Position numbers and translations under genes: made by a program
The notes under the pieces: generated by a model
Told to the model about the DNA's origin: nothing
The model's input: the letters and a program-made list of their open reading frames with translations, nothing else
Database searches by the model: none
From: Chiridota heheva
Lineage: Eukaryota; Echinodermata; Holothuroidea; Apodida; Chiridotidae
NCBI GenBank assembly: GCA_020152595.1
Contig: JAIGNY010002064.1
Span: 248,001 to 312,000 of the forward strand
Length of the DNA: 64,000 bases
Reading direction: 5' to 3'
Part shown: positions 1 to 64,000 of the stretch, piece after piece
How the letters are laid out: each line of letters starts with the position of its first letter
Numbering within the stretch: the first letter of the stretch is position 1

Positions 1-1287
1 TAGGAGGAGGATGTTGACTGCAAAAAAAGGATGGAGAGACAAGACACCTGTCTAAGTGGAGATGTGCACAGTCAAGAGAATTTAAGCAATTTTATACTTC
101 TGCTGAAAATGAGAAACCTCATAAAGATATCAAAATACTAACAAAAATTCAATCTAGGTATTGATCTAACTCCCATGTAAAATTTCAATGGCGGCCCTGA
201 TAATCATTTGTAATTTTCATATTTTTAGTATATTTTTAATCACGCGGAGATTTAATTCATATGTTCTTTATATGATAGCCTAGATCATGCAGTCCACAAT
301 TATGATATTCTTAAATTATACACAACTAAAACTTTGCAGTTTTTGTAACACATTTTCTGTAATGGACCCCCAGACTATATTATGGAAAAATGTCCAGTCA
401 TATGGTCATATACTTGCATTACGTCTGATCAATGACAACTCGCCTCACTGGCCTGATTCTAACACATTATAAGCGGGCTTTATTGGATGTTGGCACTATT
501 GACTATTGCCTATTGGCCTATACCTGAAAGCGGATATATTCATTTTTTAACATTTTGGAAAGTTAGGTTGCTCACTTGCATCATAAAACATGGGCAAAAT
601 CATAATTGTATTAAGACCTCCAACTGTTCTTTATAGATTAAAAGCCGTTTCATTCTGTTAATTTTGCAGTAACATTTGTTTTCAAATAGTCTACACTTAA
701 TAGCAGACTTTTCCATAATATTATGAGTCCAAATAGATTGTTTTATCAAGCCCCTAGCGTTTTACATTAGGTTTTTTCCCCTCCAAGAGAAGGCTATAGA
801 TTCGTCACATTGAAATTTCAAGTGCTTATTACAGTATGTATTTAGATTTCAAAAGAGCACTTTTTTGAAAAAGGGCATTCTTCAGAGAAAAGTTTGAAAA
901 TGTAAAATAATCTATTTGTAATATATTAACACTTTGTGCGATATACTTTTTAATACATGAACTAAGACACCGAGAGATAGATGGGGAGGGGGCGGAATAT
1001 AAAACAGGTTCATTTTAAATGCTTGACCAAATTTACACGTGTTCATAGTAATTTATTGGAAGCTTATCGACCCTTTTTTTTTAGACTACACATATTTTTT
1101 AAAGAGTGACCATAGACCTATAGTTGTATATCCATGCACAGAAACGTGAACAATAAAACATTATATTTCCACATTTTGTGTTTCCATGATTTTATTTGTT
1201 GTATAATGTATATCTCTTTGAAATGAATTTTAACTTGTATAATATACTTTCTTCCTATGCATTGTAACATACTTTTTTGCCCTTCAA
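1..1287. other. Intergenic, no gene seen
   Basis: AT-rich sequence with stop codons in all frames. No motif, splice-bounded exon or repeat array was recognised. The short open frame at 287-472 has no recognisable protein signature. Confidence 0.6.
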
Positions 1288-1800
1288 ATGTCAATTTTGC
1301 AAGAGCTTCCGTGGGGCTTTCTGGACCTTACCGGGGCTTCACCTCTGGACCCCAACCACGGGCCTTTAAGCGGGCCCTTGGATCCCACTCCGAAAAGTGA
1401 GCATGTCACCTTAACAGACAGTTATTTTGAATCAATTTATGCCTGTTCAGTGGGCCCCCCCGCAATATTTTGCGGACCCTGTGGTCCGCCGTGCCCCTCT
1501 AAGATTTTTTTTTTATATAGATTTAATTTTTTTTAACCCAATAATTTTAATTACCCTCATATAAAATGAAATACCTTATATGGATACAGAACACAGAATG
1601 ATAGCATAGTAAGCAATTGTCCTGTTTGGCTCATGACTGGTCCTTATCAATATCAGTCAGAATAGTTTCATTCTGAGGTATGATTCTAGCTAAAATCTTA
1701 GAGCTTCTTTACCATGGGATTGAGCCTTAAGGAGGCCCCTGGACTCCACACCGAAAAGACACAGCGCTTCGCGTGCACATTAATGTGCCCCTCAACAAGT
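1288..1800. repeat. Degenerate GGGGCTT/CCTGGACCCC dispersed repeat, two pieces
   Basis: GC-rich patches at about 1300-1400 and 1700-1760 share the order 'gagcttc', 'ggggctt' or 'aggcccct', 'ctggac', 'cc.a.accc' and 'ccgaaaag'. Two related copies of one degenerate dispersed repeat explain the local GC rise and the 82-codon open frame at 1288-1536. That frame is proline- and glycine-rich only because of the repeat and is not called a gene. Confidence 0.4.
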
Positions 1801-1859
1801 CTAGCACCCTGTCCCTTTTTAAGTCAAGCTAGAGCTAGAGGTCTGCATGTCGGGCACTG

Positions 1860-2375
1860 ATCAAATGAGCATGATTTGGGGGTTGTACTGTATGTGCATA
1901 CTATTTAGCTTATTTGCATAACATTTAAAATTATTTGTATCTATGATATGTCTTAAATTAAAGCGGGAGTGGGATTTTGTTTTCACAAATGATTATAAAT
2001 GTGAAGAGCATTGTCTATGGTAAGGTGCGTGTAATGTGCGTATTAATTAAGTTATTCGCATAACAGACTCGTACAAATATATTAACCTGAGATAATAACT
2101 TGGTATAGTGGTAGATGGCATTGGTACTGTTCAGTTGAGCATGATTGGTGGGGCTATGTGTGCATACTAATTAACTTAATTGCATAGCAATGAAAATATT
2201 TGTATCTGTGTTATCTCTCAAATTATAGTGGGTGTGGTGATTTTGCTTAAACAAATGATCATACAGTATATGTGAAGAGCATTACTCACACTTATTGGTG
2301 AGGTATAGTGTGCATATTAATTAGGTTATTTGCATAAAAGTAGACTTTGCTGCAAAATGTTTGACCTGAGATGAA
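1860..2375. repeat. Two-copy tandem duplication, ~270 bp unit
   Basis: Copy 1 (about 1860-2110) and copy 2 (about 2133-2375) share, in order, 'tgagcatgatt', 'gtgcatact', 'ttgcataac' or 'ttgcatagc', 'atttgtatct', 'attttg.tt..acaaatgat', 'tgtgaagagcatt' and 'acctgagat'. Copies are roughly 75-80% alike by eye. No coding potential is seen. Confidence 0.65.
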
Positions 2376-2589
2376 AAAGACTTACTAACTTTACATTTCT
2401 AGTTTTATTAAGATATTGACATGATATGAATAGGAACCAATTTTTTTGCCTATAGCCATAAATAAAGAAGCAAATAAAAGTGTCCTCACTTCTGAAGAAT
2501 TTTAGATTAAGGGTTTAGGAAATATTAAGATTAAGTGGAATGTGGGGTAGACAATATCATGATGATAAAGTAGCTGAAGGAATTAGGAT

Positions 2590-2890
2590 GAAAGTGGGAT
2601 TTCATGTGGGACAGGGTGGAATTGTATGTAGAGCAGGGTGGGATGGGATGTGGGTCAGGATGCATTGGCATGTTGGACAGGAGGGTGGATTGGCATGTGG
2701 AACAGGGTGGGTCAACATGTGGGATAGGGTGGAATGGCATGTGGTGGGATGACATCTGGATTTCAGTTGTGATAGCATGTGGATCATACTAGTGGTGGAA
2801 TGATACTCAGTATATATCTGGTTTGCAGGTGTGATTACATGGAGTATAGGCATGGGGTGACATTTGGGACAGGTTGGAATGTGGGACAGT
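2590..2890. repeat. Degenerate G-rich minisatellite, ~24 bp unit
   Basis: Repeats of a unit like 'tggcatgtgggacagggtgg' with many substitutions. Four overlapping open frames on both strands here (for example Met/Trp/Gly-rich on plus, Pro/His/Ser-rich on minus) are products of the repeat. Confidence 0.6.
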
Positions 2891-3480
2891 CTGGAATATC
2901 AATTGTTAACGGTGAGAGAATTTGTATCGTTTCCGTGTAGTTTGTCATATGTTATATAGCAATATTGTTTTGCATAATTTTACTTTAATGTTATTGTACA
3001 TTTTTTCATGTTGCTTGACTTTGCTTGACACACATATTTTCTTAGATTGGAAGCTGTATTACAATCCAAGATGTAGTTATGGGAATGTGTAGTTGGGGGT
3101 ACAGGCTGGAAAGGCTTAATGACATTCTTTTATTGACACTGGCAAGTTAGGGCCTCTCCTTTCTTTGTTGTTCAATTTATAGAACTAAAAGACTAAAGAC
3201 TGCTAGCTTTTACATGTTTTCTGAGTCACTGGGTGAGGTAACTTCGAGCTCTTTGTTTTTTTGTCTTAAAATATATCTGGAAAAACTCAAAGATGTTTTG
3301 AAGCTTGTATGTAGTAAAATGTTGTGAAAATTAACAAAGCAAATTAAAAGTAAGTGCATCTTTCAAAGCTCAAGTAATTTGAAATCATCTGCCCTTACTA
3401 CCCTATATACTTCCCTTAATAAGTCTATTTTCTATTCTTGCTTTGAATAGTCAAGCAATCTCCTTCCAACACTTCTTGGT
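2891..3480. other. Intergenic, no gene seen
   Basis: AT-rich unique-looking sequence before the dispersed repeat starting near 3480. No feature is supported. Confidence 0.5.
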
Positions 3481-4320
3481 TTTGATGGTGATGTTATGCA
3501 TATTAATGATGGGGCTTAATGTAAACTATCTGGAAATGTTCATATTTTAATAATCGCATGTCTCAGTTTTGTTTCATATTTGGTACAATTATGTTAGCTG
3601 GTGTGTACATGTTCATTGTGTAAAATTGTTGAATTTTGTTAATATGCATAGTGGACGGGGCTTAATATGATTTTGCTGAAAAGAGCTTACAAACACAGTA
3701 TCTCAAGAATGGTAAACTGGATTCATGTGATATCCATGGTCGGTAGATGTGCCCTATTGTTTTTGGTGGGGATGTCATTCAAGGCGTGGCTTCAAGTAAA
3801 CATTTTGAAAAAGTGTTAAGTGAGCAACTGTATGTCTGTTTTGCATCATGCTGGTCATGATGATATTGCTGCTTATTGTACACATGCTTATGTTATTAAC
3901 AGACGTAAGTAATACGCATGGTGGGCATGGCTTAATCATATATGAAACTGCTAAATGATATATGAATAGTATCTATGTGGTACACAGATGGCCATGGTCT
4001 ATACATATGTTCTAATGTTGTGGTAGTGATGTCATGAATATTAATGAGGAGGTAGGGCTTACTGAAAAATTCTTGAAATAGGATAAATGAGCAACTGTTT
4101 TTGCACCATACATGCTATGATAATGCTGTTTAGTTAATTGTGCAAATACTAATGTTGTCAACCTTTTTATTGATCTGCATGGTGGGTGTGGCTTATGAAT
4201 GAATATTATGGAAGAAATATTTCATAATATGCAATGACATGACAGTTGATACAAAATTTACAAATCAATCAACATATGGAAAAAGCATTTGAACCACAAA
4301 ACCTTTGGTTCTGGTTACCT
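3480..4320 (+). repeat. Dispersed repeat, locus 1 (about three ~270 bp units)
   Basis: Three tandem, diverged units each contain 'gatgttatgcatattaatga' or a variant (near 3489, 3770 and 4029), then 'ggcttaa', a 'gagcaactgt' or 'tctgttttg' block, and a second half with 'atatgcat.gtgg' and another 'ggctta'. The 3' portion (4190-4315) aligns closely with 47775-47915, ending in both places in 'ggttctgg'. A single-unit relative lies at 19310-19620. The family is unknown to me; no coding capacity is visible. Confidence 0.7.
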
Positions 4321-4570
4321 CCACCAACGAAGTTAGACGGGGGTTATGTTTTCGCCTCTGTTTGTTTGTCTGTCATCAAGATATCTCAAAAACTGATGAT
4401 TGGATTTTGATTAAATTTGGTGTGTGGTTTTGTTACTGCTTATGGAAGAAGTGATTACAAATTGAGACATTGAAACGGGAAGGGTGAAAATGGGGGGTGG
4501 GGACATGTTTTTGCCGCTGTTTGTTTGTTTGTCATCAAGATATCTCAAGAACTAATTATTTGATTTGGAA
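4320..4570 (+). repeat. 'tgtcatcaagatatctcaa' dispersed motif block
   Basis: Two diverged copies (about 4320-4490 and 4490-4565) of a block with 'gtttgtctgtcatcaagata', 'tctcaa.aact.atgattgg', 'ggtgtgtggttttgttactg' and 'gaagaagtgatt'. The same block recurs twice at 16600-16860. It appears to be a dispersed, non-coding repeat. Confidence 0.6.
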
Positions 4571-4870
4571 AAAAGAGTGTGTCAAACCTTGTCTGTGTTC
4601 CTGCAGGAACACATGTGGCAGACAAAAGACTTCACGTGTGGCAAACAAAAGTGACACACATGACAATGCATGAAATTGGAACTAATCCCCTGCGTGTCTA
4701 ACAGGTAATCACACATGTGTTCACGTGTGGCTGACATGCATGTAAATGTGTGAAAATAAGTGTTTTAACAAGACATGAAAAAGTGGGGTAAAACAAGTTC
4801 CAACCTGTGACAAGAAGTGTGGCAAAGCGTGGCAAATTTTCATGTCTTTTTTAACCAGCTTTACAGCTAA
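4570..4870. repeat. Degenerate 'acacatgtg/gtgtgaca' repeat
   Basis: Many short direct and inverted occurrences of 'cacgtgtggc', 'acacatg', 'tgtggcaaa' and 'tgaaattggaac'. The same vocabulary recurs at 16330-16600 and inside the ~297 bp satellite ('gtgtgtcaatgcgtgtctt'), suggesting a diverged relative of that satellite. Confidence 0.5.
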
Positions 4871-6081
4871 GCCATTGCATTATGCAAGGAGGCCCTCCTT
4901 TGGAAGTGTGTGAAAGTTAATATATGTTCTATGGATATGTAGACATACAGACACAGTCATTGCCACATCATAAGTATTATGCAAGGTTTTGTCAAAAAAT
5001 TTGGTTTTCTTTCAAGTTGTAAAAGCAAAATGTGTTTAAATTAGAAGGTTACAATTTAAGTGTCACTTTCTTTGTTCAAATGTTTTATGACTCGAGTTGT
5101 GTAACACACAATTTTGTTGTGTTCATTCAATAATATTAAACTTGCGAAACTGTTACGAAAAAGTTTTGCCTCTGGAAGAACATGATAAAATGCAAGGACA
5201 TGATGTTTTATACATGTAACCCCTAAATCTACTTCTTAAAAACAAATATAATGCAGGAAAATTAGAATGTCTTGTTGAAACCTGGCAATACATGTTTTTT
5301 TGTAAGAGGACTGCCTGGGAAAATTTCAAGAGGGGCAAATAAATTTTATTATGTTAATTGGTTTTATTGGTCATGATAAAACTACTTTATCACAGCATAC
5401 TTGTGATTTTCGCTTAAGACTACTTTCATGACTCTATGTCATGAAACTTCCTTTGGTTGTACATAGATGATTTTAAAATATTCTTGAAATTTAAGTATCA
5501 AAAACAAAATTTTTGCATAACTTTCAAAACACTTCTTGAGACAATTAAATTTAGCTTCCCCCAAGCCTTCACACTTGCTTTTCGACATGACAATTTACCT
5601 TACATTGTTACGATGGATCAATACAACATTTTTGAGGATGGGTATAATACTTTAGTTGGCAGAATCAAAGAAAGTGTGTTACTTTGTTAAGGTGGTAACA
5701 ACTTGAATACTGCAGGAAAGATATGATATCCTCTAAATGATTACCAGCAATATGATTATGCGGTGGGGAAGAGAAGGATCATTTTATGTATGACAAAATT
5801 ATTACAATTAATCATTAATCAGTTTTTTTTAATTTAAATTTATATTCATCACAGGATGATTCTAAGTGTTTTATCTTTAGGCTATCTTTAAGCATACATT
5901 TTTGACTAGAACTAGAATAGAACGTACAAAAAATGAATGGTGTAAATGCAAAAGCAGTTTAATACCAAATTATTTATCAAATTTCTTGTCTCAAATTACT
6001 CTTCAGTAGATGCAAATATCTGCTCCTGTAAGACAAAATCGTACACCAAATTTGAAAGCTTGACTTTCGTCAAATAATTTG
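4871..6081. other. Intergenic, with a truncated satellite monomer at its end
   Basis: Mostly AT-rich sequence with no gene. The open frames at 5153-5338 and 5457-5690 have no recognisable features. About 6010-6078 holds a fragment of the ~297 bp satellite ('gcaaatatctg', 'accaaatttgaaagcttgac') just before unit A. Confidence 0.5.
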
Positions 6082-6301
6082 GCTAAGTCACGGCCTGATT
6101 CACTGGGTAACTCTATTGTGTTTTAACGAGATTAGTGTAATCCTGCTTTCTTTAAACAAAAACACACTTTACACCTCTTTACTGTCAGAGACCACAACAA
6201 TCCAGCAGGTAGTGCATTATAAGGCAAAGAAAGCCAAGCAGGCAGTCACAACAAAGGCTTCTGTGGAGATCACTTTAGTGAAACCAAGTGAACCTATACT
6301 A

Positions 6302-7301
6302 CAGTTCGGGTGAACCCCTGAAAAGAGTCTTTCATGCTAATCCCCGCTTCCACGGTTTGACCATTGCGCAGTTCAGCAACCAGTCGACAGTTCAAACATA
6401 CGAATCGCACACACATCTCAGCTGTTTACTAACTTCAATTCGGTCTTTTTCAAGTATGCATTATGCGATCACCTACTGACTGACCGATCGTAAAGGAATA
6501 CACAGTGCAATTTGAGATTAACTAAACTAACTGCTTAAGTTTTATTCATGATTTGATTAGGCCCTAACGTCTGAACGTTACCGCCAGTACAGACAATGGG
6601 TGAAAAATAATAACACGAATGACAATATATATTACACACAAGCCTGCAATGCAAACAGTCCAACGTACACTCTAACGCACATGATGGCTGTAACTTAGCA
6701 TTAGTTACGGTTAATAAGCCTACGTTAGAATACGTTCACTGTTCAGACAGAACATCACATACGAAAGTCACAAAGGAACTGATACTTTACTGCATTAAAA
6801 TGATTTAATTGAACGCGTTCTCCAAGAGGCTACGTAAATAACAACACAACTTACGCGAAGAACAAATTTAATGTAAGAATGCATATAGAATAACCCTTTT
6901 AATTTGTAATGTTTGAACACTGACAATCGCAGTCAAAGAAGAAAAGTCAATGCTTAGTCAACACAACGCAGATGTTAGCACAGTACAGATTATTCGCAAC
7001 AAACCTAAGCATTTCAGACATAGGTCATGCCATATATTGGCTCTTTTTTCAAATTCGGACTGGTGAACATATCAAAAGGTACTGGATAAAAGGTAGCTAA
7101 CATGTTTCCCCATAACTCCATGTACCTCTCACACTTCAGCAAACGCCGTCGTAGTTCACAAAATGAATTTACTTGGTCACTCTGTACAAAGTGTATGGGC
7201 GAAGGAAATTGCATGATGGGTAATGGCTGCCCCCATGGCCTAAAAAAACCCTCCTTCGAAGGGTTTTATCGAGGACTAAAAGGAGGGGTTCACCCGAACT
7301 G
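6302..7301. mobile_element. 1,000 bp non-autonomous DNA transposon, perfect 18 bp TIRs
   Basis: The left end 'cagttcgggtgaacccct' (6302-6319) is the exact reverse complement of 'aggggttcacccgaactg' (7284-7301). Flanks carry 'tacta' on both sides (6297-6301 and 7302-7306). Units B and C at the equivalent point read 'cctatactatagg' without interruption, so an empty site exists in the window and a 5 bp target duplication fits best. A TA target is possible only if the ancestral site had three extra bases. The inside has no transposase-like frame; the 66-codon minus frame (7014-7214) is unrecognised. The superfamily cannot be assigned. Confidence 0.85.
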
Positions 7302-7329
7302 TACTATAGGTGCATGTAGCTTGCACAAA

Positions 7330-9240
7330 GTACAGTGTTTATCTTAATTGACTATCAAAGTTAAAATAAATTTACTGTGTGCTTGGCACAAATATCTGTT
7401 TTAAGTTCATATCTATTTCCGAAGAGGACTTGTGTAATACCAAATTGTGAAAGCTTGACTTTTCTCGAATTATGCATATTATGTCTTTTAAAAAATACAT
7501 ATATAATGTTTTGAATGAAAATACTTATAATACTTCATAAACTTTAAAGCAAAAACCTGTGCCAACACATGGAAATACGTGTAAAACCCTGAAAACCTGT
7601 GTCAGAACAATGAAAGAGTTATATAAAAAAAAGTGTGTCAATGCGTGTCTTAATCCTTTTTAAAGTTAAATAAATTCACAGTGGGGTTGGCACAAATATC
7701 TGTTTTAAGTTCATATCTATTTCCTAGAAAGAATTGTGTAATACTAAATTTTGAAAGCTCGACTTTCCTCATATTATGTCTTTTATAAAATACCTATATT
7801 ATATTTTTAAATGAAAATACCTATAATACTTCATAAACTTTTAAGCCCAAAGCCTGTGCTAATACATGGAAATACAGGTAAAACCCTGAAAACATGTGTC
7901 AGAACAATGAAAGAGTTCTGTGAAAAAGTGTGTCAATGCATGTCTTAATCCTATCAAAGTTAAATAAATTCACAGAATCAAGTGGTTGGCACAAATATCT
8001 TTTTAGGTTCACATCTCTTTCTTAGGAAGATTTAAGTGATACCAAATTTTGAGGCTTGACTTTCCTCATATTATATCTTTTACAAAATACATATATTATG
8101 TTTTTGAATGAAAATACCTATAATACTTTATAAACTTTTAAGCCCAAAACATGTGCCAACACATGGAAATACGTGTAAACCCTGAAAACCTGTGTCAGAA
8201 CAATGAAAAAGTTATGTGAAAAAGTGTGTCAATGCGTGTCTTAATCCAATCAAACCTAAATAAATGCACTGTGTGGTTGGCACAAATATCTGTTTTTAAG
8301 TCCATATCTATTTCCTAGGAAGAATTGTGTAATACTAAATTTTGAAAGCTCGACTTTCCTCATATTATGTCATTTATAAAATACATATATTATATTTTTA
8401 AATGAAAATACCTATAATACTTCATAAACTTTTAAGCCCAAAGCCTGTGCTAATACATGGAAATACAGGTAAAACCCTGAAAACATGTGTCAGAACAATG
8501 AAAGAGTTCTGTGAAAAAGTGTGTCAATGCATGTCTTAATCCTATCAAAGTTAAATAAATTCACAGAATCAAGTGGTTGGCACAAATATCTGTTTTAGGT
8601 TCATATCTCTTTCTTAGGAAGATTTGAAGTGATACCAAATTTTGAGGCTTGACTTTCCTCATATTATATTTTTTACAAAATACATATATTATGTTTTTGA
8701 ATGAAAATACCTATAATACTTTATAAACTTTTAAGCCCAAAACATGTGCCAACATATGGAAATACGTGTAAACCCCTGAAAACCTGTGTCAGAACAATGA
8801 AAGAGCTATGTGAAAAAGTGTGTCAATGCGTGTCTTAATCCAATCAAACCTAAATAAATGCACTGTGTGGTTGGCACAAATATCTGTTTTTAAGTCCATA
8901 TCTATTTCCTAGGAAGAATTGTGTAATACCAAATTTTGAGGCTTGACTTTCCTCATATTATATCTTTTACAAAATGCATATATTATGTTTTTGAATGAAA
9001 ATACCTATAATACTTCATAAACTTTTAAGCCAAAATCATGTGCCAACACATGGAAATACGTGTAAAACCCTGAAAACCTGTGTCAGAACAATGAAAGAGT
9101 TATGTGAAAAAGTGTGTCAATGCGTGTCTTAATCCTATCAAAGTTAAATAAATTCACAGGATCAAGTGGTTGGCACAAATATTTGTTTTAAGTTCATATC
9201 TATTTCCTAGGAAGAATTGTGTAATTTTGAAGCTTGACTT
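7330..9240. repeat. ~297 bp satellite in unit A, seven monomers
   Basis: Monomer starts marked by 'ggcacaaatat' lie near 7385, 7689, 7988, 8279, 8579, 8873 and 9172 (spacing about 291-303). Each holds 'gcttgactttcctcatatta', 'cctataatacttcataaact', 'acacatggaaatacgtgtaa' and 'gtgtgtcaatgcgtgtctt'. Monomers 2-3 and 4-5 are near-identical dimers (tails 'agaatcaagtgg' then 'gcactgtgtgg'), a two-monomer higher-order repeat. Confidence 0.85.
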
Positions 9241-9880
9241 TCCTCAGAATTATTACTTTTAATATTGAACAAGTAGAGAAAGTGACTGGTTTACATGGTC
9301 TTTTAAAGAGATAATTATATTTTACATCTTTATCTAAAACCAGTGGCATATCTAAAAGGAAGGAAAAGGGCCTTGTCAGGAATTTCCAAAAATCCAGAAA
9401 ATTTGCACAACAGAAAAATCAGTATGTTGAATTGTTTTGGTAATCCTGATGAAAGCCATCTTGAGAAAAATTAATAGAATATTTCCGAAAATTGAATCTT
9501 TAAGTTAGGCCTACTTAGCCGGTTAGAGTTATCAAGTTATTTCCTAACATTTTAGATGTTTGTCCTCAAATTATCTTACTCAAAAACTCCAAAGCTTTCC
9601 TTAAAATATCATAACTTGTCCTAAAAATTTCTGAAGTATCTTTTCTAAAATTATGCAACATTTTCCCCAAAACTTCTCAGGTTTTCCTCAAAATATCTTA
9701 ATTTTCTTTAAAATGTTCTTATTTTCCCCTCAAAATACCCAAAGTCACTTTTCCTCATATTTCAAAATTCTCAAAGTTTTTCTCTTAGAATTTCATTTCT
9801 TCTATGTGTAGGGGAGGGAGGGAGGGTAAACTGGGCTTTTATTCATGATCCCCACTCCCCCTTCCTTTAAAAAAGTCTTA

Positions 9881-12073
9881 GCTAAGTCACCGCCTGATTC
9901 ACTGGGTAACTCTATTGTGTTTTAACGAGATTAGTGTAATCCTGCTTTCTTTAAACAAAAACACACTTCACACCTCTTTACTGTCAGAGACCACAACAAT
10001 CCAGCAGGTAGTGCATAATAAGGCAAAGAAAGCCAAGCAGGCAGTCACAACAAAGGCTTCTGTGGAGATCACTTTAGTGAAACCAGGTGAACCTATACTA
10101 TAGGTGCATGTAGCTTGCACAAAGTACAGTGTTTATCTTAATTGACTTTCAAAGTTAAAATAAATTTACTGTGTGCTTGGCACAAATATCTGTTTTAAGT
10201 TCATATCTATTTCCGAAGAGGACTTGTGTAATACCAAATTGTGAAAGCTTGACTTTTCTCAAATTATGCATATTATGTCTTTAAAAAAATACATATATAA
10301 TGTTTAGAATGAAAATACTTATAATACTTCATAAACTTTAAAGCAAAAACCTGTGCCAACACATGGAAATACGTGTAAAACCCTGAAAACCTGTGTCAGA
10401 ACAATGAAAGAGTTATGTGAAAAAGTGTGTCAATGCGTGTCTTAATCCTTTTAAAGTTAAATAAATTCACAGTGTGGTTGGCACAAACATCTGTTTTAAG
10501 TTCATATCTATTTCCTAGGAAGAATTGTGTAATACTAAATTTTGAAAGCTCGACTTTCCTCATATTATGTCTTTTATAAAATACCTATATTATATTTTTA
10601 AATGAAAATACCTATAATACTTCATAAACTTTTAAGCCCAAAGCCTGTGCTAATACATGGAAATACAGGTAAAACCCTGAAAACATGTGTCAGAACAATG
10701 AAAGAGTTCTGTGAAAAAGTGTGTCAATGCATGTCTTAATCCTATCAAAGTTAAATAAATTCACAGAATCAAGTGGTTGGCACAAATATCTTTTTTAGGT
10801 TCATATCTCTTTCTTAGGAAGATTTAAGTGATACCAAATTTTGAGGCTTAACTTTCCTCATATTATATCTTTTACAAAATACATATATTATGTTTTTGAA
10901 TAAAAATACCTATAATACTTTATAAACTTTTAAGCCCAAAACATGTGCCAACACATGGAAATACGTGTAAACCCCTGAAAACCTGTGTCAGAACAATGAA
11001 AAAGTTATGTGAAAAAGTGTGTCAATGCATGTCTTAATCCAATCAAACCTAAATAAATGCACTGTGTGGTTGGCACAAATATCTGTTTTTAAGTCCATAT
11101 CTATTTCCTAGGAAGAATTGTGTAATACCAAATTTTGAGGCTTGACTTTCCTCATATTATATCTTTTACAAAATGCATATATTATGTTTTGAATGAAAAT
11201 ACCTATAATACTTCATAAACTTTTAAGCCAAAATCATGTGCCAACACATGGAAATACGTGTAAAACCCTGAAAACCTGTGTCAGAACAATGAAAGAGTTA
11301 TGTGAAAAAGTGTGTCAATGCGTGTCTTAATCCTATCAAAGTTAAATAAATTCACAGGATCAAGTGGTTGGCACAAATATTTGTTTTAAGTTCATATCTA
11401 TTTCCTAGGAAGAATTGTGTAATTTTGAAGCTTGACTTTCCTCAGAATTATTACTTTTAATACTGAACAAGTAGAGAAAGTGACTGGTTTACATGGTCTT
11501 TTAAAGAGATAATTATATTTTACATCTTTATCTAAAACCAGTGGCATATCTAAACGGAAGGAAAGGGGCCTTGTCAGGAATTTCCAAAAATCCAGAAAAT
11601 TTGCACAACAGAAAAATCAGTATGTTGAATTGTTTTGGTAATCCTGATGAATGCCATCTTGAGAAAAATTAATAGAATATTTCCGAAAATTGAATCTTTA
11701 AGTTAGGCCTACTTTGCTGGTTAGAGTTATCAAGTTATTTCCTAACATTTTAGATGTTTGTCCTCAAATTATCTTACTCAAAAACTCCAAAGCTTTCCTT
11801 AAAATATCATAACTTGTCTTAAAAATTTCTGAAGTATCTTTTCTAAAAAAAATGCAACATTTTCCCAAAAACTTCTCAGGTTTTCCTTAAAATATCTTAA
11901 TTTTCTTTAAAATGTTCTTATTTTCCCCTCAAAATACCCAAAGTTACTTTTCCTTAAATTTCAAAATTCTCAAAGTATTTCTCTTAGAATTTCATTTCTT
12001 CTGTGTGTAGGGAAGGGAGGGTAAACTGGGATTTTATTTATGATCCCCACTCCCCCTTTCTTCAAAAAAGTAT
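9881..12073. repeat. Tandem mega-repeat, unit B
   Basis: About 2.19 kb, over 90% like unit A by eye, in the same order: leader (9881-10100) with the uninterrupted empty site at about 10093-10105, five satellite monomers starting near 10179, 10480, 10779, 11072 and 11370, then the 'tactgaacaagtagagaaag' to 'cactccccctttc' segment. It lacks the extra dimer and the transposon found in unit A. The open frame at 9915-10103 is the leader read through and is not a gene. Confidence 0.85.
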
Positions 12074-12435
12074 AGCCAAGTCACTGCCTGATTCACTGGG
12101 TAACTCTATTGTGTTTCAACGAGTTTAGTGTAATCCTGCTTTCTTTAAACAAAAACCACACTTCACACCTCTCCACTGTCAGAGACCACAACAATCCAGC
12201 AGGTAGTGCATAATAAGGCAAAGAAAGCCAAGCAGGAAGTCACAACAAAGGCTTCTGTGGAGATCAGTTTAGTAAAATTAAGTAAACCTATACTATAGGT
12301 ACATGTAGCTTGCACAGAGCAGTGTCCATCTTAATTGACCATCAAAGTTAGATAAATTCACTGTGTGGTTGGCACAAATATCTGTTTTAAGTTCATATCT
12401 ATTTCCTAGAAAGAATTGTGTTATACCAAATTTTG
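12074..12435. repeat. Tandem mega-repeat, unit C (partial)
   Basis: The leader restarts at 'agccaagtcactgcctgatt' and runs through an empty transposon site ('cctatactataggtac') into one partial satellite monomer with 'ggcacaaatatctg' (about 12369). It stops near 'gacttttcttaaaattatt', and sequence after that is unrelated. Confidence 0.8.
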
Positions 12436-13330
12436 AAGCTTGACTTTTCTTAAAATTATTTTGTTAATATACACCGTATGTTGGAGTCAAAATTTTGAAT
12501 ACATTTTAAGTTTTAGTTTCACTAAAAATCTATTACATTGGAGCTGAAAGTCATGTGCACAGGTAATGGAACCGGGGGAGGGGAATTTGGCAGGAGCTAG
12601 GGCATGTTACCCCACACTTTTCTGAAAAATGACAAACGAAGAGTCCCCTTTCAAAAGTGAAAAGTGCAGGCCCTCAATAACAGTTGAAGGTGCAATTACT
12701 GGTGGCATGCGTAGCTTTGAAAAAAAAAAATGAAATTAAGTGCCCCTTTTAAAATGAAGTTCTGCATTAACTCTGTTGATTTGGATTCACTATATCTACA
12801 GACTGGAGGACATATGTCTATGACTTAAGAAGTAGCCCCTAAGAGGCTGTGCCACCCTCACCTAAGCTTCCTATGCACCCCTGGTCATGTGGTTATTCAA
12901 ACTTTCATGATTGACTTCTCTCACAAGATACGTAGAGTGAATGTTTGGTTCCATTCAATAATTACACAGTAGGAACTTATGAAGAATGTAGTGTCAACTA
13001 AATGTACAAGGCATAAAGAGGCAATACATTAAAATAACATTAAAAATCTCTGATAATTGGATGTGCAAGATTCACAAGTTTTATTGGTTTACCTTTATTA
13101 TGCAGCTACACTACTAAAATTTGCATGCTTTTTCATATATTGTGAACATTAATTTAAGTTTGTCCAGTAGCGTGGCTAGGCACTGGCATTTGGGAGGGAG
13201 GAGGGGGAGTTTGGCAGGGTTTTGCGGGGGAGAGGTTAATGATGCAATTAATAATTACAATATATTGTGAAACTTGGGGCTCATGCCTCCGCCCTCTCTG
13301 GCTATGCCCCTGTCTCCTCTGCCTATACCT
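12436..13330. other. Intergenic, no gene seen
   Basis: No open frame of interest. A 'ccagtagcgtggctagg' string near 13168 resembles the recurrent 'ccagtggcgta' motif found elsewhere in the window (see findings). Confidence 0.5.
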
Positions 13331-13650
13331 CTGAGTTTATTTTAAGACTGTTTGTAGTATTAGTCGAAGTAATTTATAAACTTGTTTTATATTGTGCTAT
13401 TTTCATCCAACCCCTCTAGAAATATCAATTAAACCAGCCTACTTTTTGCATTACAAAAATATGCAGATCATGTCATGCACATACATGCTTCTGAGTTTAT
13501 TATAAGACTGTTTGTAGTATAGTTGAAGTGATTTATAAAATTGCTTTCTATTGTGCTATTTTCATCCAACCCCACATTAGAAATATCAATGAAACCAGCC
13601 TACTTTTTGCATTACAAAAATATGCAGATCATGTCATGCACATACATGCA
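13331..13650. repeat. Two-copy tandem duplication, ~160 bp
   Basis: Copies at about 13331-13488 and 13491-13650 share 'gactgtttgtagtat', 'ttgtgctattttcatccaac', 'accagcctactttttgcatt' and 'atgcagatcatgtcatgcac', and are about 90% alike by eye. No coding content. Confidence 0.8.
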
Positions 13651-14874
13651 GTCATGGAGCTCCATGATACAATTTCCTCCTATTCAACTTAGCAGAGCTA
13701 CAGACTAGTTGTTGCCTTCACAATAAACTTTGGGAATTGGACAGTCACAATGGCAGCCATTTCTAAGAAATCTGAGCAAAGCTCTTTGTTTACAAACAAA
13801 TCCTAGACTGTTTGCTTTCATGCTTGAGTGAGTTTGGTGATTTGACTTACAAGATTAGTGGCTGTTATTAGATTATGCTACATGTGTTAAATTTAAAACC
13901 TTGTTTTGTGTTAAAAGGAATCCATGGTAGCATAGGCCCTAGCATAGGTAGCTAGAAAATTTAATTGAAAGGCAATGATTTGTGTGTGGGGGAAAGAGGT
14001 GGGGGGGGGGCAAGGATGAACATCCTCTTAATTATATAGATAATTAAGGATGTTTTGTATTCTTAAATACAAAATAAAAGATCATTTTTGAGAAGGAAAG
14101 AAGAGGGGGAAGGGGGAGGCAAGTGTATAATTGCCCCGATGGTGAGTTGTGCATATGCATGGTAGATATCTCCAAAGGAACTTGAATATAATTATGTAGC
14201 ATTTATGTTGATTTTTGTTAGTGCTTAACTGCTCTCCTTTTCAGTATTTCATTGCAAAAGTTAATATACAAAACAAATGAATTAAATCAGAAACCAGCCT
14301 GGCTGAATGCCAGCATTGAATGCCGGCATGAATCCCACCCATAATCAGAGGTGTAAGAATCAGGAGGCAGAGGGAAACTTTCCCCTATGAGAGAAATTTT
14401 GAAATCATTATTGGATATTTGGGTTAAATTTTCAGAGGCATTGTCCAAAAGTTCCTGGAAAACTCACCCCAAAAATCTAGCAGCAACTTTTGATGGAAAC
14501 TTTATTAACTACTGCAATTTTTCCACTTGTCACCAGGTAATATGGGGGGAGTATTTATCCCCTGAGAAGTGACCTTTCCTATGCCCCTGGGTTTAATTTA
14601 ATACTTGTTCAATATTTTCATTTCATAAAAGTATTAACATTCAGAAAATTTAGTAAAAGGAACATAATTCATATCAAGATATCAATATTTGTTCGAATTT
14701 AATGCATTTATTTTCACTGTATATGTTAACGAAAAAATAATTTTCTTAACTCTACATTGCGTTTTAACTAGCCTTTCAGGTATGTGAATGTACCTCATGT
14801 GCCTACATGCCTTTTGATGCATTGCTAATCCCAAAACAAAAGTCTATAACCATTATTTGGATACAATTATTATC
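13651..14874. other. Intergenic, no gene seen
   Basis: AT-rich with short G or purine runs (near 13995 and 14100). The open frame at 14387-14572 has no recognisable motif. Confidence 0.5.
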
Positions 14875-14876
14875 AT

Positions 14877-14908
<32 letters not shown>

Positions 14909-14912
14909 TTAA

Positions 14913-14997
<85 letters not shown>

Positions 14998-15011
14998 TGT
15001 AGTAGTAGTAT
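14875..15011. repeat. AGT/ACT trinucleotide microsatellite
   Basis: About 45 trinucleotide units with rare interruptions ('attaatagt', 'agttgtagt'). It creates false Val-rich (plus) and Thr- or Tyr-rich (minus) frames. Confidence 0.97.
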
Positions 15012-15549
15012 TTTGATGCATGATTGCAAACTGTAATGAAATCATTGTTATGGAAAACTTGAATTAAACCACTGACAATAATTAGAAAATAAGAAAGAGA
15101 ATATTTACCTGTAACATGAAATGAGAAAGAGAAACAAATATGAATTTTCTTCACTGTGAAAAATTTTAGGTGGGATATATCAGTACAATATGCTATACTG
15201 TACATATTCGGGCAATAAACTAAAATTTAAATGAAGATATCATAAAATCATCAATTACCCAAATTTGCTGATGATATTTTAAAATAGGCCCAATTTGGTA
15301 ATAACTTTGACCCTAGCAAATTTCCACTTTCCAATAATTATCGTTTGCCCCAGTGACATGTCTTAGGTGGGATATTGGGTGCTTTATTATTCTCCAGAAG
15401 TGAGAAATCCTCCCCCTACCCCACCCCCATATTTTGTCAGTCACAAATTTAAAAAAAATCTACATATCAAGTGACTCATGGAGAACAGACTGACAGAGAT
15501 ATTAATATTAATTATTTATATCAACTAACTTATCTTAACAAAACTCTTC
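15012..15549. other. Intergenic, no gene seen
   Basis: AT-rich, no supported feature. Confidence 0.5.
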
Positions 15550-15965
15550 CAGCTTGCATAACAAATCTTCAATTTTAGACCAAAAACCATTGATTTTGAG
15601 CAAAAAAGCTTCAATTCTGTCTGAGACCATCATCTTCACTTTTAAACTAACTCAAAAAATTCTCAATTTTTGTAATAAAATGTTTCAATTTAAGGCCAAA
15701 AAACTTAAATTAAGAGCCAAAAATATTTTGCACAAAGATAATCCATTCTGAACTAAATGTCAAGTCACAAACTTTACAAATGATTTAGGGGGAAAGTTTA
15801 AATTTAGGGAAATAACTTTTCAATTTTGGACCAAAATTTTCAATTTTGGACCAAAAATTTTCAAGTTTGTTTGAAACAAATAGTACAATTCAGGGCCAAT
15901 AGTCTTTAAGTTTGGACTGCAATCCAACTTTTAGAGACTATTAATTTTGAACCAATTTAGGGAGG
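15550..15965. repeat. Degenerate 'caattttggaccaaaa' short repeat
   Basis: Repeated, poorly conserved phrases such as 'caattttagaccaaaaacc', 'caatttaaggccaaaaaac', 'caattttggaccaaaa' and 'caattcagggccaatag' at about 20-30 bp spacing. An old minisatellite; the open frame at 15554-15751 is its translation. Confidence 0.6.
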
Positions 15966-16329
15966 AGAAATTGATAGTAGATAAAAAATAAATAATGGGT
16001 TTACCCTCCCCCCCCCCCCAAAGGTAATTAAAAGCTAGATATGACCCTGGTTGTCCCTCCTCCCCACCCCACCCATCCTGGCATTTAAAGCTAGTGTATA
16101 ATATATAATATACTTCAAGTAATAAAACTTAAGTTACAATGAACATCTACCTGCAAGCATTATGGTCATAATGACCACCATGATGAATCAAAGTTGGCTC
16201 ACCTGCCTAACTTGCCACTGTCAGTATTTTAGCAAAGACTCATAAAAAGTTATCTCTTTTAATGATATTAAATTGGTGGCAGTATTTCTTCAAGAATAGT
16301 CCAGTGGCTAAATAAAATTTTGTGTCCTG

Positions 16330-16600
16330 TGAAATCATGTTTTGTCACGTGTTCATGACACAGGTTTTCTCTTGTTTCATGTATGACACGCATTGTCCTA
16401 TTCGACACAGGAAAACCTGTGAAGTGTAGTTTCCATGTTTTACGTGTAAAAGAGTGTCAATCAGTGTTTTCTGTGGAATGAGTGAGAAAGAGTGTCAAAC
16501 AGTGTCAAACAGTGGCAAATACCAGGGATTATCCTGTGTTTTCATGCGTGTTAATGCATGAAATTGGAACAGCTGACACAGGTTTTTTTGTAAGGGTGTG
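16330..16600. repeat. Degenerate 'gtgtcaaacagtg/acacaggtttt' repeat
   Basis: Same vocabulary as 4570-4870 ('tgacacaggttttc', 'agtgtcaaacagtgtcaaac', 'gcatgaaattggaac'). It leads directly into the dispersed block at 16600, as the 4.6 kb copy also neighbours such a block. Confidence 0.5.
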
Positions 16601-16860
16601 GTGTGTGGTTTTCCTACTGCTTAAGGAAGAAGTGATTGAGACACATTGGAACAGGGGAAGGGTGCAAATGGATAGGCGGAAACATTTTAAGGTGAGTTTG
16701 TCTCTCATCAAGATATCTCGAGAACTGATGATTAGATTTTGATATTAAATTTGGTGTGTGGTTGTGTTACTGTTTCTTGAAGAAGCGATTTAAATTTGGG
16801 GCTAATTGGAACAGGAAAAGGGCAGAAATTGAGGGGTGGGGATGTTTTAGGATGAGATTT
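16600..16860 (+). repeat. Second locus of the 'catcaagatatctcgagaac' block
   Basis: Two diverged copies with 'gtgtggttttcctactgctt', 'gaagaagtgattgagacaca', 'tctcatcaagatatctcgag' and 'aaatttggtgtgtggttgtg', matching 4320-4570. The open frames at 16482-16742 and 16529-16711 overlap it and are not genes. Confidence 0.6.
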
Positions 16861-18090
16861 GTCAAGACTAAGTTGTTTAGACTAAGTTGAAACTTTCCAA
16901 TGGAATGTGCTGAAAAATGACTTTGCACTCTGAATGAAGATGCAAACAATCAATTTTCTGGACTCAAAGAGACTTACATTAAGTGGTCTCTGGAATCTAA
17001 GAAAATAAAACAACTGGTTTCTGCCTTAAATTGAAAATGATGGAATGTTAATCCTGGCTGAATAGCACTCAAACAATGAATTCTTCACTTGAATAAAACT
17101 GAAAGCAATGGTACGGCTTGGAAGAAATCCAATCAAAAGATAATCTTCAAGAGTTCGGTTTGCAAATGATCATTACAGATCAAAACTTGGGGATGAATCT
17201 TGGTGGGCCTAGGATTTCTGAGGTAGATTATATTGTGTAGAGGGATCAAATGAACTCTAAAATTATTCTAGGCATGTTGAAATTGCAACAGGGCAGAGGT
17301 ATATGCTCTAGAGAGTGCTAATATTCTAGTTTAAGTGACTGTCATTTACATCCAGGATGGTCACTAGAATTTGCCAAAGTAGTGTTCCTCTTGTGTCACG
17401 ATCAAGAAGAAGTTAAAAAGGTGGTCTCATCCATTTTGACATTTTAGTCACCACAAGCAGAAAAAAAACAAGCTGAAAGTGAGAGTTGCATTCTATGAGT
17501 ATACCAATTTTTGTTTAGGATTGGTTTGGGTTAATAGCTCCATGGTTATATGTAACAATCCTTTTTCATGAGCATTTCAATAAGGTTTGGTAATGGTAAA
17601 AAAAAGTTTTGCTGCAGATTGGAGAAGGAAACAATTGTGCCATACAGAGGAAAATGGTATGTGCCAATTATATAAACCATACATATTACACATATGCAAA
17701 TTTATTCCATACATTCCTAGGGGAGCATTTTCATTGTGTGTATGTGTGGGGGGGGGGGGAGCAATCTCCTGGGAAGAAAGCTTTTTTGGTGAGCATGCTT
17801 GTCAATCTGATAGCTACAGCTGTCAACCTTCTTTCTTTTTTCTTTATACTGGTGGTGGTGCCATAAAATATTAACTGGGGGAGGGGAAGAGAGTGACAGT
17901 TGGCCACATAGGAGTAGGCAAGTGGATTAGAACCAAACAGCACTCTATAAAAGGACGAACTGGCAGTGAAAATGCTACAAGCTAATTTTTGTATTTTTGG
18001 AAAGTACAAGGTCTTAAAATATCACAAATCAAAATTATCGATAATCTCGTTGGGGGAAAGTGGTTTTATGATGACATCAAAATGGATGCC
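16861..18090. other. Intergenic, no gene seen
   Basis: No recognised feature. Open frames at 17587-18009 on both strands are anchored on homopolymer and short repeat tracts and show no domain. Confidence 0.5.
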
Positions 18091-18094
18091 ATTT

Positions 18095-19300
18095 TGTGGT
18101 CCCGATACGATAGCATCAGGAACTTATGTGGTGATGATGGCGTGTGTATGTGTGGGTGTGTATGGGTGGGTTTGGACCCACCAACTGATGACATACGTAT
18201 GTTAACACACCTATAAAGCGATGACACGCACACAACCAATGACGTCCTCGGTTGTTTTTAGTTTCAAAAATGGCTGTTTTCAAAACTATTATGACTATTA
18301 TAACAGTCCGGCAGCATGCCTATTAATAGAAACATTTATAGCACACAAGAATATTGAAGTCATGCAGCCATATTGTTCAGATGTTGCAATAAATTGTCAT
18401 AGTTTCAGATTTATGTACTTGAAATATTAAAAATCATTGTGTTAAAAAATATTTGAATTTTCATAATGGCCCTTTCGCGCCGAAAAGCCTAGCTTTATTG
18501 TCTATTTTATGTAATATTTCGAAAACGGCGTGGTGAACATATTAAATGGAAGTGGAAAAGTTGTAGACATGACAGTAACGATGGTATTTTCACAAGTTTT
18601 CATTTTCCCCTTGTAAAGATATTTTTCCCAGACGTATTTCAAATTTGAAAAAATGTAATATTGCATAAGGCTTTAATGTTAGGATAGCAAAGGATCATGG
18701 AAAATATCACAAAATGGTGGCTCCCATGTAGCAAAATGTTCCCATTAATAGAAACATTTTATGTTCCCATGGATAGGCATGCTACCGGACTGTTTAAGCG
18801 ACATTCTTGTAAGCAAAGCGGACTGTCTGAGTGTCTGTATGTGCATGTGTGTATAGGTGGGTGGGTTTAGACCCACCAACTGATGACATTCGTATGATTA
18901 CACACCTTCAAAGCGATGACACGTACACAACCGATGATGTCCTTGGTTGTTTTTAGTTCTAAAAATGGCTGTTTTCAAAACTATTATGACTAAAACTCTA
19001 CTCTAGTTCAGTATTTTTGCATTTCGGTACATGTTACCTGTTAAAAATATGAGTGTAACCTAATTTCCTAATACCGCCATCCCATATGTGTGTTGCATAT
19101 TGTTCGGTCACCACTTATATAGGATTACGCCCATGTCATTAGTTGTAGGGTGTACACACATATGAGTGAGTGGTCACCAGTTATATAGGATTATGCATAC
19201 GTCACCAGTTGTAGGGTCTACTCACAAATAGGTGTGTGTGGGTGTATAGGTGTAAGTGTGTATGTTACGGCCAGCTCGTAAACATGATATCCCATAGCAG
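18095..19300. repeat. Dispersed repeat with direct duplication around a small transposon
   Basis: A ~160 bp block with 'gatagcatcaggaac', 'gtgggtttggacccaccaac', 'aaagcgatgacacgcacaca' and 'aatggctgttttcaaaacta' lies at about 18130-18292. Its second copy is at about 18838-18993, separated by the inverted-repeat element. Two ~75 bp direct repeats ('ttatataggatta.gc', 'ccagttgtaggg') follow at about 19100-19235. A third relative, 'gtgatagcatcaggaaccta', lies at 46240. Confidence 0.65.
18303..18794. mobile_element. 492 bp MITE-like element with ~24 bp imperfect TIRs
   Basis: The left end reads 'acagtccggcagcatgccta' and the reverse complement of the right end reads 'acagtccggtagcatgccta', with weaker similarity continuing inward ('aatagaaacat'). 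TA dinucleotides flank both ends (18301-18302 and 18795-18796), as expected for a TA-targeting element such as Tc1/mariner-type MITEs, though one base differs at the right junction. It has no coding frame and sits just after the first copy of the dispersed block. Confidence 0.7.
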
Positions 19301-19309
19301 TACAGTGGA

Positions 19310-19620
19310 TTCATGTCATATGTGGTATACATACAGCCCATGGTTTGTAGATGTGCCCTATTGTTTTTGGTGGTGATGTCATGCATATTAATGAGTAGGC
19401 AGGACTAAATGTAAAAATCTTGAATTGCTCTTATTTTAACAAGCGCATATCTGTTTTGTTTCATATTTGGTACAGTTATGATGATAGCTAGTGTGTACAT
19501 GTTCATGGTATGAAAACGTTGAACTTCATTTATATGCATAGTGGGCAGGACTTAATATGATTTTGCAGAGAAGAGCTTGTAAACACAATATCTAAAGAAC
19601 CATAAACGATAATATAGAAA
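19310..19620 (+). repeat. Dispersed ~270 bp-unit repeat, locus 2 (single unit)
   Basis: Contains 'ggtttgtagatgtgccctat', 'gatgtcatgcatattaatga', 'ggcaggactaaatg', 'tctgttttgtttcatatttg' and 'atatgcatagtgggcaggac' in the same order as loci at 3480-4320 and 46920-47915. Confidence 0.75.
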
Positions 19621-19959
19621 AAGCATTTGGTTTTGTTTCTAGGTTATGGCTATACACATGAAATGGATGCAGAAAGCATATGTTTTGACTGAACTATTGA
19701 GAGTCTGTGAAGCTGAAGTAGATTGGCATTTAGGTGAACGATGAGCAACCAAGCATATTGCTCAACAATATCGGAAGAGGAGTACATTCCTTTGTACCCG
19801 TTTAGATGTTCAAAATCTCTGCTTCAACTGAATGGGGAAGCCAAGTGGATGGTTTGGACTCAGCGAAGCATTGGACATGGTGCGTTGAACTTGACGCCCA
19901 CACGGATAGTACGTCTCCTGTTGCAAGACTGCCAAACTATGTAGACTGGGGAACCAGGA

Positions 19960-20720
19960 GATCCGCTTGGGCGATGATGAATATGATGATATTGACCAGT
20001 ATGCTGCAACTGATTTGTCACTTAGAGCATCGAAACCAATGATGCCAGGAGCAAAATAATGGAGGGTGCCTTCAGGATGACACATGGTGTTAAGAAGGTG
20101 TCACAATGCCAGGAGCAGATACTGGAGGATGCCTTGGGATGACACAGTAGTGTTAAGAAGTGAATATCTCATGGGGGTGATACTGCGCGCCAGAGATCCA
20201 CTTGCATGATGATGATTATGCTGATGTTGACCAGTGCGCTGCGATGGATTGGTCATTAAGAGTGTCAAAACCAACGACGCCAGGAGCAGATACTGGAGGG
20301 TGCCTTCAGGATGACACAGTAGTGTTAGGAAGATGTCACAATAGTGAATATTACATGGCGGTGATGGCAAGCCAGAGATCCACTTGCATGATGATGATTA
20401 TGCTGACTGGCTGACATTAACCAGTATGCTGCAACTGATTGGTCTGTTAGGGCATCGAAACCAACAATGCCAGGAGCAAATACTGGAGGGTGCCCTCGGG
20501 ATGACACAGTAGTCTTAAGAAGGCGTCACAATGGTGAATATTACACGCCGGTGATGCCACAGCCAGATATCCGCTTAGACGATGATGATTATGCTGATGT
20601 TGATCAGTATGCTGCAACTGATTGGTCAGTAAGGGTGTCGAAACCAGCGATGCTAGGAGCAGATACTGGAGGGCACCCTCAGGATGACACCGTAGTATCA
20701 AGAAGGTGTCACAATGGGAA
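19960..20720 (+). repeat. Acidic tandem repeat within the gag relic, ~190-230 bp units
   Basis: Four copies plus a degenerate fifth. Each codes for an Asp-rich stretch ('DDDDYADVDQYAATDWS'), then 'RVSKP.MPGADTGG', 'QDDTVVLRRCHNGEYY' and a Met/Pro turn. 'gatgatga.tatg.tgat' anchors lie near 19973, 20207, 20387 and 20578. Frames shift between copies, which is why several short overlapping frames appear here. A repeat of about 60 residues in the N-terminal half of a Gag protein is unusual. Confidence 0.7.
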
Positions 20721-21419
20721 AATCACTCAGGGCAGCCAGAAACCTGGGTGGATGCAGTAAAATATTGTCAGGATGATGACTTGAAGTTTGTAGAGATAGC
20801 AATAGAACCGGCGTCGAATGTGACGATGCCATATCTAGGTAATGCTGGGGGTCGTTATAAGAACGTTGACCAGATACAACAGTCTTGACACCCATACACA
20901 TGAGAATGAATATCCACTTAGCAATGTGGTTGATGAATCTTGAGAAAAGGGGAGGTGCCAATGATAATGACGCCTTCCCCCATGAGAAATTATTAGAATC
21001 AAGATTGAAGAACAAGAATCCCTTATCTTGTACATCAAAGGGGAGGAATAGATGTTGGGAATCAAGAATATTAACAGGGCCGTCGGCATGGGCAACACCT
21101 CACCAGGTGCCAAGAAATGTGAATGGAGAATCTTACAGAAACAAGCATTTTCTGTTCTCCGATGGTGATGACCATCAAAAACATCTGCAACCAAAACAAC
21201 ACCCTATGTGGAGACAGATGTGGAGACAGAAGGCGAAATGAAAGCGATGAATGGAGATCAGAACCAAAGGTTCCATTCAAGGGATTACACTAAAGACCTC
21301 CAGTATATGGACCGGGCAAACATTTACCAGCCCAGACGTCAATACAAAATGGTATGCCAACCAATGGCAAGGAGGGAATGACCTGAAGCATACGGCTAAT
21401 TATGGATGGGGATCTGTAA

Positions 21420-21840
21420 GCCAATTACACTGCCGGAAAAGTATAATGGGTCCAGTTGCTGGGGTAAATATTTGGTCCATTTTGAACACTTTTTGAATCT
21501 CAACCAATGGGATCGACCAGAAATGACAAAGTTTATAATGTGCAAGCCTTAAAGGAGAAGCACAGGAAGCCTTTGCAGATCTCTCAAATTTCCAACGACA
21601 GGATAATGACGGCATTTCAATTGCTCTAGGGCGGAGGTTTTGGGCCAACAGACAAGGACTCAACAGTTTCAATTTCAAAATCTGGTGCAAGGACCTGTAG
21701 AAAGCGTAGTCGAGCTGGGCCAGGCAATTAGGAGACTCACAAGTCAGGCGTACGACAAAGTGAGTGAAGAATTTGCCATCGACGTGAAAGGATCCCAAGG
21801 TCAAGAAGTATGTCTATCAGGCACACCCTACTTGCATGAA
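21420..21840 (+). pseudogene. Gag capsid-like region
   Basis: Spread over frames, the readable pieces are 'KYNGSSCWGKYLVHFEH', 'NQWDRPEMTKFIMC', 'KGEAQEAFADLSNFQRQDND', 'ALGRRFW' and 'SVVELGQAIRRLTSQAYDK'. The pattern (a 'W..+...F' start, 'L.G.A...F..L', then 'EL...IRRL...AY') is that of Ty3/Gypsy-type capsid proteins that assemble the particle around genomic RNA. At least two frame changes and in-frame stops show decay. The open frame at 21640-21843 is the best-kept piece. Confidence 0.7.
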
Positions 21841-22062
21841 TGAGGATATTGTGTGGAGCCAAGAAAAGGGAAGCGATATGGTCTGTAGGACCTAAGGACG
21901 ACAAAAATGCCACAATGGAAATGATCAAGGCCGAGATTCAAGGTTGGCTGCAAGAAGATCTCAAAAAGCTGTCACTGGGCTTACGACGCCACATAATGAG
22001 AAGACAGTTCATCTAGCCAAAGACAGACCATTGGTCAAAATGAAAGGCAATCTAGCGTGAAG

Positions 22063-22104
22063 TATTAGAACTGCAATGGGAGGGGGCACTATGCAAAGGA
22101 ATAC
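22063..22104 (+). pseudogene. Degenerate CCHC zinc knuckle (nucleocapsid)
   Basis: Codons align to C-x2-C-x4-H-x4-C, but both outer cysteines are Tyr codons (tat, tac) and a stop (tag) lies inside: Y-stop-N-C-N-G-R-G-H-Y-A-K-E-Y. Cys-to-Tyr at both places is a single G-to-A change, in line with decay. The motif normally binds the element's RNA. Confidence 0.65.
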
Positions 22105-22234
22105 AAGAAACCGCGAGCCTCTACAACCAACAACATCCATTAGTATACGCCCTACAAACAATGAACAGTGAGTGTTACTTGCGACAAATTTACTACCCTT
22201 GCACCAAAGGTAAATAACGGAATATTTGTCAAAT

Positions 22235-22440
22235 GCAATGTTTTGCAATGTTTTGGGGGCAAACTTGGACATGATCATGGACACAGGTGCATTCAACATT
22301 ATTCTCAGTAGTCATGTTCCCAGTAGTGATCCCAGGAATGTTCAGTGACTATTTGGATAATTTGCATGACAATTATGGTGTATTTAAACATGTTCCTGCA
22401 GTTAAAATTTATGGAATAGTAGGTCAGTGCTTTTTGGGGT
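22235..22440 (+). pseudogene. Retroelement aspartic protease, start only
   Basis: 'MIMDTGAFNIILS' at 22271-22309 holds the DTGA active-site motif (22280-22291) with the usual small and hydrophobic residues after it. The frame before it is shifted ('CNVLQCFGGK') and stops follow within 20 codons. The partial 'KIYGIVGQCFLG' near 22405 may be the next strand. The position right after the zinc knuckle matches gag-pol order. Confidence 0.6.
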
Positions 22441-22510
22441 CAAAATAGAAAAACGCAAGTTTATATGTCTATTGCACAATTTCCAATGGAATACAAGTAA
22501 TAACCAGTGG

Positions 22511-23155
22511 CGTAAGAACCGGTCGGGTCGAGGGGGATGAACCATTTTTGCCCCCATTGTATGCCTGATGAAATGAATTAACTCAAATAAGTTTTTTTAT
22601 CCCTTAGAAATATCTTGAAACTGATGTTCAAGCTTTATATGAGCATATTAGAAGTGTCATTTCAACCTATAGTAGTCTAATGTCAGGAATCTAGGACAAG
22701 TCATATCTCAGGGAAAGGGAGCTGGCAAGAACTCTAATACCTCTCTCATTTGCAAGTGGAAAAATTGCAATGGTTAATTTAGTTCCCATCAAATGTTGCT
22801 GCTAATCGAGAAATCTTCTATTTTCAATAAGTTAACCAAAATTAAAAGACAAGGGACGAACATTTGTCATCTACAACTACAGCTACATGTTGCACAGCGC
22901 CACCAACAACCAATTCTCTGAGGACAATAGTAAAATAAAAGATAGCACATGCTATTAAAATTGATTTTCATGATTAACCAATATTTACCTAAAAATTCAA
23001 ATACAAGTTCATCAAAAGCTATTGGTATTCTGGACATTTTAACTTCATAATAGCTAAATTGTCATGTAATCATATTAACAAGATTATAATATACTTAGAA
23101 AATATCTAAGACTGGTTTATGTTGTAATTTGTATGTTAATAAAGCCATAAACAAG
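22511..23155. other. Intergenic, no gene seen
   Basis: AT-rich with no array. The 'ccagtggcgtaagaaccgg' near 22505 marks the junction with the Gypsy relic. Confidence 0.5.
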
Positions 23156-23609
23156 AGCATATAGAGCATTCACAGCCAAATATTAGTATTATTATTATCA
23201 TTACTGTTATTAATATCATTATTGTTATTATTATGGTGGTTGGTTATTGGTGGTGGTATTATTATTATTATTATTATTATTTTTATTGTTATTATTATTG
23301 TTGTTGTTATTAATTCATTATTGTTATTGTTATTATTTTTGTTTTTACTATTATTATTATTATTATTATTATTACTAGTAGTACTACTACTAGTGGTAGT
23401 ACTACTGCTACTAGTGGTACTACTGGCTACTACTACTGGTACTACTAGTAGTAGTAGTAGTAATATTATTATTATTATTATTATTATTATCATTATTATT
23501 GTTATTGTTATTATTATTAGAGCAATGATTATTATTATTATTATTATTATCATTATTATCATAGTTATTATTAGCAAAATAATAATAATATTATTATTAT
23601 TTTTATTAA

Positions 23610-23676
<67 letters not shown>

Positions 23677-23697
23677 GCATAGGCATTTTTAGCAAAA

Positions 23698-23768
<71 letters not shown>

Positions 23769-23792
23769 GAGCATAGAGCATTTTTAGCAAAA

Positions 23793-23838
<46 letters not shown>

Positions 23839-23864
23839 GAGCATAGAGCATTCTTAGCAAGATA

Positions 23865-23909
<45 letters not shown>

Positions 23910-23948
23910 CATTATTATTATTATTACTGTTATTAATATTATTATTAA

Positions 23949-23989
<41 letters not shown>

Positions 23990-24210
23990 GAGCATAAAGC
24001 ATTCTAGCAAATTAAAATTATTATTATTATTATTATTATCATTAATATTATCATTATTATTATTTTATATATTATTATTAAGCATAGAGCATTTTAGCAA
24101 AAGTATTATTAATATTATTACTATTAATAAAATAGTATTGTTATTATTGTTATTATTATTGTTATTAAAATTGGTTTATTAGAATAAACCAAAGCATTCA
24201 AAGCAAAATA
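23156..24210. repeat. ATT microsatellite with regularly recurring ~25 bp spacers
   Basis: Runs of (ATT)n, with GTT, ACT and AGT variants at 23370-23470, are broken by a recurrent spacer like 'agagcatagagcattttt' plus 'agcaaaa' near 23156, 23675, 23767, 23839, 23990, 24080 and 24188. The whole unit (spacer plus ATT run) has therefore been duplicated as a composite. Long Ile/Leu/Asn frames on both strands (up to 151 codons) are repeat translations. Confidence 0.9.
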
Positions 24211-24239
24211 TTTTGCAGAGGAATTTTTTTTACTTTGTG

Positions 24240-25040
24240 CAAATGAATACAGTCAAGTCAATGGAAACAATGAAATAAATACAATCAAGTCAATGCAAAC
24301 AATGAAATAAGCACTGTCAAGTCAATGCAAACAAGGAAATAAATACAGTCAAGTCAATGGAAACAATGAAGTAAATACAGTCAAGTCAATTGAAACAATG
24401 AAATAAATACAATCAAGTCAATGGAAACAATCAAATCAGTCAAGTCAATGGAAACAATGAAATAAATAGTCAAGTCAATGCAAACAATGAAATAAATACA
24501 GTCAAGTCAATGCAAACAATGAAATAAATACAGTCAAGTCAATGAAACAATGAAATAAATAATGAAACAATGAAATAAATACAGTCAAGTCAATTGAAAC
24601 AATGAAATAAATACAAACAAGTCAATGCAAACAAACAATGAAATAATTGAAATAAATACAGTCAAGTTAATGCAAACAATGAAATAAATAAAGTCAAGTC
24701 AATGGAAACAATGAAATAAATACAATAAATACAGTCAAGTCAATGGAAACAATGAAATAAATACAGTCAAGTCAATGGAAACAATGAAATAAATACAGTC
24801 AAGTCAATGGAAACAATGAAATAAATACAGTCAAGTCAATGGAAACAATGAAATAAATACAGTTAAGTCAATGGAAACAATGAAATAAATACAGTCAAGT
24901 CAATGGAAATAATGAAATAAATACAGTCAAGTCAATGGAAACAATGAAATAAATACAGTCAAGTCAATGGAAACAATGAAATAAATACAGTCAAGTCAAT
25001 GCAAACAATGAAATAAATACAGTCAAGTCAATGGAAACAA
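24240..25040. repeat. 32 bp minisatellite, ~25 copies
   Basis: The unit is 'aaataaatacagtcaagtc' followed by 'aatggaaacaatg', with variants 'aatgcaaac' and 'aattgaaac' and some units shortened. The array ends sharply at about 25040 before 'tctaacttctctcccaag'. Confidence 0.95.
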
Positions 25041-25700
25041 TCTAACTTCTCTCCCAAGTTTATTTAGTGAGGTTTGCCCTGCCATTTACCAGGTGAGAAA
25101 CATGTGGGCGTAAATTGCTTCAGGAGGTGAATTTATCAGCAGAATAAGCTATGAATTTGCATCCATGAAGGCCTTTTGACACACAGCAGAAACTTCACTG
25201 ATTACCTGATGAATACTTTAAAATGCTAGAATCAGCTTCGAGGTAAATTTTCATCACAATGATTTTTTTGATTTTTTTGTGTGTACAGTTGTTTGACCTT
25301 TGGATTTAAGAGTTTGTAGAAGAAAATATATAAGTTTGAATTGTACAGGATTAAGTTTATTGTAATGTTCATACATGGGGTTTTTTCATTGAAGCAAATT
25401 TTCCAAATCTTAATTTCAATTAGAATTGCAACCTTGCCCAAAAATTTTGTTAATAATGATATCCCAGAAAAACAACCTTTTACCTGCACTTTTGATGACT
25501 GATTTCTTTTAAAGGAATATTCCTGTTAATTGCTAGAATACTATTCCAGAAATAGATTGGTGTTATAACTCATGTTGATATCTTATTCGGTTTAGGAGTT
25601 ATTGCATTTCAAATGTTTTACCAGTATATTCAAAGATGTACTGTGTGGTGTCAAATCTCAGACATGTTTTTTCATGAAAACATAAATCTTTTTTTTTTTA
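25041..25700. other. Intergenic, no gene seen
   Basis: No array or domain. The minus open frame at 25232-25489 has no recognisable motif. Confidence 0.45.
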
Positions 25701-25704
25701 TATA

Positions 25705-26075
25705 GATCTCTTGATCAAACATATCCTCTTAACCTCTCCCATATACCTAAACACCAGATCACACCTCTCCCCTTCCATCTCTATTTCCGATCTTTTCAAA
25801 AACAATTTTTCCTCCAACTTCATCACCTTTCTCCGCAACAGCAATTTATTCCACTTGATCTAAACCTCCCTTTCCTTCCCTTCTCTGCCTTACCTTCCTC
25901 ATCTTCCTTTTATCAACTTAACTTCTTATCCGTTGTTCACTTTCTCTCCCTCCTCCTCTCTATCCCACCTCTCTTTTCTCTCTGCCATAACTCAAGCACC
26001 TTAGTTTTTAACACCCTTTTGGCACATTTGACTCTGACTGTCATAGTGCTGTTAAACATCAACAAACCAGACAAT
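25705..26075 (+). mobile_element. 3' end of an RNase H-type LINE, copy 1
   Basis: Across frames the plus strand gives 'SPIYLNTRSHLSP', 'NFITFLRNSNLFHLI', then a pyrimidine-rich stretch and 'ggcacatttgactctgactg', 'tcatagtgctgttaa'. The same order occurs at the end of the better-kept copy at 36700-37065 ('CPLYNLSRASL', pyrimidine tract, 'ggcacaatttgacc', 'cgtggtgccgttaagc'). So this is a strongly 5'-truncated copy of the same family, without coding ability. Confidence 0.6.
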
Positions 26076-26285
26076 CTTCTATATAGAGTGTCAGGTGCAT
26101 AAGCAGATGGATAAAGCATGTTCTTGTAAGTTGTAAAGTGCATGTTATACCTAATCTCAATAATTAAAAACAAAATATTCCGATGATTTAAAAAGAGGCA
26201 AAAAATGTTGAAAGAAATACAATTTAAAATTAATAATAATTTTTAATCAAAGTACTGTATAGTCAGTGTTACGAATTTGAGGATG

Positions 26286-26545
26286 TGATGTTGTTCTTCT
26301 ATTGTAGTCTTTCTAACCAGTCATTTTATGTGATGTTGTTCTTCTATTGTAGTCTTTCTAACCAGTCATTTTTTTGATGTTGTAAGTCTTTCTAACCAGT
26401 CATTTTATGTGATGTTGTTCTTCTATTGTAGTCTTTCTAACCAGTCATTTTATTTGATGTTGTTCTTCTATTGTAGTCTTTCTAACCAGTCATTTTATGT
26501 GATGTTGTTCTTCTATTGTAGTCTTTCTAACCAGTCATTTTCATA
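26286..26545. repeat. 45 bp minisatellite, ~6 copies
   Basis: Unit 'tgatgttgttcttctattgt' continuing with 'agtctttctaaccagtcatt' and 'ttatg'. Starts lie near 26286, 26331, 26376 (internally deleted), 26410, 26455 and 26500. Copies are near-identical, so the expansion is recent. Confidence 0.95.
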
Positions 26546-28243
26546 CAAACTTGTTACAACTTTACAATTCAATTTATTCTTGTTCTGAAGTTGAAAAACT
26601 GCAATGGGGCATGTTACTTTTGTGAAGTTAAAACAGTAGAAGGAATAGAAGGCTTGAAGTATAACAATGGTTATGTTTCTGTAGGGTATACTAAAAAAGT
26701 ACAGAAAAGGGGTGGCAATATAAAAAGAGGAGAATAATAAATAGGCTGGAAGTCTGGTAGTGGGTTGATAAGGTACAGGTTGACAGCAACAGAAAGATAC
26801 AGAATATGATATGAAATTGATCGTGATATATTCAAGTACAGAAATGAGATATTAGATAGATGACACTGTACGTAATCTATGTAGTATTCAAAACAGAAAG
26901 GAGATTTGAGGTATGACAAAGTGAGCAATCTATGATATAAATGCAAGAACAGAAAGGAAAAATATAAAGAAAACATTCTTTGATGCCGCTGTAACAGTAC
27001 TTTGTAAAATCCTGACTATGCATAGCAATCCTGAACAGAACAAGATATGGAAGGTCAGTTTCAGCCATAGGCGTAGATCCTGGGGTTTTTGCCATAGCAA
27101 TATTCCCAAAGCAAAGTAATTTTGAATTTCACATAGCAAATGTTTGTGTAACTTTCTTCAATCTAATTTGTCAATAACAATCTTATGACCATGGCCTTAT
27201 CCAGAGAGGGGAAACATGGGCAATTACCTCCCCTGAAATTTGCAAAGTTTTTCTTTTCTTTTTAAAATTCGTTCCCCCAACGAAAACTTCCTGTCTACAG
27301 CCCTGCTTGTCACCATTGATAACCTAATCCCAAACGTAAGAATTAGTACAAGAAGTAATCATGATCTGAATTCCCACATCTCTATGCGAAAACGAATGTA
27401 TATAGATACTCCTTCTTTCCTGAAACACTTAAAGATTGGAAGCTTTACCGCCAGATATTGTACATGTACCAAGTGACGTCTAAACTGTTTCAAAGCTAAG
27501 CTATAAACTTCTTAACTAATTTTTTTCCTCTCATACTTTTGTTACGCTCGGTTGGCGTTCATGTCATCTGGAAGGGTTTTTGTCCACTTAACCTATTCAG
27601 ATTCAGAGAAGTTCTAATAAGGAAATGGTCTTTAATATTAGAGCACCCAGATTATCTCTGTAAAGTGGTACTTTTTTAAATTTGCAAAGAAGATGGGGAG
27701 GGCATGTCATTTATGACAAGGGCCTGGATCCACACTCTAAGTTTTGCCCTGTACCCCATTTAAAAGATTCTCTTTTAAAGTATTTCCACAAATTATAGAT
27801 AAAGGTAGGCATATATGTGATTGCTTTTACAGCAGAAAAAAAAGTGCAATAATTAGATGTAGGGTTGTTTGGCTCAAAAATTTCTTTTAGGAAAAATTTA
27901 AGTAGATTATTATATGCGTCATGTGCTTACTTTTCAAAATGGATCTACGCCACTGGTTTTATCACAGTTCTGTTTGCTGAATTGCAGACTCAACTTAAAA
28001 TTCTTTATTTCGATTTGATTTGATTTGGGAAAATGGGAGCGAAAGGTCAGAGAACTTTTATTTGTCATATCACCCTTGAAAAACAATTAAGTTATAATTA
28101 ACTTGAGGGGAAATGGCAGGAGTTTTGATATATCATAAAGATACATAAACGTGATAAGTTTAATCCCTTGTTGAAGGAAAGGTGTCAATAATGATCAGAG
28201 TGTTACTCGATCATAAGTCAGAATATAAACTTACTGATTGTAG
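26546..28243. other. Intergenic, with possible ends of a DNA element
   Basis: No gene seen; open frames at 26671-27139 (minus) and 27240-27476 (plus) have no domain. 'aggcgtagatcc' at about 27067 and its inverted counterpart 'ggatctacgcc' at about 27943 may be the ends of an ~890 bp element, but the match is short. Confidence 0.4.
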
Positions 28244-28710
28244 TTGACCTCTCTGAGTTAGGAAATAGGCCACACCCACCATAGCAATGCAGTAACTAAG
28301 GTGGGGCAAACAAACCTCAAATCCGCAATCATGCATTGAATAATGCATGGACATTTAGGTGTTCATCTGGTCTGACGCAAGCTTCACTTCTCTGGATCTT
28401 TAGAGTTATTAGCAAAAGGAGTTAAAAAGTTCCATTTGCTAACCGTTCTGGGTAACAGAAGTCTAATTTACAAAGCCTGCAATGGGCCCATATGTGGAAG
28501 TTTTGTTCACCATACAGTCTGTTACTCAGAAATTTGTTTTGTGCAGTATATATTGCATTGACTGTATAAGCACGCACTGCTAGTTATATGGTATGTACCA
28601 GTACCACATAGAATTTTTGCCCTAATTAGTTATGCAGAATTTTTTTGCCTGGCAAATTTGTGCAGTGATTGGTTGAAAAAACTATCAATCAACTAACTCA
28701 GAGAGGTCAA
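28244..28710. mobile_element. 467 bp element with perfect 18 bp inverted ends
   Basis: 'ttgacctctctgagttag' (28244-28261) and 'ctaactcagagaggtcaa' (28693-28710) are exact reverse complements 430 bases apart. There is no coding frame. No clear target duplication is seen ('tgtag' before, 'ttggc' after), so it could be a MITE whose flanks have changed or an inverted duplication. Confidence 0.55.
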
Positions 28711-29785
28711 TTGGCCAACAGTCTTCAACATATTTGTACACATTTTGAAGTATCCATTCCTTTGCAAGCAGTGATGTACTGTAGATCTATTTTGAAAAGT
28801 GGGGGCATGAAGGTTTGAAAGGAAGAAACTGAAAAATTCCGAACCAGGGGGCAAACACAGCTACTGGAATTTTCAATATTTTATTTTAATAATGTGAAAC
28901 AATGCTCCAGTTGAGACACATTTTATGTTATAATAGTTTTACATGCACTAACAGCTTTTCTGAATTTGTCGAAAATGATGGAAATTTCTGAATATGTTAG
29001 AAATTTTCCTGATAAGTAGCAAAGTTCGATGGTTCCATAATTTACCAGTGCAATATTTTCATTTACAACCGGAAAATTTGTTGGTTCTTGAACCCCCCAA
29101 CCCCCTCCCGAGAGGTGACCCTTCTTGCCCCTGTTAGCGATATTATAGATTTGGTGCAAGTGTACCAGAAGTTTAAAAAAAGTACTAATTTACTAATTCC
29201 ATGCATTAGAATAGGCTGTAAAGAATACAGTACATATTCAATGCTCAAAATTGTAATTGCCATGTCTAAAACTGCAGTGCATCAGCTGCAGAAAAGACAA
29301 AAAAAAAAGAACCCAAACTTAAAGGTTTTTGAATTAGAATTTTGACAATAGCACTTTGATGTATGACTGTGCAAACAGATCAAAATCTATATGTAATTGT
29401 TTTAATTTCTTTCCTAATTCTCAGTCACTGAAAATGATAAGAAAGTCTATTCCTGCTTGAATTTGCTTGGGGTATGGCAAAGGCTCAAAAGGTTTGGGGC
29501 AGAATTTGCTGCACTACTTCTTAGAATGATGAATAGACATTTACATTACAAATCAAAGGATTTACAAAAGAAAATGCCAAGGATGCCCTGTATACCTCAC
29601 AAAATTTGTATAAATATGCAAATTGAGATTTTAAAATGCTGTAAAATGGTCAAAGTTTAAATGTTTTTAAGGAAATATTTTTGCTGTTATAATTCTTTTT
29701 AATAGATATTAAAACATATTAGCTAATGTTTCATCTACTTAAACCTTTAAAGCTGAAACTATTTATTTCCAAATATGCACTGCTT
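28711..29785. other. Intergenic, no gene seen
   Basis: No supported gene. A GC-richer patch at about 29085-29135 ('ccccctcccgagaggtgacc') looks like a dispersed element remnant. Confidence 0.45.
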
Positions 29786-29902
29786 TTATGAAGGAAAATG
29801 CTGGGCGGAAAGTTCGGTTTCGGCTGGAACTTTGCTTTGAGTTCCAGCAAGTTCTGGTTCCGGCCAGAACTTGGAATGCTGATTTCTGTGCATCCCTAAA
29901 AT
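29786..29902 (-). mobile_element. Possible hAT-type terminal sequence
   Basis: Read on the minus strand it begins 'tagggatgcacagaaatcag' and continues with 'ccaagttctggccggaacca' and 'gttccagccgaaaccgaac'. The start 'AGGGATGCAC' followed by GGAAC/GTTCC subrepeats resembles ends of some hAT elements. The opposite end was not found, so only one terminus is supported. Confidence 0.35.
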
Positions 29903-30589
29903 TTGTTTGTCCTTTTTCCATGACTACATTACAGAAGGTAATAAGACTGAAATTAGGAATGGTTTGCAACAATCTTTCGTCAAGGTCAGGCCTGCTGTGT
30001 AACTTCTGAAAGGACATCTCAAATTTTCTTATCTACAATCTTGGACTAAACTGTTGGGACACTTATCAGCTTATCAAAAGTTTGCATGTTATTTCAAATA
30101 TTTGTGTACAGCTGTTTTAACCCCCCCCCCCCTCCCTCCTTCATTCTCTCTGATCCCCCTTTCAATGTTGTCAAAATATTTCACTAGGAAATACAGAGAC
30201 ATTATCAATATTTTCCACTCATTTCACCAACATTGAATGGGGAACAGGGGTGTTTCAACAAATTTTGTCCAAGATTGTCTGAAAAATATGTGGCAAACAC
30301 AGGCATGTTTTGCTCAACATTTGAGGGGCATTTTGAAGTATGTGGATAGTGTTTTACTTTGTTATGAAAGTTCGGGTCCTTCGATAAGGGGGAGGCAATG
30401 TGAGACTTAGGCAACTGGAACTTAATATAAAGCTGAATTATTTCACTGAACCAGCGCCACCCAACGTCTTACCATGAAAATCCAATAAAGATCACTGTAC
30501 TTAATGAGACTTTCTATAATCTGTGGTAAAACGTTTAACAACATTTGTATCTTAAGAAGAAATTCCTTTTCAATTTGTGTATGGACGTT
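29903..30589. other. Intergenic, no gene seen
   Basis: Contains a C-homopolymer and CCT-rich tract near 30121-30135. No domain in the open frames at 30054-30414. Confidence 0.45.
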
Positions 30590-30966
30590 ATCCAACTATT
30601 TTCACTTTGTCAATTTCTAGTCACTACATCTTCAACACGGGAAACATATAAATTCGCTTTACTTTGTTCAAATAAAAGACAAAATCACCGACTACAAATT
30701 TGGTTAATCAGTTAGCGAAGGCAAGAGTGTGACATAGTTATCACAAAAGGTACAAAGGCCATTACCATGCAGATTTATTTTATAAAGATAGGAGTTGGTG
30801 GCAAGATAAAGATTTAAAAATCTTAATGAATATGAGTTTCACGAATGACAGATGAGCAATTTGAAAAAATTATCTTCCATTCATCCTCGTCAATATGATA
30901 TGATAGAAACTTTCCCAGTATGTTTGTTCTAGCAGGGCGTTGAGAGATGATGGATATCAGATGAAG
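30590..30966 (-). pseudogene. LINE ORF2 C terminus with CxxC
   Basis: Beyond the 28 bp array the minus strand gives 'HIDEDEWKIIFSNCSS', then 'LYLATNSYLYKINLHGNG' followed by 'LCTFCDNYVT' (30750-30815). 'TN..L+KI......CTFC' matches the cysteine-bearing end of L1/Tx1-like ORF2. Similarity fades near 30590. Confidence 0.7.
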
Positions 30967-31437
30967 CTTGGGGTAAGCCCAAAGAGTCACTTAGCTTAGG
31001 TCACTCAGCTTAGGTAAGGTAGCTTGGGGTAAGCCCAACGAGTCACTCAGTCACTTAGCTTGAGGTAAGGGTCACTTAGCCCAGTCACTTAGTTTGGGGT
31101 AAGTCACTCAGCTTAGGTAAGCCAAATGAGGTAAGCCCAACGAGTCACTCAGCTTGGGGTAAGCCCAACGAGTCACTCAGCTTAGGGTAAGCCCAACGAG
31201 TCACTCAGCTTAGGGTAAGCCCAACGAGCCACTCAGCTTAGGGTAAGCCCAACGAGTCACTTAGCTTAAGGTAAGCCCAACAAGTCACTTAGCTTAGGGT
31301 AAGCCCAACGAGTCACTTAGCTTAGGGTAAGCCCAACGAGTCACTTAGCTTAGGGTAAGCCCAACGAGTCACTTAGCTTAGGGTAAGCCCAACGAGTCAC
31401 TTAGCTTAGGGAAAGCCCAATGAGTTACTTTGGTGAT
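30967..31437. repeat. 28 bp minisatellite inside the LINE 3' region, ~15 copies
   Basis: Unit 'gcttagggtaagcccaacga' plus 'gtcactta', regular from about 31140 to 31430 and irregular below 31140. On the minus strand a unit reads 'THWAFPKLSDSLGL' in continuity with LINE protein on its upstream side ('NEVLLAKLVSITKV'), so it too seems to be an expansion of LINE sequence. Confidence 0.9.
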
Positions 31438-31439
31438 AC

Positions 31440-32399
31440 TAACAAGCTTAGCAAGCAACACCTCATTGTCAGAAGGGGTTACCATGGCAGATAAGTTGCT
31501 TTTCCAATGATTTGGAATAAACCAAAATAATAAATAAAATGTAATACATTGATATTTTAATACTTCTTAAATTCCTCATATGTACAAAAATCACCATTAC
31601 TAGGAATAAAGTCGGCAATATATTTAACCCCTCTGCTATATAGTTTATTATCAAAAATTGTATGAGTGTCAATATGGATATGGTGATTATTCCAGATTAT
31701 CTGGGAACTGAAATTATTCTCTGGACTGGATTAAGAGAGATTACTTGAGGCAACAACTACCTGCCATATAAAATCATTATGAATAACTTGAATTTCAGAC
31801 TTAATGAGATTACAGCGGAAGAGAAAAATTTTACCAAAGGGTTTAAGGTGGAAGTCAAAAAATACTTTTCAAGGTCATGCACCCAGGTAATGCCTAACCC
31901 ATGCCACCTTTAACACATCAAAGAAATATTAACCATGTTTAGACCGCCCAGGTTACAAGGAATCACCATAGTGGTCCTTCTTACCTTGTCAGGTTTACCT
32001 GACCAAATAAAGTTAAAAACGGTTCTCTCAACTTCCTTAATGAAGGTCGGGGAAGTGGTAGGAAGGACAGAGAGTAAAAATACTAACTGGGACAGACCAA
32101 ACATCTTTACTAGAGTAATCTTACCAATGGGTGTTAAATCCTGCTTGGAACATAAATTTAACTGGGATTTCAGACGAGAAAGCTTCGGTAGATAGTTAAG
32201 GTTAAAGAAATCTGAACCACGGTGACAAATAAACACCTCAAGCATTTAATTGGACCAAGAATAATTTTAAAACTTAGATTACTGAAACATGAAGGAATAA
32301 TCATTAACAAGGAGACCAAGAGGAAACAGCTTTGACTTATCAACAGTAACAGTTAAACTAGCTACAGAGCCAAACTCATTTAGAATATAAATAACAACG
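31440..32399 (-). pseudogene. LINE RT thumb and downstream region
   Basis: After the SINE the LINE resumes as 'ILNEFGSVASLTVTVDKSKL' then 'FPLG' (32310-32390), followed by 'LNLCSKQDLTPIGKITLVKM' (near 32130), 'VFLLSVLPTTSP', 'TVFNFIWSGKPDKVRRTTM', 'CNLGGLNMVNI' and further 'NNHHIHIDTHTIFDNKLYS', 'RGVKYIADFIPSNGDFCTYE' (31555-31690). The '+GK+..+K', 'F.W..K..+++' and 'GGL' marks are typical of L1-like ORF2 after the RT. Two frames at 31910-32245 and 31469-31672 cover much of it. Confidence 0.88.
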
Positions 32400-32406
32400 T
32401 TAACAG

Positions 32407-32694
32407 CTAAAGCTAAATCCATCCAAGCCATTAGGCTCATTGAGGCGGTGCTTATCCCCAGTTTCCATGGCGCAAGCGGATGAGAGTACATTACTCCTCC
32501 TGGACGGGATGCCAGTCCATCGCAGATTAACTCCCCAGCAGTGCTGGTACTCATTTTACAGCTGAGTGGACTGAAATAAGTAGAGTAAAGTGTCTTGCTC
32601 AAGGACACAATGCAGCGCTCACGACGGGAATTGAACTCGGTACCTCTCGAATACGAGCACGACACCTGAACCACTGAGCCACAGCACCTCTACT
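32407..32694 (-). mobile_element. tRNA-derived SINE inside the LINE
   Basis: On the minus strand it starts 'gaggtgctgtggctcagtgg', with an RNA polymerase III A box 'tggctcagtgg' (32671-32681) and B box 'gagttcaattcc' (32627-32638), about 33 bases between them. The tRNA-like head is followed by a body with 'tgtccttgagcaagacactt' (a phrase common to invertebrate SINE bodies) and a tail of short 'tttagc' repeats. Flanking 'ttaacag' at 32400-32406 and 32695-32701 is a probable 7 bp target duplication. It lies just after the LINE YADD-type box. The open frame 32279-32674 is a SINE/LINE chimera with no gene meaning. Confidence 0.85.
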
Positions 32695-33295
32695 TTAACA
32701 GAGGTAATACTGTTCTCAATAAATAAGAGTGGTGTCATCAGTGTACTGTGCTACTTTAAATTTATAATTACAAAGAACAAGGCCGTGAAAACTTATATCA
32801 TTTCTTAACCTTATAGATAAAATCTTAGCACACATAATAAAGATAATGGACTGAATGGACAGCCCTGTCTTACACCTCGATTGATACTATAAACCCAGAG
32901 GCATAACCATGAACACATGCTGAAGCATTGGAATACAAGGCATGAAACCAGCGCCTGACGTCATTACAAAATGAAAAGCTTGAAGAGTATAGTCAATGAA
33001 GGACCATTTGAGCATATCAAAGGCTTTATGAAAATAAAGAAACAATAGAAAACCAGGGATGGCTCATTTGTCAGGAAGCTCAATAACATCTAAATTTGTG
33101 CGAATACTTTCCCCTGAGCTGCCCCTTAATAATAGCTGTTTGGTCTGGGTGGATTTTATAATTTAGACCCCTTTAATATGTTCAGCAATACATTTAGCCC
33201 CTACTTTATAGTCAGTATTTAGCAAAGAGATGGGCCTCCAATTTTCAATCTTGGCTAAATCCTTATCAGGTTTGGGCAACAAAGAAATTAACTTC
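32695..33295 (-). pseudogene. LINE reverse transcriptase core up to the catalytic box
   Basis: Minus-strand order: 'LISLLPKPDKDLAKIENWRP', 'ISLLNTDYKVGAKCIAEHIK' (33190-33295), 'LYFHKAFDMLKWSFIDY' (near 32970-33035; the usual D..KAFD with first Asp changed), 'CKTGLSIQS', then 'AQYTDDTTLI' (32726-32757), the catalytic YADD box with Ala replaced by Thr. A frameshift follows the box, then 'ENSITSVK' up to the SINE. Confidence 0.88.
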
Positions 33296-35247
33296 TACTT
33301 TGCTCCTGTGAGATATAACAAGAGAAGAAAGAACAAGATATAACCAAAAAGAAAGAACTGCTTCTACTCTGCTCCTGTGAAATTTAAACAGAAAAGAAAG
33401 CTTCTGTGAGATATAACCAAAAAGAAAGAAACCAGAGAAAAGAAAGAACTCCCTATTCTGCTCCTTATCTGAACTCCCTACTCTGCTCCTGTGAGATATA
33501 ACCAAAAAGAAAGAACTCCCTACCTACTGTGAAATATAACCAGAAAAGAAAGAACTTCTGCTCCTGTGAGATATAACCAGAAAAGAAAGAACTCCTACTC
33601 TGTGAGATATAACCAGAAAAGAAAGAACTCCCTATTCTGCTCCTGTGAAATATAACCAGAAAAGAAAGAACTCCCTACTCTGCTCCTGTGAGATATAACC
33701 AGAAAAGAAAGAACTCCCTACTCTGCTTCTGTGAGATATAACCAGAAAAGAAAGAACTGCCTACACTCTGCTCCTGTGAGATATAACCAGAAAAGAAAGA
33801 AATCCCTACTCTGCTCCTGTGAGATATTACCAGAAAAGAAAGAACTCCCTACTCTGCTCCTGTGAGATATTACCAGAAAAGAAAGAACTCCCTACTCTGC
33901 TCCTGTGAGATATAACCAGAAAAGAAAGAAATCCCTACTCTGCTCCTGTGAGATATTACCAGAAAAGAAAGAACTCCCTACTCTGCTCCTGTGAGATATA
34001 ACCAGAAAAGAAAGAAATCCCTACTCTGCTCCTGTGAGATATTACCAGAAAAGAAAGAACTCCCTACTCTGCTCCTGTGAGATATAACCAGAAAAGAAAG
34101 AAGTCCCTACTCTGCTCCTGTAAGATATAACTAGAAAAGAAAGAACTCCCTACTCTGCTCCTGTGAGATATAACCAGAAAAGATAGAATCCCTACTCTGC
34201 TCCTGTGAGATATAACCAGAAAAGAAAGAACTCCCTACTCTGCTCCTGTAAGATTTAACCAGAAAAGAAAGAACTCCCTACTCTGCTCCTGTGAGATATA
34301 ACTAGAAAAGAAAGAATCCCTACTCTGCTCCTGTGAGATATAACCAGAAAAGAAAGAACTCCCTACTCTGCTCCTGTAAGATTTAACCAGAAAAGAAAGA
34401 ACTCCCTACTCTGCTCCTGTGAGATATAACTAGAAAAGAAAGAACTCCCTACTCTGCTCCTGTGAGATATAACCAGAAAAGAAAGAACTCCCTACTCTGC
34501 TCCTGTGAGATATAACCAGAAAAGAAAGAACTCCCTACTCTGCTCCTGTGAGATATAACCAGAAAAGAAAGAACTCCCTACTCTGCTCCTGTGAGATATA
34601 ACTAGAAAAGAAAGAACTCCCTACTCTGCTCCTGTGAGATATAACTAGAAAAGAAAGAACTCCCTACTCTACTCCTGTGAGATATAACCAGAAAAGAAAG
34701 AACTCCTACTCTGCTCCTGTGAGATATAACTAGAAAAGAAAGAACTCCCTACTCTGCTCCTGTGAGATATAACCAGAAAAGAAAGAACTCCCTACTCTGC
34801 TCCTGTGAGATATAACTAGAAAAGAAAGAACTCCCTACTCTGCTCCTGTGAGATATAACCAGAAAAGAAAGAACTCCCTACTCTGCTCCTGTGAGATATA
34901 ACTAGAAAAGAAAGAACTCCCTACTCTGCTCCTGTGAGATATAACCAGAAAAGAAAGAAGTCCCTACTCTGCTCCTGTGAGATATAACTAGAAAAGAAAG
35001 AACTCCCTACTCTGCTCCTGTGAGATATAACCAGAAAAGAAAGAACTCCCTACTCTCTGATATAACTAGAAAAGAAAGAACTCCTACTCTGCTCCTGTGA
35101 GATATAACCAGAAAAGAAAGAAGTCCCTACTCTGCTCCTGTAAGATATAACCAGAAAAGAAAGAACTCCCTACTCTGCTCCTGTGAGATATAACCAGAAA
35201 AGAAAGAACTCCCTATTCTGCTCCTGTGAGATATAACCAGAAAAGAA
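33283..35247. repeat. 43 bp minisatellite inside the LINE RT, ~45 copies
   Basis: Unit 'aactccctactctgctcctg' followed by 'tgagatataaccagaaaaga' and 'aag'. Variants include 'ataactag', 'atattacc', 'gaagtccc' and shortened units near the 33283 end. On the minus strand one unit reads as 'FWLYLTGAE', which is the LINE sequence expected between 'FWNDLG' and 'LISLLPKPDKD', and LINE motifs resume directly on both sides. The array therefore looks like a tandem expansion of LINE coding sequence rather than an inserted foreign repeat. Since 43 is not a multiple of three, each unit shifts frame. Confidence 0.92.
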
Positions 35248-35249
35248 GC

Positions 35250-35765
35250 ACAATGCAAAGACCCAACTAAGACATCCCTAGATCATTCCAAAACACCGGA
35301 TAAAACTTGGCTGGAAAGCCATCAGTACGCGGGCATTTGTTTTTAGACATAGTAAAAAGAGCATTTTTTACTTTTCTAGAGAAAACATGCCCTCACAGCG
35401 ACCGCACTCCATGTCACTGAGCTTATCAAAGTAAGGAAGACTGGTAATTCATTAATATTACTGGAGTCAGGGAGTTTCAACAATAAAGGGGGCTGTAAAA
35501 ATTAATCTCTGCATTTAGAATATCACTGGAACTAGAGATGACATTGCCGTCATCAAGCCTGAGAGAATTAATAGTATTATAACTACGGTTCTGTTTCTGG
35601 AGATTAAGGAAGTAGCGAGTACCCCTTTCACCCATCTCCTTACCACATGACCCGTGAACAAACCATAATCCCTTTCACCCTTCTATCATAAATAGCCTGC
35701 AGCTTATCTTCAGCTGAATCAAGACGCTCTCTATTAGCCAGCGTGGCATAGAAATATAAATACGC
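35250..35765 (-). pseudogene. LINE reverse transcriptase, N-terminal region
   Basis: Minus-strand pieces: 'LYFYATLANRERLDSAEDK', 'LQAIYDRRVKG', 'ERGTRYFLNLQKQNRSYNT', 'SLRLDDGNVISSSSDILNAE' and 'SKNKCPRTDGFPAKFYPVFW' (35283-35345), then 'NDLGMS' at the edge of the minisatellite. The 'G.RGT+YF.NL.K' and 'NK.PGTDGF.AEFY..FW' patterns are standard for L1-like ORF2. Stops and frame changes are present. Confidence 0.85.
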
Positions 35766-35784
35766 TCCACATTACTAATTTCTT

Positions 35785-37065
35785 ACATTACATTCTTTTT
35801 GTACACTCTGTTAACCCTATCCCTCCATTGAGCTTACGCATTAAATCAGACCTCCTCCATCTCGGCATCAACCCAGCCACTCTTGGCACCTTCTTCTGGC
35901 CCACTTTTCCTCCTTGGGCCACCCCCTCCCTTCTATCCACCTGGGCCTCTCCACTCATTACAAAACCAAAACCCACCCTAACCTCTTCATCAATCTCCAC
36001 AACCAAATCAAAAACCAACTCTCAAACTACACCTCCATCTATACTGTTGGCTCGAAGGAAGACAACTGCTGCTGCCGTCATCCAAGACATCAAGCTCAGT
36101 AGCAGACTTCCTGACCACTCATCCATCTTTTCAGCAGAAGCAAAGATCATCCTCCTCACCCTCAACTTTATTGAGTACTCTCTGCTCAGCCACTTTGCTA
36201 TCTTCTCTGACTCCATGGCTGTTCTTTCTTCTTTTCTCAATCTTAAATGAGATACTGTAGACTTAACATCCCACCTCCTCCTCCGGAAAATCCTTTTACC
36301 CACCCTCTGCAGGAAAAGTATTCTTTTCTTTTGGATACTTAGCCATGTTGGGATTCTTAGTAATGACAGGGCTGATGTAACCGCTAAGCTTTCCCTCAAC
36401 CTCCCTCTACCCCATTTCCCAAAACCCTCTCTGACATCAAACTGCTTATCGCTTCCCTTGTTTGTGACCGCTGGCAAACCTCATGGGACTCCTAAATTGA
36501 TAACAAACTCCACATCATCCAGCCCACCATTCCGATCAAACCCACCATCAACAACCTTTCTCATGTCAACAATGTTCATATTACCCGTTTTAGAATAGGT
36601 CACACCCACCTCACTCACTCCCACCTCCTTATTGCCTTCCCCCAACCCCTCTGCAGCAATTGACATTGCACCCTCACAGTCCATCACGTTCTCCTTGCTT
36701 GCCCCCTGTACAACCTTTCCAGAGCTTCCCTCGCTCCCCACAACTCAATTGCCCAGTTCTTCCAGAAAAACCCTCCGGATAAAATTATCTCCTTCCTTCA
36801 TCTTGCTTCCCTCTACAACCATATTTAGTCCTCCTCTTCCACCCCCCCCCCCCTCCCCTCCCCTCCCCCTCTCTCTCTTTTTTTTCTTCACCCATGCACC
36901 TCCTCTCTCGATCCCAGCTCTGACTTTTAGTTCTTGTATTTCTCTCATTCTCCCCCTGTTTTCTTTTCTTCCTACCTTTTAGAATGAATCTAACCTCTCA
37001 GGCACAATTTGACCCTCTTCGTCGTGGTGCCGTTAAGCTCTCATCAAGCAAACAAACAAACTTAT
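35785..37065 (+). mobile_element. RNase H-bearing LINE, 3' portion, inserted into the L1-like LINE
   Basis: Plus-strand remains of a LINE C terminus in an I/Jockey-type arrangement. RNase H motifs in order: 'YTVGSK' (TDGS with catalytic Asp changed to Val, 36040-36057), 'SAEAKIILLTL' (Glu), 'IFSDSMAVLSS' (Asp, near 36209), stop at 36248, then 'LSHVGILSNDRADVTAK' (His). A C-terminal region follows with 'TRFRIGHTHLTHSHL', 'C.LTVHHVLLACPLYNLSR' and a pyrimidine-rich 3' UTR ending near 'caaacaaacaaac'. The 5' end is truncated near 35785. The flanking L1-like protein resumes on both sides, showing insertion into it. No clean target duplication was found. Confidence 0.8.
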
Positions 37066-37715
37066 ATTTTCACCAGCGTATTTTATGCTATTTGAGATAA
37101 CATTAAATTTGATAAGATCTAAGAGAAAGTTATAATTTTTATTACCATGAGATACACGAACATTGTTGATAACATTTTGAATTTTAGTTACGTACTGGGG
37201 GTCATCTAACATAGAGGTGTTTAATTTCCAGTAACCTTTATCTCTTGGCCTCTTTGACAAAGCAATTTCCAATGTCACAGCAGAGTGGTCTGATTGAAGG
37301 CTGGGAAGAACAGAAATATCACGCCTTGATTATAGGACTTAACAGGTAATAAGAAAAAAGTCTAAACGGCAACAAATATTTGTATCCTCACCAGAAAAAC
37401 ATGTAAAACCGTGATCATTTAGGAAAAGGTCTCTCCAGATGTCGATCAGATCAAAATCAAACATTAAATTCAACAGTACTTCACGAGCATTATAATGGGT
37501 TTAGGATTACCCCCTTTCTTGTCCTTACTAAGATCTAATACAAGATAAAAGTCTCCGCCATTATAATATTATCAGAAGAATGATCATGCAAACTGTCATA
37601 GGCCTAAGTGCTTCTAAAGAAGGATACATTATCAAAGTTTGGAGCACAAACATTTCATACCGTATACTACATATCACAGATCAAAATGTTAATAACAAGA
37701 AGACAAACATTATCA
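37066..37715 (-). pseudogene. LINE endonuclease (APE-type), C-terminal half, and linker
   Basis: In minus-strand order: 'CAPNFDNVSFF' (expected 'YAPN'), 'GGDFYLVLDLSKDKKGG' (the conserved GGDFN with Asn changed to Tyr, near 37510-37560), 'ARE.LLNLMFDFDLIDIWR', 'CCRLDFFLIT', then 'PSLQSDHSAVTLEIAL' with the catalytic-site SDH (about 37275-37300), and the linker 'RDKGYWKLNTSMLDDPQYV'. The enzyme would nick target DNA. Frameshifts and a stop lie near 37590-37700. The best-kept frame is 37033-37278. Confidence 0.85.
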
Positions 37716-40700
37716 TCATGATATGCTCAACTTGGGGTTACGTAAGATACAAACACCCTGACTTGCCGAGGTGCCATGGGAGAAAGCTCACTCATTGTGC
37801 CAAACATTCTGTGTTTACAGTTGAGTGAGTTGCTGGCAACAATTTTTGATGCTGCATTTTGTTTTTGGCATAACTATGAAAACACTGTCTCCTTTAATCA
37901 CATCATTTAACCCCCAGGCATTGAGGGTGCAAAAGTAATCAGATTACTCATCGAGATACAATGAAAGGGAAAATACCAGACTTGCAAGCCTCTATACACA
38001 GCTGCAAAAAAGCGGTACGTTTAAAAAAAGTCTATATATAGACATTTAGCAAATTTGTTGTTTATGAATTGTTGGACCAGGGAGTTGTTACTTTACAGCT
38101 CCCTGGTTGGACATGCTTGGTTCAGATCCATTATAATCTTTCCAGATAGCTGCTTTCTTGTTGAACATGTAAGACCTGTTTTTTCCTGAAGGGAAGGAGG
38201 AGGGGGAAGGTGGAATTCACATGATTCTAAAAGTGGTAGGAGTGTGCAGCCCATAACCCAAGAAACATACCCACAGTATGACATAAGTGTTGATACCTTT
38301 AGTTTGAAGTTATACAATTTTGATAGCTACAGTATGAAAGAACTTATCTTTGATACTTGCAGTATAAAGTATTCTATAAGAGTATTGTTAAAATGAACCA
38401 GCAGCTCAAAATTAACTGGGTAAAACAGCATTATTTGGAACCTACACTACAAAAATAATGGAAAAAAAGACACCTGCAATACAAAAATAATGAAAAATCG
38501 TGTACGTGTTAACAGCCTTCGTTTGTCATAAAGCGACCTTAAGGAATATACTTATTGTCTCTTTGAGTAGCATATGCACAGTATTATCACTTCTTCCCTA
38601 TAGGAATATAACTGTATAAAAGTGCACAATATTATTTTTGTTATGAGAAAAAGAAAAGTACTGCAGAAAGGGATATAAACTATTTAATTACAAACTTATG
38701 ACAAACAAAGTCTGTCAACATACTTTTCATGAAAAAAAGTGTGAAAGTGTGAAAATGCCTCAAAGTATGTATAATAAAATAGAATATTTTGACAGCTTCT
38801 GAAAATTGATCAGAAAATTCTTGAAATATAACTTGTTTTTAAATGCATAAATAATTTGAAAAGCATAGTAAAAGCTTATGGACAATTTTTAACAGTCTGA
38901 ATTTCTAATAAGGATGTGAAAATGTGCACAAAGACTTCTAAAGCAAATTTTATGATTAGTTTTCAAGATTGGTAAAAATGTTATGAAGAAAGAACTCTTA
39001 TATACTACACAGTAGTGTATATTCTATAGTTTCTTTAAAGCAATTACTTATAAAATTACATGATGACATATCAAAAGGATGATTTATGGCAATTATTGTG
39101 AATTGTTAAAAAGGGTTTGTAGTGCTTCCTGAAAAAGGAGAAATAATTGTAGTGCACAAAAATATCTTACTTCCATATATTATGATTCGAAAAGTATGCT
39201 TGTTTGGTATAGTTTGATCAATTTGTTTTTCTTTGTCTCATTACTCTTATTGCTGTAATTTGAGTCTCAGTGTTCCCGTGAGCGTACTTCAGGCAGGAAA
39301 TGTTGAATATCGATAAATATCAGGTGTTATAGGAAATTGTCTTCAACGAATTTGATTCATATTTTTCTTGTGGATTTGATTTCTGTAATTAGTACTGTAT
39401 TTGTAATTAATCATATTGCTGTATTATTGAATGATAATCTTGTATTTTCAGCAAGATATCATTGCCTGAGGTTACTTTATATTAAATAGGTTTTCTCTTC
39501 TTTGGCTTAGAATACACTGTTTTGAACTACAGTATAATGTGATTCCTATGTGTATACAAGTTTCATTTGATTCTGGGGAATGTTAAAATATTAAACGTTC
39601 TGAGATGTATAAACTATGGCATTAAACATTACATATGGATTACAAATGTTTAAATATCAACGGCAAAAAGGCACAGGAAAGGGCTCATGAAAGGTGAAAA
39701 TAGAAAAAAAGGTTACCAACCTTAAATCTAACTCTAATATACTAAATAAGAAGAAAACAGAACTTGTGCATAATATAAAAAAAACATCCATAGATTTAAA
39801 TTTACAAAGTAAATCATCAGAATGAATTACCACGGAACGATGCTTTTGAGGTGTGGAAGAGTATTTTGCCTGAATAAGATTTTCCTAAGTTTTAAAGGTT
39901 TTGCCTGATTTTCATAGAATTTTGATACAAAAGTAAAGTATGCGGAGGACATTTTTTAAATTTTCCACATATTATCGCCCTTCCTTTGCCTTTTTGGCTG
40001 AATATATGTTGATATTGCCTGAGTTCCATTATATTTTAGCACAGAAAGTGTAGTATGAAAGATATTAACGATAGTCACTATTTATTTATTTATTTATTTT
40101 ATTAGGCACCAGCTTCTGATGTTCCACTGATGCCATCGTTCAAATTTCTTACATTTCAAGAGCTGACAGAAGCAACCATTCCTCTGCTCCCAAGTGATTT
40201 AGAATATTGGAAGACATTTGAAAAGAAAAAGAATGCACCAAACAATTGGAAGCCATGAGTTAGATTGAGTGAACAGAACAAATGAAGGTCTGATGTCAAT
40301 CTTATTTAATAAACTTTCTATATGCCAGTCATTTTCCAACAAACTTGTGATATCTTTACAACGTGTGATATCTTTACAACTTGTTAAACCCTGAATGGAA
40401 AAATATATCAAAGTCACGTCTGGACAGTTCTGCTGGTCTTCTTGTCCTATATACGATGAACATGTCTGACCATGACCTATTAATCTGTAAAGGTATATGG
40501 ACAGGTAGATTCAACATTTGCTAAATAGATTGAAATTCCACTAAAAAACGAGGAAAGCAAAATTTTTATTAAAATCGGTTAAAAATTGGCCATTTTACAG
40601 CTTTTTAAAGAATTTTGAGCAAAGATGGGCAAATATGTTAATTTGTGTCTTACTCTTGTGATGTATGAACGGCTGGGACATAGTCTCTATTTTAGTATGT

Positions 40701-41850
40701 AAATTTCATTGATTTTTAAGCCTCAGCTATTTCTCTTTGAAAAGGGAAGATAATTCTAATGAAGAGGATTTGATCTTAATTACCATACCCCCAACCAACT
40801 TCAACCTGGAGAAGGCATTTCGAACATTTTCAAGGTCTGAAATTAAGGGAAGAAATTTAAAGAAAAACGTCAGCATTTTGAGGTGTCCTCCTGTTCGTGC
40901 GTCATTTTTTTCTCTCAATATATCAAAGACTGTCAAACTTTGATTATTGTTAACGTGAGAGCTACACATGCTATTTTTGAAATTCAACGACTATTCATCT
41001 CAAGAGTTAATTCTTGTTTTGGTGCGTTGTTGAACAGAAAATGTTGTACTTGTACATAGACTTTTCAAGGTCATTTACAAGGAATGCAGACTGTTCCATC
41101 TCGGTAATTTCTGTTTATGATCTACCATTTTAGAAGCTGAAAAGTGCACTCTCAAAAAGAAAATGTTATTGTGACAAACATTTGAAATGACCAATTAGCA
41201 CCTTGCACCAAATCCATACGTTTTTCAAAAAAGGTGGATAATCTAGAGAGTTGATAATATTTAGTGTAGAGAAAATTAAGAATATAGCAATGATTTAAAG
41301 GTTTTTATTGTAAGTTATTGTTTTGGAAATGCATATTATTTGGAAGTTTAGATAGCAAGGAATCATGGAAATAACACAAATGAAGCTTCCATATCTTTAA
41401 AAGCTCTTAATTTAAGGAACCTTTTGGGCCCTTTTTTTATGCGTCCAGTTTTTGAATGATAATAGCTTCTATTTTCAAAATGGATTTCTATTGTTAAAAT
41501 AGACTAGAATAAAGCCTTTTTACCATTATACTACTTAAAAAACCTCTGTGCCAGAAAAGCTATCAACATTTTTGTTTGCTTTTCTGGTACATTGTTTATC
41601 AAGTATCAAAAAAGGAGAATATATTGGTAATGTAAAGGCTTTCTTCCAGTCCATTTTGGCAATAGAAATCCATTTTGAAAATAGAAACTGTTTAATGAAT
41701 ATTTATTGCAGACTTATGTGCACTGTGTTTTCCAAAAGAATTATTTTGGTACAATAACAATTGTTTTGTTTTTTCTTCTTCAAGTATATTTTGACAATTA
41801 TTTTATAGTTGATGATCATTGAGAATGCTAAACACTGAAGTAATGGATGA
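37716..41850. other. Intergenic, no gene seen
   Basis: Long AT-rich stretch without domain, array or exon signal that I can support. Small items: a hairpin at 38077-38106, a short TATT run at 40080-40100, and a 16 bp direct repeat 'gtgatatctttacaac' at about 40347-40380. Open frames at 40199-40417, 40727-40987 and 41548-41757 have no recognisable motif. Confidence 0.5.
38077..38106. other. Short hairpin, 'ccagggag' / 'ctccctgg'
   Basis: Arms of 8 bp perfect complement, extended by 'ttg' and 'cag' (one wobble), enclose an 8-base loop. It resembles the hairpin at 55800-55831, sharing 'gggagttg' or its complement in both arms. Confidence 0.5.
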
Positions 41851-41854
41851 ATTA

Positions 41855-43225
41855 ATTAGAATACTATAGCATCGTGATGAAGGATTCTGAGGTTGCTCTT
41901 AATGCATCAACCAGGTATTAGAATACTATAGCATTGTGATGAAGGATTCTGAGGTTGCTCTTAATGTATCAACCAGTTATTAGAATACTATAGCATTGGA
42001 TGAGAGATTCTGAGGTTGCTCTTAATGCATCAACCAGGTATTAGAATACTATAGCATCGTGATGAAGGATTCTGAGGTTGCTCTTAATGCATCAACCAGG
42101 TATTAGAATACTATAGCATCGTGATGAAGGATTCTGAGGTTGCTCCTAATGCATCAACCAGGTATTAGAATACTATAGCATGTGATGAAGGAGTTGCTCT
42201 AATGCATCAACCAGGTATCAGGTATTAGAATACTATAATGCATCAGGTATTAGAAATGAAGGATTCTGAGGTTGCCCCTAATGCATCAACCAGGTATTAG
42301 AATACTAAAGCATCGTGATGAAGGATTCTGAGGTTGCTCTTAATGCATCAACCAGGTATTAGAATACTATAGCATCGTGATGAAGGATTCTGAGGTTGCC
42401 CCTAATGCATCAACCAGGTATTAGAATACTAAAGCATCGTGATGAAGGATTCTGAGGTTGCTCTTAATGCATCAACCAGGTATTAGAATACTATAGCATC
42501 GTGATGAAGGATTCTGAGGTTGCTCTTAATGCATCAACCAGGTATTAGAATACTATAGCATTGTGATGAAGGACTCTGAGGTTGCTCTTAATGCATCAAC
42601 CAGGTATTAGAATACTATAGCATCGTGATGAAGGATTCTGAGGTTGCTCTTAATGCATCAACCAGGTATTAGAATACTATAGCATCGTGATGAAGGATTC
42701 TGAGGCTGCTCCTAATGCATCAACCAGGTATTAGAATACTATAGCATCGTGATGAAGGATTCTGAGGTTGCTCTTAATGCATCAACCAGGTATTAGAATA
42801 CTATAGCATTGTGATGAAGGATTCTGAGGTTGCTCTTAATGCATCAACCAGGTATTAGAATACTATAGCATCGTGATAAAGGATTCTGAGGTTGCTCTTA
42901 ATGCATCAACCAGGTATTAGAATACTATAGCATTGTGATGAAGGACTCTGAGGTTGCTCTTAATGCATCAACCAGGTATTAAAATACTATAGCATCGTAA
43001 TGAAGGATTCCGAGGTTGCTCTTAATGCATCAACCAGGTATTAGAATACTATAGCATCGTGATGAAGGATTCTGAGGTTGCTCTTAATGCATCAACCAGG
43101 TATAAGAATACTATAGCATCGTGATGAAGGATTCTGAGGTTGCTCTTAATGCATCAACCAGGTATTAGAATACTATAGCATCGTGATGAAGGATTCTGAG
43201 GTTGCTCCTAATGCATCAACCAGGT
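41855..43225. repeat. 62 bp minisatellite, ~22 copies
   Basis: Unit 'aatgcatcaaccaggtatta' + 'gaatactatagcatcgtgat' + 'gaaggattctgaggttgctc' + 'tt'. Most copies differ by one or two bases; a scrambled, partly deleted stretch lies at about 42175-42265. It ends sharply at 'aaccaggtcatactg'. No open frame crosses it. Confidence 0.96.
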
Positions 43226-44055
43226 CATACTGATTATATCTTGGAATCCCTGATACATTGAAATGTTTACATTATATAAATAAAATGTTTTGAGATACTT
43301 GAAATTCTCAGAGAGAACAGATGCACATCTGGGAATAAACTCAAATGATTTAGATGGGATTAAATGGTATGTTTTTCAAAGGACAATACAAAATCTTAGG
43401 ATGCTAGACTTGTAACTTAGATTTAATGTAGTTGTTTTTATTCCATATTTTGTTTAACTAGGTCATTTTCTCAAGGTGCAATTGATAATTTGACCTTGAT
43501 TTGTTTTTCCACAGAAGTTTCTAAAATGAGGAATGACAACAAAACAATATACTAAAAGTGCTAAAAACAAAGATTTGTTTTTACCCTGTTCAGTAAACAT
43601 AGGCAGCGGAACAAGTAAATTTGAATTTAATTGGGCAAATTTAAGGGACACCTTTCACTGTGAGTGTAGTTGCAACTTTTTAATCAGAAGAAAATAGTCT
43701 TGATAGGCCAAGGGCCTCAAATAGTTTTATATGGTAAAAACTATAAAAAAATGGTCGTAAAGTGCAAAAACAGTTATGATATTGTTATGAACCGAGCCAA
43801 GAGATAAAATTAGGTCACAGATATTGATGTTTATTCAGAACAGAAAAGTCAATCCAACAGTGCATGCAACTTTACTTTCTCGTATTTTCTTCCAACTGCT
43901 ATGGGAGAGGAATTCTGTTGTTGCTTACACCAAAAACTAAAAACTCAACTCATCAGAACTACAGATTGTTAATTTGTCCTGGCTAATAGTTTTAAGTTTG
44001 GATGGGTTACCCAAATCATGTGACTAAAATAAGCAAACCAAGTTCTGAAAAACCA
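43226..44055. other. Intergenic, no gene seen
   Basis: AT-rich; no feature supported. Confidence 0.5.
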
Positions 44056-44069
44056 AAAGTTCCCTCAGG

Positions 44070-44690
44070 TCCCATGACCCAAATTTACTAATGACCCAAA
44101 TTTACCCATGACCCAAATTTACCAATGACCTTAATTTACCAATGACCCAAATTTACTAATGACCCAAATTTACCAATGACTTAAATTTACCAATGACTCA
44201 AATTAACCAATGACCCAAATTTACCAATGACCCAAATTTACCAATGACCCAAATTTACCAATGACCCAAATTTACCAATGACCCAAATTTACCTACGGCC
44301 AAAATTTACCCACGACCTAAATTTACCAATGACCCAAATTTACCAATGACCCAAATTTACCCATGACCCAAATTTACCCATGACCCAAATTTACCAATGA
44401 CCCAAATTTACCAATGACCCAAATTTACCAATGACCCAAATTTACCAACGACTCAAATTTACCAACGACCCAAATTTATCAATGACCCAAATTTACCAAT
44501 TACCAAAATTTATCAATGACCCAAATTTATCAGTGACCCAAATTTACTCATGACCCAAATTTACCCATGATCCAAATTTACCCATGACCCAAATTTACCA
44601 ATAAGCCAAATTTACCAATGACCCAAATTTACCAATGACCCAAATTTACAATATCCAAATTTAACAATAACCCAAATTTATCAAATGCAA
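44070..44690. repeat. 17 bp minisatellite, ~36 copies
   Basis: Unit 'tgacccaaatttaccaa', with 'cccatgaccc', 'tactaatgac' and 'tatcaatgac' variants. Units become irregular after 44640. Confidence 0.96.
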
Positions 44691-46225
44691 ATTAACAAGT
44701 TTAACTCACTGATTGCCAATGAACCATACCTATTATCACATGATCAACTATGACCAATAGAATTTGTACAAGTGGTGTCTGTTAAGCCCATTTACATACC
44801 AGATGCCTAACTGTTAATCTGATTAACATACTTGATCTTTAACAAGAACCTTAAAGAAATGCAAATTAGGGAATGTGACCAGTAAGTCCCTCAAACCTAG
44901 AAAATGCAAATGATTGTCAATAGCTCCTCTATCACCATAGTTATTAACAAATTCAACTAGATCTAAATTAAATTTCAAAAATACGGGAGAGTGCATAAAG
45001 CAAAATGAGGGTACAATTAGTCTATAAAAACTGTGGTCCTTACAATATTTCTCCAAGGTCATACTTGCGGTTCTTTCTTAACAAAATTGCATATGTGGAA
45101 ATGAGTTCTTTTCAATATTTAAAATGACACTTTTCAGTACAGAAAATGACACTTTTTCTTTCAACTTTTAAATAAGTAGGATTTTTTTGCTACACAATGG
45201 GGGGAGGGGGTCTGCCCTCCATCCCAACACACACACCCACACACACACATACATGCACGTTTTAGAGGAATTTTTCAAACGTTTTGGTTTTTTATATATA
45301 TTTTTGCATTAAAAAAATAAAATTGCCCTCAGAAGTGGGCTAAATTCGAACCCTTTCAGACCCCTCACTTTTCTTAATGCTGGCAACGCCACTGATGTTC
45401 CCTGCAAAATTAATAATTTTTGACAACAAATTGAAGGTAAAATATACAATACATAATTGGAAGGGAGAAAAAATTTGTTCAAAATCCTTTGCAAGTAGTT
45501 TGAATTGAGTGATTTAGAGACCGTTGCCACACCTTTATAATGAAATTCATATTTTAGACAGTAATTATGTCAAAAACACAAAAATAATCAAATAACTAGA
45601 TAAAATTGCCCAAGTGACAACCATAGTTTTTAGAAACCTCAAAAATGAGATGAAATATAAATGCCCTTCTTTCTTATTTTGTACCTATTTCTTTGATTAA
45701 GTATTTTATATTTCTGCAATATCAAATTTTAGCAACATGATTTTACTCAAGATATCAAACTTTTTGTTGAATATTTGTGTTTTATTTAATGCTTCATGTT
45801 TCATTTGTTCATTCAATGTTGAGTCAGATTTATGTGGCCTTATATATCCTATTTAAACATCTGGAAGTCACCATCCCTTTTCACTAAAACTAAACTGCAG
45901 ATCTACCCCTCAAACGTCCATTCAGTTCTGATGTATGCTGCGAAAATGGTGTATCAACATGTATATTTGTCTGCAATTACTGACCTAATAGTGTAAAATT
46001 GACACGCATGTGAGTCACTTTTACAATTGTCTAGAACCTAACTTTGATTGTATCATGGGAGAGGTAATTGGGGTCATAAATATGAATATCAAGTACCCCA
46101 GTCTTTACCTCATCATCAGCTTAATTAAACAAAGTTTTACTGTCTGAAACTGAATACCTTCTACCTTCTCCTCAATTAATTATCTCATCAAATTCTTCTC
46201 AAAATCAGCTATTCCAAGCTTCAAT
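44691..46225. other. Intergenic, one possible DNA-element remnant
   Basis: No gene seen. On the minus strand near 45395, 'cagtggcgttgccagcatta' belongs to the recurrent 'cagtggcgt' ends discussed in findings. A CA-rich microsatellite lies at 45226-45250. The minus frame at 45309-45530 overlaps the remnant and is not a gene. Confidence 0.45.
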
Positions 46226-47915
46226 TTTTGGTTCTGATGTGATAGCATCAGGAACCTATGTGGTCATGATGGTGTGTGTGTGTATGTATGTATGTATGCA
46301 CTTGTTGATGTTTACACACCTTTCAATTAGGGACACACCTGCAATTGGGAATATCACCAATTGGGAGAAAGCTCAATATTGACGATTTGATCATCTTTAT
46401 GCCTGTCACCTGTTTTAAGGTTTTCCCCAATTTCCCAGTGTTTCGTCATATTATAATGGTGTGTATTGTGTGTATCCAAATGTTTTGACTGCACCTACAG
46501 ATGAAAAATTGACTTCCCCATTTACAGTGTAGAAAACGTATGACATCACAAATTTTAATTGCATAGCGCCATTAATAATGTGATGTTGTGGACTTACAAT
46601 TTTACACCTTCCAAGTGGGGATATACATATGGGACTCTTGAAATATTTAATTATCTCCCCATTTTGATAAGATGCAGTTTAAGTACATGTATAAATGTGT
46701 GTTTTCCCACTTCCAATGTATGCTTCCATTGGCTTTCTTACCAAGAAGGAATGGAATTAACATGAAATCACTGTGGGTATAGTATCTGGACATATATTGT
46801 TTAAAAATCTGTCATCCTTTTTGCCTAAGTCGTTTAATCAGATGTTCCCAGTTTCCTTGTTTCATACGTATGTCCCCAATTTTCACCATCTACAAGTATG
46901 TGTGTGTGTGTTTGTGATGGCCAGCTCTTAAACACGATATCTCAAGAATGATACACTGGATTCATGTCATATGTGGTAATGTCATATGTGTTACACAGAT
47001 TACCCATGGTCGGTAGATCTGCCCTATTGTTTTTGATAGTGATGTCATGCATATTAATAAGTAGGCAGGGCTTAATATAAGATTTTGAAATACTTTTATT
47101 TTGACAGTCACATGTCTGTTTTGTTTCATATTTGTTATAGTGATGTTAGCTGGTATGTATGTGGTTATTGTATAAAGACATTGACTCCCATCAATATGCT
47201 TAGTGGGAGGGGCTTAACATGATTTTGTAAACAAGCACAAGAAAACACGATATCTCAAAAACTATGAACTATGAATGTGTGGTACACAGATAGCTAATGG
47301 TCTGCAGATGTGCCCTAATGTTTGTGGTGGTGATTTCTTGCATATTGATAAGTGGGTATGGCTTAAAGTGTCCACATTTAAAAAAAGTGATAAATGAGCA
47401 ACTGTATGTTTGTTTTGCATCATATTGGGCATGATAATATTGTTGGTTATTGTGTACATGCTTATGTTATGAACAGATGTCATTAATATGCATGGTAGGC
47501 GTGGCTAATGTACTAAATGATGTAAGCACTATACTGTATCTCATGGACAGTATATCGGATTTATGCTATATTTCGTACACAGATGGGTCATGGTCTGTAT
47601 ATCTGGTCTACTGTTGTGGTAGTGATGTCATGATTATTAATGAGTAGGCAAGGCTTACTGACAAATTCTTGAAATAGAATAAGTGAGCAACTATTTTTGC
47701 ATCATACTTCCTATGATAATGCTTTTAATTGTGCAAATGCTAATGCTGTCAACATTTTTATTAATCTGCATTGTGGGTGTGGCTTATGAATAATATCATG
47801 GAACAAATATTTCATGATATGCAATGGCATGACAATTAATACAAATTTTTTAAATCAATCAACTTACGGAGAAAAAAAAGCATCGGAACCACAAAATCTG
47901 TTGGTTCTGGTTTGA
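46225..47915 (+). repeat. Dispersed repeat, locus 3 (head block plus three ~290 bp units)
   Basis: Starts with 'gtgatagcatcaggaaccta' (as at 18110) and a TGTA run, then 'atgatacactggattcatgt' (46950). Three units follow with 'gatgtcatgcatattaataa' (47041), 'gatttcttgcatattgataa' (47331) and 'gatgtcatgattattaatga' (47623), each followed by 'ggctta'. The end at about 47775-47915 aligns with 4190-4315. The order suggests a single longer element, of which the 3.5 kb and 19.3 kb loci are pieces. Confidence 0.75.
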
Positions 47916-49150
47916 TCATACAATAGTTGTTCCTTGCCATAAAAGAGAAAAACAGCATGTTCCATTCAGCAGGCATCCTTGGAAGTTGCTGTATTTATCT
48001 TTGATCTTGTTTCCGGGTGATTTTTTTTTGGGCTCCTCAATATGATCAAAAGGGTAGGGGAACACAAATCAATGATATAATTTTACTTTGAAATTGTTGA
48101 TTTTGGGAATGTCTAAACTGGTGTTGCATATGGCCTGAAAGTGGGCAAAGGGCGGCTTTGTCAAGAATAAAAATAAGAGTTGTTTGCTGTAGGAATTGAC
48201 AAAATTATTGAGGTTTAGTGTCCCCCCGACAATCCTTAAAACTTGAACCAAAGCTATTTGAACTATATGAAAACGACAAAATACATTAAACCAGTAAACC
48301 AGACTTATGCGGCAGCACACAAAATTCATGATCTTGTTCCGATTATCATCTCAGCACAAATACATTCTAACGCTATACAACCAAAATAACGCACATCTGT
48401 TTTATCTTCTCAGCTGTAATAAATTACACTTTCCTTGCGACGTTACATATTTCTAACATCTGCTGCCTCGAGAGGATCAGTGCATTCTTTAACAACCACT
48501 GGTTTAGGATTTATCTAATAGTGGTTGACAGCTCCAATATCTACTTCTCGTGATCGCCTGTAAAACTAGTTTGTCACTCTCAAACTGTCTAGTGTGGTTA
48601 TTTTTTTGTCTTACTTTCTGAAAGAGTTATACAGTTTTTGATCCATTGTAACTCAATGTGTATCAAATGTGGGCTAAAGTTGAGTACTATTTGAGCGAAA
48701 TATATCATATTTTGCAAGGGAGAATTCAGGGGATGTTCTCCTTCAAGCCCTTAAGAAGGTAATCGGGCTGGCCAAGTTCAATGTTTAGAATCAAAATAGA
48801 TAATCCCTTAATGCATTTCAGGAGTCTATTCCACATATCATCCTAAAGTACAATCAAAATTACTAAAGTCTTCCAGCAGTTTATGAACCGGTGAAACTTT
48901 TGTGAAACTTTGCTTATCATTGTCGCTATGTTTACCACATTTCTAATTGTAATATATTCACTAGAAGTCATACTGTCTTCACTAAAAAGTCAAATCATGA
49001 CAGTCATTGTAGTGAGTGGAAACATAGTATGTAGAGTAGCAGTCCCCTTACCATCTGACCATGTGAACGACCAGTAAATAAGATGCCAATGTTTCAAGTC
49101 CTAAGAAATTACAACGCTCATGGAGGTGACTTTCCTGGAATAGTTACATA
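47916..49150. other. Intergenic, no gene seen
   Basis: No array or domain. The minus open frame at 48069-48329 has no recognisable motif. Confidence 0.5.
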
Positions 49151-49154
49151 TTGT

Positions 49155-49665
49155 TCTCAAGCATTATATTTGGTGAGCTATGCACAATTTGGTGAGCTAT
49201 GCACAATTTAGTGAGCTATGCACAATTTGGTGAGCTATGCACAATTTGGTGAGCTATGCACAATTTGGTGAGCTATGTACAATTTGGTGAGTTATGTACA
49301 ATTTGGTGAGCTATGCACAGTTTGGTGAGCTATGTACAATATGGTGAGCTATGCACAATTTGGTGAGCTATGCACAATTTGGTGAGCTATGCACAATTTG
49401 GTGAGCTATGCACAATTTAGTGAGCTATGCACAATTTGGTGAGCTATGCACAATTTGGTGAGCTATGCACAATTTGGTGAGCTATGTACAATTTGGTGAG
49501 CTATGTACAATTTAGTGAGCTATGCACAATTTGGTGAGCTATGCACAATATGGTGAGCTATGCACAATTTGGTGAGCTATGCACAATTTGGTGAGCTATG
49601 CACAATTTGGTGAGCTATGCACAATTTGATGAACTCTGCACAATTTGGTGAGCTATATACAGCGC
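49155..49665. repeat. 19 bp minisatellite, ~27 copies
   Basis: Unit 'tttggtgagctatgcacaa', with 'tatgtacaa', 'tttagtgag' and 'atatggtg' variants; very regular. Confidence 0.96.
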
Positions 49666-49949
49666 AACACAACCATGACCTACCAACATCTCCATCCACA
49701 GTATCTCGTTTCATAGCAGTTTGAAGGTTATTCCATCCCAATGGTAACTCCAGTATTTGCCTACCGGAAAGTTGAAGGCAAAGTCATAAAATCAAGTTTG
49801 CTCTAAAATAACCCCAAGAGCCATGCAAAAGGTATGCTTAATAGGTATGACACACTTCACTGATCCACAATATGTTACTAAAACACTTACCACCACTTAG
49901 GACAGGCTCAATTGGTCTGCTTTGGATTGGGCTATATCACTGATCTATC

Positions 49950-51080
49950 TCCACATTTATTTGGTCCACAACATCTTACCAAAGCATTAACCATCAAGCC
50001 AAGGCTCAAGAGGTCCGGTTGCTACACCAACAATCGATATTCCACTGGCTATGGACATCTTACTAAAGCTACCAAGCCAAGGCCAACCAAGTCAGTTCTC
50101 GATCCCCACTGATATTTCACTGGTCCACTTCACTGGTCCACAACATCTTACTAAAGCATTAACCACCAAGCCAAGGCTCAAGAGGGCCGGTTTCAAGTCA
50201 GCTCTAGACTGGGCTACATTAATGATTGATCCCCACAGTGATATTCCACTGGTCCATTTCACTGGTCCACAACATCTTACTAAAGCATTAACCACCAAGC
50301 CAAGGCTCAAGAGGTTCGATTGCCAAGTCAGTTCTAGACTGGGCTACATCAATGATCGATCCCCACAGTGATAATTTCACTGGTCCCCTTCACTGGTCCA
50401 CAACATCTTACTAAAGCATTAACCATCAAGCCAAGGCTCAAGAGGTCCGGTTGCCAAGTCAGTTCTAGACTAGGCTACATCAATAATCGATCCCCACAGT
50501 GATATTCCACTGGTCCACTTCACTGGTCTACAACATCTTACTAAAGTATTAACCACCAAGCCAAGGCTCAAGAGGGCCGGTAGCCAAGTCAGCTTTCAGA
50601 CTAGGCTACATCAATAATCGATCCCCACAGTGATATTCCACTGGTGCAATTCACTGGTCCACAACATCTTACTAAAGCATTAATCACCAAGCCAAGGCTT
50701 AAGATGTCCGATTCCCAAGTCAGCTATAGACTTGGCTACATTAATGTTCGATTCCCACAGTGATATTCCACTGATCCACTTTACTAGTCTACAACATCTT
50801 ACTAAAGCATTAATCACCAAGCCAAGGCTTAAGAGGTCCGATTGCCAAGTCAGCTATAGACTTGGCTACATCAATGTTCGATTCCCACAGTGATATTCCA
50901 CTGATCCACTTCACTAGTCTACAACATCTTACTAAAGCATAACCACCAAGCCAAGGCTCAAGAGGACCGGTTGCCAAGTCAGCTCTGGACTATAGGGTAC
51001 ATCAATGATTCATCCCCACATGCCACTGGTTCATTCCACTGGTCCACTCCCCATGTCCACAATATCTTAGTAAATCATTA
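49950..51080. repeat. ~130 bp satellite, about nine copies
   Basis: The anchor 'ccacaacatcttactaaagc' recurs near 49966, 50149, 50271, 50399, 50529, 50659, 50791, 50923 and (diverged) 51058. Each unit also has 'accaccaagccaaggctcaa', 'gaggtccggttgccaagtca' and 'gatccccacagtgatattcc'. The first interval is longer (~183 bp) with an extra piece. Frames at 49912-50371 are repeat translations. Confidence 0.93.
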
Positions 51081-52400
51081 ACCACCAAACCAAGGGTCAA
51101 GTGGCCCGGCTGTCAGTCAATTTAGTTCTTCATCAAATTATTATCACCCTATCTACAGATGTTACAGCTGTTGCAAGTAACTTTGTGTGTATCTTACACG
51201 TTTTTCTACGGGATTTCATTGTTTTTTAAGGCAATAACATTTCTTTATCTCTTGATGCTGTTATTATTCCTATACTCCCCATCTCTTCCGTTTTTCTACA
51301 AGTAGCTACAAGACAATTGGATTAAAGGAATATTCCGTTGATTAAACATGCGCATTGTACATGAGAGAGGACAGTCAAAGAAATTAAGAAGGGAGGAAAC
51401 CAATGAGTTTCTTCTTGTTGACTTCTACCTACAAGTCAAGTTTAACGTTTTGTTGAGAAAAGTTTGAACAAACCACTTTATAGTGGTAGCAGACTAAGTG
51501 TGACATCACACCATCGTATCTTAAAGTTTTTGTGTATTGTATCAAAATATATTATCCCTTTCCTACATACAACCCATCCCATTGAGTATATGAACAAAAT
51601 GATCAAAACATGTTCACATAAATTATGTCTTTTAAATATAGAACATATATTTCATAACAAGTTTATATTTTATTTTGAATTTCCATCTAAGAAATAAAAA
51701 ATGTGTCATTGATTTAGTATAGGTAAGTAATGATTCTCTTGCAATAAAACCCACTGGGTATAAAACAGATGGGCAAAAGATGCTCAAATAAAGTATATAT
51801 GCTATCTCGTCTCAGTAATTAACAATGTTTCGATGTTACTGTATGTAGTAAGAGGTAATTAATTTTCAATACATGAAAGTTGGCTTAGACGTGCCGCTTT
51901 ATTGAATTAGACTTACAATACTGCAGTCACTTTGAAACACTTTATTTGAAATATGTTTTTTTTTAAACAGAGCATGATATCAGAGCAGGTCTTGCACATT
52001 AAGCTTCGTTAATTGTACTCTACAATATGGAATACGCATGTTTGACTAAAGGAATATTTCTTGAAGTTTAAAATGTATGAATTGTTTCAAGTAGTAACTG
52101 ATCTGCTGGTGCTATAGACCTTTTTCATATCGGAGTCGGCAATTTCCGGAAATCTGATTTAAATAATGTTACATGGCCGAAATTCACTCGACTATAAAGG
52201 ATTAATCAAATATGTCGGGGGAAGACTGGTCGTTGCACAAATTACAATGGTATGGGTAAGCCCAGTAAAAATGCCTTTCACATACTAATCAACAGTATAT
52301 GCAAGCAGGTATAGGCATTTCACCGAAATATGCAGAGATTTGAATTGAAGCATGATTTGGTTATAAAATTCCATACCAGACCTGGATCGGGATAAATACA
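51081..52400. other. Intergenic, no gene seen
   Basis: AT-rich; no supported feature. The open frame at 51464-51697 has no motif. Confidence 0.5.
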
Positions 52401-52402
52401 TT

Positions 52403-53495
<1,093 letters not shown>

Positions 53496-54040
53496 AAAAA
53501 CTTCCTATAAACTGTATTCTCTTAATTCACAATAGTTTTCCCGATATGTAACATCAGTTTTCTCGTTCACAAATAACAAGGGATTAGCTTTCGATAACAC
53601 ACTTGTGTTTAAGCTGCAAAAATGATTTGTTTTTTAGGAATGCTCAGGAAATGTGAATCCCAAAGAACACACAGTGTAACATTTGCAAAATCAGCGTTTT
53701 TGCGTACACATTCTAGGCCAGCATTGGATGTATGCTGTCATAGTCGTTTGTGAGGCCCAATCTTTAACTTGAATCTTACCTGGCTATTTGTCTACTTTCT
53801 TCCGACGAGCTAACGAGAAAGTCTTTCGGAATCCTTTTTGAACAAATATAAAAAATCACATAAGCCTACAAGCACAGCAGTTTAAACTTTGACGTAAATT
53901 TACGTTTTCAGCTTGTACTGTACTTACGTGTGCATACAAAGTGTTAATACATTTTACACACTATACGTACGTACGTACATACGCAATGTATGTTGCACGG
54001 ACTTACTGTATATATTGTTTTTACGTGCTTATAAACAAAT
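53496..54040. other. Intergenic, no gene seen
   Basis: Less AT-rich than average towards its end, with 'cgtacgtacgtac' repeats near 53967. No coding exon is supported. Confidence 0.45.
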
Positions 54041-54046
54041 GTTGGT

Positions 54047-54145
54047 AATACGCGCGCGTATTGTTGTTTACCATGTCCCCTGCAGCTGATTGGTTGGTTA
54101 GTAAACAGAAAATTCCCACAGCAGTTGATTGGTTTATATACCTGA
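54047..54145 (+). promoter_or_regulatory. Candidate promoter: palindrome, E-box, inverted CCAAT boxes, TATA
   Basis: In order: a 16 bp perfect palindrome 'aatacgcgcgcgtatt' (54047-54062), an E-box 'cagctg' (54083-54088), inverted CCAAT boxes 'attgg' (54089-54093 and 54128-54132), a TATA-like 'tttatata' (54133-54140) and 'tgacgttt'. The grouping is promoter-like and faces the small open frame at 54263. There is no transcript evidence; AT-rich DNA yields TATA-like strings by chance. Confidence 0.35.
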
Positions 54146-54262
54146 CGTTTCACGTTCGGCTAAACTCGGTTTGAAAAGGTCTATACCGTGACGACTATTA
54201 ACTGTAAGGTATTCTCTGGGCCATTTTGCAACTTTTTTAACGTTAAATCTTTTTATATACCT

Positions 54263-54385
54263 ATGGCAACAAGAACAATGCTGTTTAAACACCTCGTTTC
54301 TGTTTGTATACTTGTAGGAAACTTTCCCAGGGTTACTTCTGTCAGAGCATGGTTTAATCAAGTTGTTGATGATTACTACTCCTAA
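54263..54385 (+). CDS. Candidate 40-residue secreted peptide
   Basis: ATG at 54263 opens a 40-codon frame ending at taa (54383-54385). The N-terminal half is hydrophobic with a basic start ('MATRTMLFKHLVSVCILVGN') and a possible signal cleavage after 'SVRA'. The rest is acidic and aromatic, ending 'WFNQVVDDYYS'. It lies about 120 bases after a TATA-like box, and an 'aataaa' follows at 54654. The frame stays open upstream to 54188 without an ATG. I do not recognise a homologue. Short frames arise by chance, so this is a weak call resting on the combined arrangement. Confidence 0.25.
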   Translation: MATRTMLFKHLVSVCILVGNFPRVTSVRAWFNQVVDDYYS

Positions 54386-55795
54386 ATTACAACAATTTCA
54401 CTCTTCATCCTGTATATTTCACTTTCTGAAATCCCTCTATATTCAGATACCTATATGAATTTCCTGTCCCTCGAGACATCATTTCCTTACATGTCTTGCT
54501 TTACACATCCCCTCTTCCAAAACATTCGTCCTCGTGGAGCACCATGAAAAAGTCACCTTCTTACAAACAGTAAAAGAAAACACATTCTGATTCATTTCAT
54601 CTATCCCATGCTTTATTGCTCTATGAATCTTAATTTATATACAATGGTTGATGAATAAAATACATATATAACTCACTTATAAACTAATAGCATGCAATTG
54701 TGGTGATCAACTGGCTACTCAACCAATGCTAATAAATACGTGAGAAAGATTTTCATGCCTAAGACATTTCCTTCCAGTCGAATCATTCGTCCTCGGTGGC
54801 CATGAAAACTCATGTACTTTCTCTCATGCCAAAATGTCGAGCATGGTATTATCTTCCTCAATGCACACCCAACATTGTAGTTTCTTTAAACTACGTTTGC
54901 ATACACTGGTGTACCTAGGAGTCTATATGGAGCCGTGTCCCCCTCCCCTTCCCCAACAAAAACAGTGAAATCAAATAGGTCAAGAAAATATGCCAAACGG
55001 TCAAGAATTTAAAGCGATGACGATATTTGCTCCTCAAAACTCCAAAGGTTTGGAAAATATTTGAGGTCATTAGCATTTTTCCCCTTGGCGACCCTTTTCT
55101 CAGTCCAAAAGATGGCTTTAACACTGACCTAACTATACTTAGTTTAATTTAGAAAAAAAAAAACATATCAAGTCACGAGACAATCTTGAAGGTTTTCTTT
55201 AAGACAAAAACTCCAAGAAAGTGACTGGAATGGTATAGATTAATCGATATGTATGGTCCTACTTGATTCTGCTTTTGGAATATACTTCTAAGATAAATTA
55301 TATAAGATTACTTATAACATGGATCAGAATACTTTTCAAAACTTTGTCAGTCGATTTATTTTATACAATATAATTTTCTTTTTTATTTGGCAAATAGGAA
55401 ATATTAGCATAAGTGTATAAATATATTACAATCAGTGAACAAAGCGAAATATCCCAATAAAATCGGGTGGAAATTAACCTTATTAAATACGTATGATAAT
55501 AATGAAAAATATGATTTTTTTTTTTTTTTTTTTTTGAGACGCCCTCCACCTTTCAACATACTAAAAAATGGTCGAACTCTGGAAACTATTTTCAATTTTT
55601 CTCCCACTTATGCTCTATCTAACAGTTAATTAACAGGAACATAAACAACCAACACCAGCTGTACGTCGAATAGCAAACACTACCAGAAAGTTTCTTGTCC
55701 TGATTTCATTGTAATATAGTACTAGAAAATAATTCACTGACACCATGCACACGTGTTAATAAATATAAGTGTTGACCTACATATACAGAATGCCT
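54386..55795. other. Intergenic, no gene seen
   Basis: Contains a small direct repeat ('cattcgtcctcg' near 54523 and 54785), a possible 'ctggtgtacctagga' element end near 54907, and an A/T homopolymer at 55514. Open frames at 54915-55124 and 55361-55629 lack motifs. Confidence 0.5.
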
Positions 55796-55799
55796 TACA

Positions 55800-55831
55800 G
55801 CAGGGAGCTGCCACGGATGGCAACTCCCTGC
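55800..55831. other. Strong short hairpin
   Basis: 'gcagggagctgcca' and 'tggcaactccctgc' pair with one mismatch around a 4-base loop (cgga). It shares its core with the hairpin at 38077-38106. It could be a small-RNA hairpin or a piece of a dispersed element. Confidence 0.5.
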
Positions 55832-56887
55832 TTACAGTTACTGTCATTCCCTTGGATTTTTGATTTCGCGTCAAATTTAAGTGAAACCAGTTTCCAGGTG
55901 TAACTTAATCACTATGCTCCCGAGTGGGTGTCTTAATTCTCTGCTTCTACACCATGGACAGACGGACCACTGGCCGCTATTTCTCAGGTTTTCCATGGTT
56001 CACGTACTACGGTCGCGCTTGATTTATTTATAATTATCAAGCCACATGTAAACATGCCAAGCTTGTCACATAAGTGAAATGCATACATATCGCTTGCAGT
56101 CCTTGGCAAGTCTCATGATCTGACGCGGGTGTCAAGGATCCTAATGTATTTCACAGTAGATGAATCAGTAATTTGTTGTTATTCATCGGGGAAATACTCA
56201 AATGAGACACCATGAGCAAAATGATATTTTGTTGATGAAATAGAAGCCATCAAGAATAATTTAATTATGAGATGAGCTACTGAAGATGTCTTGGGGTTTA
56301 GATGTCTGTACTATGAGTTGATAATAGCAGTTTAGTTAGCTCTATTTTGCGTGATGCGTTTGCTTAGACTTGATTTACATTAAAGTGCGGTTTCTGTGAC
56401 ACTGAGGCTGTGACACCACGGTAATTAGAAACAAGACGTTGTCCCAATGGAAACATGCGTTTGAACATAATATGTGTTTGAATACTTGTTTACGTGTGAC
56501 ATTTTTTTACGGTATGACGCAAACCAAAATGAAGTTGGATTATTTTGTGATGCCAGATCACAATTAAGCTGCTTACATCTCAGCTTTGAGAAATATAATT
56601 CAAAGTGCTTTCACTTTTGCCAGTTTGCATAATGTATAAAGTAAAGAGTACAATGCAAATTTTGGCTCGTAATGGGTTATCGGGATTGTGACTTTTGCGG
56701 TGACAATGTGAAAATAATTTGAAACGTGGATAAATGTAGGTAACATGTTGTCGTATTGCTTTTATAATGTTGAAAATATAATGACATACAACTAAACCGC
56801 TGAACAGGACTAATGAATAAGAATGTATATAGCTTATCATGACGTTATATGGGAATTTGGATGAAAACTGAAATAATCCTGTTGCAG

Positions 56888-57046
56888 GTATATCGAAATA
56901 CATAGGAAGCAATAGGATGGCGAACCGCCGGCAAAAGATGGTTGGTCGTCGGCGGTCCGGAAGTAAAAAGCCTGATCGATCACTGGTGGACCGCGTGCTG
57001 CTACCACTGGAGGAGTTCAATGTACCGCCATCACATTGTTACCGGG
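56888..57046 (+). CDS. Candidate coding exon 1 (or internal exon) of an unknown gene
   Basis: A GC- and CpG-rich block in AT-rich surroundings. It is preceded by an acceptor-like 'atcctgttgcag' and followed by a donor 'g|gtaatc'. It is open throughout in one frame, with ATG at 56917 giving 'MANRRQKMVGRRRSGSKKPD' then 'RSLVDRVLLPLEEFNVPPSH' and 'CYRG'. The N-terminal part is very basic (possible nuclear signal or RNA/DNA contact). The exon ends in phase 1. A Kozak-like 'caccatgg' at 55952 starts a short frame (55954) that could splice in-phase into this exon, but its donor (gttttc) is weak. The minus frame here (56580-57020) runs far past the GC-rich part and looks like a shadow. Function unknown. 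Confidence 0.4.
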
Positions 57047-57862
57047 GTAATCCTCTGTTATTTGATTTATTTGTAATTCTAAATAAACTACAGTCAGTGA
57101 AATATTCAGAAATGTAATTCTTCTTAGTAAACAATGAAATTATCAAAATAGATAAAGCATCAAATCAAAGAATGGTGATTGAGCCTTATTGTTTTCCAAA
57201 ATCGTCTGCTTGTCTTAGTTTCGGTATTAAGCAAACATTCACTTTGTTACAGTAAGACCTGGAGTACCATTTAACTTAAATCTGTTCTTATGCTTATTTC
57301 GAAAGCCATTCTCAAGGACACTTTATATTATTTCATGTGCATGCATGATAGTGCGTTATTACTTTTACATGATAGTTAGTTCAGTTAGTGTTTTTACCAA
57401 ATGTTCTTTATGAATCCATGGAGATTTGGCATTTTGAGGATGTACTGATGCGCTTCACAAAAGTTGCAACATGATTAAGCTTAAATGTGCCATTAACTTC
57501 TATTAAGATTGTAAGTGTATGTGATGAACTGATTTCATACGACTGCCTCGTTGGTATTGTGACCACTGTTAGTAGTAAGAGTGTGCATCAAGAGACAGAT
57601 AGCATTGTACCTTTATTGCCTTCACAACAATTATAATAAAGTACAATGCCGAAACTGACCCTCACGACACAGCACAAGTCTTGTCAAGTTTTGGTGCAGA
57701 ACGATGTGTTAAACATCGGCATAATACATCAATAAATAAAACTAAATAAAACTGCAAACAGTATATCCATTGGTATTAGAGTTAATCCTACTATTATTTT
57801 TATTATTTTGAGATACTCAAAATCATTCAGGCGTGTTAACGTACATTTTTTCCTTTATTTAG

Positions 57863-57981
57863 GAATAAATGATGTGTCAGAACACATACGATGTAACCTT
57901 CAACTGTCTGACCGTACTATTACTTCAAATCGTGCAGCACAATGTAAACAACTATCAATCATGTCAATTGCTTATTCTTAA
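57863..57981 (+). CDS. Candidate second coding exon, phase-compatible with 56888-57046
   Basis: Preceded by a good pyrimidine tract and acceptor ('ttttttcctttatttag'), it starts in the phase that exon 56888-57046 leaves, and continues open as 'INDVSEHIRCNLQLSDRTIT' then 'SNRAAQCKQLS' to taa at 57979-57981. If joined, the product would be about 82 residues from the 56917 ATG. Alternatively the exon may end earlier at a donor near 57945 ('aat|gtaaac'). It is AT-richer than the first exon. No domain is recognised; chance is not excluded. Confidence 0.3.
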
Positions 57982-58598
57982 TTATGATTATTCGCGTACC
58001 TGAAGTGTACTTTTATGCAGGCACATTTACATAAACAAAAAATGATCCATACATCTCCTACATAAGACATAAGCCCAACTTTTGAACATCGTTCATAAGC
58101 TTGAACAAATACAAGTGAACTATACAGCTATAGCAACATCTGAGACACTTGAACTGTTATCGAACTATTCAAGATTCTAATAGTTGAGGAGCACTCTCTT
58201 GAAGTAAGCTTGATTATTTAAGAACACCGCTGGCTTCCATGCGGGGTTTCATGCATTGACATGCCTGATCTTTTAAGGATTCTAATTAATTTACTTTGCT
58301 CCTTTTTCACTAAATCACCTTTATTTTCCATTTTTCTATGAAAATCCCATGATCCATACCGGAAATTCAATGAAAAAACATAAACTGAAAAAAGTTTTAA
58401 TGAATTATAAAGAACCATTAGTATACGATAACATAAAAAGCTAACTTAAATTCAAGTAAACTGGTAAAGCATGACATGTTGATATTTTGAAAACAGAACA
58501 AAAATCTTTCGATGCTGTTTTTTGTGTATGGCTACTTTTGAGATATTTTATCCTAAATCAAGTATACGGTTGAATTATCTACTTAACATTTAGATTTC
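57982..58598. other. Intergenic between convergent candidates
   Basis: No supported feature. The minus open frame 58218-58418 would lie beyond the cyclase poly(A) signal and shows no domain. Confidence 0.45.
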
Positions 58599-58604
58599 CT
58601 TTAT
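58599..58604 (-). terminator. Poly(A) signal AATAAA for the cyclase gene
   Basis: 'tttatt' on the plus strand is AATAAA on the minus strand, about 305 bases after the cyclase stop codon. The distance is reasonable for a 3' UTR; use is inferred. Confidence 0.45.
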
Positions 58605-58908
58605 TATCCAACTGTGCATTGGCCATATTACCCCTCCCCTAACTCCTCCATCCCACACACAAACCCCTCCTCGAGATACGTTGTTACATGTTATTTAAAT
58701 TGTCAGTCTGATCCGTTTCTGTGGCAAAATGAGATATACTGTCTGAAACGTTTATAACTTAAATTGAAAACCTCTTCAATTTACTCCCCATATCTAAGTA
58801 GTTATCGGAGATAGTTTTCTGTCTTATAGTTCTTCTTTCCGTTCTCTCCTTACATAAAGCGAGGTCTAATAGCTGCACTAACCGAGATGCCGGGCATGCC
58901 GAGACAGC

Positions 58909-59056
58909 TTAGTTCTTGACGTCCTTGTTGTCTGTGGTAGTGAGGTTACGTGTGAGTATGTAGCAGTGCATTGGTTCCTTCTTGCCTTTCATTGTTACTG
59001 GACCACGATATTCAAAATTGAAATCTGGCGAAAAGTTGTCTTCGTCTTGGAGGTAC
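58909..59056 (-). CDS. Adenylyl cyclase-like protein, last coding exon
   Basis: Minus strand; acceptor 'ttaacttttcttatttgcag' ends at 59057, and the exon's first base completes a codon. The 48 residues read 'YLQDEDNFSPDFNFEYRGPV', 'TMKGKKEPMHCYILTRN', then a polar tail and stop (58909-58911). 'F.YRG.V..KGK.EPM..Y.L' is the end of the catalytic (C2-type) domain in class III nucleotidyl cyclases, where the final strands 'RG...KGKGE..TYFL' close the fold; these enzymes make cAMP (or cGMP) from ATP (or GTP), and animal adenylyl cyclases are mostly plasma-membrane proteins. The polar tail is short. Codon use is balanced and GC-richer than the surroundings. Upstream exons, including the metal- and base-binding residues, were not found between 59057 and 64000 and presumably lie beyond the window. 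The subtype cannot be told. The plus-strand frame 58982-59185 is its shadow. Confidence 0.75.
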
Positions 59057-60989
59057 CTGCAAATAAGAAAAGTTAATCAGATTTTATCTTTCTTACCAAT
59101 GTATGAGTTTTATGATGAATGTTTGTATACATTTTATCTTCAAAAGGTACAAATAAATGTGAAGGGGTTTCGATCAGAGACCTGATCGTGGTTATCTAAC
59201 AACGTGTGAAATGGAGAACCAAGAGAGCAAATCAAATAATTCAGAATCTTTCCTTAGTTTTAGATTTTCCCTTTTCTCAAAATCTGTCTAAAATAGTCTA
59301 ACCAGCAAGAAAGGATAGCATGCATTCGCTCTTCTAACAAACTGACAAACTCGACCTGTTTTACTTTTCAATACCACTCTGACTGTCAGAAGTTTCAAGC
59401 TTAAAACCACCAACACACGTATGAGATTATTAAGCAGAATATTATTTCACCGTGAATGTTGTCCAGAAACAAGTCTTAAGGATTTTTTAATACTTAAATA
59501 TTCCAAATGAATTCGTTGATATTGTGTGGAATTAAGTACAATGAAAGTGAGCCTGTGATCACTACCTTTATTTGGTCTTTTTTTAATTAGGATGCTGATA
59601 GCAGCCACTCTCAGAGACTTACAAAAGCGACAAAACTAGACTTTGTGAGTCTCTATACATTATGATTATTGGATGCAATTGATTTAGCGCTAAACCTCTA
59701 TTTAAGCAACTTAACTGACGTTTAACCAGGCACGATATTTTTCCGAAAGAAAAATCTCCAGACTTTAGGTGCTGACATTTACACATGTTAACACTTCACA
59801 TAGTATTTATGATAAGGTTGAATGTCAGAATACATTTATAAATGAGCTGTAAGCTGGTAATGGTATTACCATTGCTAGCTACGGTCAAATTCCTGTCAGT
59901 TATGTTTCGAAATTGATTGAATTAGCAATCAAACTGTTTCCCTACTTTTTTGCACAGAAGCTACAGTTATTTAGTTTCTCTGTCTATTTATATAAGAGTG
60001 CTCAAAGGTTTGAAGGGCTTATCTGATCTGCTTATTAAATATTTACAATTTACGTGCGTGATGCTGCAACATGCAAGAATAAGCAATGGATGTCTACCAG
60101 TGAAACTGATTTGAGATAATCAGTAGTCAGCCCTGATATTGTCTTTGTCACCTAACAACGTAAGGCAATTAGGCAGATACGGGTATTGCCAACTGAACAA
60201 AGATAAATATTAAGTCACATTCTTTCTGTGATGTGTGAAAGAACAACGAACTTTATTAGGAAAGGGAGGGTAACTTGCCAATTCTTATGAATTTACCAAT
60301 ATAACTGAAAGATATTTCAGTCATTTCAAATTTGATTTGTTTCATGTGGTTTTCCTTTGCTTTCAAATTTTCAGCTTGCTTTGGGCCAACAAAAACTATT
60401 TCCTAGATATTAATATAATTTGTATACGTACAGCTAGCCTATTACAACCATTTCCCTTTTCTAATACACAGGCCTTTGTACTATAATAACGGACCACAGC
60501 CAACTTTGTGCTGTTTTCCCTATTTGACTACTAATTACAAATCCATCAGATAAAATAGTAATCTATTTTAATCAATTCATTTAATTTCATGATTTGAAAA
60601 GATTTTGAATTGTTAAAATCAAACTGTAAATCGTAATAAATCGATACAATATTGTTTCCTTAACTTCTTTTGCAGCCAATAGCAAAGAACACCTTATTTA
60701 ACTAGCATTCCTTCGGTAATTCTGTTGAACCCTCTATAGTAAGACTGTGAGCTGGGAAGGTATATGCTTATCAAAGTGAGTAGGTACACATACGTGGAAA
60801 TACCATCTGAACATTGTGTGAATAAGTTTGATTTTATTAAGTATACATAGAGTCTAATTGAGTTATGAAGGAAACATGTCTCTAATATACGCACTTCCAC
60901 GTTGATAACACATACTATTGCCTCTGCCTGAAATTTTCCGAGTACTTTGAAGAGGCAAGAGGTGCCATGCTTGATCGAATATCAATAAT

Positions 60990-62700
<1,711 letters not shown>

Positions 62701-64000
62701 TAAACGGTTTTAGATTATCGATCTAAAAGCTTTCAGAGGTAATTGCTTTATTGCTACCAAACAAGTAAGCACGTATTTGTCTTCATCCAATATTGATGGA
62801 TAGCTTTAAGTGCAGGTTAACTTGCTGTTTTTTTAAGTTGTTATTTTCAGTGTTTCCTTTATACCTATCGGTGATTGCCTCATTGGTCTGATTGCAACAG
62901 ACACACTTAATCAATTAATTATCATTATATGCATGAACCGACTGATTAAGGTGGATAAAAAGATAATTAGGAATCACGTGATATCGATCTTGCGCATGCA
63001 TGAATTTTGAATTCGGTATAATCCAGTATTTAAACGGTCGATGATATAAGAAATTGAAAAACTTATAATATTCGGAAAGTTAATCATTATTGTAGCGGTG
63101 ACTCTCTTTATGTAGCAATTACACTCAAACATTTGGATCAGATATGTTCGGCGGGAAAATAAGAATATATTAGTTGACCGAATTATTTTGTTGGGCGTGG
63201 CACTTTACCTCGTCCAAGGCTGAATATGGGACATTTGTTTTGGCGCAAACCACAATTTATCTCTCAGCGGCTCAATAATAACAGTTTAACAGTGGCAAAT
63301 TCTTCCAAAAATTGCAGAAATAAAAACAAAAAGGAATCGGCTGAAAATCAGATAAGAAACACAATGTGTCGTAGTCTCTTATGAAGCAAAGTAAAAAAAA
63401 GCAGTCCATGACCCTTAAATGAAGAAAATTGGGCTTTTTATAGTAAGACATGTACTATTCATGTCCCCCCATAGCAGATTTGAAGCAACAAAACAACAGC
63501 ATCTTTTGCGCAGGTTAGGAATCTTCGGCTATTAATCTCTTCCTGCAGTTAAACATGAATTTCTCTATTCCACAAAGCAGTTAAAACTGGCCCCAAAATA
63601 TACTTTAATCATACCATCAATGATTTATTTCGTTTATTTGTGATAAATTGTGCAGGAAATCAAGTTCGGCATATGATACACACCTGAGAATTGTGCATCA
63701 TAAATTCAGTCTGTTTCCACAGTTAAAGGTAAGCCGCACCACCATGCAAGGTGTTGGTAAAGTGCAGAAACTCTCTTGTGTACAGTATTTTATTGAATTG
63801 CTCAATTTCCCAAGATTTTCGGAAAATTTCAAGTAATAATCATTTGCCTGTTATGTGCAATCTCATCATTGTCTTAGACGCAAGGGTAGAATGATTTCAC
63901 GCAAGTGTAAATATGTTTATTTTCTTTTATACAGTAAAAAAAATTAGAATAAAAAATGACAATGCTCCAATATCTCGATAGAGTTCATCATATTGATCAG
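62701..64000. other. No gene seen; possibly cyclase intron
   Basis: AT-rich. The open frame at 63648-63836 has no motif. A 'tttccacag' followed six bases later by 'gtaag' (63715-63735) looks like a splice pair on plus but would bound only a 6-base exon. Confidence 0.4.

Follow-up and report, generated by a model that had tools for sequence, protein, structure and literature searches.

The 43 bp minisatellite of Chiridota heheva described here is a single-locus array that very probably arose when 43 bp of the reverse transcriptase (RT) coding sequence of a LINE, shortly before the motif PKPDKD, were duplicated in tandem within one dead and already diverged L1-like copy. This origin can be read clearly because the ancestral piece is still present, once only, in other copies of the same LINE in the genome. 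The array lies in a stretch of 64,000 nucleotides (contig JAIGNY010002064.1, positions 248,001 to 312,000), which we call the window; its features are collected in Table 1.

TRF reports the array at 33471-35247, with period 43, 42.0 copies, 93% matches and a score of 3081, and wraparound alignment on the minus strand extends it to 47 unit rows. A minisatellite of about 2 kb with a 43 bp unit, as given in the preliminary description, is thus borne out, and the unit falls within the 10-100 bp size range of tandem units in TE-derived minisatellites. At high coordinates the array is clean right up to the first unit, and unit variants alternate along its length, with three-unit blocks that recur, for example in decomposition rows 20-25. 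Unit divergence was compared for the 31 of 42 units found that have the exact length of 43 (lag values there follow list order and carry no weight here); these comprise 12 distinct sequences, with a mean pairwise difference of 3.8%. Is the length of the array an artefact of assembly? Long repeats are prone to misassembly, and the array is known from a single assembly, but the variants are ordered, blocks are repeated among the units, and each flank has one 100% match in the genome search, so that an artefact seems very unlikely.

Table 1. Positions in the window of the array, its host LINE and the adjoining repeat
Feature	Position	Strand	Basis
Further 3' piece of L1-like ORF, 111 aa open frame	31910..32245	-	Match to LINE-1 ORF2p, E 4.6e-9
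Younger dispersed repeat that has inserted into the LINE (SINE-like by eye)	32500..32698		Genome search with lower-flank query
RT coding part of the LINE downstream of array (LISLLPKPDKDLAKIENWRPISLLNTDYK...), containing stops and frameshifts	32696..33288	-	Translation, ORF2p match, genome search
43 bp minisatellite, ~47 units	33289..35249	-	TRF and unit decomposition; minus-strand consensus CTTTCTTTTCTGGTTATATCTCACAGGAGCAGAGTAGGGAGTT
Degenerate end of array, 3' with respect to the LINE, where units have deletions	33289..33625 (about)	-	Decomposition rows 39-47, gapped or degenerate
First unit, joined to LINE 5' flank	35207..35249	-	Decomposition and alignment to other copies
LINE coding sequence upstream of array (...DGFPAKFYPVFWNDLG...), frameshifted	35250..35815 (upper edge approximate)	-	Translation, genome search
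Putative endonuclease end of this LINE	37160..37400	-	Weak match to ORF2p 222-260, E 0.82; right order

On the minus strand FWNDLG stands immediately 5' of the array and LISLLPKPDKDLAKIENWRPISLLNTDYK immediately 3' of it, in agreement with the earlier reading of FWNDLG before and LISLLPKPDKD after the array. The 5' flank reads ...DGFPAKFYPVFWNDLG, and then the frame shifts; at the upper edge the longer LINE matches stop at query 564-575, that is, at about 35811-35822 of the window. Translation and protein matches place the flanks in the RT coding region of an L1-like LINE, read on the minus strand; the copy has stops and frameshifts and is dead. The 3' flank piece matches human LINE-1 ORF2p 514-551 (E = 2.7e-6). 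When the 5' flank, one unit in the frame that gives FFSGYISQEQSR and the 3' flank were joined in a 97 aa query, the match to ORF2p was gapless over 86 residues (E = 2.3e-9), a score helped by construction, as the frames and one X were chosen by the analyst. The spacing of this ungapped alignment has room for a single unit only, but the residues that come from the unit show little likeness to ORF2p. The RT pieces of the window LINE are in the same order as in L1-like non-LTR retrotransposons, represented by human LINE-1 ORF2p, and the spacing across the site fits one unit, but human LINE-1 is a distant relative, and the window copy is dead. Among nine LINE pieces compared with Pfam, one gave an RVT_1 match of 18.5 bits, below the cut-off of 29.6; the other eight matched no RT family and seven matched no family at all. 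A sub-threshold DUF5105 match to one piece (E 0.012) was taken as chance. The 97 aa query found no confirmed relative in the viral_contigs, genome_contigs or plasmids collections.

What does the site look like in other copies of the LINE? Both array flanks were searched against the window's own genome (1.10 Gb, 3744 contigs), and at least 23 other places with the LINE were counted by hand from the lower- and upper-flank queries. Two of these, 11 kb apart on C3267 and in the same direction, may be the two parts of a single copy that was interrupted; neither has the full site, so that the count of spanning copies is unaffected. At all 16 places where both sides could be joined and aligned, one unit-like stretch is found where the window has the array, in some with small indels, and a seventeenth copy that spans the site, L039, also has a single unit-like stretch. 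All 17 spanning copies among the at least 23 places thus carry the unit-homologous stretch at one and the same position, which is the outcome that the preliminary description had proposed to look for between the two motifs. L041 ends inside the stretch, and five places are without the site (C2716, C3384, C1373, C1515:582837 and C3267:2957173). Translation, genome searches and the alignment of copies agree that the array is bordered by LINE on both sides, and in the alignment the unit ends pass directly into the LINE on either side.

Of the 18 copies compared, 10 (L003-L008, L010, L022, L025 and L039) read through the stretch into PKPDKD without a change of frame. In L039 the in-frame reading across the stretch into PKPDKD is FAFFCGHVSREQSTGLISLLPKPDKD, and by hand count DLG and PKPDKD are 28 residues (84 bp) apart; the L039 piece aligned with ORF2p only from PKPDKD onward (E 0.036). 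Comparison of frames with these copies corrects the earlier reading of the unit as FWLYLTGAE, which is in the wrong frame; the ORF frame gives FFSGYISQEQSR. The motifs had also been thought to be normally about as far apart as the array is long, which holds for one unit, given the 84 bp in L039, but not for 2 kb.

Might a satellite from elsewhere have been inserted into the LINE, its likeness to RT being due to chance? The array is long, and of the three frames in which the unit can be read on the minus strand one contains a stop, as such an origin would allow. We reject it as highly improbable, since single-unit copies are present at the homologous site in all the spanning relatives, the LINE flanks run on from the unit ends on both sides, and a three-unit query against the 1.10 Gb genome gave the window locus as the sole candidate, with no second array found at the sensitivity of the search. 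That query did not report single diverged units, and so it informs on arrays only. TRF likewise found no 43 bp array at 44 other loci (L002-L008, L010-L046). Neither result that had been named in advance as contrary, spanning copies devoid of the stretch or an array unlinked to the LINE, was found, and the earlier view that no foreign DNA is needed is upheld. A different proposal is that the array is part of a LINE subfamily and was brought in ready-made by retrotransposition. Tandem repeats inside retrotransposons have been reported (PMC7004042 and PMC3305785), but L010, the best-scoring upper-flank match among those listed, has one unit. With no second locus found by the three-unit query, we reject this proposal too, as extremely unlikely.

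When was the array born? Of the 43 columns of its consensus, 7 depart from the majority of the other copies, and two of these sit at the unit junction. The remaining five differences (unit positions 10, 15, 18, 26 and 33) are common to the first unit, the last unit and the array consensus. Two of these substitutions occur in 0 of 16 other copies, and the rest in 3 of 16, 2 of 16 and 1 of 15; L010 carries none of the four that it covers. For the LINE flanks of the window, differences from the majority are at 26 of 304, 21 of 318 and 14 of 260 columns, where columns with fewer than 6 copies or a majority below 60% were skipped (304 of 311, 318 of 323 and 260 of 264 kept). If birth was recent, 2.97 changes are expected in 43 bp and 5 were observed (P(>=5) 0.18); P falls to 0.018 if the birth is set at half the age of the copy, and to 0.001 if it is set at a quarter. 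Because the five substitutions are common to the first, last and consensus units against the majority of copies, the birth of the array, or its last rebuilding from a single unit, appears to have come late, in a LINE copy that had already decayed. Of course homogenisation, or collapse and regrowth, could spread private changes to both end units and make the birth look later than it was. The earlier proposal of birth inside a retrotransposon ORF therefore stands for the LINE coding origin, but not for a working ORF: shared substitutions and flank divergence point to a late, decaying copy.

How might the first duplication have been made? We suppose a local replication or repair error, perhaps aided by two TTTCTTT repeats that flank the segment. 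Among the 16 other copies, 8 have TTTCTTT on both sides of the stretch, at a spacing of 38-49 bp, and in 5 of these 8 the pair is 42-44 bp apart. In the control for direct repeats, shuffled stretches of 454-694 bp gave 0.17-0.34 seven-base pairs each at a spacing of 42-46 bp, and among five copies tried the TTTCTTT pair was found in two, other pairs in one (two overlapping matches), and none in two. Because of the shuffle control and this mixed result, the pair is suggestive only as a cue to the origin. Simple slippage between the TTTCTTT repeats predicts a junction of GTTTAA then TTTCTTTTC, whereas the unit junction observed is GTT then CTTTC, which lies off the repeat. The first two-unit junction would have been GTTTAATTTCTTTTC under slippage on TTTCTTT and GTTCTTTC under break repair. 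As the observed junction is not the exact product of TTTCTTT slippage, break repair, by filled-in overhangs or blunt joining, is about as likely a source of the first duplication, at a shade under an even chance once the origin from the LINE's sequence is granted. Against break repair, the TTTCTTT pair does flank the segment at close to the unit length in the copies just mentioned, and one deletion and one substitution would convert the slippage junction to the observed one.

However it began, later growth would have proceeded by exchange or slippage, one to three units per step, since variants alternate and three-unit blocks recur. A unit of 43 bp does not preserve the reading frame, so that already the first duplication would have caused a frameshift. 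No sign of function was seen in this copy with its stops and frameshifts, and the array is most likely a neutral product without function.

Other repeats adjoin the array. The dispersed repeat inserted in the LINE has matches in at least 24 other places, 92-95% identical across all or almost all of query 1-201, and many LINE matches in the lower-flank search start at query 195-196. The edge of another repeat interrupts the LINE at 35813-35860, where 48 bp are found at 94-98% in at least 19 other places. A plus-strand ORF at 35828-36250 is RNase H-like by eye, with no Pfam match; four window ORFs were without a Pfam family, and a tRNA scan of 32000-38000 found none. Elsewhere in the window, two arrays with a 293-298 bp unit (TRF) occupy 7352-12459 within a local duplication, of which 7943-10267 and 10136-12459 are 94% alike, and further arrays are at 42000-42300 and 50300-50600. 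Minisatellites (period 7-150, at least 4 copies) cover 6762 of 64000 bases in the window versus 7139 of 104627 in 31 other loci, which adjoin repeats and are not a random sample.

Two further tandem arrays were seen near repeats of these kinds. At L043 3246-5308, about 0.5 kb from the LINE copy L010/L043, there is an array of about 2 kb with a 50 bp unit that is tRNA-SINE head-like by eye, and at G000:C2428:578346-578806 the tail of the dispersed repeat (query 99-192) is present three times in tandem, at a spacing of about 90 bp, beside a longer copy. These two arrays hint that dead TE copies in this genome often become tandem arrays by one shared route, the window being one of many births, a generalisation that we consider rather unlikely.

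The process itself is known. The preliminary description held that such births are seldom caught, but TE-derived arrays are not rare in print: at least 7,276 human arrays, at least 23% of minisatellites and satellites, are TE-derived according to PMC3389668. As in our case, a part of a TE was turned into a tandem array by local duplication; the human arrays differ in genome and element, in that most of the unexplained ones have two units versus about 47 here, and in that 95% unit identity was required. By the same account, human arrays with short flanking repeats mostly have repeats of 7 bp, and postulated mechanisms account for only 6% of the human TE-derived arrays. The model of Haber and Louis (1998), as described in PMC6947457 and PMC3389668, has short direct repeats (5-10 bp) that flank the segment which becomes the unit. 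TTTCTTT flanks our segment likewise, but the junction is not the exact slippage product. Arrays derived from LINEs, SINEs and LTR elements are tabulated in PMC6947457, including PROsat (LINE-1) and the chicken Cen satellites (CR1-C). These are LINE-born tandem repeats, as here, but they are named satellite DNAs, whereas the window has a single locus whose short unit derives from RT coding sequence. Among open-licence papers, searched with few terms, no title was found on this LINE segment.

TE-derived minisatellites are thus well documented, and the window array is a new and unusually legible case. The birth of a minisatellite is hard to study, as the single-copy ancestor is in most cases unavailable. 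At this locus the two boundaries can be read, together with 17 relatives that have one unit and a relative date for the birth, so that it can act as a test case for models of initiation.
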